Origin: Bacteroidota bacterium
GTDB lineage: Bacteria; Bacteroidota; Bacteroidia; Bacteroidales; FEN-979
Direction of reading: 5' to 3'
Assembly (NCBI GenBank): GCA_026391795.1
Contig: JAPLDI010000040.1
Location: 1 to 64,000, forward strand
Length of the DNA: 64,000 nucleotides
In this document: piece by piece, positions 1 to 64,000 of the stretch
Numbering within the stretch: position 1 is the first letter of the stretch
How the letters are laid out: each line of letters begins with the position of its first letter
The notes under the pieces: model-generated
What the model saw: only the letters and a program-made list of their open reading frames with translations
Told to the model about the DNA's origin: nothing
Database searches by the model: none
Program-made: the position numbers and the translations under genes

Positions 1-240
1 GATTGCTTCGCTTCGCTCGCAATGACAACGGTTGTTGGGGAGAGAAGGAGATTGCTTCGCTTCGCTCGCAATGACAACGGTTGTTGGGGATAGAAGGAGA
101 TTGCTTCGCTTCGCTCGCAATGACAAAGGTTGTTGGGGATAGAAGGAGATTGCTTCGCTTCGCTCGCAATGACAAAGGTTGTTGGGGATAGAAGGAGATT
201 GCTTCGTCCCGAGTACTCTGGACTCGCAATTAAAATATAG
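1..240. repeat. 49-bp tandem repeat, about 4.5 copies (gattgcttcgcttcgctcgcaatgacaa...)
   Basis: gattgcttcg recurs at 1, 50, 99, 148 and 197, a constant 49-bp period. Confidence 0.95.
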
Positions 241-257
241 CAGCCTTAGCGTCTTCG

Positions 258-391
258 GAGTCAGTAGTCGGCAGTCAGCAGTCGGCAGTCGGCAGCTGTC
301 GCACGGTTGAAACGCTTGCCGTGCTTAGTGTACCGTGTACCATGCTCCGCGTCACGCGTCATGCGTCACGCGTCACGCGTCACGCGTCACG
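258..391. repeat. Heptanucleotide arrays: cagtcgg family (258-297) and cacgcgt family (349-391)
   Basis: Direct reading: agtcggcagtcagcagtcggcagtcggcag and cgtcacgcgtcatgcgtcacgcgtcacgcgtcacg. Confidence 0.9.
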
Positions 392-403
392 ACCTCAGAA
401 CAC

Positions 404-1036
404 CTACTTCGAAAGGTTCGTCTTAAAATCCCTCAGCACCTTTACGTCATCCTTTGAAATGTACTCTGTCTTGAGCGCCTGCTCAATCAGGATCTCATAA
501 TCCGTAAGCGTGATAAGCGGACAGCCGACCTCCTGGAACCGGGATACTGAGACCGGGAGGTTGTAAGTAAAGATTGCCACCATTCCAATGACGATGCATC
601 CGGCCTCCTTCAATGCACGGACCGCTTCAAGACTGCTGCTCCCGGTAGAGATCAGGTCTTCAACCACCACTACCCGCTGCCCGGGCTCAACCCGACCTTC
701 GATCAGGTTGGTGAGGCCATGATCCTTCTTGCTTGTCCGTACATAGACAAAGGGAAGTGACATCTCTTCAGCCACCAGCGCCCCCTGCGGAATTCCTCCT
801 GTTGCAACTCCTGCAATGAGGCCTGTGTTTTCAAAATTTTCATGGATGGCATTGATGAAATTCTCTTTGATAAAGGTGCGGATCGCCGGAAACGACAAGG
901 TAACCCGGTTGTCGCAATAGATGGGCGATTTGATCCCGGAAGCCCAGGTAAAGAGATCGCGGGGACTTAACTTCACAGCTTTGATCCCGAGCAGGTACTC
1001 GGCTGTTTGCAAGGAGACGGTTTTATTGAAGATCAT
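404..1036 (-). CDS. pyrE: Orotate phosphoribosyltransferase
   Basis: 210 aa ORF with KLSPRDLFTWASGIKSPIYCDNR and PRPP-binding VVVVEDLISTGSSS. Confidence 0.95.
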   Translation of the reverse strand: MIFNKTVSLQTAEYLLGIKAVKLSPRDLFTWASGIKSPIYCDNRVTLSFPAIRTFIKENFINAIHENFENTGLIAGVATGGIPQGALVAEEMSLPFVYVRTSKKDHGLTNLIEGRVEPGQRVVVVEDLISTGSSSLEAVRALKEAGCIVIGMVAIFTYNLPVSVSRFQEVGCPLITLTDYEILIEQALKTEYISKDDVKVLRDFKTNLSK

Positions 1037-1041
1037 ACTTT

Positions 1042-1134
1042 AGTTTGTAAAGTTTGTAAAGTTCATAAAGTTTATAAAGTTTATAAAGTTCGTAAAGTTC
1101 ATAAAGTTCGTAAAGTTCATAAAGTTCGTAAAGT
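1042..1134. repeat. 9-bp tandem repeat (aaagttcgt/aaagttcat), about 10 units
   Basis: gtaaagttcataaagttcgtaaagttcataaagttcg; direct reading. Confidence 0.9.
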
Positions 1135-1243
1135 ATCAGTTACTTTAGCGAACTTTGTGCCTTGGCGCCTTCGCGGTAAAGAAAAGGTGTAGTTGATGCA
1201 TTCCGGATAAATCCCGGGAATCAACAACCAAAAGTAGGGATTA

Positions 1244-1861
1244 ATGACCATTGGGATGAAAATATTTTTAAACAATAAATGCATTGAACTAACCGATAGC
1301 AGGCCTGCCCGGGTTCATCCCGGGAATGTGGCTGTTGAGTATAAATCTGCCCGACAGCTGAAGAAAGCCTTCAGGGCGTTTGAAGCGGATGATCTGCAGA
1401 TGAAACTAATACTGTGGTCGGAGAGGGGAGACAGCCGCTGGAGGGAGGATTTCTTCAGCCTTTTTAAAAGAATTGAGGCGGCAGGCGGATGGGTGAAAAA
1501 TGAGAGGGGAGAGCGCTTATTTATTTTCCGGCTGGGGAAATGGGATCTTCCGAAAGGAAAACTTTCAGGAAAAGAGAAGGTTGAAGAAGCCGCCCTGCGA
1601 GAAGTGATGGAGGAAACTGGGCTGAAGAAAGTCCTGATAACGGGACCGCTTCCTTCAACATATCATATTTATACACGAAAGGGAAAGCAGATCCTGAAAC
1701 AGACCCGGTGGTTTGAGATGGAAGCAGACAGCAAACAATCCCTTGTCCCTCAAACGGAAGAAGATATATCCGAAGTAAAATGGGTTAAGAAGAAAGATGT
1801 TGAAAAGGTCCTGTTGAATAGTTACGGATCGATCATAGAACTAGTGAGAAGTGAGAAGTGA
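1244..1861 (+). CDS. NUDIX hydrolase
   Basis: Nudix box GKLSGKEKVEEAALREVMEETGL. Confidence 0.9.
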   Translation: MTIGMKIFLNNKCIELTDSRPARVHPGNVAVEYKSARQLKKAFRAFEADDLQMKLILWSERGDSRWREDFFSLFKRIEAAGGWVKNERGERLFIFRLGKWDLPKGKLSGKEKVEEAALREVMEETGLKKVLITGPLPSTYHIYTRKGKQILKQTRWFEMEADSKQSLVPQTEEDISEVKWVKKKDVEKVLLNSYGSIIELVRSEK

Positions 1862-1930
1862 GATGTGGGATGTGGGATGTGGGATGTCAAAATTCTCAAA
1901 TCTCACATCCCTCATCTCTCATCCCTCCCC
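1843..1930. repeat. Inverted pair of heptanucleotide arrays (gtgagat/gtgggat then atctcac/atccctc)
   Basis: gtgagaagtgagaagtgagatgtgggatgtgggatgtgggatgtcaaaattctcaaatctcacatccctcatctctcatccc. Confidence 0.8.
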
Positions 1931-2602
1931 GCTATCGGCCTGGAACCGGAAGCCGAGGCGTTTTCCTGTACGGATCTGGTAGTTTTCGAGGGTGGTTTGC
2001 ATCTCCTGGACCGTCACCTCTTTCATGTTCTCATAGGGGGGCGTCAGAAGGTCGAAATTCAGCGTGTATTGTATGGATGACTGCAGGATCGAGTGGATGG
2101 CCGCCTGATCGAGGTTGGCCGTGGGGAAATTGTTATAGAGAAGCCCGACCTCCCGTTTTCCTTCAATGAAATAATGCGATTCACGGTTGATGAAGATCCG
2201 GGCGATGAGGTACCCGATGTCGTTGGTGCGGTTGTATTTGAATGAATCGGCCAGGAAATTGAAGACATGGATGATGCCGCAATAGGAACGGCGTTTATCT
2301 TCCTTGATATACGAGCTCTTCATAACTTCATGGTCCCTCGAAAATTCGAAGATGTTCGAATGCATGAAGAATACAAGCACATCACTTCCGAATTTCAATT
2401 CAAATTCGAAGGTTCCGAGGTCTTTGTATTCGAAGGGGATCGGCCATCGGGTCTGCCTGATCTTAGTGTGGTAGTCGGCCGCCAGGCTGACCGTCTCCTT
2501 TTTAAATTCATTGAAAGCATTCAGGGTGTTGGCGTAGATCTCCTGTTTGAGACCGGCTTTCGCAACGATTGCTTCGAAAAGCTCTTTGTTCTTCGTGGGC
2601 AT
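1919..2602 (-). CDS. Conserved hypothetical protein; start likely MPTKNKEL at ~2602 rather than 2626
   Basis: Single long ORF with non-repetitive composition; no family recognised. Confidence 0.65.
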   Translation of the reverse strand: MPTKNKELFEAIVAKAGLKQEIYANTLNAFNEFKKETVSLAADYHTKIRQTRWPIPFEYKDLGTFEFELKFGSDVLVFFMHSNIFEFSRDHEVMKSSYIKEDKRRSYCGIIHVFNFLADSFKYNRTNDIGYLIARIFINRESHYFIEGKREVGLLYNNFPTANLDQAAIHSILQSSIQYTLNFDLLTPPYENMKEVTVQEMQTTLENYQIRTGKRLGFRFQADSGEG

Positions 2603-2742
2603 ACTGATTTGTTTTACTTTGTGCACCTTTGTGAAAACCTTTGTGTTCCTTTGTGGTTAAAAATTTTACCACGAAGGCGCTCGAAGGATGATTGTTTTTT
2701 TTCTGGAGTATCGGAGGCAAAAAAATATGAGCTGATAAAAAT

Positions 2743-2773
2743 TTTGTAAATTGAAACTAAAAGAGTAATTTTG
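2743..2773 (+). promoter_or_regulatory. Bacteroidetes-type promoter (TTTG-N19-TAATTTTG) for tRNA-Glu
   Basis: TTTG at 2743-2746, 19-nt spacer, TAATTTTG at 2766-2773, ~21 bp upstream of the tRNA. Confidence 0.75.
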
Positions 2774-2794
2774 CCGCCCGAAAACATTCAGATT

Positions 2795-2866
2795 GGTCCG
2801 TTCGTCTAGGGGCTAGGACGCCAGGTTTTCATCCTGGTAACAGGGGTTCGATTCCCCTACGGACTA
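2795..2866 (+). tRNA. tRNA-Glu (anticodon TTC)
   Basis: GGTCCGT...CCAGG-TTTTCAT-CCTGG...GGGGTTCGATTCCCC-ACGGACT cloverleaf. Confidence 0.95.
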
Positions 2867-2942
2867 CTAAGACAAGTGCGAAGTGTGAGGTGCGAAGTGC
2901 GATTTACTTTGTCACCTCACCAGCTCATCACCTCACCACTTT

Positions 2943-4774
2943 TTAAAACCCCACTCTTACCCCGGCACTCACGGTATTCGTCCCTCCCTGGAACGAAGGG
3001 CTGTTGAATTGTACATCTCCTTTTTTCAGGCTGTTTTCATACGAAAGAAATACCGATGCATTCCCCGAAAGGGACCAGGATGAAAAGAGACAGAACGACC
3101 GGTTCTGCCAGGTCATATTCTGAAATACAGGGACGGTTGTCGGGTTGGGTTCGGTGGCATAGACGTAATTGTCGCCATGCCACGACCAGGTATAAGAGAG
3201 GGCAACGAGAAGACGGCTGAGCGGCCGGTAATCGAGCGAAAGATAAACCTCCCGGGAATTGTCGCGCAGGTAATTCCCGAAGTTGTACCCGTCTGACTCG
3301 AACGTGGTGATGATCACATTGTGCTGATATACCATCGGCAGTGTGCTCGTCCCTTCAGCCGTAAAGGAAAGATTTTGTATGGGGAATCCGGATAACCTGA
3401 AGCCTCCCTTCCAGCCCAGGAAATTATGTTCCTTGCTGCTGTAAACCCGCGACATCTTGAATTCATCCGCGAAGAGGGTCAGGTAGAGATGCAGGTGCCT
3501 GATCTGCCTCGAGCTGATATCGAGAAACATCTGCGAATTGGTTCCCCCGGTCAGCCCTGCCTCCGGGTTCATGGTATGGTCGACCGATTTGTAGAAAAGG
3601 AGGGGAATGGTATAGGCAAGTTCGAATTTATCGCCATAGATCACCGAATTTCCGAACGAGATGTTGAGATCCTTCCAGGGGATGAAGGTGACCAGGTTTG
3701 CCGTAAGGTATTTCTGGCGGTAAAACGTCTTTGTGCCGTCTCCTTCACTGAATGTACGGTTTGAATCGACCAGGTTTGATTGCAGCATCCCGCTGATGAA
3801 GCTGAATTCGATCCACTTTGCGGGTTTCACATGCAGGCGGATGTGAGGAAACGAAGGTGGCTTGCTGATAAAGATGTTGGCCCCGTTATAATTGTTGCCC
3901 CAGTTGATGCGGTCGCGGATGATGCCGAACGAGCCCCATTTCCATGAAGCCATCACCTGCCCGGTCCAGTCAAAATAGTCGCCGCCGCCACCGGAATAAG
4001 GGTTCCATCGCTGTCCGGGCTCAGGTGTGAAATAAACAGTATTGGCAAGCTGCTCCGACTGAAACCCCTTGCTGATCCCGAACGAAAACCCGATATGCCT
4101 TCCGATGTTGCCAAAAATGGCTGTTCCGATCTCGCTTTTGTTTATCGTACCGTATTCGTTGAATGAAAACTGTTCGTTGATCAGGGGAACCAGGGTTAGG
4201 GAAAATGGCAATTCTGTATTCACCTCACCCCCCGGCCCCCTCTCCTGAGGTGGGTTTTCCGTATTCACCTCACCCCCCGGCCCCCTCTCCTGAGGTGGGT
4301 TTTCCGTATTCACCTCACCCCCCGGCCCCCTCTCCTGAGGTGGTTTTTCCGTATTCACCTCACCGTATTCACCTCACCCCCCGGCCCCCTCTCCTGAGGT
4401 GGGGTTTCCGTATTCACCTCACCCCCCGGCCCCCTCTCCTGAGGGAGAGGGGGAGTGGAGAAGATGATAGAAATGGGATTGGCGGAAAAAGAGATGGGCT
4501 TTGAAGTCTTTGGAGAATACGTTTCAATATAAAATCTGAGTTCCTCTTTTTGCCTCCTGTTTAACTTGTCCAACTTGTCTTTAGCTTCAGTAAGTTTTTG
4601 ACGGATGAACGCACGTGAATATGGCTTTATCACCGAATTCAGCTCAATGACATGTTCCGATGCCAGTTCGTCCAGGAAATTCTCAATCTCCTTATTAGCC
4701 GGAGGAAGATAGATATCCTGCGAACAGAGGGAATGGGATGAAAATAGGAGAAGGATCAGGAGAAGATTACGCAT
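2943..4774 (-). pseudogene. Capsule-assembly Wzi-like outer-membrane protein split into two ORFs (4355-4774 and 2943-4358) by a frame change inside a 45-bp repeat array; may be phase-variable rather than dead
   Basis: N-terminal signal peptide ORF and C-terminal beta-rich ORF share the VNTENPPQERGPGGE repeat. Frame offset (416 nt) minus the 14-bp partial unit = 402 nt, divisible by 3. Confidence 0.65.
4216..4444. repeat. 45-bp tandem repeat, about 4.8 units plus a 14-bp partial unit at 4351-4364
   Basis: gtattcacctcaccccccggccccctctcctgaggtgggttttcc starts at 4216, 4261, 4306, 4365 and 4410; gtattcacctcacc alone at 4351-4364. Confidence 0.95.
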
Positions 4775-5840
4775 TGGGGAAGGCGGATCTTTTTTTTAGT
4801 TTCCTGCGCGCCAGGTAAACCGTAATCAACATCTTAAAGATTCCCATTGAAAAGAGAATGACCAGGCAGATGAAAACACTCAGGTTCCTGCAGAGGAAGG
4901 AGGTGAAAATAAAAATGAGACTGATCCCCAGGAGGACCAGCGTTGCCTGCAGGTGCGATAACCCGAGATCGAGCAGGTGATGGTGGATGTGGGTCTTATC
5001 CGGGTCAAAAGGCGACTTGCGACGTGCCAGGCGGAAGATCATCACACGGAGGGTGTCAAAGATAGGAAGCATCAGGATCCCGATGGAGACAGCCGGGGCT
5101 GCATGAATATGGTTCGGAATGGTCGGGTTAAGGTTCACCTGGTTGAAATGGATGGCGATGACCGACATGATAAACCCTACAGTCAGCGACCCGGTATCGC
5201 CCATGAAGATCTTGTTCGACCTTCCGAAGACATTAAAATAGGAGAATGTGAAGAGTGAACCGGCCAGTCCTGCCGCCAGGATGACCCAGTCGTAGTCACC
5301 GGCAAGGTAAAACCAGGTTCCAAAGGTAAACGATGCGAGGATGGCCAGCCCGGCAGAGAGCCCGTCAATCCCGTCCATCAGGTTGAAGCAGTTGGTAATG
5401 CCGATCACGGTGATCATCGAGATCATATAGCTGAGCGGTTCCTGGATCTCGTAGATGCCGAAAAACCCGTAGAGGCTTGTTATTCGGATCCCCCCGAAGG
5501 AGACCACGATCCAGGCGGCAACCACCTGTCCGAAGAATTTCTTGAAGGGGGAGATGTGGGTGATATCATCTTTGAACCCCACGAAGAAAAGCATGAGCGT
5601 CCCCGCGAGGAGGAACTGAAAGGTCGGGAAATAAGCCGTTTTTAAAAAGAGGAGATAGGAGATGATAAATCCGATGAAGATGGCAATTCCTCCCAGGTTC
5701 GGTACCGATTTCTCATGCGAAGTCCTTGAGCCGGGTTCTGCAACAAGGTGCTTCTTTGCTGCCATTTCGACGATGGATGGAATCAGGAAAAAGGTGATCC
5801 CGCCCGCAAAGGAAAAACAGAGCAGGATCCTCAGGTCCAT
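4767..5840 (-). CDS. MraY/WecA-family undecaprenyl-phosphate sugar-1-phosphate transferase
   Basis: Polytopic; TSHEKSVPNLGGIAIFIGF, NLMDGIDGLSAGLA, FMGDTGSLTVGF, HIHHHLL. Start likely MDLRILL; the ORF extension to 6020 is translated repeat. Confidence 0.85.
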   Translation of the reverse strand: MDLRILLCFSFAGGITFFLIPSIVEMAAKKHLVAEPGSRTSHEKSVPNLGGIAIFIGFIISYLLFLKTAYFPTFQFLLAGTLMLFFVGFKDDITHISPFKKFFGQVVAAWIVVSFGGIRITSLYGFFGIYEIQEPLSYMISMITVIGITNCFNLMDGIDGLSAGLAILASFTFGTWFYLAGDYDWVILAAGLAGSLFTFSYFNVFGRSNKIFMGDTGSLTVGFIMSVIAIHFNQVNLNPTIPNHIHAAPAVSIGILMLPIFDTLRVMIFRLARRKSPFDPDKTHIHHHLLDLGLSHLQATLVLLGISLIFIFTSFLCRNLSVFICLVILFSMGIFKMLITVYLARRKLKKRSAFPNA

Positions 5841-5891
5841 GGTGGTCAGATGAAACATAGGCCGGAATTTAAAAACAAAAGTACGTTTATT

Positions 5892-6108
5892 TGGTGAGAG
5901 GTGAAATGTGAGAAGTGAGATGTTGATGTGAGATGTGAGATGTGAGATGTGAGATGTGAAATAAATCCAGCATCCAGCATCCAGCATCCAGCATCCAGCA
6001 TCCAGCATCCAGCATCGCATCCATCATCCAGCATCGAGCATCCAGCATCCAGCATCCAGCATCCAGCATCCAGCATCCAGCATCCAGCATCGAGCATCCA
6101 GCATCCAG
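5892..6108. repeat. Heptanucleotide arrays: gtgagat family (5892-5960) then ccagcat family (5967-6108, ~20 units)
   Basis: Direct reading of (gatgtga)n and (ccagcat)n. Confidence 0.95.
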
Positions 6109-6111
6109 CAT

Positions 6112-8283
6112 CTACTGCCTGCTGCCTATTCCCTTTTTCCGAAAACGCTGGTAAAAGAACGAGAAGACAATCAGGAAAGCGCCGAGGAGGAAGAGAAGGA
6201 TGATCCTGCCTGCCTCTCCGAGGAACCCGAAATCATAGATCAGGATCTTGACCAGGGATGCCAGCAGCAATGCCACGGCGAGCTGCCGTATAAAGCGTTG
6301 CTTCCGGATAAGTGCCACGCTGATCAGTGCGACAGAAAAAATGATTCCGAGGATTGACCAGGGCAGATGGTTGTTATGGACAGCCATTTCGGAGACCGTG
6401 CCTCCTCCTGCAAAGCCAAAGAAGATCGTGAAATGATCATATTCAATGATTAATAGCGTGAGGCAGAGGCCGGTTATAAAAGCCTGCAGACTCTTCATCC
6501 TGACCCTCCTCTTCACCCAGGTTTTCCTCAGGCTGAAATAGAGGATGCTGGTAAGGAGAGGAAGTAAAGGAAACAGAAGCCAGTGTGAAAGGAAGCAGGA
6601 GGAGAAGATGCCGCCGTTCACCAGTCCTATATTGCGGATGGCAACCAGGGAATAGTTTACAAAAATAGGGTAGGACAAGAGTGTAAGTGCAGTAAACCCG
6701 GAGACCGGCATGAGCAGCACTGACTTCTGCCTGTCCAGTAACGGGAGAAGGAGGATCAGGAAGAGGCAGGTGAACCAGAACCAGCTCAGGAGAATGGCCT
6801 CCCCGATTGGTAAAAGCAGGGAGAAGAGGAAATGCCAGGTCCAGAATCCTGTGATATAGGCAAAGACGATCAAAAGGCTCTTCAGTACCATCCGGTACAT
6901 TCTTCGCGAAAACCATTTGGATGCTGATAATTCAAGCCTCTTGACTAGCTTGTAACTGAAGAAAAGCGCAAAGAGGGTAAAGGTCCCTGCCTGGAACCCG
7001 TTATAAAAAAGAGACACATCAAAGGGAATGGCTCCGGAAAAGAGACCGGGAAGATAGAAGAGGGTGCATTTATAAATGAATGTCGCTGTCATGACTGCAA
7101 CAAAAGCAACGGAAGCTGAAAGCGATAAACGATTCCGCGAATACTTCGAGTAGAGCAGCAGCAACACCGAAATGACCGATGAAAAGAGAATAATATAGTT
7201 CTGATGTGCCAGCAGCGGACAGACCAGGGCTGCGAGGACAAGTGTAAGAAGGAGGTAAGGGTTCCGGAAGAGGCCGGGATTGATCTTCGGTGAAAAATAG
7301 AGCAGTACGCTGTTGAACAGCACAAGAATGAGTATAAAGAGCCCCTGGAGTTCCGGGTGACCGTATTTCGAAAGCACCCATAGCACCGACCCTGCATAAA
7401 AAAGCGTGTTGACCAGCATCAGGATGAATGCAACCAGTTCCCAGGTGATATTTCGTTTGCTCAGGTTGATGACAAGTCCGGAGAGGAAAAAGGTTCCATA
7501 GAAAAGGGAGGAGATGATGATATAGGTTGAAACAAGATCGCCCGAATCGCGCATCACCATCCGGCGTATCCAGAAGACCGCTACAAACAGGATCGAGAGG
7601 AAGGCCTGGATATAAAACGGAACCAGCTTGCCTGTTTTAAAGCTGAGAAGGAGAACAATGCCTGTGAAAATCAGGAGGAAGAGAAAATCCGTAAAATAGT
7701 GCCACTGGTAATTATTTGTCAGGAAGAGGAGGGAAAAGTAAACCAGGATTACAGTCATCACTTGCAGGGATGCGTTCTTTAACCTGGTTGCATGGCAGAA
7801 GGGAAGGATGCACAATGCCAATGTCACGGCCATTGCCACCCAGAGGTTCGGGTAACAGGTTGCCGTCGAAATGAAATCGTAGCTGAGCACTTTGAGGTGA
7901 ACAAAGAAGATCCACAAGGTGCCGGTTAGGGCTAATATACGGGCAACCGCAGGATTCCGGTGGTACAGGAAAAACGGCACTGCCAGGAGGGCAAACCCCG
8001 GTAAGAGCCGGATCAGCACTTTCCAGCCGGCAAAGGGAAAGATGACATCCGCTCTTGTTTCTTCCCCGCCTCCGGATGAAAAGAAAGCCGTGATCGTTGA
8101 AAATAAGGATTCACCCGGCTTTGCCAGCCTCACCAGGTACACCGCCCCGGCAATAAAGAAGAGGATCCCCAGGATCCTGAAAAAATAGTTTGTGATGTAT
8201 TTTTCCAGTTTTCCGGAGGAAGCTCCGTTCCTCTTTCTGACTTTAGTGCGGTGCTTATGATGGTGGGGGTGGTCGGAGTTCAA
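6112..8283 (-). CDS. Large polytopic membrane protein of unknown function (723 aa)
   Basis: Many hydrophobic segments, long single ORF. Confidence 0.7.
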   Translation of the reverse strand: MNSDHPHHHKHRTKVRKRNGASSGKLEKYITNYFFRILGILFFIAGAVYLVRLAKPGESLFSTITAFFSSGGGEETRADVIFPFAGWKVLIRLLPGFALLAVPFFLYHRNPAVARILALTGTLWIFFVHLKVLSYDFISTATCYPNLWVAMAVTLALCILPFCHATRLKNASLQVMTVILVYFSLLFLTNNYQWHYFTDFLFLLIFTGIVLLLSFKTGKLVPFYIQAFLSILFVAVFWIRRMVMRDSGDLVSTYIIISSLFYGTFFLSGLVINLSKRNITWELVAFILMLVNTLFYAGSVLWVLSKYGHPELQGLFILILVLFNSVLLYFSPKINPGLFRNPYLLLTLVLAALVCPLLAHQNYIILFSSVISVLLLLYSKYSRNRLSLSASVAFVAVMTATFIYKCTLFYLPGLFSGAIPFDVSLFYNGFQAGTFTLFALFFSYKLVKRLELSASKWFSRRMYRMVLKSLLIVFAYITGFWTWHFLFSLLLPIGEAILLSWFWFTCLFLILLLPLLDRQKSVLLMPVSGFTALTLLSYPIFVNYSLVAIRNIGLVNGGIFSSCFLSHWLLFPLLPLLTSILYFSLRKTWVKRRVRMKSLQAFITGLCLTLLIIEYDHFTIFFGFAGGGTVSEMAVHNNHLPWSILGIIFSVALISVALIRKQRFIRQLAVALLLASLVKILIYDFGFLGEAGRIILLFLLGAFLIVFSFFYQRFRKKGIGSRQ

Positions 8284-8345
8284 GTGTTAAGTGTTAAGTG
8301 TTAAGAAATTTCGCATTTCGTTTTTCGCTATTCGCTTTTCGCTGT
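8284..8345. repeat. Heptanucleotide arrays gtgttaa and ttcgctt/ttcgcat
   Basis: gtgttaagtgttaagtgttaagaaatttcgcatttcgtttttcgctattcgcttttcgctg. Confidence 0.85.
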
Positions 8346-10177
8346 TTAATTTTGACTCTGTACAGCAAAACATCCCAGAGAAACAACGGGGCTGATATGA
8401 CGATCCGGGTGTAGAGCCTCACGGGATCCTTCAGAAAACGGGGGAGCCATTCCAGTCCGATTCCGATCCAGAAGGGGGAGGAGCGTTTCGTGGTTCCTGC
8501 ATAAAAATCAAATACCGCCCCGATGCCACAGATGATTCCGACGTTCAACTGATTCTTGTACCGGTAGGCCCATTTTTCCTGCTTTGGAGCTGTTAAGCCG
8601 ATGAAAAGAACTGGTGAGGTGGATACTGGATGCTGGATGCTGGATGCTGGATGTGTGTGAATTGGGTCTTGTGTATTGGGAAGGTTGTAAGAGGATGATG
8701 TTATTTCGCCATTTCGCCATTTCGCCATTTCGCTATTTACGGTATTAACCATTGCCCGGCTCTCTTCCTCTGTAAACTCTTCCTTGAATGGAGGTGAATA
8801 GAACCCTGCAGTGATGTTGGGGTATTCTTTTGAGAGGCGGAGGCGGATCAGGTCGAGGGTGTGTTGTGAAGCCCCGAGGTAGAAGCAGCAGCCATGTTCC
8901 TCATCCAGTTTCTTCAGCAGGTATTCATGGAGGTCAGCACCGGCAATCTTAGAGATCTTTTTTACCTTCAGGATCCGGGAGGCCATCACGATCCCCTGTC
9001 CGTCAGGGATCAGGATATCCGATCCTTCAAGCGCTGCTTTGAAGAGGGGGTCCTTTTTTGCCACGCAATAGGAGTGGGGGTTCATACAGTTGATGAGGAG
9101 AGGAGTTGGGATGGTTTTGACGGCTTCGATCGTGATGTGGGATGTGGGATGTGGGATGTGAGATGATGGTTCCGTAACGCGTGACGCGTGAAGCGTGACG
9201 CGAAGAATATTGTCGTCTAATTTTGTCTGGATGGTATAGCCCATCAGTTCTATTGAGCTTTCTTCAGCCGCAATGGTTTCTTCTGCGCTTATGGGCGGGT
9301 AGGAAACATTGAGATCATTTTTATCATGGTCCCATTCCAGGGTCGGAACGGTGGTCCAGTCGATGGTGCTGACGGCGGTTCTGAGGTCGGTGAATTCGAA
9401 CTCTGTCAGCCACTTTTCGAATTTTTTCCGGGCTCCTTTTAGTCCGACATAGGATTTGAAGGTCCGGATCGTTGAAAGTCCATCAACCCTGGGCTGGCCG
9501 GGATCAAAATCGCGGGGGTGGAAATAGGACATGATGTAGTCCGACCGTTTTGTAAGGTACCGGATCAGCGGATAGGGCATAAGCCGGAAATACCCGCCGC
9601 CGGAAAAGATAACCTTGTTCCCTGAAACAGAACTGTGGTTTACCGGGAATTCCCTGATCATTCCGGAGGGTAATTTTATCTTTGAGGGGGTTACTACCGG
9701 AAAACCGGGATAGCCTCCATGGGCGCGTTTTGCCGGGAAGATGGAGCAGTCGTTTTCAATCCCGCATTCGGCAAGGACCTCCAGTCCCCAGAAGGTCTCC
9801 TTTATGATCGAGAACCCGGGGGCACGGTACGACCTTACGGCTTTTCCTGTCACATCCTCGATGCTGGCAATTGCATCTTTGAGGGATTGTTTATAAGTGC
9901 CTGGTGTCAAACCGGGAACCAGCTGGTGCATGTTGGAGTGGCAGCCAACTTCGTAGCCAAGGTCTGCAACATTCCGGATCAGGTGCGGATACCGTCTTGC
10001 CATCCACCCCATGCAGAAGAAGGTGGCAGGCTGGTTGTGTTTCTGCAGCGTCTCGAGGATCCACTCCAGGTTGCCGGGGAAGCGGGCTTCAATCTTCTCC
10101 CAATCCTTCACATTTTCGGTTGAAGGATTTTCAAGGATATGAAACCATTCTTCAAGGTCGAAGGTAAGGATCCTCAT
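8294..10177 (-). CDS. Fusion of polysaccharide deacetylase (N-terminal) and WecG/TagA/CpsF glycosyltransferase (C-terminal)
   Basis: [14 protein letters not shown]...[17 protein letters not shown]...EVGCHSNMH; then [17 protein letters not shown]...[10 protein letters not shown]...[10 protein letters not shown]. Contains translated repeats. Confidence 0.85.
8624..8738. repeat. Composite repeat inside CDS: 68-bp ctggatg-family element (8624-8691) and 8-bp catttcgc array (8699-8738)
   Basis: 8631-8691 matches 12752-12812 with about 4 mismatches; ttatttcgccatttcgccatttcgccatttcgct. Confidence 0.9.
9134..9205. repeat. Heptanucleotide arrays inside CDS: gatgtgg family and cgcgtga family
   Basis: gatgtgggatgtgggatgtgggatgtgagatg; cgcgtgacgcgtgaagcgtgacgcg. 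Confidence 0.85.
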
Positions 10178-10764
10178 GCGCTGGTTTCTTTTTCTTTAAT
10201 TTCCCGGATCACCCTTGCAGGGCTTCCTGCCGCGACGGTCCATGCCGGAATATCTTTTGTGACGACCGATCCGGCTGCTACTACTGTGCCTTCACCGATA
10301 GTTACTCCCGGCATGATGATGCTTTCCATTCCAATAGCGCAACCTTTTTTCAGCACTATTTTCTCCTTAAGGTATTTTAGGTTGAAATAGTCATCTCCCA
10401 TGCGGTAATCAGTCAGATCTTTCCGGTGACACAAAAGCAGGGATCCTGTTGCAATATGAACATCATCTTCTATTTCGATCAGATGGGCGTTTCCTATATC
10501 AATCCATACGGAGTACCCGATGAAGACATCCTTTCCGACTTTAATACCCATCCATCTCCACAATTTCGGCCGGAGTTTGCGGTCATTCAGGGGTGCCAGG
10601 AGAACCGAATACATGCAATACTTTAAAAGGATGCTGTTCCTGTAGTTTCTTACAACTCTTTTCAAAGCGCTCCAGGCATTGATATCGCTGTATTCTCCTT
10701 CAGAAAATTTCATCCCCGCTTTTTTCAGGACTTTATAGGTGGTGCTGGTTTTTTCTTTTTCCAT
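10174..10764 (-). CDS. Hexapeptide-repeat (LbH) acyltransferase, WcaF/colanic acid acetyltransferase-like
   Basis: [15 protein letters not shown]...[16 protein letters not shown]...[46 protein letters not shown]. Confidence 0.85.
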
Positions 10765-10777
10765 AAACCCGGAATTG

Positions 10778-11045
10778 AATTCACCTCACCCCCCCCGCCC
10801 CCTCTCCTGAAAGGCGAGGGGGAGTGAGTTATAATTTTATTTATTCATTAGCGTCTTTGCGCCTTCGTGGTAAAAATTTTAAACCCCCTCCACCCCCGGC
10901 CTCTCTGTATGGCGCGCGTTTCCTAACGCGTGCCCACAACTATTTTCAATTCAATTCACCTCACCCCCCGGCCCCCTCTCCTGAAAGGCGAGGGGGAGTG
11001 AGTTATAATTTTATTTATTCATTAGCGTCTTTGCGCCTTTGCGGT
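10778..11045. repeat. Two ~88-bp direct copies of a G-rich hairpin repeat (10778-10870 and 10953-11045)
   Basis: Both read attcacctcaccccc..gccccctctcctgaaaggcgagggggagtgagttataattttatttattcattagcgtctttgcgcctt. Confidence 0.9.
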
Positions 11046-11774
11046 GAATAATGCGTTGAAATAGACCCGGAAAAACCATAAAAAAGGCAAAATAATCCTG
11101 CTGAAATTCCGGGGTTGCTGGGCGATCCGGAAAACCCATTCCAGTCCGGCCTTTTGCGCCCACAAAGGAGCCCGTTTCACCGTACCGGCCAGGTATTCAA
11201 ATGACAATCCCACCCCCACGCAGATCGTGCTTTTCAGCAAGGGCTGGAGCTTCTCCATCAGGAACTCCTGTTTCGGCGCTCCCAGCCCGACCCAGAAGAA
11301 GGTTGGGTTTAATGTGTTTATATCCGCAACCAGTTCTTTGATGTTGATCTTTTCAACCGGCTGAAAGGGAGGAGATACCGCCTTCTTAATGTCAATCCCC
11401 GGATAGCTTACGGAGATATTCTTTACAAGGTGTTCGATGGTCGCTGGTGTGCTGCCGTAGAAATAGTGGGAATAGTTTTCATTCAAAGAGATTGCAAAGA
11501 GGCTGATCATCAGATCCAGTCCGCTGACCCTCTTTACATTCTTGTATCCTGCCCGGTGTGCATACCATACCAGCGGCATTCCGTCGGGGAGAGTCATCAG
11601 GGAACCGTTTTGGATCCTCAGATATCCGGGGTTTTTGTTGGCAATGTAGGCTGTCCTGACGTTGGTGACGCAGATGTAGTTGTATGTTCCTTTTGTAATG
11701 GCAAGCCTGATAGTGTCAATACAGCCTGACAAATCAGTATTATTTATCTCTATTTTGCCAACTTTAAATCTCAA
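11022..11774 (-). CDS. WecG/TagA/CpsF family glycosyltransferase
   Basis: LPDGMPLVWYAHRAGYKNVKRVSGLDLM, FFWVGLGAPKQEFLMEKL, GVGLSFEYLAGTVKRAPLWAQKAGLEWVFRI. Confidence 0.9.
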   Translation of the reverse strand: MRFKVGKIEINNTDLSGCIDTIRLAITKGTYNYICVTNVRTAYIANKNPGYLRIQNGSLMTLPDGMPLVWYAHRAGYKNVKRVSGLDLMISLFAISLNENYSHYFYGSTPATIEHLVKNISVSYPGIDIKKAVSPPFQPVEKINIKELVADINTLNPTFFWVGLGAPKQEFLMEKLQPLLKSTICVGVGLSFEYLAGTVKRAPLWAQKAGLEWVFRIAQQPRNFSRIILPFLWFFRVYFNALFTAKAQRR

Positions 11775-11787
11775 GGATAGATTTTTT

Positions 11788-11868
11788 TACCACAACAGGC
11801 ACACTAGGGCACAATAGAAAATTATCTCTGTAAACTAATGTGCCCTATTGTGCCTACTGTGGTGAAGA
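11788..11868. repeat. Inverted repeat ccaca-aggcaca-agggcaca overlapping the 3' end of the next CDS
   Basis: taccacaacaggcacactagggcacaatag ... ctaatgtgccctattgtgcctactgtggtg. Confidence 0.85.
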
Positions 11869-13215
11869 TAAGCCCGCTACCTTGTAAACAGCTATCAGCT
11901 TCTTATAATACACCTCTGGCGAGTAGTGCGTTTCCAGTCTCTTCCTTCCGTTCTCTCCAAGCCTTGCCCTCAGCTCAGGATCATTCCAGAGCATCTCAAT
12001 CTTCTTTGCCAGATCTTCAGCATCTCCCGGGTTGAAGAGAAGCCCGTTGACCCCGTCTTCGATGATCTCGGGATACCCAGCCATCCTTGGAGCGATAACC
12101 GGGATCCCGGCCGCCATGGCCTCCAGGAACACCATGGGGAATCCTTCGTACGACCGGCTGGTAAAGACAAGAAAAGAAGCCTGGGTAAAGGCTTCTTCCA
12201 TCTCTTCTTTCGGCAGCTTCCCGGCCATTTCGATATTGGTGGGTATGGTCACCTTTGTTATGTAATCGGAAGAGCCTTTACCTGCAACCCGGAATGGAAT
12301 TCCGGGTAGTTTTGCCGCTGCCTTTGCCAGGATGTCAAATCCTTTCTGGGCGTTTATCCTTCCTGAAAAGAGCGCAAATCCCTGTTTCAGGCCCTGATGT
12401 TCTTTTGCAGAAGCCTTTAAAAAGTTCGGCAGTACGAAGCATTTCTCAGCCGGAAACCCGTTTTCAACAAGTTTGTTCTTCTGGAACTCCGTGAGGCAGA
12501 GAAAAGCATCGACATTATCCAGGTAGTATCTTTTCCTCCGGGCCCAGAAATTCCGGAGTGCGTATCCTGTACTTTTAAACAGGGAGCATTCACAATTCCG
12601 GGTGATGCATTTCCACTCTTTTCCCCCCGAACATTGTTCGCATATCTCATCATGGGTGAAGAACAGGCCGTTCGGGCAGATAAGCCGGTAGTTGTGGACG
12701 GTCATCACGATCTTTGGTGGTGAATTGGTGATCTGATGATTAGATGCTGGATGCTGGATGCTGGATGCTGGATGTGTGTGAATGGGGTCTTGTGTCTTGG
12801 GAATGTCGTAAGTTGGTTTGTTCTTGAGTTGGCGGGTTGATTTGATGACGGGTAAAATTGCAGGTGATATAAGGGGGTAAAGGTTATGTATATGGACAAT
12901 GTCTATTGGAAATGAGTCGGCAGTCGGCAGTCGGCAGTCGGCAGTCCCATTAGTGACAACCCCCGGCTTCTGACTTCTGACTTCTGATTTCTGACCTCCG
13001 ATAATCTCCCGGATCTCCCTGACCGCTCTCCTGTTATATACACCTGAAAGAAATCCATGCGCATGCCCGAAACGTAATCCTTTCAACTCAGAACTTCCGC
13101 GCATATAGGTCTGCACATCGTGTCCTCCTGCCTTCAACAGTGCAATCTGTGCATCCACAACAGCCTCTTCGCCGCTGTAATGGTTATATGAATTGTGGAT
13201 GAGGAGGATACGCAT
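11854..13215 (-). CDS. Glycosyltransferase family 4
   Basis: HNSYNHYSGEEAVVDAQ, FALFSGRINAQKGFDILAKAAA, EGFPMVFLEAMAAGIPVIAPRMAGYPEII. Two repeat-derived insertions in the N-terminal domain. Confidence 0.9.
   Translation of the reverse strand: MRILLIHNSYNHYSGEEAVVDAQIALLKAGGHDVQTYMRGSSELKGLRFGHAHGFLSGVYNRRAVREIREIIGGQKSEVRSQKPGVVTNGTADCRLPTADSFPIDIVHIHNLYPLISPAILPVIKSTRQLKNKPTYDIPKTQDPIHTHPASSIQHPASNHQITNSPPKIVMTVHNYRLICPNGLFFTHDEICEQCSGGKEWKCITRNCECSLFKSTGYALRNFWARRKRYYLDNVDAFLCLTEFQKNKLVENGFPAEKCFVLPNFLKASAKEHQGLKQGFALFSGRINAQKGFDILAKAAAKLPGIPFRVAGKGSSDYITKVTIPTNIEMAGKLPKEEMEEAFTQASFLVFTSRSYEGFPMVFLEAMAAGIPVIAPRMAGYPEIIEDGVNGLLFNPGDAEDLAKKIEMLWNDPELRARLGENGRKRLETHYSPEVYYKKLIAVYKVAGLSSPQ
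12745..13005. repeat. In-CDS repeats: 68-bp ctggatg element (12745-12812), cagtcgg array (12914-12945), cttctga array (12962-13005)
   Basis: Direct reading; translate as [18 protein letters not shown] and QKSEVRSQKPG...TADCRLPTAD. Confidence 0.9.
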
Positions 13216-13227
13216 TGGAGTTGGGTG

Positions 13228-13512
13228 TTATTCCCCCCTCTTACGTGTAAGAGGGGGGCAGGGGGGAGATACTTTTGAGTTTCGGTTTTGTTTTTTTATC
13301 CATCCCCCTTCCCCTTCCTTACAAGTAAGGAAGGGAAGGAGTTTTGTACTTTCCCCCTCTTACATGTAAGAGGGGGGCAGGGGGGAGATACTTTTGAGTT
13401 TCGGTTTTGTTTTTTTATCCATCCCCCTTCCCCTTCCTTACAAATAAGGAAGGGGAGGAGTTTTGTACTTTCCCCCTCTTACATGTAAGAGGGGGGCAGG
13501 GGGGAGATACTT
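13228..13512. repeat. 119-bp direct tandem repeat, >2 copies, each with palindromes (ccccctcttac-gt-gtaagaggggg and cccttccttac-aa-gtaaggaaggg)
   Basis: ttttgtttttttatccatccccctt starts at ~13288 and ~13407; a further partial copy at 13953-14012. Confidence 0.9.
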
Positions 13513-13523
13513 TTAGTCGCAAT

Positions 13524-13886
13524 TCAAATAGCAGCTTTCCTGATTTTTTCTATAACCTTGTTTATATCCTTCAACTCTTCATTCCTGATCCTGAGTATCC
13601 GCAGTCCTTTGGCTTTCAGGATCTCTTCTCTGTGGATATCACGGTCTTTCTGGTAGTCATGAACCTTTCCATCTACTTCAACGACCAATTTTTCCGAAGC
13701 ACAGTAAAAGTCAGGGATAAAAAAGAAGTGTTCGTGCTCATTTGACTCATATATGATTGGATGCTGCCGGAGAAACCTTTTCCCATCAAGCTGATCATTC
13801 CTGATATATTTCCATAGAAGTTCTTCTCCTGGTGTGGGATTGTTTCTGAATTTGCGGGCTATCTCTTTTAGCTGAGCGTATTTCAT
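13524..13886 (-). CDS. DUF559 (Vsr-like endonuclease fold) protein
   Basis: ARKFRNNPTPGEELLWKYIRNDQLDGKRFLRQHPI...FFIPDFYCASEKLVVEVDGKVHDYQKDRDIHREEILKAKGLRILRIRNEEL. Confidence 0.85.
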   Translation of the reverse strand: MKYAQLKEIARKFRNNPTPGEELLWKYIRNDQLDGKRFLRQHPIIYESNEHEHFFFIPDFYCASEKLVVEVDGKVHDYQKDRDIHREEILKAKGLRILRIRNEELKDINKVIEKIRKAAI

Positions 13887-14028
13887 GGGTGATATTTAAA
13901 TGTATCCTCCCCCCGACCCCCTCCTTGCCAGCAAGGAGGGGGAGGCGTTTCTACCCCCTCTTACATGTAAGAGGGGGGCAGGGGGGAGATACGTTTAGTC
14001 GCAGGGGGGAGATACTTTTTTCCTCCTC

Positions 14029-14076
14029 TTCGCCGCTGTAATGGTTGTAGGAATTATGGATAAGGAGGATTTTCAA
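14029..14076 (-). pseudogene. 5' fragment of a glycosyltransferase-4 gene (reads KILLIHNSYNHYSGEE)
   Basis: Near-identical to the 5' end of the CDS at 13215 (cctcttcgccgctgtaatggtt...gaggaggat). Confidence 0.8.
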
Positions 14077-14082
14077 TATCAT

Positions 14083-15327
14083 TTATTTGAATGAGTCAAT
14101 TCTTTCTTTAAGTTCTTTAATTAAACCGGTAATCACGTAATTTTCATTAAATTTTTCGCGATGACCAATTGAACTGTACTTCTCAAGGAGTATACCTTCT
14201 GCCCAGGAATCATAAAGTTCTGAGATTGCATTATAAATCTGGTTAATATCATTTAGATCAACTGCAATTCCTCCGTGATTTCCTTTTAGCAATTCTTCCA
14301 TTACCCCATTTATGGGTGATATTGAAAGAATGGGTTTGCCAAGTTGGATCATGTCCATGACTTTTGAAGGGAGAAAAATTCCGACTTCTGTGTTCGCTTC
14401 GATCAGTATTGCAACATCGCAGGATTGGATTTGTTTTAATGATTCTTCATATGGAACTGCCGGAATGAAAGAGACATTTTCTTTCAGGTCAAGAGATTCA
14501 ACAGCACCCAATGCTTCTTTGTCAATATTCCCGATAAATATTAGTTCGATTTTATGTTCAGGCTTTTTCACTAAATATGTTTTTAAGGCAGAAAGCAGTG
14601 ATGATGGATTGCGTAATCCTAAACCGCCAACATGACACATTCTTAAGTGATCTTTATTCGTTATAGGATTCTGATAATAATCCGTATGTGCTATGTGGGG
14701 AACAATTATGCTTTTTGACCCCAACTTTTTATAATAAGTTTTAAAATATGTTGACAGGAATGTGTTTGGAAAAGAGTGAAGATTTGCTCTTCTGATAACA
14801 AGGTTACAATAGACCTTTGTGAAGTCAATTAGGCGGCATTTTTTTCTGAATGGGAATGGACTAATCGATAAAGGTATCGGATCACTCCAATTTGCCAGCC
14901 ATGGAATCCCTGACAGGTAGCTGAGAATCAAAGCGGGTAGATGTCCATATACAGGCATTGCCCTTGAAATCAGAAGTGATGGTTTTTTCTGTCGAATAAT
15001 GTTATATCCGGTTTTTGCAGCCAATATGCACCACAATAAAGATTTATATACACCTGCAGATCTTTTTAGTAGAGGATGATTATCAAATGGATTAATTAAC
15101 CGGAGATTATGGCTATTGAATGACATGCCGACTTCGGCAGGATAATATTGTGCTGATCCGGGGTTGTGAATGACATCCAGTTGAATTTCGTGAGATAACA
15201 ATCCCAGAATGAACTTTGTTGTTACAATACTTTCGCCAGTTACAGGAGGATACGCCTCTGGTGCAATTATGAGGAAACTTAAATCTTTAACGGATGACAC
15301 TTTCAACTTATGATTTTCCTGACGCAA
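14083..15327 (-). CDS. Glycosyltransferase family 4
   Basis: APEAYPPVTGESIVTTKFILGLL; CHVGGLGLRNPSSLLSAL; IFLPSKVMDMIQLGKPILSISP. Confidence 0.75.
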   Translation of the reverse strand: MRQENHKLKVSSVKDLSFLIIAPEAYPPVTGESIVTTKFILGLLSHEIQLDVIHNPGSAQYYPAEVGMSFNSHNLRLINPFDNHPLLKRSAGVYKSLLWCILAAKTGYNIIRQKKPSLLISRAMPVYGHLPALILSYLSGIPWLANWSDPIPLSISPFPFRKKCRLIDFTKVYCNLVIRRANLHSFPNTFLSTYFKTYYKKLGSKSIIVPHIAHTDYYQNPITNKDHLRMCHVGGLGLRNPSSLLSALKTYLVKKPEHKIELIFIGNIDKEALGAVESLDLKENVSFIPAVPYEESLKQIQSCDVAILIEANTEVGIFLPSKVMDMIQLGKPILSISPINGVMEELLKGNHGGIAVDLNDINQIYNAISELYDSWAEGILLEKYSSIGHREKFNENYVITGLIKELKERIDSFK

Positions 15328-16273
15328 TGTTAAAATAGTATTTAACTCTATTCAGCATGGCGTAATAAATCTTTAGAATAATACTCCGTATTGATTTCCT
15401 GCCACAAATGTTACGATAGAAAGTATAAGTTACCGCTTTATCATCGCGGATAACATCAGTTGGATGCATTATTTCATTTAGTCTTCCAACTGGAACATTT
15501 GCAAAAGGACTGAATTTATCCTTTGTGTGTAAGGCGTCTTTTTCAAAGCCAATATTAGAAACAAGATTAACATTTGGGATTATTGCTAAAGCATTATTTT
15601 TTATCAAGGAATAAGTCCATTGATAGTCCCAGGTATTTATTATTCCTTTATATGTTTTAGTGAAAAGACTGCGCCAGACTTTGTATTGTTTTGTTGAAAT
15701 GAAATGGCTTTTAAAATTCTTAGTATTAATAATTTCGGGAAAATCTAACATTTTAGGATCATAATGTGCCCAGGCTCGCTTCCATGTCGCCCATCCCCAA
15801 ATATGAGGAATATCGGAAAAATAATAACTACCATCTCCCCGGACGATTCCTCTTTGATGGTTATCTCCGGAGATATGCCAAATTCTTTCATCCTTATTAT
15901 AATAATGAAGCAACTCTTCACAGAAGTAAAAGAAATCTTTACAAGGTAAACAGTCACTTTCAAGGATGATACCACTTTCATTATTTTCAAAAAACCAGTT
16001 TATGCCCAGGTTGAAAGTTTCAGTAACTCCAAGATTCGTTGAAAAATAGTTGGTATGAATTTTGCAATTCCAATCAACTTTTTCAATTTGGTGTTTTGAC
16101 TCAGAAATCAGTTGGTCTTCTCCATAAACCCAACTTCTGGGACCATCACAAAGGACATATAATTCCTTTGGTCTTACTGAACTGATCACATTCAACACCT
16201 GACTGGTTTTTTCAGGTTTATTAAAAATGATCAATAAAACCGGCGTTGAGAGATTACCGTTTGACGAATTCAA
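15308..16273 (-). CDS. Glycosyltransferase (GT2-like/GT-A type)
   Basis: TPVLLIIFNKPEKTSQVLNVISSVRPKELYVLCDGP...GIILESDCLPCKDFF. Confidence 0.7.
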   Translation of the reverse strand: MNSSNGNLSTPVLLIIFNKPEKTSQVLNVISSVRPKELYVLCDGPRSWVYGEDQLISESKHQIEKVDWNCKIHTNYFSTNLGVTETFNLGINWFFENNESGIILESDCLPCKDFFYFCEELLHYYNKDERIWHISGDNHQRGIVRGDGSYYFSDIPHIWGWATWKRAWAHYDPKMLDFPEIINTKNFKSHFISTKQYKVWRSLFTKTYKGIINTWDYQWTYSLIKNNALAIIPNVNLVSNIGFEKDALHTKDKFSPFANVPVGRLNEIMHPTDVIRDDKAVTYTFYRNICGRKSIRSIILKIYYAMLNRVKYYFNIASGKS

Positions 16274-16317
16274 AAGAGATCAATTATACTTATTAATAAT
16301 CAAATAATTACATAATC

Positions 16318-17244
16318 TCATTTCTGATTAAAAGATGATTTCACCTGAATAAAATATTTTGAGAATATCAGTGTAAATTCTTTTTGTCCATCAACATTTA
16401 AATGAAGATGATCGAAAAACAGGTTTGTACTGTCTTTAAACAATATTGTATAATTCAATAATTGATTCCCTGAATTTATTTTTACAATTTCCTGCACTCT
16501 CTGTTCCACACTTTTAATCTTTTCCGGTTCAGCAGTTGTCAAAATATGAACAACAGGAAAGAAAACAAAAGTTCCGTTTAATTGTCTTTGCTTTAAAAAG
16601 TACACTGTATTTCTGAAAGTATTAATACAGTCCGTATCCATGGTGATTTTCCAGAAATTATTGGCCTTGATCTCCTTTTGCAGTCCGATTGTATCAACTA
16701 TACCAAATTTCAGGTTTGTACGGTCGTTAATGATTCCCCTCACAGCAAAGTTCAAAGTCATCTCATTGAATCTTGAAGTTGAAAAGATCACCCTTTCATA
16801 GTATTCAAGTTTCGATTGGCATTTTATTTTCAGGTAATCTCGAATTACTTTATCATTCATATAGGGGAATAAGAGCTGGTTTGAATTCTCGCTCAGACCT
16901 TTGCAAGTGAAAATATGTGGTGTTAGTTCATAGATGACCCCTTTGAGTTTGCTTTTATTGATTGAAAGGAAATGCTTCAGCATTATTAACCGGTCTTCGG
17001 TAGTCACCCCCAGTTGTGTATAAAACGCAAACTTTTTACCTGTTCGTTTTTCAAGTAAAGCCTTGCTCAGATCAAGTGTGGCAGGCGAAGAGCCTAGTAC
17101 CAGGTAATCAACGTTGGAATGAAGATCAAAATGCTTGTAAATTCCATATTCAAGTACCGCACCTGAAATCCTGTCAAGAACCACCAATAGGATGAGAAAG
17201 AGAAAAATACCATTGAAGAAACGTTTCGCTGTCATTGAAATCAA
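16318..17244 (-). CDS. Membrane-anchored SGNH-like/DltD-like partner of MBOAT
   Basis: N-terminal TM, VDYLVLGSSPATLDLSKALLEKRTGK, C-terminal DHLHLNVDGQKEF; translationally coupled to the MBOAT gene (4-bp overlap). Confidence 0.55.
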   Translation of the reverse strand: MISMTAKRFFNGIFLFLILLVVLDRISGAVLEYGIYKHFDLHSNVDYLVLGSSPATLDLSKALLEKRTGKKFAFYTQLGVTTEDRLIMLKHFLSINKSKLKGVIYELTPHIFTCKGLSENSNQLLFPYMNDKVIRDYLKIKCQSKLEYYERVIFSTSRFNEMTLNFAVRGIINDRTNLKFGIVDTIGLQKEIKANNFWKITMDTDCINTFRNTVYFLKQRQLNGTFVFFPVVHILTTAEPEKIKSVEQRVQEIVKINSGNQLLNYTILFKDSTNLFFDHLHLNVDGQKEFTLIFSKYFIQVKSSFNQK

Positions 17245-18692
17245 AACTGAAAATAGATAAACCCTGCTGTTGTTTTACCGAATAGAAATATACATATTAT
17301 CAAAGATGCATAACCTGGCCATCTAATCCAGATGGGTAAGCGGGTTTCTGAAAAATTCAGGGATGCGATTTTTCTATACTGCAGTATCTCAATTAATAAT
17401 AGGAAAAGCACAACAAGGATATTTAGAAAGAATGTAACAGAAGAACTGCCAATGTAAACAGAACCGGAACTGAATGAGAAAATTTTACCTATGATATAGA
17501 ATGCATCTCCTGCAGAGTTGGCTTTGAAGAAAACAGAAATAAGCGAAACGGTGATAAAAATGAATGCTGTACTGGCAATTGAAATAAAGTCCTTAAGGAT
17601 CTTAGATGTGACTTTTTCCCAGACACGTTTTTTGAGATTCAAAATGACCTCTACACTCAACATGGTACCGTGAAGTAGTCCCCAGATAATAAATGTCCAT
17701 GCCGCACCATGCCATAGTCCGGAAATGAAAAAGGTGGTGAAAAGTGAAATTACTATCCCTGCTTTCTTCGATTTGCGTAAAGTAAAATTCAGGGGATTGA
17801 AAATATATTCGAATAGCCAGGTTGTAAGTGATATATGCCATTTACGCCAGAAATCGGCAAAAGATTTAGCAAAGAAGGGGAGATTGAAATTTTTGATCAG
17901 GTCAAAACCAAGCAATTTAGCTGACCCGATAGCAATATCTGAATAACCGGAGAAATCTGCATAAAGTTGGACCATAAATAACATTGCCGTAAAAAAAAGA
18001 GTTACACTGTTATAACCTGAAGGACCTTGATATACCTGGTTGATATATGCAGAAAGGTTATCCGCAATCACAAGTTTTTTAAAAAGACCCCACAATATCA
18101 TTTTAAGGCCTGCTGCAATGTCATCCCAATTAATGCGGGCAACTGTGTTCATTTGCTTCAACAGGTTTGTACTTCGCTCAACAGGACCTGAGAGAATGAG
18201 GGGGAAGAAACTTGAAAATGCGAAAAATGTAACAGGATTTCGTTCTGCTTCTCTCTTTTCCCAGTAAATATCCAGTATATAGCCTGATAATTGAAATGTG
18301 TAGAAACTGACACCTAACGGAAGAATTATGCCAAGGATCCTTGTCTGTGTACTGAACCCTATACCTGCCAATGCGATTCCAAGACTCTCTATAAAAAAGT
18401 TATAGTATTTGAAGAAGAATAGACTGCTGAATATCAGGATAAGTGAAATGATCAGCAGGTATTTTCTCCGGTTTCCTTCAGGTGATTTACTGATCAGAAT
18501 TGCCGATCCAAATGCGATTCCCGAGAGAACGAGCAAAAGAAAACTGAAACGCCAGTCCCACCATGTATAATAAAAGTAATTGGCAATAAGCAGGAACAGA
18601 TTCCTGTAAAAAGGTGTTCTTCCTGGGATAAGCCAATAGGCTACCACGATTAACAGGAGGAAAATAAAGTAGTTTACGGATGTAAAGAGCAT
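17241..18692 (-). CDS. MBOAT family O-acyltransferase (DltB/AlgI-like)
   Basis: FFPLILSGPVERSTNLL, LYADFSGYSDIAIGSAKLLGF, FADFWRKWHISLTTWL, FISGLWHGAAWTFIIWG. Confidence 0.9.
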   Translation of the reverse strand: MLFTSVNYFIFLLLIVVAYWLIPGRTPFYRNLFLLIANYFYYTWWDWRFSFLLLVLSGIAFGSAILISKSPEGNRRKYLLIISLILIFSSLFFFKYYNFFIESLGIALAGIGFSTQTRILGIILPLGVSFYTFQLSGYILDIYWEKREAERNPVTFFAFSSFFPLILSGPVERSTNLLKQMNTVARINWDDIAAGLKMILWGLFKKLVIADNLSAYINQVYQGPSGYNSVTLFFTAMLFMVQLYADFSGYSDIAIGSAKLLGFDLIKNFNLPFFAKSFADFWRKWHISLTTWLFEYIFNPLNFTLRKSKKAGIVISLFTTFFISGLWHGAAWTFIIWGLLHGTMLSVEVILNLKKRVWEKVTSKILKDFISIASTAFIFITVSLISVFFKANSAGDAFYIIGKIFSFSSGSVYIGSSSVTFFLNILVVLFLLLIEILQYRKIASLNFSETRLPIWIRWPGYASLIICIFLFGKTTAGFIYFQF

Positions 18693-18706
18693 CGGATGAT
18701 CAGGAA

Positions 18707-18946
18707 CTATGACGCAATCTTCTCTTGGATGATGATAATCATGGACCCTACTGTGTTCATTTTAGCAAGATCCTTGAGTCGGAATTTAATGTTAAAATGG
18801 GATTCTATTGTGGATATAAGATCCAGGTGGGTAAGTGAATCCCATCCGTCGATATCACCTGCTGTTGTAGTGTCGTTAATTTCAATTGAGTCATTGTTGA
18901 ATATCTTGCGAAAGATCGGGTTCAATTCAGAAATGATGTCATTCAT
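18707..18946 (-). CDS. Acyl/peptidyl carrier protein (DltC-like)
   Basis: 79 aa with GWDSLTHLDLISTIESHF phosphopantetheine site. Confidence 0.85.
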   Translation of the reverse strand: MNDIISELNPIFRKIFNNDSIEINDTTTAGDIDGWDSLTHLDLISTIESHFNIKFRLKDLAKMNTVGSMIIIIQEKIAS

Positions 18947-18958
18947 ATATCGGTTGAT

Positions 18959-19609
18959 TTAAATTTCCTTTTCCATTAGTATTCGTTCAAGGCCTGGCAA
19001 GAATTCTACTATCCTTGGATCTTCTGACGATTTTCTTTCCGATACCCTAAACCCGGCTTTCAGATAGGCTGATACCGCCCTAATGTTCTCGCCCATCAGT
19101 TGTATCTGTACTTTTCTTAATTCAGGGTTATCTTGTTTATGCCTCTGAATGTGGTTATCAATGAGTAAGGCACTGATTCCTCTTCCCCTGTAAAGTGGAA
19201 TTGTGTAAATGGATTCAAGTTGCAGAGCCCCGGGGGCCCTTTGAATATTAATGGGCTCAATAGTCCTGATGTTTTCTTCAATTTGGGGCAAACTTGCTTT
19301 TGAAAGAAAGTAGAAGAACATATTTGATTTAATTATCCCGGAAGAAGGACCGGAAACAGACTCTACCCAGGCTGAAACCGTTGCCACAGGTAGTTCTTCC
19401 TCAAAGGCAACCAGGAAATTCGAAGGGCAAAATTCAAATCCATCTATCTCTTCAAGAAGGATCTCGTTTAGCATATCGGTAAGGCGTTCTTCTGAGATGC
19501 AGAAGATCTTTGTGTAACTCACAAGCTGGGTTCCGCTTCTCTCAGCTTCAAGAATTGCTTCAATCAGAAATGAAATGTCTTCAACTGTGCCTTTCTTTAT
19601 GGTTAGCAT
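18959..19609 (-). CDS. GNAT-family N-acetyltransferase
   Basis: LQLESIYTIPLYRGRGISALLIDNHIQ...AVSAYLKAGFRV. Confidence 0.7.
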   Translation of the reverse strand: MLTIKKGTVEDISFLIEAILEAERSGTQLVSYTKIFCISEERLTDMLNEILLEEIDGFEFCPSNFLVAFEEELPVATVSAWVESVSGPSSGIIKSNMFFYFLSKASLPQIEENIRTIEPINIQRAPGALQLESIYTIPLYRGRGISALLIDNHIQRHKQDNPELRKVQIQLMGENIRAVSAYLKAGFRVSERKSSEDPRIVEFLPGLERILMEKEI

Positions 19610-19616
19610 CTGTCTG

Positions 19617-21116
19617 TTATTTGCAGATCAACTTTTTTAATTCCGGTTTGTCAATTTTCCCGTTGACATTTAGCGGAAATTCGGCAAGCGGATAGATCTT
19701 TTGGGGCAACATGTAAGCAGGAACTTTTAATTTCAACAACGAAGCAATTTCAATAACATTTGCCTCAGAGGGTTCAACAAAGAGGTGTATGCTTGTATTT
19801 CCCCTGTCATCGGTATGTGCCAATGCCACTGCGTTATCCACATGATGAACAGTTCTGGCATGGTTCTCGATTTCGCCGAGTTCAACCCGGAAACCCTGAA
19901 TCTTTACCTGTGTGTCCAGCCTTCCTGCAAACATATAGTCTCCCTCATTATCAAGAAAACACAGATCTCCTGTTCTGTAAAACCGTGATATATTCCCTTT
20001 ATGGACGATGTCAAAAAAGGCAGTTCTGTTCTTCTCTTCATTGTTAAGATAGCCTGAAGTCACCTGGTCGCCGGCCAGACATAATTCACCAGTTTCTCCG
20101 GGTTTGACAATATTCTTATTCTCATCGACCAGGATAGTGGATAAACCCGGGAAAGGCTTACCGATCGACAAGATCCCGTTATAAGCTTTATCGTCGTTAA
20201 TTTCTTTGGAACATGGGTAACGGGTGCAAAAGATGGTTGCCTCTGTGGGGCCGTATACATTTTCGATAAAGGCATTCGGAATGCATTTTTGCCATTCTGC
20301 AGTAATATCCCGGTGCAATGCCTCACCGCAGAAAAGCCAAAGCCTGAGATCGGGAAGGAGGATTTCATCAAAATAGGGTCGTAAAAAATGAATTAGTGAA
20401 GGAACCGTCAGGGCGATGGTGATTTTGTTTTCTTCAAGGATTTCAACAGCAGTTGCAAACCTGTTTGAGGTTTTTGGGACAGTATATACACAGGCCCCAT
20501 AAAGGAGGGGGATAAACCAGGAGAAAATCGAGAGATCAAAGGTCAGGTCAAAAATTTGTAAGAACCGGTCGTCAGGAGATATATTGTATCCATAGCTCTG
20601 GACAGAAGAAGCAAAGGCCGACAGACTTTTACGTTGGATAGGCACTCCTTTTGGCAGTCCTGTTGATCCGGATGTGAAAAGAATATATGCATTTTGCTCA
20701 TCCGGTGGTTCTGCAAGGAAGGGTACCGCTGACCCTGGAAGGACATCGTTAATATAGTGAAGTCTTTGTTTATGATTTTGTTTAAAATCATCGGAAAGTA
20801 CGCTCAAATCAGCACACAAGATGAATTTCAATTCAGATTGTAAAATTATCTGATTATTCCTTTCGTCAGGATGAGAGGGATCGATAGGAATAAATGTATC
20901 CCCCGTGCAAAGCACAGCAACCAGGGCAGCATAGGTATTGATATGGTCACAGGCAATGATTCCGATCTTTGCATCTTTTTTCAGAGCGGGGGCTAATATT
21001 TCTTTAATTCCGGAAACGATTGTACCAAACTCTGCATAGGTGTATGATTTTCCACTGATATGGAATGCAGCCTTCTCCGGATAACGTGAAAAGCTTTGTT
21101 TTAACTCGTAGAACAT
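19617..21116 (-). CDS. AMP-binding amino-acid/acyl adenylating enzyme (DltA-like)
   Basis: ILFTSGSTGLPKGVPIQRKS, NVYGPTEATIFCTRY, YRTGDLCFLDNEGDYMFAGRLDTQVKIQGFRVELGEIE, NVNGKIDKPEL. Confidence 0.9.
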   Translation of the reverse strand: MFYELKQSFSRYPEKAAFHISGKSYTYAEFGTIVSGIKEILAPALKKDAKIGIIACDHINTYAALVAVLCTGDTFIPIDPSHPDERNNQIILQSELKFILCADLSVLSDDFKQNHKQRLHYINDVLPGSAVPFLAEPPDEQNAYILFTSGSTGLPKGVPIQRKSLSAFASSVQSYGYNISPDDRFLQIFDLTFDLSIFSWFIPLLYGACVYTVPKTSNRFATAVEILEENKITIALTVPSLIHFLRPYFDEILLPDLRLWLFCGEALHRDITAEWQKCIPNAFIENVYGPTEATIFCTRYPCSKEINDDKAYNGILSIGKPFPGLSTILVDENKNIVKPGETGELCLAGDQVTSGYLNNEEKNRTAFFDIVHKGNISRFYRTGDLCFLDNEGDYMFAGRLDTQVKIQGFRVELGEIENHARTVHHVDNAVALAHTDDRGNTSIHLFVEPSEANVIEIASLLKLKVPAYMLPQKIYPLAEFPLNVNGKIDKPELKKLICK

Positions 21117-21128
21117 AGAGTCAGATTA

Positions 21129-22388
21129 TTATTCTGATATTTGCTTCAATACTGTTGTTCTACCAGGCAGGATTTCTCTTTCCTTGTTTGGATTAGAACT
21201 CAGCGAGTGGACCATCCCAATAAAGGCAAAGAAGAAGTAACCATACCAGGGGCCATAGAGAAATATATTGTCCGTATTCATGAATATGAAATAAGGAATA
21301 TACAAGGTCAATGCAGTTCCCCAGATGATCCTGGAATATTTTGTACGATATGCTTTTTTTTTGCGGTACAGGATGATAAACTGGACGGCGAATGCCCCGA
21401 TATATAATGCCAGGCCAAACCATCCAAAACAATATCGGATTAGTGAGTAATCATCATGAAGAATTGTTGGTTTTAAATTGAAATAGGTATAAAGATCCAG
21501 GTCGGCCCTTGGTCCGTTTCCCCATAATGGATTTTCCGCAAGGCCAACCTCAATAATGGTCCTGTTGGTTTTCCGACCCGATGTATTGAAATTTGGATTG
21601 TCGTAAGAAATGTCTGAAAAACTTCCTCCCCCTTCATAGAACATCTTATTCTGAATGGGTTCCGAATAGAAGATTAGCAGCGCAACAACAACTCCTGAAA
21701 ATGCTGTGAAGATCCTACTTATTAGTTTATTGTTTAAAAAATGAAATGGTAGAATAATGATATTAATCAAAATCGCAGTACGTGTCACTAATATAAATGC
21801 CGTTAAGAGCATTCCAATGTAAAGAAGTAGAAATTTCAAATTAAAAAAAGAGAAATAAATGCTTAGAAAAATGATTGTAAACATTGTGAGTGTCATTACT
21901 AAGGCTGCAGATCCGGGAACCAAATAGGTACTGAATTGCCCGTACCTTATGAGTGGAAAGATGAAGACCAAAATTATTAAAAACCAAAAAAAACGCTTAA
22001 ACATTTTATACAGAATGTTTAATGTTGCTGTGTTGTAGGTCAGGGATGAAGCGATGAGTCCCACAATTATTGGGATAACTGGCTGAATAAAAAACCGAAA
22101 CCCCACGAATGTTTTGTCGACAATGGCCCAAATGAGAGTATAGATGATAAAAGGGAGCCAGATAATTACCGGGAAACCATTTTTCTTTAGTTTGAATAAA
22201 TATCCGATACTGACAAACAACATAAATAGCCAGGCCCATCCTGACCATTTAAACCCCAGGATTTCAGAAGGAATAAATGGTAAAAAATTGAAATAGGGAA
22301 TAAGAGCGGAGAAGAATACCAAATTATAGAACCTGAGCGTGACCAAATATGGTTTTTCCGCTTTCTCGGAGAGGATGAAATTCATCAA
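21129..22388 (-). CDS. O-antigen polymerase/ligase-like polytopic membrane protein (Wzy candidate)
   Basis: Polytopic, large extracytoplasmic loop with GLAENPLWGNGPRADLDLY...LHDDYSLIRYCFGWFGL. Confidence 0.65.
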   Translation of the reverse strand: MMNFILSEKAEKPYLVTLRFYNLVFFSALIPYFNFLPFIPSEILGFKWSGWAWLFMLFVSIGYLFKLKKNGFPVIIWLPFIIYTLIWAIVDKTFVGFRFFIQPVIPIIVGLIASSLTYNTATLNILYKMFKRFFWFLIILVFIFPLIRYGQFSTYLVPGSAALVMTLTMFTIIFLSIYFSFFNLKFLLLYIGMLLTAFILVTRTAILINIIILPFHFLNNKLISRIFTAFSGVVVALLIFYSEPIQNKMFYEGGGSFSDISYDNPNFNTSGRKTNRTIIEVGLAENPLWGNGPRADLDLYTYFNLKPTILHDDYSLIRYCFGWFGLALYIGAFAVQFIILYRKKKAYRTKYSRIIWGTALTLYIPYFIFMNTDNIFLYGPWYGYFFFAFIGMVHSLSSNPNKEREILPGRTTVLKQISE

Positions 22389-22446
22389 AAATATTAATTA
22401 TAGTTTGTGCTTAAAGTTAACCGCCACATTATGGATAGTGCAGTAA

Positions 22447-23592
22447 TTAAATTAAGGAATTATAAAGCATTGCAATTGTTTTTGAATAGACTGGGAAATT
22501 GAAGAGATTTTTCGTCATCTCAATTACTGCAGTTGCATTCCAATTTTCCTTGTGCATCCTAAGAAAGTCTAAAATTACTTTTGCGAGATCCTCATGATCT
22601 TCGGTTTTAAAGAGAGAGTCGTAATCAACTGACCCTACTACTTCCTCAATACCGCCAGTCTTTGATGCGACGACTGGGATTCCTTGAATCATGGCCTCTA
22701 TTGCAGTCAGGCCAAAACCTTCATACCGGGAAGGCAACACCATGAGTGACATGACGGACATTAGTTGAATAGCAGTTGATCGTGTCACCTCTCCGGTCCA
22801 GATAATGCTATTGGAAATCCCAAGTCTTTCCGCGAGATTTTCCAATGATTTCCTTTCAGGACCATCCCCAACAATAAAAAGGCGTGCATCTGGAATCTCA
22901 GGTTGTATCAAGACAAATGCCCGGACCAGCACATCAATACCCTTTTCATACCTGAGACGAGAAACTGCTCCAACAACAATTTTTCCTTTCAGGCCCCACA
23001 GGTTCACTAGTCCCGGTTTGTCTGCGAGTTCCCTGATCCCCAGGATCTCATCTGCATCAACCGTATTATAGATGGTTCCTTTTGCAGAAAGGAAACTGGC
23101 TGGTTGACCGGGATCGTAAAGATGTCGTTTCCCAGTCCAGGATTCCTGCACGGCAAGTGATACGAAAGTAAATCTCCGGCACAAAGAAGAACTGAAACGC
23201 ATCAGCATGCGGTCTTTCATCCCGTATTGTGTCCCCATCTGATGCAGGGTTGCCAGGATATTCTTTATTCCTGCCAGCTTTGCGGAAAGTATCACGGTGG
23301 CCGCAGGCGCAATGTATTGGACATGAACTGCCCAGGGTTTTTCTTTACGGAAATACCTGATAAAATCCGATATAAGATGCAGCTTATTTGTCTTTCGAGG
23401 CCAGTTCAACAGATCCACTTCAGCTCCGGTCGTTTGGAATTCATTCACTACTTCCATGTCGGATTCGTGGTAGCATAGCACCTTTACATCGAATCCTTCC
23501 CCCATAAGCGCCCTGGCAAGATATAAGGTCTGGTACTCTGTTCCTCCCTTCAGCAAGCAGGGAATGGCAAGAATGATTTTTTTATTTTTCAT
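22447..23592 (-). CDS. Glycosyltransferase family 4
   Basis: KIILAIPCLLKGGTEYQTLYLA; VGAVSRLRYEKGIDVLVRAF; RYEGFGLTAIEAMIQGIPVVASKTGGIEEV. Confidence 0.9.
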   Translation of the reverse strand: MKNKKIILAIPCLLKGGTEYQTLYLARALMGEGFDVKVLCYHESDMEVVNEFQTTGAEVDLLNWPRKTNKLHLISDFIRYFRKEKPWAVHVQYIAPAATVILSAKLAGIKNILATLHQMGTQYGMKDRMLMRFSSSLCRRFTFVSLAVQESWTGKRHLYDPGQPASFLSAKGTIYNTVDADEILGIRELADKPGLVNLWGLKGKIVVGAVSRLRYEKGIDVLVRAFVLIQPEIPDARLFIVGDGPERKSLENLAERLGISNSIIWTGEVTRSTAIQLMSVMSLMVLPSRYEGFGLTAIEAMIQGIPVVASKTGGIEEVVGSVDYDSLFKTEDHEDLAKVILDFLRMHKENWNATAVIEMTKNLFNFPVYSKTIAMLYNSLI

Positions 23593-23626
23593 GCCGGAAC
23601 AAGGGGATAATCCCTTTCGTTCTGAT

Positions 23627-24631
23627 TTAGTAAGCAAGATCGATCAGTTTCCTGGAGAGAAACCTGAAAACTTTTTTCTCCTTCTTTGAAAACTTCAGGT
23701 TGAATAATGGGGTCAGGCGTGGATGGAACAGTTCAATTTTTTGTTTGTACAAGCCAGTTCCAAACCATAATTCCGATCCGTGTTCCCTGGCTGACCTGAC
23801 AAGATTGATCAAACGTATAATATCAATGCGCGGAATTTCCGGATTGTATACTGAAACCCATGAAAGCCATGCATTTTCTTTTAAACTGAGAACAAAGCTC
23901 AGGTGAACGGGGATGCCATCCTTCGAGGAAATGAAGATCCTGACCATTTTCTTTTCGTATAAGGTTTTTACATATTCCATCAAAGAATTGTAATAGAATG
24001 GATCCCGATGGTAATGACGGATCAGCATGACTGACAGCTCCTTAAACTGCTGTTCCGGGAATGGACCTGGATACCACGCTGAACAAACATCACTGCCTTC
24101 AAGCAGCTTTTGCATCTTATAATGCCTGTCTTTATTCTGAAACTTTAGAAGGTTAGATCCTTCGTACTGGGATTTTTCAATGACCGGAATCCCGGAATTT
24201 TTATGAATAATGCATTTATTCTCCCCGAAAAAATAGGGAAGGCAGCTAAGCAGTGGACTTGCCGCATTAAGTTTTGCAAATTGAACTGTGGAAATCTCGG
24301 GGATTTCCCTGATCATTTTTGCAATCCCGGAACAATAGAAGAGCATATCATCGGTTGGGTCATAAATGGCATCCAATATATCTGCATGATCATTTTGTAA
24401 CAAAAAGAATATTTTCTGCTTTATGTATCCTGGAAGAATGAACCTGAGCCTGGTCCTTGTTCCGAAACAGAGGATACACAACTTCATGGCAGGATCTTCA
24501 AACGATTCCCACCATGTCGCATTCAGTTCATAACTCTGAAAGATGGGCAAGGCTGAGGTTTTGTACAGCTCTTCCCAGGCCGTTTGAACAGAGTGGAATT
24601 CGCCTGTATCGCTGATCCTAAAAAAGTTCAC
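23627..24631 (-). CDS. FemAB/CelD-like GNAT (acetyltransferase 6 type)
   Basis: SVQTAWEELYKTSALPIFQSYELNATWWESF; domain layout typical of CelD/BioF2-like GNATs. Confidence 0.65.
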   Translation of the reverse strand: MNFFRISDTGEFHSVQTAWEELYKTSALPIFQSYELNATWWESFEDPAMKLCILCFGTRTRLRFILPGYIKQKIFFLLQNDHADILDAIYDPTDDMLFYCSGIAKMIREIPEISTVQFAKLNAASPLLSCLPYFFGENKCIIHKNSGIPVIEKSQYEGSNLLKFQNKDRHYKMQKLLEGSDVCSAWYPGPFPEQQFKELSVMLIRHYHRDPFYYNSLMEYVKTLYEKKMVRIFISSKDGIPVHLSFVLSLKENAWLSWVSVYNPEIPRIDIIRLINLVRSAREHGSELWFGTGLYKQKIELFHPRLTPLFNLKFSKKEKKVFRFLSRKLIDLAY

Positions 24632-24657
24632 AGCTATTCCTCCTCTCAGCTTGAATT

Positions 24658-25425
24658 TTATCCTTGCTCATTTTCCAGATGTGCAATTTCATAAGGATAT
24701 TTTGAAGTCTTCAACAGTGCCCATGGGAGTCTCCCGCTGAAGGGTTCTCCATTGGCGGATTTTTCATTCAGGTACATTCCGATCAACTTATGTTTGATCT
24801 TTATAAATGGCCGTACATCGATTCTTTGAATTTTGTTTCGGTTCAGGGTTGAATGTCGGGATATTGGGAAGTTACACCATGTCCAAACCCAATAGGAATA
24901 AAAATTTCCTGCAAATTCAATCTCTTTTAAAACCCGGCTCGTCATTTGAAAGGCAGCAAGATGATCGAAGGGCCAGACTTCGGTCGATCCGGTTACAAAA
25001 ACTGTATCCGGATTGACCTGCTGAATAATGGTTTTCAATTTTTCAGAGGATATTCCATAATCCCTCTCATTCGGAAAAGGGATTTTCCCGTCTGACATAC
25101 GGGTCCGGTAAACATGATTTTGCGGAATCCCAAGCAGGTTGATCACTTCATCAGAAAGCCGGAGCCTGTTTAGCCGGATTACCTCCGCGGGTATTGCAGG
25201 GCTGCTTGCTTCTCCATCCGTAAGGTACACAATGGAACGGTTTTTCCCGTCCTCCAGGCCGGATGCAAGAAATCCTCCAAGCCCCAGGATCTCATCATCC
25301 GGATGTGGGGCGATTACCAGGACTGACTTCATCCCACTGGTTAGTAGGATCCTGGTGGAACGGATCCGAAACTGCAGCAACTTTATTCTGAAAAACCTGA
25401 GTAATTCCCGGATTTTCTCAACCAT
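24658..25425 (-). CDS. PIG-L family deacetylase
   Basis: SVLVIAPHPDDEILGLGGFLASG; DHLAAFQMTSRV. Confidence 0.9.
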   Translation of the reverse strand: MVEKIRELLRFFRIKLLQFRIRSTRILLTSGMKSVLVIAPHPDDEILGLGGFLASGLEDGKNRSIVYLTDGEASSPAIPAEVIRLNRLRLSDEVINLLGIPQNHVYRTRMSDGKIPFPNERDYGISSEKLKTIIQQVNPDTVFVTGSTEVWPFDHLAAFQMTSRVLKEIEFAGNFYSYWVWTWCNFPISRHSTLNRNKIQRIDVRPFIKIKHKLIGMYLNEKSANGEPFSGRLPWALLKTSKYPYEIAHLENEQG

Positions 25426-26434
25426 CCCTTAGTATGCGTTTCAGTTGATAAATAAATCGAGAATATAATATAGCGGAACGTTTCATCTTCCTATCAATGA
25501 GCCACCACAATGCTTTTTTATTCAGGGATTCTGTGATTTGTCCTGGCGATTGGTGGATGCAACGGAAGATCCTGCCCCTGAGTATCAACATTTCGGCTAA
25601 AAGCATATCATCCTTATTTCTGAGTGCCGTCTCGAGGGTTGTCGTCAGGTCGCGTACGGCAGAAATTGCGATTCTTCCCATGTCTTCTTCATCCAGCAGA
25701 GGATTTTTTTTCCCGTGGTATTCCTCCATCTGAAATACCCAGTTTCCCGCTAGAATGAAAGATAGGTTCTCTTGCCTGCTTGTTGTCGAGGATGCGTGTT
25801 CACGATAGTAGGCCAGTATGGTGTCAATCCCGATCACTTTGGTATAATTGCCTATTCTGAAGAAGAAATCATCATCGGCAATGTGGCCTGCTTCTTCACG
25901 ATAGGTGCAGGATTCGAGCAACAACTTCCGGGAAGTTGTAACGCCGGGACAGCGGTGAATATACTCGCTTTTGTATATTCCGTTGATGTAATTCTTTGCA
26001 TATTGTTTCCCTGTGTACAGCACTGCTTTTACTTCCGGAGTCGGTTTCAATTGCAACCTATCGAAAAATTCACTAATCTTCTCACTTCTCGAATATACAT
26101 GACAAACATCAGGATACTGAAGCAGCGCATTCTCGACATGAAAAAGATAATCCGGTGATATAAGGTCATCCTGGTGGAGGATTGTGATGAAATCTCCATC
26201 GGCATGACCAATCGCCTTGAGCCATCCATTCACAAAACCAGAGGGGCCCGATTCATTCGTGAAAATCGAAATGGATTCGCCGTACTTCCTGCAGATCTCA
26301 AGGGTGTCGTCGCTCGAATTGTCGTCGGAAACGAGTACCTGGTCTGCTTTCCGTGTTTGATTCAAAGCGGAAAGCAGGGCTGCTTCTATGAACCTTGAAC
26401 CATTACAGGTCGGTATGACAATCGAAAAGGTCAT
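25418..26434 (-). CDS. Glycosyltransferase family 2
   Basis: FSIVIPTCNGSRFIEAALLSALNQTRKADQVLVSDDNSSDDTLEI...HQDDLISPDYL. Confidence 0.9.
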   Translation of the reverse strand: MTFSIVIPTCNGSRFIEAALLSALNQTRKADQVLVSDDNSSDDTLEICRKYGESISIFTNESGPSGFVNGWLKAIGHADGDFITILHQDDLISPDYLFHVENALLQYPDVCHVYSRSEKISEFFDRLQLKPTPEVKAVLYTGKQYAKNYINGIYKSEYIHRCPGVTTSRKLLLESCTYREEAGHIADDDFFFRIGNYTKVIGIDTILAYYREHASSTTSRQENLSFILAGNWVFQMEEYHGKKNPLLDEEDMGRIAISAVRDLTTTLETALRNKDDMLLAEMLILRGRIFRCIHQSPGQITESLNKKALWWLIDRKMKRSAILYSRFIYQLKRILRDG

Positions 26435-26461
26435 ACAATCTTTTTTTTATTATCGGTGAGA

Positions 26462-27598
26462 TCAGAGGAGATCTGAATAGTATTCAAGAGTTTGTTTTGC
26501 ATTTTTTTCCCATGTAAATTTTCCTGCCTGGATAATACCACGTTTTGAAATCCCATCTATGTCAAATCCCTTGTTCTCAAATTTCTCCATGATCTTTCTC
26601 CACTCTTCTGCATCTTCGACATCCTGGATGTAAATACCGGCATCTCCCGCAACCTCTGGAAGGGAGCTGTTATTTCCGATTACTGCTGGCGTTCCGCAGG
26701 CAAGCGATTCTGCAACAGGCAAGCCAAACCCTTCATATTTTGAGGGAAAAAGTAATGCGGTCGCCTGGTTGTAAATCACTGCCAATGTTTTATCATCAAC
26801 CGGGTTAAGAATATGTACTTTTTCTCCAAGCTTGTTTCGTTCAATGGTTTCCATAATGTATGATGGAACATTTGGCCAAATCAGAACCAAATGATTTGAT
26901 GGGTTGTTTTTTACAAGACGGGTATAGGCAGCAAGAAGAACTTGAGTGTTCTTACGATCCGTGCCACAACTGATGGATAGGAAAAATGGGAAAGTGATCC
27001 CGATAGTTTTTAGAAATTCACCGTGCCTCGCATTTTCCTTGTCAGGGAAGAACAGGTCGTGCCTTATGCCCCAAGGGAGTACCCTTATTTTTTCAGTACC
27101 TACCTGAAGGTAGTTCTCAATATCACGCCGGGATGATTCTGAACAAGTTATTATTCCTTTGCTTCCTTTGATCAGCCTTGGGAGTTTGACAAGCTGATCT
27201 TTTACGTTGCTTGCCGGAAAGTCTTTTTGCCGAACGAACAACAGCATGTCGTGAAGAGTGACCACGCACTTTCCTGTCTTGAAAAAATATTCGAAATTAT
27301 GAGGGACATGAAACAAATCGTAGCGAAGAAACGCCTCTCTGAATGGAAGGTATTCGTGAAGTGCCGGGAAAAACGAATTGTTGGGCGTATATATCTGGTG
27401 ATGGTTTAAATTCATACTACCCAGGATCTGTTTCCTTGATTTCAAACCCTGTGTATAAATCTCAAATTCGAATGGCAGATCCCTTTCTTTTGATATAGCA
27501 AGAAGCAATTCATAGGTGACACGATGGATGCCGGCATAATGCCCCCCGGCATATCCGGCGGCTGCGTTGGCATGAAACAGGATTCGTGGTTTTTTCAT
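26462..27598 (-). CDS. Glycosyltransferase family 4
   Basis: GIHRVTYELLLA; LSISCGTDRKNTQVLLAAY; SKYEGFGLPVAESLACGTPAVIGNNSSLPEVAGDAG. Confidence 0.9.
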   Translation of the reverse strand: MKKPRILFHANAAAGYAGGHYAGIHRVTYELLLAISKERDLPFEFEIYTQGLKSRKQILGSMNLNHHQIYTPNNSFFPALHEYLPFREAFLRYDLFHVPHNFEYFFKTGKCVVTLHDMLLFVRQKDFPASNVKDQLVKLPRLIKGSKGIITCSESSRRDIENYLQVGTEKIRVLPWGIRHDLFFPDKENARHGEFLKTIGITFPFFLSISCGTDRKNTQVLLAAYTRLVKNNPSNHLVLIWPNVPSYIMETIERNKLGEKVHILNPVDDKTLAVIYNQATALLFPSKYEGFGLPVAESLACGTPAVIGNNSSLPEVAGDAGIYIQDVEDAEEWRKIMEKFENKGFDIDGISKRGIIQAGKFTWEKNAKQTLEYYSDLL

Positions 27599-28942
27599 CT
27601 AAGCCTGGTTGTGTTGTCTGTCCGGACCCTCAGGCAATCCGCTGAACACTTCACCATAAAGGGATATCAAGTCAGATGCATGCTTTTCAATCGGGATTAC
27701 TTGTTGTTTTAGTCGCCCTTTAAAGGGATCGAACATGTCCGGGTTTTCAATAACCCGTTTCATGGCCTCACCAAGGGCAGCTGCATCATTCGGTTCGATA
27801 AGAAGTCCATTTTCCCCGTCCCTTAGCTGCATCTCTGCTCCGCCGCATCGTGTTGAGATCACGGGCTTTTCAAGGCTAAGTGCTTCGGAAATAGTGAGGC
27901 CAAATACTTCCAGGTAAATTGCTGGATGAACAAGCACATCATACTGTGAAATAATGCCAGGTAAACTACCGGATGATACTTTCCCGTGCCAGAACAAACC
28001 ACTCAGCTTGCGGTACTTTTTTCGGAGCCTGTCATGATACCTGATCTCGCCTTTAACTTCCGGAGCTCCGATAATGTGCAGTTCAGCAAGTGACTGTTCG
28101 ATCCCGGAATAGGCTTCAAGAAGTAAATGTATTCCCTTTGCATGGCAAATCCTGCCGGCATAATAGAATTTTACTTTCCCGTTTTTCCTTTCTCCTGTTT
28201 CTCCTGCAATACGCATGTCGTTTCCTGCATTTTCTTTCATCGGAATCCCATGGGGGATTACCCTGATCTTCAGCGGATCCGCTCCGTTGCGTATCATGCT
28301 TTCTTTTATAGCATACGATGGGGCGACGAAAAAGGTTGTATTTTCTGCAATGCTTTTCCATCTTTGCATGGAGGAGATGATCGAAATAGAACTCTGGAAT
28401 ATAGGTGTGATAAAGGGAATGAAAGGAATCCTGTTCAACATATTTCCTTGTCGAAGACGAACCGACAGGGGGATCTTTCGGATCATGGGATACCAATACT
28501 TGCCGGAACGGACATTTCGCAGAACACAGGGAAGGCAATTCTCAGAGGATGCAGCAATCCTGCATATATCATCTTTTTGGTTAAGCAGACCACCGGCAGG
28601 ACAGACCAATCCGCCGTGATGTGCAGTGACAATGCAGGGTATCACGTTTTTTGCGCAGGCTTGGGTCACAACTTCTTTGTAGCTGTGAGCGTGTACAAGG
28701 TCAGGCATTACTTTTTTCAGGATCCGGTCAATTTGAAAATGCAAGGTCTCCGGCCCCTTGCGGTTGAAATAAATTACCGGAACCCCCTTGTATGAATCAT
28801 CCTGAGAATGGTGTTCACTATGACTTGCGATGAAGATTTCTAAACCAGAATTTAATAAAGCATCCACAAGATTAAGAAAATACACCTGGCCGCCACCATA
28901 GGTTGAGTGAATGTATCCGTTCGAAACCAAAAGAATCCTCAT
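27599..28942 (-). CDS. Glycosyltransferase family 4
   Basis: MRILLVSNGYIHSTYGGGQVYFLNLVDAL; FYYAGRICHAKGIHLLLEAY; EVFGLTISEALSLEKPVISTRCGGAEMQL. Confidence 0.9.
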   Translation of the reverse strand: MRILLVSNGYIHSTYGGGQVYFLNLVDALLNSGLEIFIASHSEHHSQDDSYKGVPVIYFNRKGPETLHFQIDRILKKVMPDLVHAHSYKEVVTQACAKNVIPCIVTAHHGGLVCPAGGLLNQKDDICRIAASSENCLPCVLRNVRSGKYWYPMIRKIPLSVRLRQGNMLNRIPFIPFITPIFQSSISIISSMQRWKSIAENTTFFVAPSYAIKESMIRNGADPLKIRVIPHGIPMKENAGNDMRIAGETGERKNGKVKFYYAGRICHAKGIHLLLEAYSGIEQSLAELHIIGAPEVKGEIRYHDRLRKKYRKLSGLFWHGKVSSGSLPGIISQYDVLVHPAIYLEVFGLTISEALSLEKPVISTRCGGAEMQLRDGENGLLIEPNDAAALGEAMKRVIENPDMFDPFKGRLKQQVIPIEKHASDLISLYGEVFSGLPEGPDRQHNQA

Positions 28943-28947
28943 TGGCT

Positions 28948-29793
28948 TCAATTTTTTGGTGTTAGATAGAACCAACTCATAATCCCCGATCGGTTTTCTG
29001 CAAGGATCTCCCTTCTTTTATGAAGCGAAAATCCTTCAAGTTCCGGAAAGTGATATTTTCTAGCTTTGTACGTGTCGTCAGTGCTTAAAATCTCCTCAAT
29101 CCTGTAAGTATCTGAAAATCGTTCGACAAGCACTGTAGAAATCTCGATGTCGATACAATCATGTACTTCGATCAGAAGGTCGTGTTTTGACAGATGTCGG
29201 ATAACCTGTTTAGAGAAGAGTTCTTTCTCGTACCCTTCACAATCACAAATAATCAATGCTTTTGCCGTTAAAGGTAGCCCCATAAGTATTGCCGGGCTGC
29301 AGAATCCGCCTGTAATAACCCTTTCAGAGACGCCGTTCAGCACAGCCATTTCCCTGCAATATGAGATCGCTTCCGAATTTGTATCAAATGCAAAAACCTT
29401 TACCGATGGGGAACGTCTTGCAAACCCTACTGCATAATATCCTTCCGCACAACCGATGTCAACGATCTCTGTATATGGGATCCTGCATGCGGTTTCAATG
29501 ATGGGTCTTAACTCCTGCTCATAGGATCCCAGCAATTTCGGGAACAGACTGCTGCCGGTCGATCGCGCAGAGGGATAGATCATTCCTTTGAACGGGCCAT
29601 GTTTGACTGTCAGATCAGAGAATAAAAGGGGAACATAATCCTTCACCATCTTCTGCCGCAAACGTTCATTGACAATATCCCTTCGAACCAAATCCATATG
29701 CCTGGTAAAACGGATTAAAAAGTAATCCAGAGCCTTCCATAAGCCATCATTTGCCGTTATACGGTGGATGTATTTCTTTCGATATACGGACAT
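28948..29793 (-). CDS. Class I SAM methyltransferase (FkbM-like)
   Basis: YTEIVDIGCAEGYYAVGFARRSPSVKVFAFDTNSEAISYC...LIICDCEGYEKELF. Confidence 0.75.
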   Translation of the reverse strand: MSVYRKKYIHRITANDGLWKALDYFLIRFTRHMDLVRRDIVNERLRQKMVKDYVPLLFSDLTVKHGPFKGMIYPSARSTGSSLFPKLLGSYEQELRPIIETACRIPYTEIVDIGCAEGYYAVGFARRSPSVKVFAFDTNSEAISYCREMAVLNGVSERVITGGFCSPAILMGLPLTAKALIICDCEGYEKELFSKQVIRHLSKHDLLIEVHDCIDIEISTVLVERFSDTYRIEEILSTDDTYKARKYHFPELEGFSLHKRREILAENRSGIMSWFYLTPKN

Positions 29794-29840
29794 ATTTTAT
29801 AATTTGTGAGCTTGACTTTCCCATCCTCCTGAATGATTTT

Positions 29841-30776
29841 TCAGGTAGAAGTTAAAATCATTTTTACACTTTGTTTTTTTCCAAGAATTTTAAACTTCCA
29901 CTGATAAAGATCTGTTGCAAGCATAATATTTCTTTGCATTTTTGTAAGAAATGTGTAATGCGATTGTTTATTATTCAGGTAACGTTGAAGAGAATAATGA
30001 TAAAGAAGAAAATACATTGCTCTGGATTTCATGACTGGAAATGCCACAAGGGAAAACATATTTGTAAAGCTGTCGGAGAATCCACGGGTATTTGATATGC
30101 TGTTCCTGTGCATCCGGTAAGCCACGCAGATATCGTTAAGGTGATAGATCCGGATACCGAGGTTAGATAAATTTATACTTAGTGGGTAATCCTCAAGCAT
30201 GGGGATACGCTCATCAAAACCTCCTGCACTCAATAGTGTTTCTCTGTGAAAGAATGCAGATGGACCCAGGGGAGGACCAAGATTTTCCAGGATATAACGG
30301 AGTTGGCTTCGGGCTTTTAACCGGCCGAACTTCTCATCAATCATTATGAATCCAGCATGCTCTCCGATTATCTTAATATTCGAAATAACCACTTTTATTG
30401 CATTATTTGAGTCGACAAAACGAAAATAGTTTTCAAGTGATGATGGTAAAAGCAGGTCATCTCCTGCAATGAATTTTACCCATTTACCTCTACTTGATTG
30501 AAGTCCCCGGTTACAATTGAGGGAAAGTCCTGTATTGATATGTGAACTTATAACCTCAGTACGTTTGAAATGATTGTTATTAAGATCCAGCCACCTTCTG
30601 CAAATTTCAAGAGTGTTATCTGTTGATGAATCATCTGTGATAATTACTTCAATGTTCTCCCATCTCTGATCCTTTATACTTTCCAGCGTTTCAGTTATGA
30701 AAGAGGAAGAATTATAAGTGACGACAACTACAGATATCAGGGATTCATAACAAACTGGCATAACTAATAAATTCAT
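29841..30776 (-). CDS. Glycosyltransferase family 2
   Basis: ISVVVVTYNSSSFITETLESIKDQRWENIEVIITDDSSTDNT; KFIAGDDLLLPSSL. Close paralog of 37680-38585. Confidence 0.9.
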   Translation of the reverse strand: MNLLVMPVCYESLISVVVVTYNSSSFITETLESIKDQRWENIEVIITDDSSTDNTLEICRRWLDLNNNHFKRTEVISSHINTGLSLNCNRGLQSSRGKWVKFIAGDDLLLPSSLENYFRFVDSNNAIKVVISNIKIIGEHAGFIMIDEKFGRLKARSQLRYILENLGPPLGPSAFFHRETLLSAGGFDERIPMLEDYPLSINLSNLGIRIYHLNDICVAYRMHRNSISNTRGFSDSFTNMFSLVAFPVMKSRAMYFLLYHYSLQRYLNNKQSHYTFLTKMQRNIMLATDLYQWKFKILGKKQSVKMILTST

Positions 30777-30779
30777 TGT

Positions 30780-32267
30780 TTAACGGTAATTTTTTTTAAT
30801 CATATTCTGAAGGAATGAAAAAAGCCCGATCCTTTTATTGAGTTCGAAGAGAGAGAAGGTTGTCGAAACCAGGATTACAATGGAGCCGATGATGTAGAAT
30901 AAGGTTCCACTGAGAAACCTAGAAAGCGTAAAACAGATCAGGGATAACAGAAATTGTACAATGAAAATCCAGTAAAATGCCGAATCGAATCGAAATTCAA
31001 ATTTTATCCGTGATATGATAAGATTCTGAAAGAAATATATAAAGTATCCAAGGAGGTAGGAAAAACCTACACCTGTGAGCCCTCCATAGCGGTACCCAAC
31101 AATATTGAAAGCGAACATATAAAGAATCGCTACTACCTCACTCCAGAAGTAGATTCGTGTTGATCCTTTAGCAAGAAGTAAAAAAGCGATCGCCCAGCTG
31201 GAGGCTTTAAAGAACATACCCAGGGCTACCCAGTGTATCATTTCATTTATAACCAGGAATTTTTTTGTATAGAGTAGTAGGATTACAACATTGATAAAGA
31301 CCAGAAAGATTGAAAGTATCGGGGCGATGATAAGAATAGCGACATCGGCCTGCTGATTGATGATGCGTCTGCATTCCAGGTTATCATTCATCACCGCCGA
31401 TAACCTTGGGTAATAATCGGTAGCCATTGCAGCAAAGATCATTCCTACATAGGTGAAAATAATCGTGAATCCTGAATTGTACAGTCCCACCTGGTCAATT
31501 CCTCCTGTTTTGCTGATATAGATTTTGACAAGATATGATGTCCCAAAAGAGATCAGGCCGCTCAGGCTTAACATGAAACCCAGGACCAGCATCTTTTTCC
31601 CTTCCGCGAAGGTTCGCATGGGAGATACTTTGACCTTCTCGGTTTTGAACATCCTGGAAAAATACCAGGAGATTGTCAGAGAGACTATAGAATAAATGAT
31701 GATCGAAGGGACGATTCCCTGCATCCTGAACTTGTAATATATAGGAATCGTTATGATGAGACCCAATGCACTCCCATAAATGTTGGCCCTCGCCAGGTGT
31801 TTTAACTTGCGCATTCCCTGTAGCATGACCATTTGTCCGCTGCTGAGTTGGGAAAGAAGTAGCGTGATCGACAACCAGACAAAAGCCAGCGTATAATCCT
31901 TGTTCCCGAAAGTAAATTGGCTGAGCCAGGGGGAAAGGCATAGTGTGACTAAAGCCCCGAGACATCCTGTGATCCAAACTACTCTCCTGAGAACAAGCAT
32001 CACTGTTGCGATGCGGATGTTATTCCCTTTTTCATACGCGGCTGCCACGTCCCGAACCGCACTTGTCCCGATCCCAAAGTTTGTCAAACTGCTGATAAGA
32101 CCGGTGGTCGAAGTCAGCAACCCTGCTAAACCCATTCCGGTAGGCCCGAGCAATACAGCAATGATCTTTGCCCTGATGATGGAGATAATGATGTTAAACA
32201 CCTGGACCCCTCCAAACAGTGAAGTGGCTTTAATGATTTGCCGATAGGAGGATTGTGTTTCTGACAA
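30780..32267 (-). CDS. Polysaccharide/O-antigen flippase (Wzx-type, MOP superfamily)
   Basis: IKATSLFGGVQVFNIIISIIRAKIIAVLLGPTGMGLAGLL; ~12 TM segments. Confidence 0.85.
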   Translation of the reverse strand: MSETQSSYRQIIKATSLFGGVQVFNIIISIIRAKIIAVLLGPTGMGLAGLLTSTTGLISSLTNFGIGTSAVRDVAAAYEKGNNIRIATVMLVLRRVVWITGCLGALVTLCLSPWLSQFTFGNKDYTLAFVWLSITLLLSQLSSGQMVMLQGMRKLKHLARANIYGSALGLIITIPIYYKFRMQGIVPSIIIYSIVSLTISWYFSRMFKTEKVKVSPMRTFAEGKKMLVLGFMLSLSGLISFGTSYLVKIYISKTGGIDQVGLYNSGFTIIFTYVGMIFAAMATDYYPRLSAVMNDNLECRRIINQQADVAILIIAPILSIFLVFINVVILLLYTKKFLVINEMIHWVALGMFFKASSWAIAFLLLAKGSTRIYFWSEVVAILYMFAFNIVGYRYGGLTGVGFSYLLGYFIYFFQNLIISRIKFEFRFDSAFYWIFIVQFLLSLICFTLSRFLSGTLFYIIGSIVILVSTTFSLFELNKRIGLFSFLQNMIKKNYR

Positions 32268-32426
32268 GCTTAAGGTTCTATGAATGAAAATGATAAAAGG
32301 ATATTGTTTAGTTCATGGAAGAGTGTCTGTCACTCAGGATTTCGCGACCCTATTAGTATAATTTTTTTTAGAGTAGGCGACAATCTTGTTTCGGTTTTCA
32401 TCTTCCGTAGCCAAAACTGTAATATA

Positions 32427-32945
32427 CTAATGTTTCTCCAGCATTTTATGACCGGTCGGATTATCATATATGATGAATATACTTCTCGGGTGGGTGACCA
32501 GCGAACTATCAATTAGCCGGAGAACTTCTTCCAGAATTCTTTCAGAAAAAGGATTGTACAGGTAATAATAAGTGTATTGGTGATATTTTTCGAAGGAGGT
32601 TGCATTTGCATTGTATATGTTTACCCTCCGTTCTTTCAGCCGCTTGAAATTATATTCCGCAACTTTGCTGACATTGCCCAACAATTCAATTCCGTCAATC
32701 TTCCTGAAGGGGAAGTGTCGAAATTCATTTATAGCTCTTCCTTTTCCACATCCGATATCGACTATGGAATCCGTTTTCGAAATGGGCATTTTTCGTAAAA
32801 GCTCTCTGAGGGGTTTGCCTCCACTGGAGCGGGAAGGGTAATAGTCTTCACCATATGAGGGATCTTCCGCAAAAGGTTTAATGAACTCCACACCCTGAAT
32901 CTTCTCCCTGAAACGGGCAAGGTAGTATTTTACATAGAGTTTCAT
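32427..32945 (-). CDS. Class I SAM methyltransferase
   Basis: DSIVDIGCGKGRAINEFRHFPFRKIDGIELLGN. Confidence 0.7.
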   Translation of the reverse strand: MKLYVKYYLARFREKIQGVEFIKPFAEDPSYGEDYYPSRSSGGKPLRELLRKMPISKTDSIVDIGCGKGRAINEFRHFPFRKIDGIELLGNVSKVAEYNFKRLKERRVNIYNANATSFEKYHQYTYYYLYNPFSERILEEVLRLIDSSLVTHPRSIFIIYDNPTGHKMLEKH

Positions 32946-32980
32946 TAGAAGGATAAATTGCGGTTTGGATCAATGCCAGA

Positions 32981-34108
32981 TTACAAAGGAAAATCTCTTA
33001 GCACCCTTACAATCCTCTCTGATGCTTTCCCATCACCATAAGGATTAACAGAGTTAGCCATGCGGGAATACTTTATTGGATCATTCAGTAACGTGCTGAC
33101 TGCATCGACGATCCCCAAAAGGTTCGTTCCAACCAGGCTCACGGCGCCGGTTTCCACACCTTCCGGGCGTTCCGTTACCTCACGCATTACCAATACCGGT
33201 TTGTTTAAGCCGGGCCCCTCTTCCTGGATGCCACCGGAATCTGTTAAAATAAGGGTACTGAGGTTCATCAGGTAGACGAAAGGAAGATATGATACAGGCG
33301 GAATCAGGTGAATATTTGGTGAGCTGTTTTGTTTCAGAATTCGATACACCGGTTCCCTGACATTCGGGTTCAGGTGGACAGGGTAGATGAACCGGACATC
33401 CGGGAAATCCTGAGCCAAACGGTAGATTGCATTGCAGATATTCTCGAATCCTTTACCAAAACTTTCACGACGATGGCCCGTTATCAGAACTATCCTTTGA
33501 TCTCCTAACCTGATACCCTCAAGTCCTTCCACTCTCGGAACTTCCACCATGACCTTTTCCTTTGCGAGCAACAATGCATCGATCACAGTATTCCCTGTTA
33601 CATGGATCCTCTCTACAGAAATACCTTCACGGAGCAGGTTCATGCGGTTGCCTTCAGTGGGGGCAAAATGCACAGAGGCGAGATGTGTAGCCAGCCTGCG
33701 GTTAACCTCCTCCGGAAACGGAGAATAAATATTACCGGTACGCAGACCTGCTTCCACATGACCAATGGGGATATGGTTATAAAATGCTGCCAGGGCTGCT
33801 GCAAAAACAGTCGTTGTATCTCCCTGCACCAGGATCATTCCCGGCTTACTTTTCTTCAGGTATTCATCCACATGCACAATGGCCCGGGCGGCAAAAGTGG
33901 CAAGGCTCTGATCAGGCTGCATCAGGTCCAGATCAGTTTCCGGTTTAATACCAAAGATCTCAAGCACCTGATCCAACATTTCCCTGTGCTGTGCCGTGAC
34001 ACAAACCTCCACCTGGAAATCCTGGCTCTTTTTCATCTCCAGGATGACCGGTGCAAGTTTGATGGCTTCTGGTCGGGTTCCGAAAATGAAAGCTATCTTT
34101 TTCATCAA
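32981..34108 (-). CDS. wecB: UDP-N-acetylglucosamine 2-epimerase (non-hydrolysing)
   Basis: KIAFIFGTRPEAIKLAPVILEM; VTAQHREMLDQVLEIF; VQGDTTTVFAAALAAFYNHIPIGHVEAGLRTG; LTDSGGIQEEGPGLNKPVLVMREVTERPE. Confidence 0.92.
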   Translation of the reverse strand: MMKKIAFIFGTRPEAIKLAPVILEMKKSQDFQVEVCVTAQHREMLDQVLEIFGIKPETDLDLMQPDQSLATFAARAIVHVDEYLKKSKPGMILVQGDTTTVFAAALAAFYNHIPIGHVEAGLRTGNIYSPFPEEVNRRLATHLASVHFAPTEGNRMNLLREGISVERIHVTGNTVIDALLLAKEKVMVEVPRVEGLEGIRLGDQRIVLITGHRRESFGKGFENICNAIYRLAQDFPDVRFIYPVHLNPNVREPVYRILKQNSSPNIHLIPPVSYLPFVYLMNLSTLILTDSGGIQEEGPGLNKPVLVMREVTERPEGVETGAVSLVGTNLLGIVDAVSTLLNDPIKYSRMANSVNPYGDGKASERIVRVLRDFPL

Positions 34109-34111
34109 GGT

Positions 34112-34350
34112 TTAGTTGAGTTTATTCATGAATGGTAAAATTTCTTCCAGCTGCAGCCGTCGTATCAAGTCAAAAGAGAATTGTGAAGCCACTTCAGTGC
34201 GGAGAAGACGTCTTCGGATTTTTTTCGGATGAATCTCAATAACCATAACATTCGCATGCGAATAATAGAGCTCTTGCATGTTCAAACCCCAACTAACAAA
34301 CACAGCACTCAATACGCAATTGAGAGTGGAAGCATAAGTAGAACTTGGTG
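34112..34350 (-). pseudogene. Internally deleted remnant of the SGNH-like gene at 36637-37605
   Basis: WGLNMQELYYSHANVMVIEIHP...EVASQFSFDLIRRLQLEEILP versus WGMKMQELYYATADVMVIEIHP...EVASRFSFELGRQLQLEGILP. Confidence 0.85.
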
Positions 34351-34720
34351 ACTTTTGCTAATCGATTTCATCCTGGATTATAAATTCAGGCAGGTAGGCT
34401 GTGGCATCATAAGTAGAGAAAGAAATTTCATAACCATTATCATGAAGATAAGTACGGACTTTATTAAGGTTAACCTCACTCATGTGCTTATGGCGGTAAC
34501 CATGCTCAAAATGAATTATCTGCGGTTTGATTTTTTTAAAATTGAGATTGAGAATGATCTCTGAATCATAACCTTCTGTATCGATTTGTATAAAATTGAC
34601 TCCAGAATAGTTGTATGTTTCTATAAGCTCGTCAAGTGGTATGCATTTAACGGATTCACTTATCATGAAAAGTTCTTCACTTCCTGAATATAAAGCCTCT
34701 TTCATTTTTAACAGATGTTC

Positions 34721-35952
34721 ACTAGTGTCCTGTTAAATTAACTTGATTTTCAATTGTATATCGTTTTGTTCTTTGACATCTTGATTGATTTGGTTGGCTA
34801 ACAGCTCTTTTAATGGCGTTTTATCGAGCAGGGAGACACTTAAGATCTGCAGTATTTCATAGGTTGACAGGGTGCTCTTCATTTTCGATTTTACAATAGC
34901 CACCAGGGTGTAGGTGATGATTGCAATATAAATCTGGGTTTTAACGGCATTCTGAGAGTTACCCCAGAATGATTTCACCTTCAGATGTTGCTTGATCCAC
35001 TTGAAGAACAACTCAACTTTCCACCGGTATTTATAAAGTAACGCAATGTCCACAGCCGGCAGATCAAAATTGTTCGTTAAAAACACCATCCTTCGCCCTG
35101 TTTCAATATCGATAAACCTTATTCGTCTTAAACTGTCCGGATAGTGTTTGTTCGAGTAGAACCCTTTCGCTTTTACGCATTGGTCGCAGATTACACCGGC
35201 TTTCTTGTCTGGTTTGCCAGCACTGATCCTTATAAACCGGAAGTTGTCTTTTGCCCTGGTTACAAAATAAGCCTTGTGTTGTTGGATATTGTATAACCTG
35301 GCAAAGTCAACATAACCCCGATCCAAAATGTAAAACCCTTGAGCCTCGTACGTCAGAACATCTAAACCATGAACATCATGTGTGGCGCCATCGGTGATGT
35401 GGATAAAGCAAGGGATCGAGGTTCTGATATCATAGAGGGTGTGGATCTTTACAGCAGCCTTGGCTTTGCGAAACTCGGCCCACCAAAAAACACTGAGGCA
35501 AAGGTCGATCATCGTAGAGTCAAAAGCATACACCGGGTTTTCGATAGACAGTGTAAAATCGACATCCTTTTGACAGCAACTTCTGGCTTCTGCGATCATT
35601 TCATAAGCCAGTTCCTCGAAGATTCGATAATCACGGATCTCATTTGCAGTGGCAAGATTGGATCGAGATACATTCTTTCCAAAACCCAAATGATAGAACT
35701 TGGAACGATGAGCACTTATGCTGATCAGCAGGTCCCGCAAACTATCTCTGCCGCTGAGTTGGCCAAACATCATACTCAACAACTGATTCCAGCATTTAAA
35801 ATGTTTGACATAATAGTTCCCGGAGTAATGTTTAACACATCTGTCAAATACCCTGCTAGGGAGAAAGGCAGGTCACCATTGCAAAATCTCTTGTAAACCT
35901 TATCAATCAATAATTTCAAAGAACGTTTAATAATTTTAACCGGACACTACTG
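34721..35952 (-). mobile_element. IS4-family-like insertion sequence with terminal inverted repeats and a 10-bp target duplication
   Basis: TSD acagatgttc at 34711-34720 and 35953-35962; ends actagtgtcctgttaaat / (rc) agtagtgtccggttaaaa. Confidence 0.9.
34733..35782 (-). CDS. IS4-family transposase; homologous-looking frame continues upstream (YYVKHFKCWNQLLSMMF) with no in-frame ATG, so the N-terminus may be frameshifted
   Basis: VYAFDSTMIDLCLSVFWWAEFRKAKAAVKIHTLYD; FYILDRGYVDFARLY; YRWKVELFFKWIKQHLKVKSFWG. Confidence 0.85.
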   Translation of the reverse strand: MLSMMFGQLSGRDSLRDLLISISAHRSKFYHLGFGKNVSRSNLATANEIRDYRIFEELAYEMIAEARSCCQKDVDFTLSIENPVYAFDSTMIDLCLSVFWWAEFRKAKAAVKIHTLYDIRTSIPCFIHITDGATHDVHGLDVLTYEAQGFYILDRGYVDFARLYNIQQHKAYFVTRAKDNFRFIRISAGKPDKKAGVICDQCVKAKGFYSNKHYPDSLRRIRFIDIETGRRMVFLTNNFDLPAVDIALLYKYRWKVELFFKWIKQHLKVKSFWGNSQNAVKTQIYIAIITYTLVAIVKSKMKSTLSTYEILQILSVSLLDKTPLKELLANQINQDVKEQNDIQLKIKLI

Positions 35953-36456
35953 ACAGATGTTCTTTATCAAATGACGAGATCCCATTACTCCAGGGAGGTA
36001 CTAAATGTTCAATTTCAGGATTGATCCTCCAGAGGTTCATCTCCTTCTCTTTATTGTGGATTGCAAGGTTTAAAGGTGTAATATTTTTATAATTCTGAAA
36101 TGTATTAACTAATTTTTGAAATACATCTTTCATGGGTTCAATTACGAGACCATTTATTTGTAAATGATTTCTCGTTACAAAATCATAAATTGGATCTGCC
36201 ATTTTACCATCATTTGCACCAATCTGAATATAATTTAATTTCTTTTCTCGCTGGAGTAAGAAATATAGATAAGATTCGAAATTGTCTATATCTGAAAGAG
36301 GTGCAAGCCTCTGATGATTTCTTTTCATAAAGTTTATCAATACCTTCTTAATTTTCATTCTAAGTTGGCCCATATATATCGAATTAAATTGTTATCTTAA
36401 TTGCTGTAATAAATAACCATATCCTAGGTTTCTCCAATTCAAAAATTTGATAGTTC

Positions 36457-36630
36457 ATTCGGTTACCTTCGGTGGGGGCAAAATGCATGGAGAAAAGATG
36501 AGAAGCCAGCCTTCAGTTAACCTCCACCTGGATATCCTGGCTCTTTTTCATCACCAGGATGACCAATGCAAACTTGCTGGCTTCCGGGTGGGTACCGAAA
36601 ATGAAAGCGACCTTCTTCATAAAGGTTCAG
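36457..36630 (-). pseudogene. wecB remnant with a 300-bp internal deletion
   Basis: Matches 33641-33710 joined to 34004-34140; junction at shared aacctcc. Confidence 0.85.
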
Positions 36631-36636
36631 TTGAGT

Positions 36637-37605
36637 TTATTCATGGTGGGGTAGAATTCCTTCCAGTTGCAGCTGTCTTCCCAATTCAAAAGAGAACCGT
36701 GAAGCCACTTCAGCGCTAAGATGACTGTCTTCTGATTTATGAAAGTTTCCAAGAACAGGATCGGTGGTTGCATCGATGACCTGAGCAGAGGGAAACTCAT
36801 TACTTAGAAATTGCATACAATCAAAATTTGCCAGGAAGACCTGATTCTGATCTCTCAACAACCCGTCAACAGGCATTCTTATAAAGATCAGCCTGCAGCC
36901 CGATCTTTGTTGCAAGGTCCTGATCTCCTTTGCGAGATCATCCCACCCGTACATATAATCGATTTTATTGAGGTCCTCTTCAGCCCACTGGCTTACCTTT
37001 TTTTTGACCAGGTTTAACCGGTAGGGATCTTCCACATACTCCACTGAAGTCCAACCGTTCAGATATGTATACATGTTTTTAACCACAAGCTTTTCTCTCA
37101 GTTCCGAAAGCAGGTTGGCCATATAGTGCAAAACAAAAACATGATTCAAGTGGAATGAAATATATTGATCAATCATGTTAACAATAAATTCCTTGTGAAT
37201 TTGCCCATGAGTTCCTCCCGTCATCGGATTTTTTCCCGGGTGAATCTCAATAACCATAACATCAGCAGTTGCATAATATAGCTCCTGCATTTTCATGCCC
37301 CAACCCACAACTTCAGCACTCATTCCGCAATTTTGAACTGAAGCATGAGTATTTCCGGTTTTAGATGTTATTCCTCTTTCAACATCGACAGGACTGATCC
37401 CGGATTCGATCCGGCTGGTGCCGTAGAATTTAATGTTGACTTTCCCACGGGTAAAAGTTTTCAGGTTATGCCGCATCACATAACCATTTTTGTATGAATA
37501 CCTATACCCGGCATTGAGTACGATTATATTGAATACAAGGAGAGGAAAAATAAACAAAATGGTGTTAGCAAGAAGCCGCTTCATGTGAAAAAGCTGTAAT
37601 GCCAA
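36637..37605 (-). CDS. Single-TM protein, SGNH-like extracytoplasmic domain candidate
   Basis: N-terminal TM, VNIKFYGTSRIESGISPVDVERGI, MVIEIHPGKNPMTGG. Confidence 0.5.
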   Translation of the reverse strand: MALQLFHMKRLLANTILFIFPLLVFNIIVLNAGYRYSYKNGYVMRHNLKTFTRGKVNIKFYGTSRIESGISPVDVERGITSKTGNTHASVQNCGMSAEVVGWGMKMQELYYATADVMVIEIHPGKNPMTGGTHGQIHKEFIVNMIDQYISFHLNHVFVLHYMANLLSELREKLVVKNMYTYLNGWTSVEYVEDPYRLNLVKKKVSQWAEEDLNKIDYMYGWDDLAKEIRTLQQRSGCRLIFIRMPVDGLLRDQNQVFLANFDCMQFLSNEFPSAQVIDATTDPVLGNFHKSEDSHLSAEVASRFSFELGRQLQLEGILPHHE

Positions 37606-37679
37606 CTGTAAGTCTTTTATTCATGTGTGATACCCTTGATGACGATGGACTTGAATTGGAAAGAGATTGAAGGCATTTC

Positions 37680-38585
37680 TCAAATTTTATCAAATAATCT
37701 GCAGGCCTTTAAATAATATTTATAAGGATCGATCAACCCAACAATGATAAATCGTATAAATCTCGAATTAAATGGAAATTGCTTTATCCGGTCATGTAAA
37801 TAGTATTCAACTTTTTGGTGCCAGAAGAAAAAGTACATTTTTTCTTTAAAGGAAAGTGGATAAATAACTTCTCTGACATATTTTGAGTAACAGGTGATAA
37901 ACTTCGAATTATCACCTTGTGAAATGCTGTTTGTGTGAATCCTGTATCTAATTATTATTTTTTTTAACGGGAATATCTTAATGTTGTTCTGCGACGCTTT
38001 TACATAAAATGGATAATCTTCAATAAATTGATAATTTTCGTTGAATCCTCTCAGATTGACTAATGTCTCTCGCTTGATAATTGTAGCCGGACCTAAAATT
38101 GCTGTTCCTTTTCTGATCTGGAATCTGAATTGCTCTTTTGCAGTTGCTTTTTGAAATGCTGTCTGAGGAAACCATTCCCAATTACATTTTTCGTTGAAGA
38201 GGATGAGTCCCCCGACAATTATTTGTGCTGAAGGATTTTCATTGATGAACCCGATGAAATCGGTAATACAATCGTGCAATAAAATGTCATCACCTGCAAT
38301 AAACTTCAACCAGCTCCCTTTTGCGGCATCCAGCCCTCTGTTGCAATTTGAGGCTATTCCGGTATTTCTTTCTGCCTTGACAATTTCAACCCGTTCAAAT
38401 CTTTCAGAGTGACCCTCTACCCAATTGCCGCAAATTTCGATGGTGTTATCTGTTGAGAAATCATCAGAAATGATCAATTCAAGTTTATCATAGGATTGTT
38501 GATAGGCACTCTCCAGGGTCTCCAAAATAAATTTCGAGGAATTGTATGTTATGACAATAATAGAAACTAATGGAAGATCATTCAT
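37680..38585 (-). CDS. Glycosyltransferase family 2
   Basis: VSIIVITYNSSKFILETLESAYQQSYDKLELIISDDFSTDNT; KFIAGDDILL. Confidence 0.9.
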   Translation of the reverse strand: MNDLPLVSIIVITYNSSKFILETLESAYQQSYDKLELIISDDFSTDNTIEICGNWVEGHSERFERVEIVKAERNTGIASNCNRGLDAAKGSWLKFIAGDDILLHDCITDFIGFINENPSAQIIVGGLILFNEKCNWEWFPQTAFQKATAKEQFRFQIRKGTAILGPATIIKRETLVNLRGFNENYQFIEDYPFYVKASQNNIKIFPLKKIIIRYRIHTNSISQGDNSKFITCYSKYVREVIYPLSFKEKMYFFFWHQKVEYYLHDRIKQFPFNSRFIRFIIVGLIDPYKYYLKACRLFDKI

Positions 38586-38732
38586 CTTAATCTATTAACC
38601 TGAAAAATACAATAGTTCTATAAGGGTCCAAAGTAAAACTCCTGAAACGTTAATTACTGAAAATTATGTATTTTTTAGTCTAAGAACTTACAAGAATTCA
38701 AAGCCAAGTACTAATTCTGAAATGAACAAAGA

Positions 38733-39467
38733 CTAAAATGTTGCGACAACAAAAATCTCAGCAGCATTTTGTGGAAAAGTAGCTCCCAGAAGGTAGAAGC
38801 CTTCTATCATCTCAGGTGTCCAGGTATCCTCAATCTGCTTGTTTGAAACAGGCTTGAAGAAAACCCCGCCTTGAATTGATGGATGAAGTCCAGATGCTAC
38901 GATATCAGCCCCCAGTGATTCAGTGTCATAAATCCTGTAATGACCCAATGCCCGGTCCCTGTCATTTAACTCATATTCGGTTACCAGAAGCCCCATCTTT
39001 ACAGCCGCAAGCCGATGAAACGATTTTGCATTTGGAACTCCTGCAATTAACACTCCGTCAGGCTTCAGCCAGGATGCCGCACGTTTAAGCACTTTTACGG
39101 GATCTTCTAAATGCTCGAGGATGTGTTCCATGATGATTGTGTCGAAACTCCGGTCCGGAACGAATTCTTCGAAAAATGCACAATGTTTGCGAATGTTTGG
39201 GTATGCCGGAATGCTGTTTAACAACTGCTCGGAGCCATCCACAACATCCAGTTGTTCGAAATCAGTAATTAAATACCGGGTCATGACACCATCCCCGGGT
39301 CCCATTTCCAGGCCAATCCCCTTTCGGAAAAATTTATTTATCGTACGGTAGCGACAGGTTATGAGAACCCTGTCAAAGTTCAACTGGTCATTAAAATACC
39401 ATCCCGAAAGCATTTCGATCTTTTCCTTTTTTTCCATTGTGTCAGTTTTTTCTTTTACGGATTGCAT
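38733..39467 (-). CDS. Class I SAM methyltransferase
   Basis: GIGLEMGPGDGVMTRYLI...DTIIMEHILEHLEDPVKVLKRAASWLKPDGVLIAGVPN. Confidence 0.8.
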   Translation of the reverse strand: MQSVKEKTDTMEKKEKIEMLSGWYFNDQLNFDRVLITCRYRTINKFFRKGIGLEMGPGDGVMTRYLITDFEQLDVVDGSEQLLNSIPAYPNIRKHCAFFEEFVPDRSFDTIIMEHILEHLEDPVKVLKRAASWLKPDGVLIAGVPNAKSFHRLAAVKMGLLVTEYELNDRDRALGHYRIYDTESLGADIVASGLHPSIQGGVFFKPVSNKQIEDTWTPEMIEGFYLLGATFPQNAAEIFVVATF

Positions 39468-39675
39468 TCACAACATCTTCAACCGATTTAAGCGTCTCGA
39501 TTTCTTCCGGAAGAAGTCCCAGTTGAAACGCATCTTCCAGTTCGAGTACCATGTAAAGGTGGTTGATCGAATCCCATTCAGGGATCTCTTCCTGCCGGGT
39601 AGTATAGGTTATCACCGTATGCTCGCCGAATACTTTTTTAAAGATCGGAACAAGCTTTTGTAAAATATCATTCAT
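39442..39675 (-). CDS. Acyl carrier protein (start trimmed from ORF 39442-39819)
   Basis: MNDILQKLVPIFKKVFG...EWDSINHLYMVLELEDAFQ; 8-bp overlap with the FkbH-like gene. Confidence 0.8.
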   Translation of the reverse strand: MNDILQKLVPIFKKVFGEHTVITYTTRQEEIPEWDSINHLYMVLELEDAFQLGLLPEEIETLKSVEDVVNAIRKRKN

Positions 39676-41182
39676 CTTTTTTGAATCGTTTATGGTAAAA
39701 CTCCTGAGCAGGTTTATTTTTGGGTGTAACCTGAAATTTGATTCCGCCAAGTTTAAGGCCTTTATGATCAAGTTCACCAAGAACACGATCAAAGAACTTT
39801 TCTTCCACTCCTCTCCCAAGAGCCCGGCAGCTCATCAGGTAATTTCGTACAATAGCCAGATCATTTCCGGTCTCAATTAGCATCATTCCAACAGTCCCAT
39901 AATCACCAAATTTATCCGTCAGCTTCATACCATAGAGTAATCCTCCGGCAACGATGAAATCTTCAAGCTGTTTTATAGTGAAAATCTCCTTGTTGAAATT
40001 GAATTGATTCGTTTTTTCCGTCATTTGAGCATAGCGTTCAATTTCACCGATATTGTTGAGTGAGATATCCATCTTGAGCTGAAGCTGAAGAATATAATCC
40101 TCAAAAGAGGTAATCGTCCTGATGGCTTCTTGTCTCTTCTGTTCAATAATGTATTGTTCAGTCTTGTTAATGTCTTCGGTGGTGTAACGCTTTCTGCGAA
40201 AAGCAAAATCATCGATAAGGTTCAAAAAATCTATATATCTCTTGCTGAATCGTAAAACGGTAATTTCAGGGATGACTTCTTTTATATAGTCAACTTCAAA
40301 CTGGCTGTCATCAATCATGATGAAAGAATCAAGTCCTAGAGAGAGTTCACTGGCGAGTTCACGTATATTGTCGGGTTTCGATTTCCAATTGACCTTTTTT
40401 AGGATAAAATCCTCACTACTGAGGGGCATCTTCTTTTTACGGAATGCTTCTTCTACATCTTGTTCATTGTTTTTTGAACAGATACACAATAAAAACCCCT
40501 CATCTTTCTTTTTCTTCAGGAATTGTTGAAAATGAAGATGGACAATTCCCCGGGAGTTTCGGTCACAGTAAATTTTATCGACGCCATCTTCACCTACAAT
40601 GCCGTTCCAGAGCGTATCATCGCAATCGACCACGATCACTTTCTTTTCCGGAGCAGCAAGAAATAACATCTGTTGGATTAATAGTAGAGCAAGTTCGTCG
40701 ATAACCGACACTGTGTAAGGCATCTGGTAAAGGTGTCCCAACTCAAAGTTATAAGCGTTTTTCATGCCATGCCTGAACAGGATCTTCCTGAAATCATAGA
40801 AATAAACGTTTTTGGCATTCAGAAGTTGATCGGTTGTTGCATTATGGTTTAACAATCCATCATTGAATTCTCCGAGACTTTGCCCAAGGCTCCGTATTTC
40901 GGGCCCTATAATTGAATTGGATATTAATAAATTCCCAAGATAATGCTTCGAAAACCCGATAAGCGCATTCATGATATCTTCCGTTTGTTGAGGTTCGTAC
41001 CGGAAGAAAAAATTGTCGATATGAACAATAACAGATTCTGATTCCTTGAGTAGTTCTCGTTTTGCAATTAAATCAGATACTACATTCCCGAATAAATAAT
41101 GCTTCAGTGGAATGGAATTCCCTTCAATTTTTTTGAGGACGAGGTCAAAGGTTACATCCGATACAACGCTAAAGGTCGCCAT
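39668..41182 (-). CDS. FkbH-like HAD-superfamily acyl-ACP loading protein
   Basis: KKVIVVDCDDTLWNGIVGEDGVDKI...LCICSKNNEQDVEEAF...KSKPDNIRELASELSLGLDSFIMIDDS. Confidence 0.88.
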   Translation of the reverse strand: MATFSVVSDVTFDLVLKKIEGNSIPLKHYLFGNVVSDLIAKRELLKESESVIVHIDNFFFRYEPQQTEDIMNALIGFSKHYLGNLLISNSIIGPEIRSLGQSLGEFNDGLLNHNATTDQLLNAKNVYFYDFRKILFRHGMKNAYNFELGHLYQMPYTVSVIDELALLLIQQMLFLAAPEKKVIVVDCDDTLWNGIVGEDGVDKIYCDRNSRGIVHLHFQQFLKKKKDEGFLLCICSKNNEQDVEEAFRKKKMPLSSEDFILKKVNWKSKPDNIRELASELSLGLDSFIMIDDSQFEVDYIKEVIPEITVLRFSKRYIDFLNLIDDFAFRRKRYTTEDINKTEQYIIEQKRQEAIRTITSFEDYILQLQLKMDISLNNIGEIERYAQMTEKTNQFNFNKEIFTIKQLEDFIVAGGLLYGMKLTDKFGDYGTVGMMLIETGNDLAIVRNYLMSCRALGRGVEEKFFDRVLGELDHKGLKLGGIKFQVTPKNKPAQEFYHKRFKKDE

Positions 41183-41247
41183 TTGTTAAATATTCAAGAA
41201 TATTGAATTAGAAATGTTATAAAAGTTGTTTGTTCTTCTCTATAAAT

Positions 41248-41793
41248 TCAGAATTTATTGATAAGTGACAGAATTGTTGTGAAATCTGTCTTAAGAAATG
41301 AATTCCGATCCATCTCCTGAACGACAAAATTCCTTCCCAATGTCTTGCTAAATTCAGTCCCAAGAGTTGTAAACCCAAAACGAAGATGCATTGCACATAC
41401 CTTAGTGTTCTCTTCCACAACATGGCAGGAAATCCTGCCCAACTTTACTACCTCAAAAGCATATTTTAAAATTAAGTACTCTGCTTCAATCGCATTAAGG
41501 CTGTTTGTACAGATGTACCTTCCGAATTCAGCCTTATAATTGTCAACATCATACAGGGACACAGTTCCTTTCAGTTCATTATTATTATTGACGATCTTGA
41601 AGTAAATTCCATCATTCTTTGTTGTGTTCTGACGGATCCATGCAATTTGTTCATCCAGCGCAATCTCTTTTTGCGATGATAGGAACCGGTTTATTTCCGG
41701 CCGGTTACGGAGGTTGATGATATCTGCTGCGTCAGATTCCTGGACCTTGATAAGGGCAGTATGTTTCCCTCTTATTTCAGGTGGGAAGTTCAT
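41248..41793 (-). CDS. GNAT N-acetyltransferase (RimJ/RimL-like; candidate aminosugar N-acetyltransferase)
   Basis: LRNRPEINRFLSSQKEIALDEQIAWI...YLILKYAFEVVKLGRISCHVVEENTKVCAMHLRFGF. Confidence 0.75.
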   Translation of the reverse strand: MNFPPEIRGKHTALIKVQESDAADIINLRNRPEINRFLSSQKEIALDEQIAWIRQNTTKNDGIYFKIVNNNNELKGTVSLYDVDNYKAEFGRYICTNSLNAIEAEYLILKYAFEVVKLGRISCHVVEENTKVCAMHLRFGFTTLGTEFSKTLGRNFVVQEMDRNSFLKTDFTTILSLINKF

Positions 41794-42215
41794 GACTTTG
41801 GTGTATTAAGAATGTTTAGAAATAGGTTGTGGTCACGGATATAATCATCTTCTTTAAACTTCATTGAAGCAAGCACCATACATATTGATCCTGATGAGAA
41901 TTCGATCAGCTCCTCCCAGACACCTGGAACAACGAGCAATCCATAATAGGGTCTGTTTAGTGTGACCACCTTTTTATTTTCACCATCATCGAGCAAGACG
42001 TCGAAGGCTCCGCTGGCTGCAACGATAAGCTGGTACAACTCTCTGTGTGCATGGCCTCCGCGTCCTTCACCTCCAGGTATATCATAAAGATAATAAACCC
42101 GTTTTACGTCGAAGGGGAGATTTTTCATTCCTTCCACTATCGTGATATTACCTGCCCTGTTGTGGATTTTATTCAGCGGAAGGATTGTACAATCATAGAT
42201 GGTAGCTCTATTCAT
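41790..42215 (-). CDS. FdtA/QdtA-type cupin (dTDP-4-keto-6-deoxyhexose 3,4-ketoisomerase), copy 1
   Basis: YYLYDIPGGEGRGGHAHRELYQLIVAASGAFDVLLDDG...NRPYYGLLVVPGVWEEL. Confidence 0.85.
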   Translation of the reverse strand: MNRATIYDCTILPLNKIHNRAGNITIVEGMKNLPFDVKRVYYLYDIPGGEGRGGHAHRELYQLIVAASGAFDVLLDDGENKKVVTLNRPYYGLLVVPGVWEELIEFSSGSICMVLASMKFKEDDYIRDHNLFLNILNTPKS

Positions 42216-42624
42216 GGGAAAGTCTGTATTTCAGGTAATCATCGTAATCACGAATATAGTCCTCGTCTGAATAGGTAGTAGAGCTTAGGACCATGGCAAG
42301 AGCATTAGTCGAAAAATTCAGCATTTGCCGCCACAAGCCAATAGGAAGATAAAGACCATAATAAGAGCGGTTAAGAGAAAAAACCTTCTTTTCTTTCCCG
42401 TCGTCCACGAGTACATCCAAGCTGCCGGAAAGCGCCACAATCAGCTCTTGCTGCTTTTTAAATGCATGTCCCCCACGTACTTGCCCGCCGGGCACATCAT
42501 AGATCCAATAAGTTCGCTTAATTTTAAAGGGGATGTGATTATTCTCCTCGATGAAAGAGAGATTTCCCCTGGGATCTTCTATTTTAGGCAGGTTTATGAG
42601 CCTCACATCACTCAGGTTTTCCAT
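42208..42624 (-). CDS. FdtA/QdtA-type cupin ketoisomerase, copy 2
   Basis: YWIYDVPGGQVRGGHAFKKQQELIVALSGSLDVLVDDG...NRSYYGLYLPIGLWRQM. Confidence 0.85.
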   Translation of the reverse strand: MENLSDVRLINLPKIEDPRGNLSFIEENNHIPFKIKRTYWIYDVPGGQVRGGHAFKKQQELIVALSGSLDVLVDDGKEKKVFSLNRSYYGLYLPIGLWRQMLNFSTNALAMVLSSTTYSDEDYIRDYDDYLKYRLSHE

Positions 42625-42627
42625 TTT

Positions 42628-43764
42628 TTAAAAGTTATTGCAAGCATTAACAATTGTTTTTACCTCTTCATTCGTTAATACAGTTCCTATGGGAATACTC
42701 AACACCTCACGGTGGATCTGTTCAGTAATGGGAAGCGAGGGATGGTTCCAACCCGAGTAGGCTTCCTGTTTGTGTGGTGGGATAGGGTAGTGGATCATAG
42801 TTTGTATATTATTTTCAGTTAGCCAAGCCTGGAGGCTGTCACGGTCATCAGCCCTTATTACGAAGAGGTGCCAGACATGCGATAAGAAGTCAGCAGTTGG
42901 CAATTCGCAGTCGGCAGTCAGCAGTCGGCAGTCAGCAGTCGGTAATATGATTTTGCTGTTCTGAATGTTTTTGATATAGTAATGGGCAATTTCAGAACGT
43001 CTTAGATTATCAACATCTAAACGTTTGAGCTTTACCCTAAGAACCGCTGCCTGGATCTCATCGAGGCGGGAGTTCAGTCCTTTGTAAAGATTGTGGTATT
43101 TCTCCTGGCTGCCGTAGTTCCCTAAAGCACGAATAACATCTGCCAGAGAATCATCATTCGTTGTAACGGCTCCTGCATCGCCCAGGGCCCCGAGATTTTT
43201 ACCAGGGTAAAAGCTATGGCCGGCGGCATGTCCGAGAGAGCCGGTTCTTTTATCACCATAATAACAGCCTTGAGCCTGGGCATTGTCCTCGATCAGTTTC
43301 AGGTTGTATTTATCCACAAGACGGTGAATCTCTGGATGCATTGCATTTTGTCCGTAAAGATGAACGATCATGATCCCGCGGGTCTTGTCCGTGATCTTCT
43401 CTTCAATCTTTAGCGGATCAATATTGTATGTATAAATATCAGGTTCAACCAGAACAGGTATAAGGCGGTTATCAGTAATTGCTAGAATTGAGGCGATGTA
43501 GGTATTGGCCGGGACAATGATCTCATCACCCTCTTCCATGATACCCAGTTCTATATACGCTTTCAGGATCAGTCGCAATGCATCCAGTCCGTTTGCAACC
43601 CCGATACAATGTTTACAACCGATAAATTCCGCATACTCCTTTTCAAATGCCTGGACCTCTTCGCCGAGGAGATACCATCCTGAACTCACGACCCTCTGAA
43701 CAGCTTGGCTGAGTTCCGGCTCAAAAGAAGCGTTAATGGCTTTAAGATCGAGGAATTTAATCAT
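42628..43764 (-). CDS. DegT/DnrJ/EryC1 aminotransferase (FdtB/QdtB-like)
   Basis: [75 protein letters not shown]. Contains a repeat-derived [17 protein letters not shown] segment. Confidence 0.92.
42896..42945. repeat. cagtcgg heptanucleotide array inside the aminotransferase CDS
   Basis: cagttggcaattcgcagtcggcagtcagcagtcggcagtcagcagtcgg. Confidence 0.9.
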
Positions 43765-43815
43765 AGTATGTGAGAAGTGAGATGTAGGATTGGGATATGT
43801 GTGGGGTTATCTGAA

Positions 43816-45318
43816 CTAAAATTGAAAATATACAAATGCCTGGTTGTCAAATTTCCCAAACGTAAAAATGAACAGTATAATAAAATAATAGAATCCCCAC
43901 CTTAGAACTAGTGGAATACGAAAGAACATTTCCTTGTATTTCCGGGTTGATATCAAGTATTCTGTAAGGAACATTAAAGGAACACAAAAAATAATGATAA
44001 GGAACTCCCACTTTGAGAATACCGGGTTTATGAAGGTGCCTAGAACAGCCTGGACTGAGGCTAGTTGACCCCAACCGGTAAAAATGTTTGTAAAGAGATT
44101 AATGGCGTCATTCATTGAATTAGCCCTAAAAAAGAGCCAGGCAAAGGTTACTAAAGTGAATGTCACGAGTATCTGAAACGAACTGAAAAGAATCTTATAG
44201 TTTATAATTCCTCTTTTCTTATAAAACCTGCGCTTGGCTTTTTCTGTCAGATGTCCTATTATGAGATAAACAGCATACATAGCGCCCCATGTTAAAAATG
44301 TCCATCCCACTCCATGCCAGATACCACAAAGTACGAAGGTGACCGAGATGGCAAGAGAATAGATGATATTGTCGGTTTTCATTCCCAGGTATCGGTCTTT
44401 CTTAAGGTTCCTGGAGACGGCGAAAGCAACCGGAAGGAAGATGTAGTCGCGCAGCCAGCTGGATAACGTAATGTGCCAGCGGGTCCAGAAATCCTTGATT
44501 GATTTGGCAGCATAAGGGAGGTTGAAATTCTTTGAAAGATCAAATCCAAGCAGCTTACCTGCGCCGCGGGCGATATCGATGTAACCGGAAAAGTCGGCAT
44601 AGATCTGTATTGAATAGAATATAGTCGCCATTACAATTGCAAGTCCGGTGTAGTTATGAGGATTGTCATAAACAGGGTTTACAGCCATTGCCAGCCGGTC
44701 GGCAATCACCAGCTTTTTGAAAAAGCCCCAGAGCATCAGCCGAAGCCCTGCGGTTGCCATGTCGTAACTGAAGACCTTCTTTTCAATAACCTGGGGCATG
44801 AAATGCTGCGGCCGTTCGATCGGCCCCTGGATCAGCTTGGGAAAGAAGGTAACATAGGATGCAAAATAGCCCAGGTGGTTTTCAGCAACAACCTTTCTCC
44901 GTTTGATCTCAATGAGATAACTGATATTCGAAAAGGTAAAGAAAGATATTCCGAGGGGTACGACGATCTTAAAAAAGGTTGAATCGGGCGGAGGAGCCAG
45001 GTGAAAGTGCTGATAGATGAAAGCCGATACCGGGTTGAAGTATTTGAACCCAGCCAATAATCCAATGTTGATTATGATACCCCATACCAGGAGCTGCTTT
45101 CGTTTGCGGTCCTCTTCGCTTTTATCGATCCATTTGCCAAAATAATAGTTAAACAATACGGCAAATATAAGCACAAGCGTGTAGGAGGGGATAAATACTC
45201 CATAGAAGAACAGGGAAGCAACCAGAAGGAGCATCCATCTGAACCGATGGGGCAATGCCCAATAGGTTATAAAAACAATTACAAAAAATACCAGGAAAAG
45301 AAGGGAGTTGAAGAGCAT
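43816..45318 (-). CDS. MBOAT family O-acyltransferase (second copy)
   Basis: FFPKLIQGPIERPQHFM; IYADFSGYIDIARGAGKLLGFDLSKNFNLPYAAKSIKDFWTRWHITLSSWLRDYIFLP; CGIWHGVGWTFLTWG. Confidence 0.92.
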   Translation of the reverse strand: MLFNSLLFLVFFVIVFITYWALPHRFRWMLLLVASLFFYGVFIPSYTLVLIFAVLFNYYFGKWIDKSEEDRKRKQLLVWGIIINIGLLAGFKYFNPVSAFIYQHFHLAPPPDSTFFKIVVPLGISFFTFSNISYLIEIKRRKVVAENHLGYFASYVTFFPKLIQGPIERPQHFMPQVIEKKVFSYDMATAGLRLMLWGFFKKLVIADRLAMAVNPVYDNPHNYTGLAIVMATIFYSIQIYADFSGYIDIARGAGKLLGFDLSKNFNLPYAAKSIKDFWTRWHITLSSWLRDYIFLPVAFAVSRNLKKDRYLGMKTDNIIYSLAISVTFVLCGIWHGVGWTFLTWGAMYAVYLIIGHLTEKAKRRFYKKRGIINYKILFSSFQILVTFTLVTFAWLFFRANSMNDAINLFTNIFTGWGQLASVQAVLGTFINPVFSKWEFLIIIFCVPLMFLTEYLISTRKYKEMFFRIPLVLRWGFYYFIILFIFTFGKFDNQAFVYFQF

Positions 45319-45649
45319 AATGGGTTATTTTTTGAATTTATATAGTCTGGAGTCGGCAGTCCTCAGTCCTCAGTCTGCAGTCGGCATTCTACAGTCATTA
45401 TCAGTATCTTGCAACATATCCAGGAATATCATAAAATAGATACGGTTCCACTGATGAATATATACGGTCTCGTTGATGAATGCCTACGGTTCCGTGATGA
45501 ATTATATACGGTGGCGTTTTGGCAGGGGGATATTACTGGCGGACAGGCGGATGGGTGGACAAATTGGCAGTCGGTGGCTAGAGGCAGGTACATTCTTTTA
45601 TCCTTAAGCAGGTTGACACTATTTTACAATCAACTTATTTTAGGACTAG

Positions 45650-45880
45650 ACACTCCATCTTCAATCCTCCATCCTCTCTCCAGCCTTCCTATAGCTTAGC
45701 TCCAGCATAGCATCAGATATGGACTGTTTTTTTCATTCCATATCTGATGACAGGCTGGAGGAAGGCTGAATCCAGGCTGAAGGAAAGATGGTGGGATCGT
45801 GAGATGTGAGATGTGAGATGTGAGATGTGAGATGTGAGAAAACCTAATGACTAATGCCGACTGCCGACTGTGGACTGCAA
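45650..45880. repeat. Composite repeat copy 1: ctccatc array, 88-bp hairpin (45681-45768), gtgagat array, cctaatgacta-ctgccgactgccgactg
   Basis: Near-identical to 47195-47457, same orientation. Confidence 0.95.
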
Positions 45881-47074
45881 TCAATACAGGAATCCAAATA
45901 ACCACAGGGGTACTTTTTGTCCAATCCCTGTTTCTATTTCATCTGCAGCAATCCAGGAGTGCTTTCCAGAGTCAGGCAACGACAATGTTTTATTTTTCCC
46001 GCCTACTTCAAAAGTGTATTTCCCATCTATCAGGAAATCACCTTTTTCCGGTAATGTCACTTGATAGGCGAAGGATAGTTGATTCATAAAGAAAGTCTCG
46101 CGCAGGGTGCCTTTATCGGGTCGGGGAATGGGGAAACTGTATGCAAGGTTCGTGTTTTCAAGGAAGAGCTTTTCGGGTTTCTGAAACCGGGTGATCCCGG
46201 ATGATTCCCTGTACAGAGTATGTATCAACCCGGATTCTTTCAGGTAATGAAGGTACGAAAGTAAGGTCACCCGGTTGATACCGATCCTTTCGCTCAGTTT
46301 TGTGATGTTTGGAATAAACGGGGCGGATTCTGCAATGATCATCAGCAACTGTTTGATCCGCGATGCATATGCGATATCAACATTTCGAAGGATGGGAAGT
46401 TCAATCTCGATGATCATGTTTGCAACCTCTTCAATACGCTGATGGTAGAGTCCCAGTCCTTCCAGGAAAAACGGGTAATAGCCTGATTCCATATAGACCT
46501 GAAAATATTGGAGTGGCCTGATGGTTTTGTTCACTTTACGGGCAATGTTTTCATGTGCGGTCAGCAATTCGTCTAAAGAGATTGCCTGAAAAGTAGTCCC
46601 CAGGGTCAGATTCAGATATTCTCTGAATGAAAGACCCTGCATCCGGTAGATTATTGCTCTCCGGCTCAGGTCGGCCCTGGCATTCAGTATCTCGAGCAGC
46701 GAAGAACCTGTAAAGACCATCTGAAGTTGGGGGTAATCATCATAGCAGTTCTTAATTTCTTTTGACCAGTCAGGGTACTTATGTACTTCATCCAGGTAAA
46801 GGTATTTGCCCCCTTGTTTAATAAAACGATCGGCCAATTCACTAAGACTATTCTGTGCAAACCAGATATTATCCAGACTCACATATAATGCTTGCGGGTC
46901 CTCGCCGAAATGTTGCTTCAGATGCTGAAGTAACAGCGTGGTTTTACCGATACCCCTGGCTCCTTTGATGCCTATCAGACGGGAATCCCAATTGATTGAC
47001 AATTCCTGGCTCCTGATAAAGTCAAGGGAAACTGCGTCTATCCTCCTTCGGTATTTTTCAATCAGCTGTTCCAT
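45881..47074 (-). CDS. AAA (AAA_14)/DUF4143 ATPase, copy 1
   Basis: LIGIKGARGIGKTTLLLQHLKQ; KYLYLDEVHKYPDWSKEIKNCYDDYPQLQMVFTGSSLLEI. Confidence 0.9.
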   Translation of the reverse strand: MEQLIEKYRRRIDAVSLDFIRSQELSINWDSRLIGIKGARGIGKTTLLLQHLKQHFGEDPQALYVSLDNIWFAQNSLSELADRFIKQGGKYLYLDEVHKYPDWSKEIKNCYDDYPQLQMVFTGSSLLEILNARADLSRRAIIYRMQGLSFREYLNLTLGTTFQAISLDELLTAHENIARKVNKTIRPLQYFQVYMESGYYPFFLEGLGLYHQRIEEVANMIIEIELPILRNVDIAYASRIKQLLMIIAESAPFIPNITKLSERIGINRVTLLSYLHYLKESGLIHTLYRESSGITRFQKPEKLFLENTNLAYSFPIPRPDKGTLRETFFMNQLSFAYQVTLPEKGDFLIDGKYTFEVGGKNKTLSLPDSGKHSWIAADEIETGIGQKVPLWLFGFLY

Positions 47075-47194
47075 CTGTTTATTAGAGTAAACAAAAATAG
47101 TATAAAATTGTTTACTGGAGTATTGTTATTTTAATTTGTGCGGATGATCGGACAGAAGAAGTCGGCAGTCGGCAGTTCGCAGTCAGAAATAACT

Positions 47195-47457
47195 ACAATC
47201 CTCCATCTTCCATCCTCCATCCTCCCTACAGCCTTCCTATAGCTTAGCTCCAGCATAGCATCAGATATGGACTGTTTTTTTCATTCCATATCTGATGACA
47301 GGCTGGAGGAAGGCTGAATCCAGGCTGAAGGAATGATAGTGGGATGTGAGATGTGAGATGTGAGATGTGAGATGTGAGATGTGAGATGTGAGATGTGAGA
47401 TGTGAAAAGACCTAATGACTATTGTCGACTGCCGACTGCTGACTGAGGACTGCCAAC
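47195..47457. repeat. Composite repeat copy 2: ctccatc array, 88-bp hairpin (47229-47316), 8x gtgagat, cctaatgacta-ctgccgactg
   Basis: Direct reading; hairpin same length as copy 1. Confidence 0.95.
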
Positions 47458-48375
47458 CTATACCTCAAAATACTCCTTGCGTAACTCTAGCCCTGCCAGT
47501 TTCCTGAGGTAATCCTGCGAACCGGCTACAGAGTAAAACTTGTCAGGGATCGCAATTCTTTTTAAAGCTGGAGGGTTAATTAACTTACCTTCTTCCAATA
47601 AATCGTTCATTGCTTCCAGGATCGCACTGCCGAATCCGCCCTGTGCCTGGTGCTCTTCAATGGTGATTATTTTTTTGTGAGAACCGAGAATCCCGGCAAG
47701 GGTTTCCTTGTTCATAGGTTTTATGAACGGGAAGCTGTAAACAGAAGCGGTTATGTTATTCTGTTCAAGGAAATCAACTACATACTTTAACATGGCTCCC
47801 GTCGAAAAGACTGCAACTTCACCGCCATCATGAATCTTTAAAATATCACCCAAAGACAAATTCAGTACAGAATTTTTATCGTGCACAAGGGGTTCTCCTG
47901 CTTTACCAATTCTGATGTAACAGGGACCTTTGTGGTTAGCAGTAAAGGTGGTAATGGCTTTGGCCTCGGCAGGGTCGCCCGGTGCACAAACAACCAGGTT
48001 CGGAATTGTGCGCAACATGCCGATCTCTTCGGTGGCATGATGCGACGCTCCCAGCGATGCGTATGCATAACCTCCGCCTACAGCAACTATTTTCACATTC
48101 AGGTTGTGATAGCAGATGTCGTACCGGATCTGCTCCATGCAACGCAGGGTCGGGAAATTACCTATTGAATAGGTGTAAACGCAATATCCCTCCATGGCAA
48201 GTCCTGCTGCGATCCCTGCCATGTTTTGTTCTGCAATCCCTACGTTGAGGTACCTTTCCGGGAATAATTGTGAAAAAGGCTCAACGACACTGAATCCCAG
48301 GTCACCCACCAGCAAAAACAGATCTTCATTGATCTTCGCTTCTTCTATTAACTGATTTATAAAGGCTGTTCTCAT
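47458..48375 (-). CDS. Transketolase C-terminal subunit
   Basis: RYLNVGIAEQNMAGIAAGLAMEGYCVYTYSIGNFPTLRCMEQIRYDICYHNLNVKIV; ITIEEHQAQGGFGSAILE. Confidence 0.9.
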   Translation of the reverse strand: MRTAFINQLIEEAKINEDLFLLVGDLGFSVVEPFSQLFPERYLNVGIAEQNMAGIAAGLAMEGYCVYTYSIGNFPTLRCMEQIRYDICYHNLNVKIVAVGGGYAYASLGASHHATEEIGMLRTIPNLVVCAPGDPAEAKAITTFTANHKGPCYIRIGKAGEPLVHDKNSVLNLSLGDILKIHDGGEVAVFSTGAMLKYVVDFLEQNNITASVYSFPFIKPMNKETLAGILGSHKKIITIEEHQAQGGFGSAILEAMNDLLEEGKLINPPALKRIAIPDKFYSVAGSQDYLRKLAGLELRKEYFEV

Positions 48376-48523
48376 TAAGTCACCTGTTCGTGAGACTAAA
48401 ATTTTTTGAGCGGAGTGATAGAAAATTTGTCAGTCGAACAATCCCGCCGAAGGCGGAGGGTAAGTACCTATGTTCTTTGACGGTATCTGGATCCTGTGCT
48501 TTTCCTTGGGATTTACCCGTGAG

Positions 48524-49336
48524 TTATAATACAATCCAGGAGATCCAGGGGTCAATGTTCGACCGGTTCAGTTTGTAACTCTTCAGATCAAATGACTCCA
48601 GCATGGCAGTGGTCTCTCCGGGAAAATTCGGACAGTTAAGCTGGTCAAAACATACGATGGCCCCTTTACTCATCCGGGGAAGAAACAGATCGAGTGCTTT
48701 TTTAGTGGGTTCGTAGAGATCAAAATCGAGATACAACAAAGAGACCAGCAGGTGTTTGTTGTTCTTCAGATACTCTTCTCCCGTTTTTAAAAAGTCTCCT
48801 TTTATGAGTTCAATATTAGGGATATGGGATAAATGGCGTTCCTTATTTACCTTGTCAATCGATAACCTGAATTCCTCAATCCCGACACCTTTTAAATCAC
48901 CAATGCCCGGATTCTTGTCTGTATTGGCATCATGTTGGGAAACCGAATTAAAGCCCTCGAACGTATCGAACCCGACGATCTTGCGGGTATAATTGGTTGG
49001 TTCAAAGATATTTGATAACTGGGCCCAGGTAAAGAGACCGCCTCCGTTAAACACCCCGCATTCGATGATCACCCCGTTTGTGTTGATGATCCCTTTAAAG
49101 ATCTCATGCTTGCAGAGAAACCGTGCAATGCTGCGTTTGGTTGAAAACCGGGCGAAGGCTTCCAGTTTGTCAAATACAGGGGTTTCGCTTGCCTCAAATG
49201 CCGTTACAGCCAGTTCATACGATTCAAGATCATTCCTTGAATGCCTCTTTGCATTAAATCCGCTTTTTTCAATATCCATTTCTATTTCTTTTAGATTATT
49301 TGTTGGAATTCTGTCTTTAAGGAGCCACCTGATCAA
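48524..49336 (-). CDS. TylF/MycF-type (macrocin O-methyltransferase-like) SAM methyltransferase
   Basis: GVIIECGVFNGGGLFTWAQLS...KIVGFDTFEGFNSVS...LLYLDFDLYEPTKKALDLFLPRMSKGAIVCFDQL. Confidence 0.8.
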   Translation of the reverse strand: MIRWLLKDRIPTNNLKEIEMDIEKSGFNAKRHSRNDLESYELAVTAFEASETPVFDKLEAFARFSTKRSIARFLCKHEIFKGIINTNGVIIECGVFNGGGLFTWAQLSNIFEPTNYTRKIVGFDTFEGFNSVSQHDANTDKNPGIGDLKGVGIEEFRLSIDKVNKERHLSHIPNIELIKGDFLKTGEEYLKNNKHLLVSLLYLDFDLYEPTKKALDLFLPRMSKGAIVCFDQLNCPNFPGETTAMLESFDLKSYKLNRSNIDPWISWIVL

Positions 49337-49660
49337 CCGTTTTTATTTTCTCGCAGATTTTCGCAGATTAATCGCAAATTTCCGCAGAGAAATCATGAAC
49401 TAAGTTTAGTTGACGATATCCTATATGATCATACATCAAATGTTCTGCGCGAATCAGCGTTCTTTTAGATTATTTGTTGGAATTCTGTCTTTAAGGAGCC
49501 ACCTGATCAACTGTTTTTATTTTCTCGCAGATTTTCGCAGATTAATCGCAAATTTCCGCAGAAAAATCATGAACTAAGTTTAACAGACGATATCTCAAAT
49601 GACTTTATATCAGGTGTTCTGCGAGAATCAGCGGTAAATCTGCGAAAATCTGCGAGAACG
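49286..49660. repeat. 174-bp tandem duplication with cgcagat-type repeats, duplicating the 5' end of the TylF-like CDS
   Basis: ttagattatttgttggaattctgtctttaaggagccacctgatcaa at 49291 and 49465. Confidence 0.9.
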
Positions 49661-49664
49661 GATT

Positions 49665-50477
49665 TTATATCAGCTGGTCAATTGCATCCTTAAGCTGCGC
49701 TTCATCCGGTGATTTGTAATGCCACAGGAGCTTGTCTTCCATAAAATCAACACCTTTTCCTTTCACGGTATGGGCAATGATGACTTTGGGCCGGTCATTA
49801 TTTTCAGTCGATACCAGGGCATTATATATTGCCTCATGGTCATGACCATCGATCTCCTGAGTATTCCAGTTACAGGACTCAAATTTGCTTTTGAGGGGTT
49901 CGAGTGACAGGACCTCATCCGTTCTTCCCAGGCTTTGAATCTTATTGTAATCGACGATCAATGTTAATTTATCAAGTTTATGGTGGGGAGCAAACAGGAT
50001 AGCTTCCCAGTTCGATCCTTCATCCAGTTCGCCATCACTTACAAGTACGTATGTTTTGAAATTTTTTTGTCTCCGTTTTGCCGCCAGCGCTATTCCGCAG
50101 CCGACACTTAACGCATGTCCTAGGCTGCCTGTGGATAGTTCCACTCCCGGAACATTGTGACTTGCATGGGTAATGAATTTACTTCCGTTCTTTGAATAGG
50201 TGTCAAGGAGTTCCTGCTCAAAGTAGCCTTTAAGTGCAAGGACAGCGTATAATGCGCTGCATGCATGTCCTTTTGAGAGAAGGAACCGGTCACGCAGGGG
50301 GTTCGCCGGTGCTTCCGGGTATATCTTTAAAACCCTTTCATACAAAACGGCCAGAATATCAGCAATCGACAATGCTCCCCCGATATGGGATGCATTTGCA
50401 TTGTGATTCATGATCAATGCCAGCTTCCGTATGTTATTTGCCAGTGTTACCGAGTCTTTCATTTTTAATAAAGTCAA
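49665..50477 (-). CDS. Transketolase N-terminal (TPP-binding) subunit
   Basis: NANASHIGGALSIADILAVLYERVL; FLLSKGHACSALYAVLALKGYF; SDGELDEGSNWEAILFAPHHKLDKLTLIVDYNKIQSLG. Confidence 0.92.
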   Translation of the reverse strand: MTLLKMKDSVTLANNIRKLALIMNHNANASHIGGALSIADILAVLYERVLKIYPEAPANPLRDRFLLSKGHACSALYAVLALKGYFEQELLDTYSKNGSKFITHASHNVPGVELSTGSLGHALSVGCGIALAAKRRQKNFKTYVLVSDGELDEGSNWEAILFAPHHKLDKLTLIVDYNKIQSLGRTDEVLSLEPLKSKFESCNWNTQEIDGHDHEAIYNALVSTENNDRPKVIIAHTVKGKGVDFMEDKLLWHYKSPDEAQLKDAIDQLI

Positions 50478-51363
50478 TGGTTTTAATCAGGCCTTCTTCA
50501 ATACCTGTCTTTGGCTGCCAGCCAAGATGGCTTGCTAACCTGGATATATTGGCCAACATATACATCACCTGGTCAGGGCGATAGGGTACTGCACCATAAT
50601 TGATTACCGAATCCGAAGCGGTAAGTTTCTTTATTTTTTCAATGAGTTGCCTGATTTCAACGGGTTTACCGGATCCTAAATTGGCAATTCCAACACCTTT
50701 TGCAGTCACCATCTTAAGCAGCATTTCCGAGATATCATCAACAAACAGGTAATCCCATAGCTGCTCTCCACGGGTCACATTGATCTCCATATTCTGCAGC
50801 ATCTCCTTAATTAACCAGGGTATGAGCCAGTCGTGGTTGTCGTCGGGTCCGTATACTGAAAACAGCCTTAACCAGGAGTGTTCCATGGTATAGGCTTTGC
50901 ACATTTCTGCTGATATCTCTGAACAGAGCAGTTTGGACTTTCCATAGAGGGTTGTGGGGTGACAGTCGTCGCTTTCCGAGATTTCCTTATTCAGATCTCC
51001 ATATTCTGCCTGGGAACCGATCCCGATCCAATGCCTGGCTCTCAGATCTTTTGAAAATTGAATGGAAGAGATAATCAGCGGGATATTGACCGAGAGTTGC
51101 TCGGGGATATTCCTTTCTGATCCGTAAACGCCCTGCCAGGAGAACTCAAAAAAAACAGGATTGTCGATGGTGAGACTTTGAGGATCAATTTCTGTAATTG
51201 TTCTCTTGTAGCGGTAAATCCTTACCGTGGGGCAATCTTCACAAAACGGGATCCGTGAGGTGGCCCGTGCAATGACATGAACAGGCGTTCCGCTGGAGAT
51301 AAGCGATTTCAGAAAGCTTTTCCCCAGGAAACTTGATGCACCGTGAATGACAATGTTAATCAT
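50434..51363 (-). CDS. NAD(P)-dependent epimerase/reductase (SDR)
   Basis: NIVIHGASSFLGKSFLKSL; TTLYGKSKLLCSEI; WDYLFVDDISEMLLKMV; NLGSGKPVEIRQL. Confidence 0.85.
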   Translation of the reverse strand: MINIVIHGASSFLGKSFLKSLISSGTPVHVIARATSRIPFCEDCPTVRIYRYKRTITEIDPQSLTIDNPVFFEFSWQGVYGSERNIPEQLSVNIPLIISSIQFSKDLRARHWIGIGSQAEYGDLNKEISESDDCHPTTLYGKSKLLCSEISAEMCKAYTMEHSWLRLFSVYGPDDNHDWLIPWLIKEMLQNMEINVTRGEQLWDYLFVDDISEMLLKMVTAKGVGIANLGSGKPVEIRQLIEKIKKLTASDSVINYGAVPYRPDQVMYMLANISRLASHLGWQPKTGIEEGLIKTIDFIKNERLGNTGK

Positions 51364-52585
51364 TAACCTTTCTCAGGAGGGTTAGAATGGATATGAACTG
51401 ATCGTGTTTGTATCCATATTTAGAGCTGATTTCATTTACGATCTCATCATAATAGCCGTAGCTGAAGACAAGGATCTTGTCAACAGGATTTTTTCCCAGC
51501 TCATCAATCTTGTGTACAGGAAGGTGCGATTTCGGAGCAAAAATATCAGGAGCCTTGGGGTTTTTATCAACGATGTAGCGTATCAATTCCGGCCGTTTCA
51601 GGGCAGCAATGGTCATGATTCCGCGGCCGCCGGCACCATAGGCTGCAATTTTCTGATCCCTGTTCTCATAGAGCCACTCATCAATACGTTGTATAGCCTC
51701 CTCTATTTCGACCCGGAGATGGGTTAATTTTAACACTTCCTCTTCCGGATTGGCAGCGTTCATTTTCAGACCGGTTCCTTTCCTGGCAACCACAAGCAGT
51801 GAATTTCCCCGTTTTTCCTGATCCGACAGCAGATCAAAAGTGATAACCTCAAACTGCTTTTTATTAAGCAATTGGGTCATGGTTGCCTGGTTCAGATAGG
51901 TATAGTGTTCATGTTCAAACAAACAATATTCGTTGCGGTCGCGTATTTTGTCAAGGTCATGAACCTCGATGATCAGTATCCCGTTTGTGTTCAGGACATT
52001 ATAAATGTTTTCGAGGGTTTCGGAAATTTGGGGGATATGATCAAAGGTGTAGCTCGTTACAATCGCATCCACTTTATCATACCCATTCTCCGCATTCCGG
52101 AATGTTGTTGCATCAAAAAAATCTGTAAGGGTCTTTACCCCGATGGACTCTGCATATTGAGATAACTTCTCAGAGGGTTCAATACCCAGGACCTCAAACC
52201 CGAGTTTTTTGAACTCGAGGAGCTGTTCGCCCGAACCGCTGCCGATTTCGAGGATCTTCGGATGAAGGCTGTTATTAAAACAGGTTTCCTTAATCCTTTT
52301 TGCAAGTGTCTGCATGAAACCAATTGCAAAATTTGAAGACTGTACCGAATAGGTGTACTCAAAATAGTACTCACTCATATCGGTATTATTCATGTTCTGG
52401 GCCGATCCGCACGATTTGCAAACGGCAATCTCAATATCGCCCAGGAACTCGGTTCCTTTTTTATCCCCCGGAATGAATTCGTCCGTAAAGGGCATTTGAC
52501 CTAAGGTAATTATTGTTTCAAGATTACCAGATTTACATATCCTGCATTGGGTTATCTTTTCTCTCTTGATGACTTTCTGACTCAT
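51356..52585 (-). CDS. SAM-dependent sugar C-methyltransferase (zinc-binding N-terminal, methyltransferase, C-terminal C-MT domain)
   Basis: CRICKSGNLETIITLGQMPFTDEFI; ILEIGSGSGEQLLEFKKLGFEVLGIEPS; AAYGAGGRGIMTIAAL. Confidence 0.85.
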   Translation of the reverse strand: MSQKVIKREKITQCRICKSGNLETIITLGQMPFTDEFIPGDKKGTEFLGDIEIAVCKSCGSAQNMNNTDMSEYYFEYTYSVQSSNFAIGFMQTLAKRIKETCFNNSLHPKILEIGSGSGEQLLEFKKLGFEVLGIEPSEKLSQYAESIGVKTLTDFFDATTFRNAENGYDKVDAIVTSYTFDHIPQISETLENIYNVLNTNGILIIEVHDLDKIRDRNEYCLFEHEHYTYLNQATMTQLLNKKQFEVITFDLLSDQEKRGNSLLVVARKGTGLKMNAANPEEEVLKLTHLRVEIEEAIQRIDEWLYENRDQKIAAYGAGGRGIMTIAALKRPELIRYIVDKNPKAPDIFAPKSHLPVHKIDELGKNPVDKILVFSYGYYDEIVNEISSKYGYKHDQFISILTLLRKVND

Positions 52586-52601
52586 GCTGATCCTGGTTGT
52601 C

Positions 52602-53678
52602 TTAACAATTAAAGTATTCCGAGATTTGTTTATTGGTACTGTTCCTGATGTTTTCACCCGCCAGGTAGGCCTTATACCAATCTGCAATTGAGTTCAGAGA
52701 TCGTTCTATATTCCAGTGAGGATGCCAGTCGAGCTCACTATTTGCCTTTGAACAATCCAGTTTCAGGTAGCTGGCCTCGTGGGGTGAAGGATTTTTATCA
52801 ATTTCGTAGTTAACACCATTATCCCATATCTGACCTAAGTACTTCACGATCGACTCTACATTGAGGACGTCATCGTCCTTCGGGCCGAAATTCCATCCTT
52901 CCGCGTATTTTATTCCTTCAGTTGCTAACTTCTTACAGAGCAGCAAATACCCGGAAAGGGGCTCAAGCACATGCTGCCAGGGCCTGATGGCATGTGGACT
53001 CCTGATTTTAACGACGGATCCCTGAAGAATGGATTTGAAAATATCGGGGATAAGCCTGTCCTCAGCCCAGTCGCCTCCCCCGATTACGTTTCCCGCCCTT
53101 GCCGATGCAAGTGCTGTCATATGTTTGGCATAATCTGCGGGATTGAAAAAAGAGTTCCTGAAGGAGAATGTTACCAGTTCTGAGCAGGACTTGCTGTTGG
53201 AATAGGGGTCATATCCGCACAAAGGGTCATTCTCACGATAGCCCCAGTGCCATTCCTTATTTTCGTAACATTTATCCGTTGTTACATTCAGGACTGCTTT
53301 TACACCGCCAGTTTCCCGGATCACTTCAAACAGGTTCAAGGTGCCCATTACATTTACTTCATAGGTCTCCCTCGGGTTTTTATAGGATTCCCTTACCAGT
53401 GGCTGGGCAGCCATATGAATGACAATTTCTGGTCTGACTTTTTGTACAACCGTAAGGAGCTTTTCATAATTCCGGATATCGCCGATGGTTGAAGAAACCA
53501 GTTCGTCGATGTTTGCCAACCGATAGAGGCTGGGTTCAGTGGGCGGATCAAGGGCATACCCGTAAATTTCAGCACCCAGCTGATGAAGGATCAATGACAA
53601 CCACGATCCTTTAAATCCGGTATGGCCGGTGATCAGAACTTTCCGGCCTTTGTAAAAACCTTCAAATTGTTCCTGCAT
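52602..53678 (-). CDS. rfbG: CDP-glucose 4,6-dehydratase
   Basis: GRKVLITGHTGFKGSWLSLILHQLGAEIYGYALDPPTEPSLY; YSNSKSCSELVT; ARAGNVIGGGDWAEDRLIPDI. Confidence 0.93.
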   Translation of the reverse strand: MQEQFEGFYKGRKVLITGHTGFKGSWLSLILHQLGAEIYGYALDPPTEPSLYRLANIDELVSSTIGDIRNYEKLLTVVQKVRPEIVIHMAAQPLVRESYKNPRETYEVNVMGTLNLFEVIRETGGVKAVLNVTTDKCYENKEWHWGYRENDPLCGYDPYSNSKSCSELVTFSFRNSFFNPADYAKHMTALASARAGNVIGGGDWAEDRLIPDIFKSILQGSVVKIRSPHAIRPWQHVLEPLSGYLLLCKKLATEGIKYAEGWNFGPKDDDVLNVESIVKYLGQIWDNGVNYEIDKNPSPHEASYLKLDCSKANSELDWHPHWNIERSLNSIADWYKAYLAGENIRNSTNKQISEYFNC

Positions 53679-54451
53679 TACCATTTTATCCAGGGGGCTT
53701 TATGGGTTTGTATCATCTCTTCAAGCTGGAGCTTATCACGCAGCATGTCCATGGGTTTCCAGAATCCATGATGTTTATAGGCGGACATTTTCCCGGCTTT
53801 CGCGAGGTTGAAAAGGGGTTCCCGTTCAAAAACAGCATCGTCCCTGTCCTCGATAAAATCCATCACCTCAGGTTCGCAGACAAAGAAACCGGCATTTACC
53901 CACGAACCATCGCCTTTTGGCTTTTCCTTAAATGAATTTACCCTTGAATCATCACCGATATCCAATGCGCCAAATTTTCCTTCGGGTAACACCGCTGTTA
54001 AGGTTATGAATCCGCCCTGTGACTTATGAAATTTAATGAGGTCGGGGATGTTTACATCTGAAACACCATCGCCGTAAGTCAGCATGAAAGGTTCATTTCC
54101 GATATAATCCTTAACCCGCCGTATCCTTCCGCCGGTCATGGTGTCAATACCGGTATCGATGAGGGTCACCTTCCACGGTTCGGCATGAATTTTATGGTAT
54201 TCAACCGAATTGTCGCGAAGATTAACGGTCAGATCGGAAGTGTGCCTGAAATAGTTGGCAAAATAGGCTTTGATCATGTATCCCTTGTATCCGCAGAGGA
54301 TAATGAAATCATTGAATCCATAATGGGAATAGATCTTCATGATGTGCCAGAGGATGGGTTTACCTCCGATCTCTACCATCGGTTTCGGTTTCAGATCCGT
54401 CTCTTCCGATAACCGGGAACCGATTCCACCAGCAAGAATTACAACTTTCAT
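53678..54451 (-). CDS. rfbF: Glucose-1-phosphate cytidylyltransferase
   Basis: MKVVILAGGIGSRLSEETDLKPKPMVEIGGKPILWHIMKIYSHYGFNDFIILCGYKGYMIKAYF. Confidence 0.95.
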   Translation of the reverse strand: MKVVILAGGIGSRLSEETDLKPKPMVEIGGKPILWHIMKIYSHYGFNDFIILCGYKGYMIKAYFANYFRHTSDLTVNLRDNSVEYHKIHAEPWKVTLIDTGIDTMTGGRIRRVKDYIGNEPFMLTYGDGVSDVNIPDLIKFHKSQGGFITLTAVLPEGKFGALDIGDDSRVNSFKEKPKGDGSWVNAGFFVCEPEVMDFIEDRDDAVFEREPLFNLAKAGKMSAYKHHGFWKPMDMLRDKLQLEEMIQTHKAPWIKW

Positions 54452-54478
54452 AGCGTGTTACAATTAATCAATAATAAT

Positions 54479-54573
54479 GTGATGTGAGATGTGAGATGTG
54501 AGATGTGAGATGTGAGATGTGAGATGTGAGATGTGAGAAAACCTAATGACTACTGCCGACTGCCGACTGCCGA
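54479..54573. repeat. Composite repeat copy 3 (no hairpin): gtgagat array, cctaatgacta-ctgccgactgccgactgccg
   Basis: Direct reading; same module order as copies 1 and 2. Confidence 0.95.
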
Positions 54574-55842
54574 TCATGTCAGAACCCTGTATGCGGGTAA
54601 CGCCCATAAGTTTTTTCCAAATTGCATAATAGTATCACCATTGTATAAAACAATTCCTCCCTGCCATGCATCCCCGGCTGCTTCGGCGAGTCGTTTCAGG
54701 TTGGTGAAATCAACATCGCTGACACTATCCCGGTACTTTACTTCAATGCCCGTGAGCCCTTTATTGGTTTCGAGGCAGAAATCCACCTCCATACCTGAAC
54801 GGGTCCTGTAATATGACATTGTGATGTTGCTGCCTGTAGTGCGGTTCCATTTCATCATTTCAGAAGCAATGAAATTTTCAAACAGATGCCCGTTCATCAC
54901 CCCGAACCCCATTCCTGACAAATGGCGGAGTATACCATTATCAAACCAATATACCTTGGGTGCTTTAATAAGCTGACTGGTAAGATTTTTCGAATAAACA
55001 GGCAGCAGAAAGGTTTGGTAGGAGAGTGTCAGATACTCCAGGTATCTGCGGGCGGTTTCAACGCCAATGCCTGCATCCCGCGAAAGTTCAGAATAGGAGA
55101 GGATCTGCGAAGCCCGGTTGGCTGTGAGTTGCTGGAATTTTTTAAAGGGTTTCAAATCGGTCAATCTTGCCAGATCGGCGAGATCTCGTTCCAGGTAAGC
55201 AATCGCATAGTTCTTAAGCCATACGATTTTCTTTTTTTCTTCGCGGAGATGAATCAGGGGAGGCATCCCGCCCCAGGTACAAAGCCATGATACCGCCTCT
55301 TTCATTTCTGTTGCTTCTTTCCCGAAAAGAGAAGCAGGAATTCTTTTTAACAAAGTATCCATGCCGGAGCCGGAAAGAATTTGTTCAAGTAACACCGGTT
55401 TCCGTTTCAAGGATTCCGGATCCGTCAATTCAGACAGGAGAAAGGGGAAAAGTTCATGAATTGTGACCCTGCCTGCAAGAGATTCGCGTACATTCTTCAG
55501 AAGCATGATCTGGGATGAACCGGTAAGGGCTGTAAATGACAAAGTTCCGGCATCGTAGCTGTATTTGATTTTTTCAATCAGAGCGGGAGCTTTCTGAATC
55601 TCATCAATCACTGCTTTCCCTATGTCACGGGACCATGTGAAGGTACTGACATCGGTAAGCTGATGCCGGTATTCCAAAGCATCGAGATTAAAGTAGGGCA
55701 AATCAGGGTATTTGCGTTGTACAAGTGTGGTCTTTCCTGTTTGCCGTGCTCCGGTGATCAGCACGATCCCGCGATCGGAAACCGTTGGAAGTTCAGACTC
55801 AATATATCGTATTACCTGTAAATTATCCCAAGCCATGAGCAA
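54574..55842 (-). CDS. AAA (AAA_14)/DUF4143 ATPase, copy 2
   Basis: GIVLITGARQTGKTTLVQRKYPDLPYFNLDALE; KAVIDEIQKAPALIEKIKYSYD; FENFIASEMMKWNRTTGSNITMSYYRTRSGMEVDFCLE. Confidence 0.93.
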   Translation of the reverse strand: MLMAWDNLQVIRYIESELPTVSDRGIVLITGARQTGKTTLVQRKYPDLPYFNLDALEYRHQLTDVSTFTWSRDIGKAVIDEIQKAPALIEKIKYSYDAGTLSFTALTGSSQIMLLKNVRESLAGRVTIHELFPFLLSELTDPESLKRKPVLLEQILSGSGMDTLLKRIPASLFGKEATEMKEAVSWLCTWGGMPPLIHLREEKKKIVWLKNYAIAYLERDLADLARLTDLKPFKKFQQLTANRASQILSYSELSRDAGIGVETARRYLEYLTLSYQTFLLPVYSKNLTSQLIKAPKVYWFDNGILRHLSGMGFGVMNGHLFENFIASEMMKWNRTTGSNITMSYYRTRSGMEVDFCLETNKGLTGIEVKYRDSVSDVDFTNLKRLAEAAGDAWQGGIVLYNGDTIMQFGKNLWALPAYRVLT

Positions 55843-55909
55843 ATATACAGCTTATTTGTTAAATTCATTTGGTTTTTCATGGTTTATCGACAAGCGGACT
55901 GCTAATAAT

Positions 55910-56100
55910 CATCCATCTTCCATCCTCTCTCCAGCCTTCCTTTAGCTTAGCTCCAGCATAGCATCAGAAATGAGATGTGAGATGTGAGATGTGGGATGTG
56001 GGATGTGGGATGTGAGATGTGAGATGTGAGAATACCTAATGACTACTGCCGACTGCCGACTGCTGACTGCTGACTGCCGCTGCAACCAGCTTCACTGCTG
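55910..56100. repeat. Composite repeat copy 4 with a left half-hairpin (55932-55968), gtgagat/gtgggat array, cctaatgacta-ctgccgactg array
   Basis: cagccttcctttagcttagctccagcatagcatcaga then array; overlaps the 3' end of the next CDS. Confidence 0.93.
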
Positions 56101-57130
56101 CCCCCGTCCAATGTGTATCATCAAAAGCATACAGCATCTTTCCGTTCATCCTTTCCCCGTTATAAAGTGCCAGGGTGTTGATGGAGGAAATCCCCGACTG
56201 CTTCAGGAGCGAGTCCAATTCAAATAAGAACTGCGGCTGGTGATCATAGGGGACAAGGTCATAGTAAACAGATTCCTTGTTCGGCATCGGGACGAAGAGG
56301 AACCCGATTCCCTGTGAACTGCAGTATTCCTTATAGGAGCGAATGGCTTCCAGCGATTTGTCAAGACTCTCCTTATTCCGGATATCGGAATTCAATCCCT
56401 GTATAAACAGCATATCTGAAGTATTACCGGGTGAATTCTTTTTTAAGGTATCGGGCTTCCGGGTCATCCTTGCCGAGAGCCATTTCACGGAATAAAACCG
56501 GGTCAGCCGGTCGATGACCGAACCCGGTGCGTTAACAGAAATGCGCGATAACAGTCCGTATCTCAGGTCGGTAATACTTAAATTGCTTCTGATACCTCTT
56601 GTATTGTTTTGTACCGCGAGTTTCTCCAGTTTGGGAATGTTCCGTTCTGCTTCAACAAAAATCACCAGCCTGGGTTTTTTCAGGATGCCGTATTTCAGGA
56701 GGTAGGGGAGTTTGTTGAAATCGACATTCATTTCATAGACTTTACCTGATGCGCCGGGCATGGATCCGACCTGGTTTGCAAGGGTCTCCTCCTGGCTCAG
56801 GGAGGTGCCCACGAGGAAAGAATCGCCAAGGAAGAGGATGTCGGGGTCGCTGATAAATGCATCATTCCGGAAACCCAGGTTGTCGGTTCTCCACCGTACC
56901 CTCTTTTTTACAGCATACCGGGTATTGTGCCCAAGGTCGCCCTCTTCGGTCATGGAGATATCCTGGTTGGGATAGAAGGGCCCGATGGAGGAAAATTTAG
57001 CGGTGGTAAAACTGACGGCCTCCCAGCACCGGAAGGTAAAAGCATCGGGGGGTATGATGAAGGCCTCCGAAATGCTCAGCAGGATCACAGGGGAGAGGAA
57101 AAACAAGATTCGTGTCAGGAAAATTCTCAA
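56036..57130 (-). CDS. SGNH-fold (AlgX/AlgJ-like) extracytoplasmic protein; C-terminus translated from repeat
   Basis: PDILFLGDSFLVGTSLSQEETLA...FDDTHWTGAAVKLVAAAVSSQQSAVGSSH. Confidence 0.7.
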   Translation of the reverse strand: MRIFLTRILFFLSPVILLSISEAFIIPPDAFTFRCWEAVSFTTAKFSSIGPFYPNQDISMTEEGDLGHNTRYAVKKRVRWRTDNLGFRNDAFISDPDILFLGDSFLVGTSLSQEETLANQVGSMPGASGKVYEMNVDFNKLPYLLKYGILKKPRLVIFVEAERNIPKLEKLAVQNNTRGIRSNLSITDLRYGLLSRISVNAPGSVIDRLTRFYSVKWLSARMTRKPDTLKKNSPGNTSDMLFIQGLNSDIRNKESLDKSLEAIRSYKEYCSSQGIGFLFVPMPNKESVYYDLVPYDHQPQFLFELDSLLKQSGISSINTLALYNGERMNGKMLYAFDDTHWTGAAVKLVAAAVSSQQSAVGSSH

Positions 57131-57143
57131 AAGAGTGTTATTT

Positions 57144-58457
57144 CTAAAGACTCCAATATGTCAATTCCTTGATACTTTTCCTGAACACTCCCTTCACATC
57201 CACCAGCACCCCTTTCTCCGTCATTATGGATTTGAAATAGGCTTCATCAAGATCAAGATAGGGCTTATGGGCAACGGCAACGATCACCGCATCATACTTG
57301 TTAGTGAGAGGTGAGAGGTGAGAGGTGAGAGGAAGAAGTTCGAAGCCGTATTCGTGTTTTAACTCGTCGCTGTTGGCATAGGGATCCACGATGTCGACAT
57401 CCACCTTATACGATTTTAATTCGCTTATCAGGTCGGCAACCCTTGAGTTGCGGATGTCGCTCACATTCTCCTTGAAGGTAGCTCCCATCACCAGGACTTT
57501 CGACTCGATCACATTTTTCCCGGCATGAATGAGCTTTTTGACCGTCTGCTTGGCGATGTAAAATCCCATGGAATCGTTCACATAACGGCCGGCGTTGATC
57601 ACACGGGCATGGTAACGGTACTCTTCCGCTTTGTAGGTCAGGTAGTAAGGATCCACGCCGATGCAATGGCCGCCTACCAGTCCGGGATAAAACTTCAGGA
57701 AGTTCCATTTGGTTCCCGCTGCCTCAATCACATCATAGATGTTGATACCCATGCGGTTGAAGATGATCGAAAGCTCGTTCATGAAGGCGATGTTGATGTC
57801 GCGCTGGGAGTTCTCAATGATCTTCGCGGCTTCGGCTACCTTGATGGTCGGTGCCCGGTGCACACCCGGCTTTACAACCAGCTCATAAGTCTTCGCGATC
57901 ACCTCCAGCGATTCGTCATCGCATCCCGAAACGATCTTGATCACATTGGTAAGCATATGTTCCTTGTCGCCGGGGTTGATCCGTTCGGGTGAAAAGCCGA
58001 CCTTGAAATCCTCAATGAATTTCAATCCCGAGAGTTCTTCCAGTACCGGAACACAATCTTCTTCTGTTGCCCCGGGATAGACGGTGGATTCGTACACCAC
58101 ATAATCGCCTTTTTTCAGGATCTTCCCGACGGTTCGGGTGGCGGCGATCAGCGGACTCAGGTCGGGCAGGTTGTGCTTGTCGACCGGCGTGGGTACAGCG
58201 ACGATGTGGAAAGAGCATCCGCCCAGGTCGGCCGCGCTGGAGGTAAAGAGGATATCACATCCTTTAAATGCCTCGCCGGAAAGTTCTTCGCTGGGGTCGA
58301 TGCCGTTCCGCATCATCTCCACGCGGTCTTTCCGGATATCGAAACCGGTGACCGCAATTTTCTTTGCGAATTCAAGGGCAATGGGGAGACCGACATAGCC
58401 CAGTCCGATCACGGACAAGCGCGTCTCCTTTTTTAGTAGTTTCTCATAGAGGGTCAT
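57144..58457 (-). CDS. Nucleotide-sugar dehydrogenase (UDP-N-acetylhexosamine 6-dehydrogenase, TviB/WbpO-like)
   Basis: RLSVIGLGYVGLPIALEFAKK; GFSPERINPGDKEH; KVAEAAKIIENSQRDINIAFMNELS; PGLVGGHCIGVDPYYLTYKAEEY. Confidence 0.9.
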   Translation of the reverse strand: MTLYEKLLKKETRLSVIGLGYVGLPIALEFAKKIAVTGFDIRKDRVEMMRNGIDPSEELSGEAFKGCDILFTSSAADLGGCSFHIVAVPTPVDKHNLPDLSPLIAATRTVGKILKKGDYVVYESTVYPGATEEDCVPVLEELSGLKFIEDFKVGFSPERINPGDKEHMLTNVIKIVSGCDDESLEVIAKTYELVVKPGVHRAPTIKVAEAAKIIENSQRDINIAFMNELSIIFNRMGINIYDVIEAAGTKWNFLKFYPGLVGGHCIGVDPYYLTYKAEEYRYHARVINAGRYVNDSMGFYIAKQTVKKLIHAGKNVIESKVLVMGATFKENVSDIRNSRVADLISELKSYKVDVDIVDPYANSDELKHEYGFELLPLTSHLSPLTNKYDAVIVAVAHKPYLDLDEAYFKSIMTEKGVLVDVKGVFRKSIKELTYWSL

Positions 58458-58577
58458 AGGTAGAAATACAGTTTTAAGTGTTAAGAAGATATTACTTTAC
58501 TTTGTGACTTTGCGATGTTTTTTTTACCGCTAAGGCGCGAAGACGCTAAGGATTTTTTTCGCGTCACGCGTCACGCG

Positions 58578-59117
58578 TCACGAATCCCCATTTCCCTTCC
58601 ATATCAAAAACGCTTCCGGGTTCTTTGCGAGGAATTCCGCTTCCTCCGACTCATCGAGGAGTTTGTAATGGATGTCGCGGTGAATAAGAGCTTTTGTCTT
58701 GCTGATGAGGCGTTCAAGGTATTCCAGGTCGATCTCGGTACCGATAAGGAACAGGTCGATCTGATCGGCATCTTTTCCCATGGCCAGGTCACCTGTGATA
58801 AAGGCCCGCTTCACCGATCCCAGGTTGCCAAGAACTTTCTCGATGATCTGGTCAAACCCGACATACTTCCTGACGATGTTGTTGATGTCGGGAAAGAGCG
58901 GGTGACTGGTATTTGCCTTAAAGACTTTACGGTTCTGCTCCTTCCCCGAAACCAGCAGCCCTGCTTTCTCAAAACGGTTCAGCTCCAGCCGGATGGAATT
59001 GGTAGATTCGTTGAATTCCGTTTCCAGGTTCCGCAAATAGGATTTCGAACTGCTGTTCAGGAAAAACCGGAGCAACAGCTTGATGCGCGTTTTACTGGTG
59101 ATTAATGTGTCGAGCAA
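58578..59117 (-). CDS. Winged-helix (ArsR-like) protein with MNT-type nucleotidyltransferase-like C-terminal domain
   Basis: SKTRIKLLLRFFLNSSSKSYLRNLETEFNESTNSIRLELNRFEKAGLL; GSVKRAFITGDLAMGKDADQIDLFLIG. Confidence 0.7.
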   Translation of the reverse strand: MLDTLITSKTRIKLLLRFFLNSSSKSYLRNLETEFNESTNSIRLELNRFEKAGLLVSGKEQNRKVFKANTSHPLFPDINNIVRKYVGFDQIIEKVLGNLGSVKRAFITGDLAMGKDADQIDLFLIGTEIDLEYLERLISKTKALIHRDIHYKLLDESEEAEFLAKNPEAFLIWKGNGDS

Positions 59118-59215
59118 GATGTGAGAGGTGAGAGGTGAAAAGTGAGAGGTGAGAGGTGAGAGGTGAGAGGTGAGAGATGAGAGGTGTGTGTGAGTGTGAG
59201 GGTGAGTGTGAGTTT
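59118..59215. repeat. ggtgaga heptanucleotide array, ~12 units
   Basis: gagaggtgagaggtgaaaagtgagaggtgagaggtgagaggtgagaggtgagag. Confidence 0.95.
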
Positions 59216-59466
59216 TATTTTTGGGGTTTGTTTTTTAAATATTTGATCAGGCCGAGAAGTTTCATTTTTACCGATTCAATTTTTGGTAAAATATCAAGGT
59301 TACCAATATATTCCAAGTCACGGGCTAAAAGTAATTGAGTTTCCATTTCTGCTAAGGAGCCAAGTGAAATATATAGAAATTTAACAAACTCCTTATCACT
59401 GCTTCGTGCAGCGCCTTCGGCAATATTTGATGGTACCGAGACTGAGGCTCTTCTCTCACCTCTCAC
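59215..59466 (-). pseudogene. Four-helix-bundle (23S IVS/S23-type) protein missing its usual N-terminal third; bounded by repeat arrays
   Basis: RRASVSVPSNIAEGAARSSDKEFVKFLYISLGSLAEMETQLLLARDLEYI; upstream residues MRGE are translated repeat. Confidence 0.75.
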
Positions 59467-59605
59467 TTCTCACCTTTTACAGCTTCGCCCGGTCAGTCCC
59501 ATCAAAAACAAGGACCTAGCGGGAATTGATTAACCCTGTTCTGCAGTCTATAGTCGGCAGTCGGCAGTCGGGTCTTAATACTTAACACTACTCACTTCTC
59601 ACCTC

Positions 59606-60118
59606 TCACTTTTCACCTCTCACTTCTTCCAGAAGATGCGGAGATATAGTCAAAAGCAATACCTTGTCGATATGATCCAGCCTGATCATAACTTTTCGTT
59701 TTCCCGCATCGTTGATCAGTTCACCGGTCAGCTCCTTCAACGGGCCGGAGACCACTTTCACATGCATGCCCTGCTTCAGAACGGAGGAGACACAATCGAT
59801 CTCAGGGTTGCTGCCCATGATGAATTTCAGTGTCCGGATCTGGCTTTCAGGTATCACTGCAGGTTTCCCCGAAAACCAGATGTATTTCACGGCGCCGGGA
59901 GTATTCAGGACTTCGAAATAATTTTGTTTGGGAACATTCACAAAGACATAGGAGGAGATCAGGGGTTCATCCACCATTTTCTTCCGGTCTGACCACTGCC
60001 TGAGGGTTCTGCGCATCGGCAGATAGGCTTCGATCCCCTTCTCATTCAAACGATCGGCAAGCTTTTTCTCACTTCTGGGTTTCGTGTAAACGGCATACCA
60101 ATGTAACTGGTTCTCCAT
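59606..60118 (-). CDS. UpxY-family NusG-like transcription antiterminator
   Basis: WYAVYTKPRSEKKLADRLNEKGIEAYLPMRRTLRQWSDRKKMVDEPLISSYVFVNV; first gene of the locus. Confidence 0.92.
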   Translation of the reverse strand: MENQLHWYAVYTKPRSEKKLADRLNEKGIEAYLPMRRTLRQWSDRKKMVDEPLISSYVFVNVPKQNYFEVLNTPGAVKYIWFSGKPAVIPESQIRTLKFIMGSNPEIDCVSSVLKQGMHVKVVSGPLKELTGELINDAGKRKVMIRLDHIDKVLLLTISPHLLEEVRGEK

Positions 60119-60149
60119 GAACAGAAGGTCTTTATAACAGAACGAGTAA

Positions 60150-60183
60150 CAAATTTACTCAATAAAAACATAAATCCGACAAA
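60150..60183 (-). promoter_or_regulatory. Candidate promoter for the polysaccharide locus (TTTG-N22-TAAATTTG on minus strand)
   Basis: TAAATTTG at 60157-60150 and TTTG at 60183-60180; spacer 22, longer than the usual ~19. Confidence 0.4.
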
Positions 60184-60332
60184 TTTTGGGATTTTTTATA
60201 AATAATTAACAAAAGGGAAAAATCGTGACGCGTGACGCGTGACAAAGAATCTTTAGCACCTTTGCGCCTTAGCGGTAAAATATTTTAACCGCAAAGCACG
60301 CCATGTTTATGCAAAGTTCGCAAAGGAAACAT

Positions 60333-60432
60333 CATCCCCCATCCCCCATCCCCCATCCCCCATCCCACATCTCACATCCCACATCCCCCATCCCACATCC
60401 CACATCCCACATCTCACATCTCACCTCTCACT
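60333..60432. repeat. catcccc/catccca/catctca heptanucleotide array, ~14 units
   Basis: cccccatcccccatcccccatcccacatctcacatcccacatcccccatcccacatcccac. Confidence 0.95.
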
Positions 60433-61013
60433 GCATCTTCTATGCAGGCGAGGATCTCCTCTTTTCCCGTTTTCTTCTCCGAGGAGGTCAGGATGAAGGG
60501 GGGATCGATGCTCAGGGAGGCCATGAGTGATTTCCGGTAGAGGGCCGGGTTGGCGGTATGGTGTGCTTTGGAGATCTTGTCGGCCTTGGTGAACAGAAGG
60601 ATAAAGGGGATCTGGTTCCGGCTGAGCCAGGCCATGAACTGCAGGTCGATATTCTGCGGCATATGGCGCGAATCGATGAGCAGAAAAGTGAGGCGGAGGT
60701 TATCGCGGCGAAGAAGGTAGCCTTCGATCATGGTTTCGATTTTCGCACTCTCCGCTTTCGAGGTTTTTGCAAAACCAAATCCCGGAAGGTCGACCAGGAA
60801 CCACGATTCATTGATCAGGAAATGGTTGATCAGCCGCGTCTTCCCGGGTGTGCCCGAGACTTTTGCCAGTGCCTTGATCCCGGTGATCATGTTGATGAGC
60901 GATGATTTCCCGACATTCGACCGGCCGATGAATGCAAATTCGGGAAGATCCGTTACCGGACAGATCTTCAGCGAAGGACTGCTTGCTATGAATGTTGCTG
61001 ACGAGATCTGCAT
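60414..61013 (-). CDS. engB: Ribosome biogenesis GTPase YihA/YsxC/EngB
   Basis: EFAFIGRSNVGKSSLINMITGIKALAKVSGTPGKTRLINHFLINESWFLVDLPGFGFAK; LLFTKADKISK. Confidence 0.95.
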   Translation of the reverse strand: MQISSATFIASSPSLKICPVTDLPEFAFIGRSNVGKSSLINMITGIKALAKVSGTPGKTRLINHFLINESWFLVDLPGFGFAKTSKAESAKIETMIEGYLLRRDNLRLTFLLIDSRHMPQNIDLQFMAWLSRNQIPFILLFTKADKISKAHHTANPALYRKSLMASLSIDPPFILTSSEKKTGKEEILACIEDAVRGEM

Positions 61014-61097
61014 AATTTGTTTATTACGTTTTTAACTTTTATTTGTACTTTTTCCTTTTACCCTTCGCCTGCAGGGGTTGACTGAAAAAGGAGTATT

Positions 61098-61300
61098 TAT
61101 TTTCTCGCAGAGGCTCGCTGATTAATCGCAGAGTTCCGCAGAGAGGATACTATGAATTTTAACTCTGCGAAACTTAGCGTATAACTTTGCGAAACTCTGC
61201 GTGACGTTTTTTTTGCTTATTAATCAGCCCCACGCGGGTTGCCTCCTCCTTAATTCTTACTTTTTTCGCGTCACGCCTGACGCGTCACGTGTCACGACTA
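61098..61300. repeat. cgcaga-type repeats (61098-61200) and gcgtcac array (61266-61300)
   Basis: ttctcgcagaggctcgctgattaatcgcagagttccgcagaga; gcgtcacgcctgacgcgtcacgtgtcacg. Confidence 0.8.
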
Positions 61301-62266
61301 TTGTTTCCTCCTGATCTTGATGTCCCTCCACGATGACAGCCTTCGCAGATAGGTGATAAGGTGCCGCTCCTTTTTACGCGGATAGATGTCGGGGATGTTG
61401 ATCATGATCCCGGTCTCTTCCACTTCGCCGAACTCATGGTTAATGGCGGTTCCGAAAGTGGTCATGGTAGGGGAGAGGTTCATGTAGGCATTGACCAGGG
61501 GGGGGATGTGCTCATTGTAGGTGCGGATCTTATGAACGAGGATCTTGTAATTCTCCTCGAAGGTGGATCCGTTAAAAAGGTCCGTCAGGAACTTCTCATC
61601 GGTCTCCATCTGAACCGGCTCTATCGGCGTCATCAGCTTTTCATGGTCGGGGAAATAGGTATTGAGAAAGTAGAGGATGATGTCCCTTGCCGTCTGGTTG
61701 TAATCGGGATACATCGTCATCTTGCCGAAAAAATATTTTACATCGGGATTGTCGATGATCATGGCCCCGAGCCCGTCCCAGAGGTTATCCAGCGAATACA
61801 TGCCTTTTTTAAAGTTGATTGTGGGCTGGTACTCGGGCTGAACGAACGAACGACCCAGCTCGATGGAAACGGGCAGGTAGTCGCGAATAAAGTGGTCGGA
61901 ATAATTAAAAAGTTCAGCCGTGGCGCTGTTCAGTGACCCATCTTTCTTGCAGGGAATGTTTTTACCATGGATGAAGCGATACCCGCCGACGATGTCCCTT
62001 TCGGCCGGGTTCCAGACGATCAGCTGGTTGAACGGCTTTTCAGCCTCGTCGTATTCGTCAATGTCGATTGATTTGCCGGTCCCGCCGCCTGCATCACGGA
62101 AGGTGTCCTCCCTGAGCCGGCCTACCTCCCTCATCAGGCTGGGAGAGCTGTGTGCGGTGAAGATAAAGATCTTGTTATGCCCGTTGTTTGTATTCCTGAC
62201 AAAATGAGCTTCTTCAAGTTCTTCCTCAAGCAATGTCTTATCTACCGGTGGAATGATGGACTCCAT
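61298..62266 (-). CDS. GlsB/OlsB-like lipid N-acyltransferase (hemolysin-like GNAT)
   Basis: REVGRLREDTFRDAGGGTGKSIDIDEYDEAEKPFNQLIVWNPAERDIVGGYRFIHG; IELGRSFVQPEYQ. Confidence 0.8.
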   Translation of the reverse strand: MESIIPPVDKTLLEEELEEAHFVRNTNNGHNKIFIFTAHSSPSLMREVGRLREDTFRDAGGGTGKSIDIDEYDEAEKPFNQLIVWNPAERDIVGGYRFIHGKNIPCKKDGSLNSATAELFNYSDHFIRDYLPVSIELGRSFVQPEYQPTINFKKGMYSLDNLWDGLGAMIIDNPDVKYFFGKMTMYPDYNQTARDIILYFLNTYFPDHEKLMTPIEPVQMETDEKFLTDLFNGSTFEENYKILVHKIRTYNEHIPPLVNAYMNLSPTMTTFGTAINHEFGEVEETGIMINIPDIYPRKKERHLITYLRRLSSWRDIKIRRKQ

Positions 62267-62274
62267 TCAACAAA

Positions 62275-62415
62275 AAATTACGAATTACGAATTATGCCTG
62301 CCTGCCGCAGGCAGGAATTACGAATTAAAAGTACAACAATCCATGCTATTCTTAACACTTAACACAAGAATAATGTAACCGCTACGCGGTTTAAGACTTA
62401 AAACTTAACACTTGG
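62275..62415. repeat. aattacg and cttaaca heptanucleotide repeats with cctgcctgc-c-gcaggcagg hairpin
   Basis: aattacgaattacgaattatgcctgcctgccgcaggcaggaattacgaatta; cttaacacttaacac. Confidence 0.85.
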
Positions 62416-62442
62416 TTATTCCAGGCTGAGTTTCCCCGGCCT

Positions 62443-63315
62443 TCAGGCCGGGGACAGCTCCCCCAGCCGGTAAACCTTCTCCTTGATGATCTGCGCCCAT
62501 TCTGCATCGCTGTGCGACCGGTCGAGCGTGGAAAACGGGATGGGTTCGCCGAAGGTCAGCCTGACGGTTTTGTCGTACTGGCGCATCATCTCATCGGGCA
62601 GCAGCATCATTTCAATATTTACACGGGTCACCTTCTTGCGCAGGTTTGCAAGATTGTAGAAGAAATTGGTGTTCCGTCCGGAGATGTAAACAGGGATGAT
62701 GTCGCGCTGGTATTTTTTCGCCTGTGTCACAAAGGTTTTTTTCCAGTCAAGGTCGAGGATCTTTCCTCCTTTCTGTTTCCGGGAGACGAGACCTGCCGGG
62801 AAGTAAAGGATGGTTTTGCCGGAAGCGAAATTCTGATGGATGATCTCAACATTTTCGGTATTCTTGCCATGCTTGTTGATCGGGATGAAGAGGGGCTTCA
62901 GCCCGGGGATGAACATCAGCAGGTCATTTACCGGGAAAACGACATCGGGGCGCGATTTTCCTGCCACATGCATCAGGGCAAGACCATCAAGTCCGCCGAG
63001 CGGGTGGTTTGATGCGAGGATGAACCTTCCTTCCGTGGGGATGATATCCTGAAGAGCGTTTCCGGAGATGACCGACCCATGACTGTCAACCACTTCCAGC
63101 TTCACCCCGAACTCCCCGAGGATGGCCTCGACGAAAGGAAGACCCGATTTGTCGCGGTGTTTGTAAATGTACCCGTTGATCCTGTCCTGGTGAAGGATCT
63201 TTTTCAGGATGGAAAAAACGAACGGCGGTATGATCTTTAACAGGCGTGGATTCTTGGAAGCAAAGACTGACTTTACATCAATGAGGTTCTTCGTTATTTC
63301 AACAGGTTCAGTCAT
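62443..63315 (-). CDS. GlsA/OlsA-like lysophospholipid (PlsC-type) acyltransferase
   Basis: GRFILASNHPLGGLDGLALMHVAGKSRPDVVFPVNDLLMFIPGLKPLFIPINKHG; ILYFPAGLVSRKQ. Confidence 0.85.
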   Translation of the reverse strand: MTEPVEITKNLIDVKSVFASKNPRLLKIIPPFVFSILKKILHQDRINGYIYKHRDKSGLPFVEAILGEFGVKLEVVDSHGSVISGNALQDIIPTEGRFILASNHPLGGLDGLALMHVAGKSRPDVVFPVNDLLMFIPGLKPLFIPINKHGKNTENVEIIHQNFASGKTILYFPAGLVSRKQKGGKILDLDWKKTFVTQAKKYQRDIIPVYISGRNTNFFYNLANLRKKVTRVNIEMMLLPDEMMRQYDKTVRLTFGEPIPFSTLDRSHSDAEWAQIIKEKVYRLGELSPA

Positions 63316-63495
63316 CGGGATCTTTACTTTATATTCTCTTTTCTCCTGCCAGGTTTTTTTTTACCGCAAAGGCGCGAAGGCGCAAAGGTCGCAGAAAAAC
63401 CAGCATTTCTTTTAGCGTCCTAGCGTCTTAGCGGTAAAAATACTTTTCCGAAAACCTTAAGTGGATTCACAGACTCACAAAATTAAAAAAGAAAA

Positions 63496-63538
63496 CCACC
63501 GGTTTTACATCAGAGGCTGACCTCTGCAAAACCAGTGG
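63496..63538 (-). terminator. Intrinsic terminator for rpsT
   Basis: Minus strand: CCAC-t-GGTTTT-g-CAGAGG-tcag-CCTCTG-atgt-AAAACC-g-GTGG followed by TTTTCTTTTTTAATTTT. Confidence 0.85.
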
Positions 63539-63577
63539 AATTCAGGAATAGGTTATAGCAACTGCAGGAGGAAAGCG

Positions 63578-63847
63578 TTATTCTGCTTTAGGCTTTGCGA
63601 GCGAGTTTGCTTTCTTCATCATTTTCGACTTCAGGTTGGCTGCCTTGTTCTTATGGATCACACTTTTTTTGGCGAGCTTGTCCAGGTTGGAGATGACCAC
63701 CGGAAGGTCTTTTTTAACTTCTTCGGTATCGGTCGTATTCCTCAGCTTCTTGACAGCATTCCTTACGGTCCTGGCCTGGTAACGGTTTTGTGCTTTTTTG
63801 GTTTCGGTTGAACGGATTCTTTTTTCTGAACTTTTGTGATTTGCCAT
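63578..63847 (-). CDS. rpsT: 30S ribosomal protein S20
   Basis: MANHKSSEKRIRSTETKKAQNRYQARTVRNAVKKL...KKSVIHKNKAANLKSKMMKKAN. Confidence 0.96.
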   Translation of the reverse strand: MANHKSSEKRIRSTETKKAQNRYQARTVRNAVKKLRNTTDTEEVKKDLPVVISNLDKLAKKSVIHKNKAANLKSKMMKKANSLAKPKAE

Positions 63848-63914
63848 TGTTTATGAGATAATTAATTTGTTTTTATAGTTCCTGTTTCTATTCTGTTTCT
63901 AATCTTTAGTATTC

Positions 63915-63985
63915 ATTCCGACTTCTGACTTCTGATTTCTGATTTCCGACTGCTGACTGCTGACTGCTGACTGCCCACTGCGCTT
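63915..63985. repeat. cttctga / ctgctga heptanucleotide array
   Basis: cgacttctgacttctgatttctgatttccgactgctgactgctgactgctgactg. Confidence 0.92.
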
Positions 63986-64000
63986 CGCGGCTGCAAAGAT

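Follow-up and report, generated by a model that had tools for sequence, protein, structure and literature searches.

How does the same 68-bp sequence come to lie, read in the same frame, in the genes of two unrelated glycosyltransferases? A preliminary description of the window, by which we mean the whole 64,000-nucleotide stretch of a Bacteroidales contig (JAPLDI010000040.1), took it for an element dispersed into protein-coding DNA with its frame kept. We consider it probable that the sequence stems from heptanucleotide repeats that disperse in an uncultivated Bacteroidales lineage, with selection confining them to loop sites that are in frame and free of stops.

The shared 68-mer and its host genes

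The near-identity of the two copies (8624-8691 and 12745-12812) was confirmed, with 63 of 68 bases matching without a gap. A genome search gave 93% identity across 70 bases (E 2e-23), a similarity that is far above chance. On the minus strand, both copies are read in the same frame as Y-[ND]-[LI]-P-[NK]..., and Pfam assignments bore out that the hosts are unrelated, a deacetylase-WecG fusion and a GT4 glycosyltransferase (Table 1). In the 68-mer, an array of CTGGATG heptamers is joined by a TGTGTG junction to a tail of loose 7-base periodicity (lag-7 identity of 0.53 vs 0.26-0.39 at other lags). The same array as in its tandem part, of approximately 30 bp, is present hundreds of times in the genome. 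Private to the pair is only the last part of the tail: the pair reaches query base 92 in the genome search, and all other places end at or before base 84.

Five of the six frames of the 68-mer are open, so that the same frame in two hosts amounts to a coincidence of about one in three. This rules out frame agreement as a sign of coding function, and the notion of a frame kept by the element itself did not hold; the frame is retained because of selection on the host gene. Nor is there a discrete 68-bp element, since the sequence has no fixed length or ends and is part of a genome-wide set of tracts. In contrast, its inserted nature was upheld: in homologue alignments, the TagA structures and the WecG and GT4 homologues lack the stretches, which argues against an ancestral state. 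The Pfam WecG match of P0001 is broken at residue 522, and residues 483 and 522 align with TagA residues 153 and 156 (7MPK/5WB4); the link from helix to strand counts approximately 2-3 residues in the TagA structures and WecG homologues vs approximately 38 in P0001. A structure model of WecG built on four sequences was poor (mean pLDDT of 57), although its order of elements matched the TagA alignment. Both inserts of P0002 are missing from GT4 homologues in the alignment, and at the site of insert 2 the homologues L062 and L063 carry just KK-HKIP or KK-NKIP.

Table 1. Host genes, inserts and heptamer tracts in the window.
Feature	Position	Strand	Evidence
Host gene 1, P0001, 627 aa: polysaccharide deacetylase + DUF3473 + WecG/TagA glycosyltransferase	8294..10177	-	PF01522, PF11959, PF03808
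WecG-domain insert, P0001 residues 482-520, ~38 aa	8618..8734	-	TagA 7MPK/5WB4 alignment; G043 homologue
CTGGATG heptamer array, 4.9 copies, within the WecG insert	8620..8653	+	Tandem Repeats Finder (TRF)
Tail TGTGTGAATTGGGTCTTGTGTATTGGGAAGG...: junction and weakly 7-periodic sequence	8654..8691	+	Lag-7 identity; full match solely 12745-12812
8-bp array ATTTCGCC, read as MAKWRNGE, same WecG insert	8703..8738	+	TRF
Second P0001 insert, residues ~323-349: GATGTGG and CGTGACG arrays	9129..9204	-	Repeat finding; paralogue P0003 without insert
Heptamer tract (AAGTGTT, TTTCGCT) at P0001 gene 3' end, coding for C-terminal tail and stop	8277..8346 (array 8309-8343)	-	Repeat finding
Host gene 2, P0002, 453 aa: GT4-type glycosyltransferase	11854..13215	-	PF00534, 8e-38
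Insert 2 of P0002, residues ~128-167, holding the 68-mer and preceding strand KIVMTVHNYRLICP	12715..12834	-	Homologue alignment
68-mer: CTGGATG array (12743-12774), TGTGTG junction and tail	12745..12812	+	63/68 match to 8624-8691; TRF
Insert 1 of P0002, residues ~75-102: AGTCGGC and CTTCTGA arrays	12910..12993	-	TRF 12915-12946, 12967-12995; homologues without insert
AGTCGGC tract in frame, DegT/DnrJ/EryC1 aminotransferase	42888..42944	-	Repeat finding
Composite tract: GATGTGA array, ACCTAATGACTACTGCCG, ACTGCCG array	54475..54575	+	
Second copy of the GATGTGA/ACTGCCG composite with identical junction; overlaps the 3' end of a gene	55962..56081	+	
GTGAGAG tract in frame, UDP-sugar dehydrogenase (LLPLTSHLSPLT)	57300..57338	-	Closest homologues without tract

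Heptanucleotide tracts across the genome and its relatives

Genome statistics were obtained from 472 kb of stretches, i.e., 12.5% of the genome, with our own gene calls. These 472 kb hold 60 exact 7-bp arrays, compared with none in a Markov shuffle, and at least 22 different heptamer words; other short periods were near background save for period 8 (six arrays). Within predicted genes, period 7 accounted for 15 windows and period 8 for two, and periods 4-6 and 9-12 were not represented. Genome-wide, (CTGGATG)3 gave 375 overlapping matches (186+189), and the reversed controls gave 0. In a sample of 55 tracts, 25 were intergenic, 17 at gene edges and 13 inside genes, the sample being 75-92% coding depending on the contig.

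The tracts also share their joints. The junction GGATGCTGGATGTGTG was counted 18 times in this genome and, in three of its congeners, 8, 5 and 12 times, the reversed control giving 0; a composite with the junction ACCTAATGACT is present twice, and a few heptamer words recur at unlinked loci and across several species. The private tail common to the pair, together with the recurrent junction, argues for dispersal by copying. Of the proposed dispersal into coding DNA, the copying stands; as to its target, most tracts of the sample (42 of 55) lie between genes or at gene edges, they comprise many words, and the peptide in one loop differs between sister species.

The distribution of (CTGGATG)3 is patchy. 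Within the family it is present in genera g1, g2 and g4 and not in g3 and g8; it is missing in most of 396 genomes of the phylum, but two genomes from another class have 33-36 occurrences. The TGTGTG junction was not found in these other-class genomes, and viral contigs with a GC content of 41-66% contain the CTGGATG word as well. The word may therefore have converged or belong to a wider vocabulary, and we do not conclude that transfer was the source in the other class. A RAYT/Y1 transposase was rejected as the mobiliser, since PF01797 is found in genomes with or without the repeats and is missing from the repeat-bearing G007 and G017. Folding of the 68-mer gave no stable hairpin in either copy (z of -1.0 and -1.8). 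No target-site duplication or exact insertion end was definable among orthologues because these are at least 9-12% diverged in protein.

In-frame tracts in other proteins and turnover among species

In-frame tracts are also present in the DNA-repair protein Mfd, an M28 peptidase, a class II aldolase, a DegT aminotransferase and a UDP-sugar dehydrogenase, and an asparaginase gene carries a tract as well. Homologues without the in-frame tract were found for the UDP-sugar dehydrogenase, the M28 peptidase, Mfd and the aldolase, the comparison for the latter leaving out some distant genomes. The inserts occupy short loops, mostly ahead of a beta-strand.

One Mfd loop holds different heptamers among congeneric species and none in the outgroup: CATCTCA heptads in G000, CACCACT in G004 and AGTCGGC, approximately 10 times, in G003, with the tract absent in G002, G005 and G012. 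Among 80 named relatives, the Mfd lag-7 score reached 20-21 of 21 in two congeners only; a third congener scored 14, and no other relative exceeded 11. The peptide word MAKWRNGE of the WecG insert recurs in the Mfd loop of the genus g8 genomes G011 and G015. The Mfd inserts of four congeners have the downstream piece LTxHDLQ in common, which makes a single ancestral insertion with word turnover just as likely as several insertions. The M28 and aldolase tracts are present in G000 and G003 and not in G001 and G004, although the Mfd tree puts G001 and G004 nearer to G000 than G003. Clean loss or parallel gain is thus needed, and simple decay does not suffice. In the AlphaFold model of a G003-type Mfd, the repeat peptide (413-446) spans a segment with pLDDT below 50 (418-438), flanked by a well-modelled helix and strand; this sole confident model is predicted to be disordered at the insert.

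Relation to known repeats and proposed origin of the tracts

With their excess of 7-bp units, their many and mainly non-coding copies and their patchiness, the tracts are dispersed bacterial heptanucleotide repeats. They resemble the TAACTGA repeats of marine Beggiatoaceae, Cyanobacteria and Bacteroidetes (MacGregor 2015, PMC4679880), which are dispersed 7-bp direct repeats, patchy among phyla and mostly intergenic, with few in ORFs and those only in the stop-free orientation; some Bacteroidetes hold other heptamers in the same intergenic regions. However, a single main word makes up most of the TAACTGA repeats, its near neighbours being rare in Beggiatoaceae, whereas many words are found here; their ORF cases mostly concern protein ends or hypothetical proteins and not the inside of domains of conserved enzymes, including Mfd; and composite modules with recurring junctions set the present tracts apart. 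The GGGNATC and GGGGA(C/T)T heptamers of Xanthomonas and Nostoc (Rehm 2015, PMC4692102) and the cyanobacterial STRRs (Calothrix heptanucleotides) are likewise genome-wide tandems of few, heterogeneous units with an intergenic preference and positions that differ among related species. In contrast, those repeats have been characterised as forming G-quadruplexes and as under-represented in coding DNA, in-frame protein insertions not being described, and CTGGATG and most of the present words lack G3 runs. A literature search that scarcely covered subscription journals found no report of in-frame heptamer inserts in conserved Bacteroidota proteins.

In the mechanism that we propose, a tract is a run of one 7-base word, often joined at a recurring junction to a second, loosely 7-periodic run. 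Slippage may have given rise to the 7-base periodicity, and template switching or ectopic copying may bring the composite modules to new sites, where they would expand, shrink or switch word. The majority are intergenic or located at the ends of genes. Tracts inside genes are stop-free in the reading direction, have a net length that is a multiple of three, and sit in a short loop, mostly before a beta-strand; they are probably translated into a floppy, heptapeptide-like and near-neutral linker. Frame-breaking insertions would be purged by selection, and it is this purging, not a peptide encoded by the DNA itself, that would preserve the frame inside genes.

It is unlikely that a dedicated templated or semi-templated copier writes and rewrites 7-base words, with permissive loops as recurrent replacement sites and with clean losses. 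If true, the lineage would possess its own generator of loop diversity, and some signal peptides and C-terminal tails would be made from the same words.

Phase-variable contingency loci, in which in-gene heptamers slip, shift the frame and toggle glycosyltransferases on or off, are an improbable explanation. Since seven cannot be divided by three, gain or loss of a single unit disrupts the reading frame; classical contingency genes include those for glycosyltransferases, and heptamers act in phase variation at the Haemophilus hmw1A promoter. As at such loci, short tandem repeats lie here in surface-glycan genes. However, metabolic enzymes and the housekeeping gene mfd also contain arrays, the M28 peptidase, the class II aldolase and an asparaginase being among the tract carriers; arrays inside genes are short in this genome (3-5 units), tract remnants are degenerate, and no frame-broken allele was seen among the tracts examined.

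We deem very unlikely a mobile peptide-coding element of the type of the Rickettsia palindromic elements (RPEs), discrete, with one conserved coding frame and transposed into genes. RPEs, of approximately 150 bp, palindromic and with a conserved peptide (reviewed in PMC10969869), provide a known case of in-frame insertion into unrelated genes, and the near-identical in-frame sequence in two unrelated enzymes recalls them; in both cases, many protein genes with no relation to one another have taken up repetitive DNA in frame, in a manner compatible with function. Yet, beyond the open frames of the 68-mer, sister species carry different words, and hence different peptides, in the same loop, and the tracts are mostly outside genes and generally non-palindromic. 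The RPE-type reading is largely refuted by the absence of fixed ends and of a palindrome.

That the arrays were born in place by slippage from chance 7-base near-repeats, with no copying between loci, is scarcely probable, even though most bacterial genomes have heptanucleotides as their commonest class of long simple repeats, for which slippage has been proposed (Mrazek 2007, as reported in PMC4679880). The pair has a 38-bp non-array tail in common, the same few words recur at unlinked loci, and the recurring junctions, one of them found 18 times, make local slippage unlikely for the pair. Misassembly or binning of repeats into genes is extremely improbable: this is a metagenome assembly with many arrays at contig ends, but in-gene tracts lie at homologous positions in the separately published genomes L192, L193 and L194, and on either side of the tracts the ORFs run on in frame into conserved sequence.

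Although they rank with the commonest long simple repeats of bacteria, heptanucleotide repeats are regarded as curiosities of intergenic DNA. Here, the entry, change and exit of a repeat in the loops of conserved enzymes become traceable, and the insertion state can be scored gene by gene across congeneric genomes. Two questions thereby become testable, namely the reason for a period of seven and the way in which repeats spread with no evident transposase. Caution is warranted with such proteins, whose loop insertions, tails and even signal peptides may be repeat DNA instead of function.

The shared 68-mer and the copying of heptamer modules

The two segments named in the preliminary description, 8624-8691 and 12745-12812, are identical at 63 of 68 bases, and both are read on the minus strand, in the same frame, in two glycosyltransferase genes. 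About half of this 68-mer is a CTGGATG tandem array. The remainder starts with TGTGTG and continues as a loosely 7-periodic tail (lag-7 identity 0.50-0.53; other lags 0.26-0.39), which in other copies is a clearer heptad run, e.g., TGGGTATTGGGTGT. A query of the genome with 8600-8720 returned the partner (E 2e-23) and 142 more matches, mostly shorter.

The 21-mer of three CTGGATG units was counted, with overlaps, 186 times forward and 189 times in reverse in the 3.76-Mb genome, with 0 in a reversed control. A 472-kb sample (12.5% of the genome) contained 60 exact period-7 arrays, with at least 22 different words, versus 0 in a Markov shuffle; other short periods were at background level, apart from a few period-8 arrays. 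The window alone holds dozens of heptamer arrays. One tract reaches the beginning of a Glycos_transf_4 gene; the start listed for that gene is probably repeat DNA, with the true one further in. An N run shortly beyond a CTGGATG/GGTGTTA tract probably marks a gap in the assembly or masked sequence. Longer tandem repeats and a second kind of interspersed repeat were also observed (see the table).

Modules are copied, because the tail common to the pair is matched to its end at no other genome site, the junction GGATGCTGGATGTGTG recurs (this genome has 18 copies, three congeners have 8, 5, and 12, and another genus has one; absent from 14 other genomes and from controls), and a composite of GATGTGA array, ACCTAATGACTACTGCCG, and ACTGCCG array is found twice in the window. 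Among transposase families only PF01797 was tried, and its presence does not follow that of the modules; the comparisons made defined no insertion ends. The CTGGATG word extends beyond this lineage, since arrays also occur in viral-classed contigs (41-66% GC; L354-L368), some inside ORFs. (CTGGATG)3 is present 33-36 times in G433 and G179, two genomes from another class of the phylum (L139, L140, L142-L152), either spread over several contigs or widely separated on a single one, and without the TGTGTG junction.

The proposed dispersal of an element into coding DNA is thus upheld as to copying but not as to frame-keeping by the element. Five of the six frames of the 68-mer are stop-free, so that one shared frame in both hosts is, given orientation, a coincidence of about one in three. 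The inserts add up to a multiple of three through selection on the host genes, which any other length would destroy, and not through a property of the repeat.

Insertions in conserved domains and tracts at gene edges

Alignment with homologues lacking the inserts confirmed that these are additions. The WecG domain of P0001 carries 38 extra residues between TagA 153 and 156 (versus TagA structures 7MPK and 5WB4), which are lacking in a G043 homologue and in P0003, a paralogue in the window; P0001 also has a second insert and a repeat-coded C-terminal tail. In the GT4 protein P0002, two inserts each precede a strand (DIVHIH; KIVMTVHNY), and both are missing from homologues L062 and L063. The polysaccharide deacetylase and WecG/TagA domains of P0001 share one ORF; matching domains are in separate ORFs in relatives such as G008, G056, G038, and G043.

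Tracts also interrupt genes for Mfd, M28 peptidase, class II aldolase, DegT aminotransferase, and UDP-sugar dehydrogenase. Predicted genes in the 472-kb sample contained 15 heptad windows, whereas period 8 gave 2 windows and periods 4-6 and 9-12 gave none. In a good AlphaFold model of the G003-type Mfd (L194), repeat-coded residues 413-446 cover a stretch with pLDDT below 50 (418-438) flanked by well-predicted helix and strand. The WecG model was weak, its low segment (186-212) lying at the insert, between helix and strand. For the other proteins, alignments suggest a general pattern of inserts in the loop preceding a beta-strand.

TTTTCAT/TTCATTC-type tracts encode the hydrophobic core of apparent signal peptides, and repeat DNA may supply secretion signals. 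Some genes (NUDIX, NusG-like, GTPase, and TruB-like) end inside heptamer tracts and take their final residues and stop codon from them.

Coordinates of host ORFs, repeat-coded segments, and other repeats
Feature	Position	Strand	Content
Host ORF 1 (P0001)	8294-10177	minus	polysaccharide deacetylase + DUF3473 + WecG/TagA
Second P0001 insert	9129-9204		
Host ORF 2 (P0002)	11854-13215	minus	GT4
Loci with signal-peptide-like tracts	L120:11887-12702, L121:17143-18711, L130:12785-14665, L136:13702-16617		FFILHSSFFI, FSFFIFHFSF
Tract-supplied gene ends	1839-1861, 59606-59618, 60414-60435, 56036-56080, L120:1892-1910		VRSEK, VRGEK, VRGEM, SQQSAVGSSH, EKSER, each before the stop
Tract at Glycos_transf_4 gene start	5894-6116		~220 bp; GTGAGAT, then ATCCAGC, 21 copies
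N run	L114:3088-3141		54 bases
Longer tandem repeats	13234-13514, 4212-4364, 1-206, 49286-49633		units of 119 (with hairpin CCCCCTCTTACATGTAAGAGGGGG), 45, 49, and 174 bp
Duplicated intergenic stretch	10790-10870, 10960-11050		with TTAGCGTCTTTGCGCCTTYGYGGTG

Turnover between species and relation to known repeats

The words in the Mfd loop differ between congeners: CATCTCA heptads in G000, the genome of the window, CACCACT in G004, a degenerate ACGCGTGAC-type run in G001, and about 10 AGTCGGC units in G003. The same loop has nothing repetitive in G002, G005, and G012. Across 80 named relatives, comprising Bacteroidota MAGs and isolates, the loop's lag-7 score reached 20-21/21 only in the congeners L193 and L194; L192 scored 14, and no other relative exceeded 11. 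Judged by Mfd, the named genomes nearest to this one are the Bacteroidales/Bacteroidetes MAGs fen_979 (L192), Chersky (L193), and Lake Pavin (L194, L195). A piece downstream of the insert, LTxHDLQ (or VTRHELQ), is common to all four congeners, so that a single old insertion whose words changed later is possible. Genomes of genus g8 have in this loop an 8-mer peptide, MVKWRNGEN or EIAKWRNSEN, and this peptide word is also that of the P0001 insert.

The M28 peptidase and aldolase tracts are present in G000 and G003 and absent from G001 and G004. As the latter two are closer to G000 than G003 is in the Mfd tree, this pattern would correspond either to clean loss or to gains in parallel. The UDP-sugar dehydrogenase tract consists of CACCTCT heptads in G000, and nearly the same loop in G013, which belongs to another genus, holds a heptad run of its own (SPVTRHASRVS; lag-7 19/21).

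The nearest functional analogue of the tracts is the Rickettsia palindromic elements (PMC10969869), but the tracts did not show those of their defining features that were tested. Dispersed heptanucleotide repeats, for which an origin by slippage has been proposed, have been described from cyanobacteria, Xanthomonas, Beggiatoaceae, and a few Bacteroidetes (PMC4679880, PMC4692102). In MacGregor's study, stop-free repeats fell in 11 ORFs, for the most part in hypothetical proteins or at the ends of proteins (PMC4679880). To these known repeats the present lineage adds insertion inside conserved domains, modules of composite make-up, and turnover of words between sister species.
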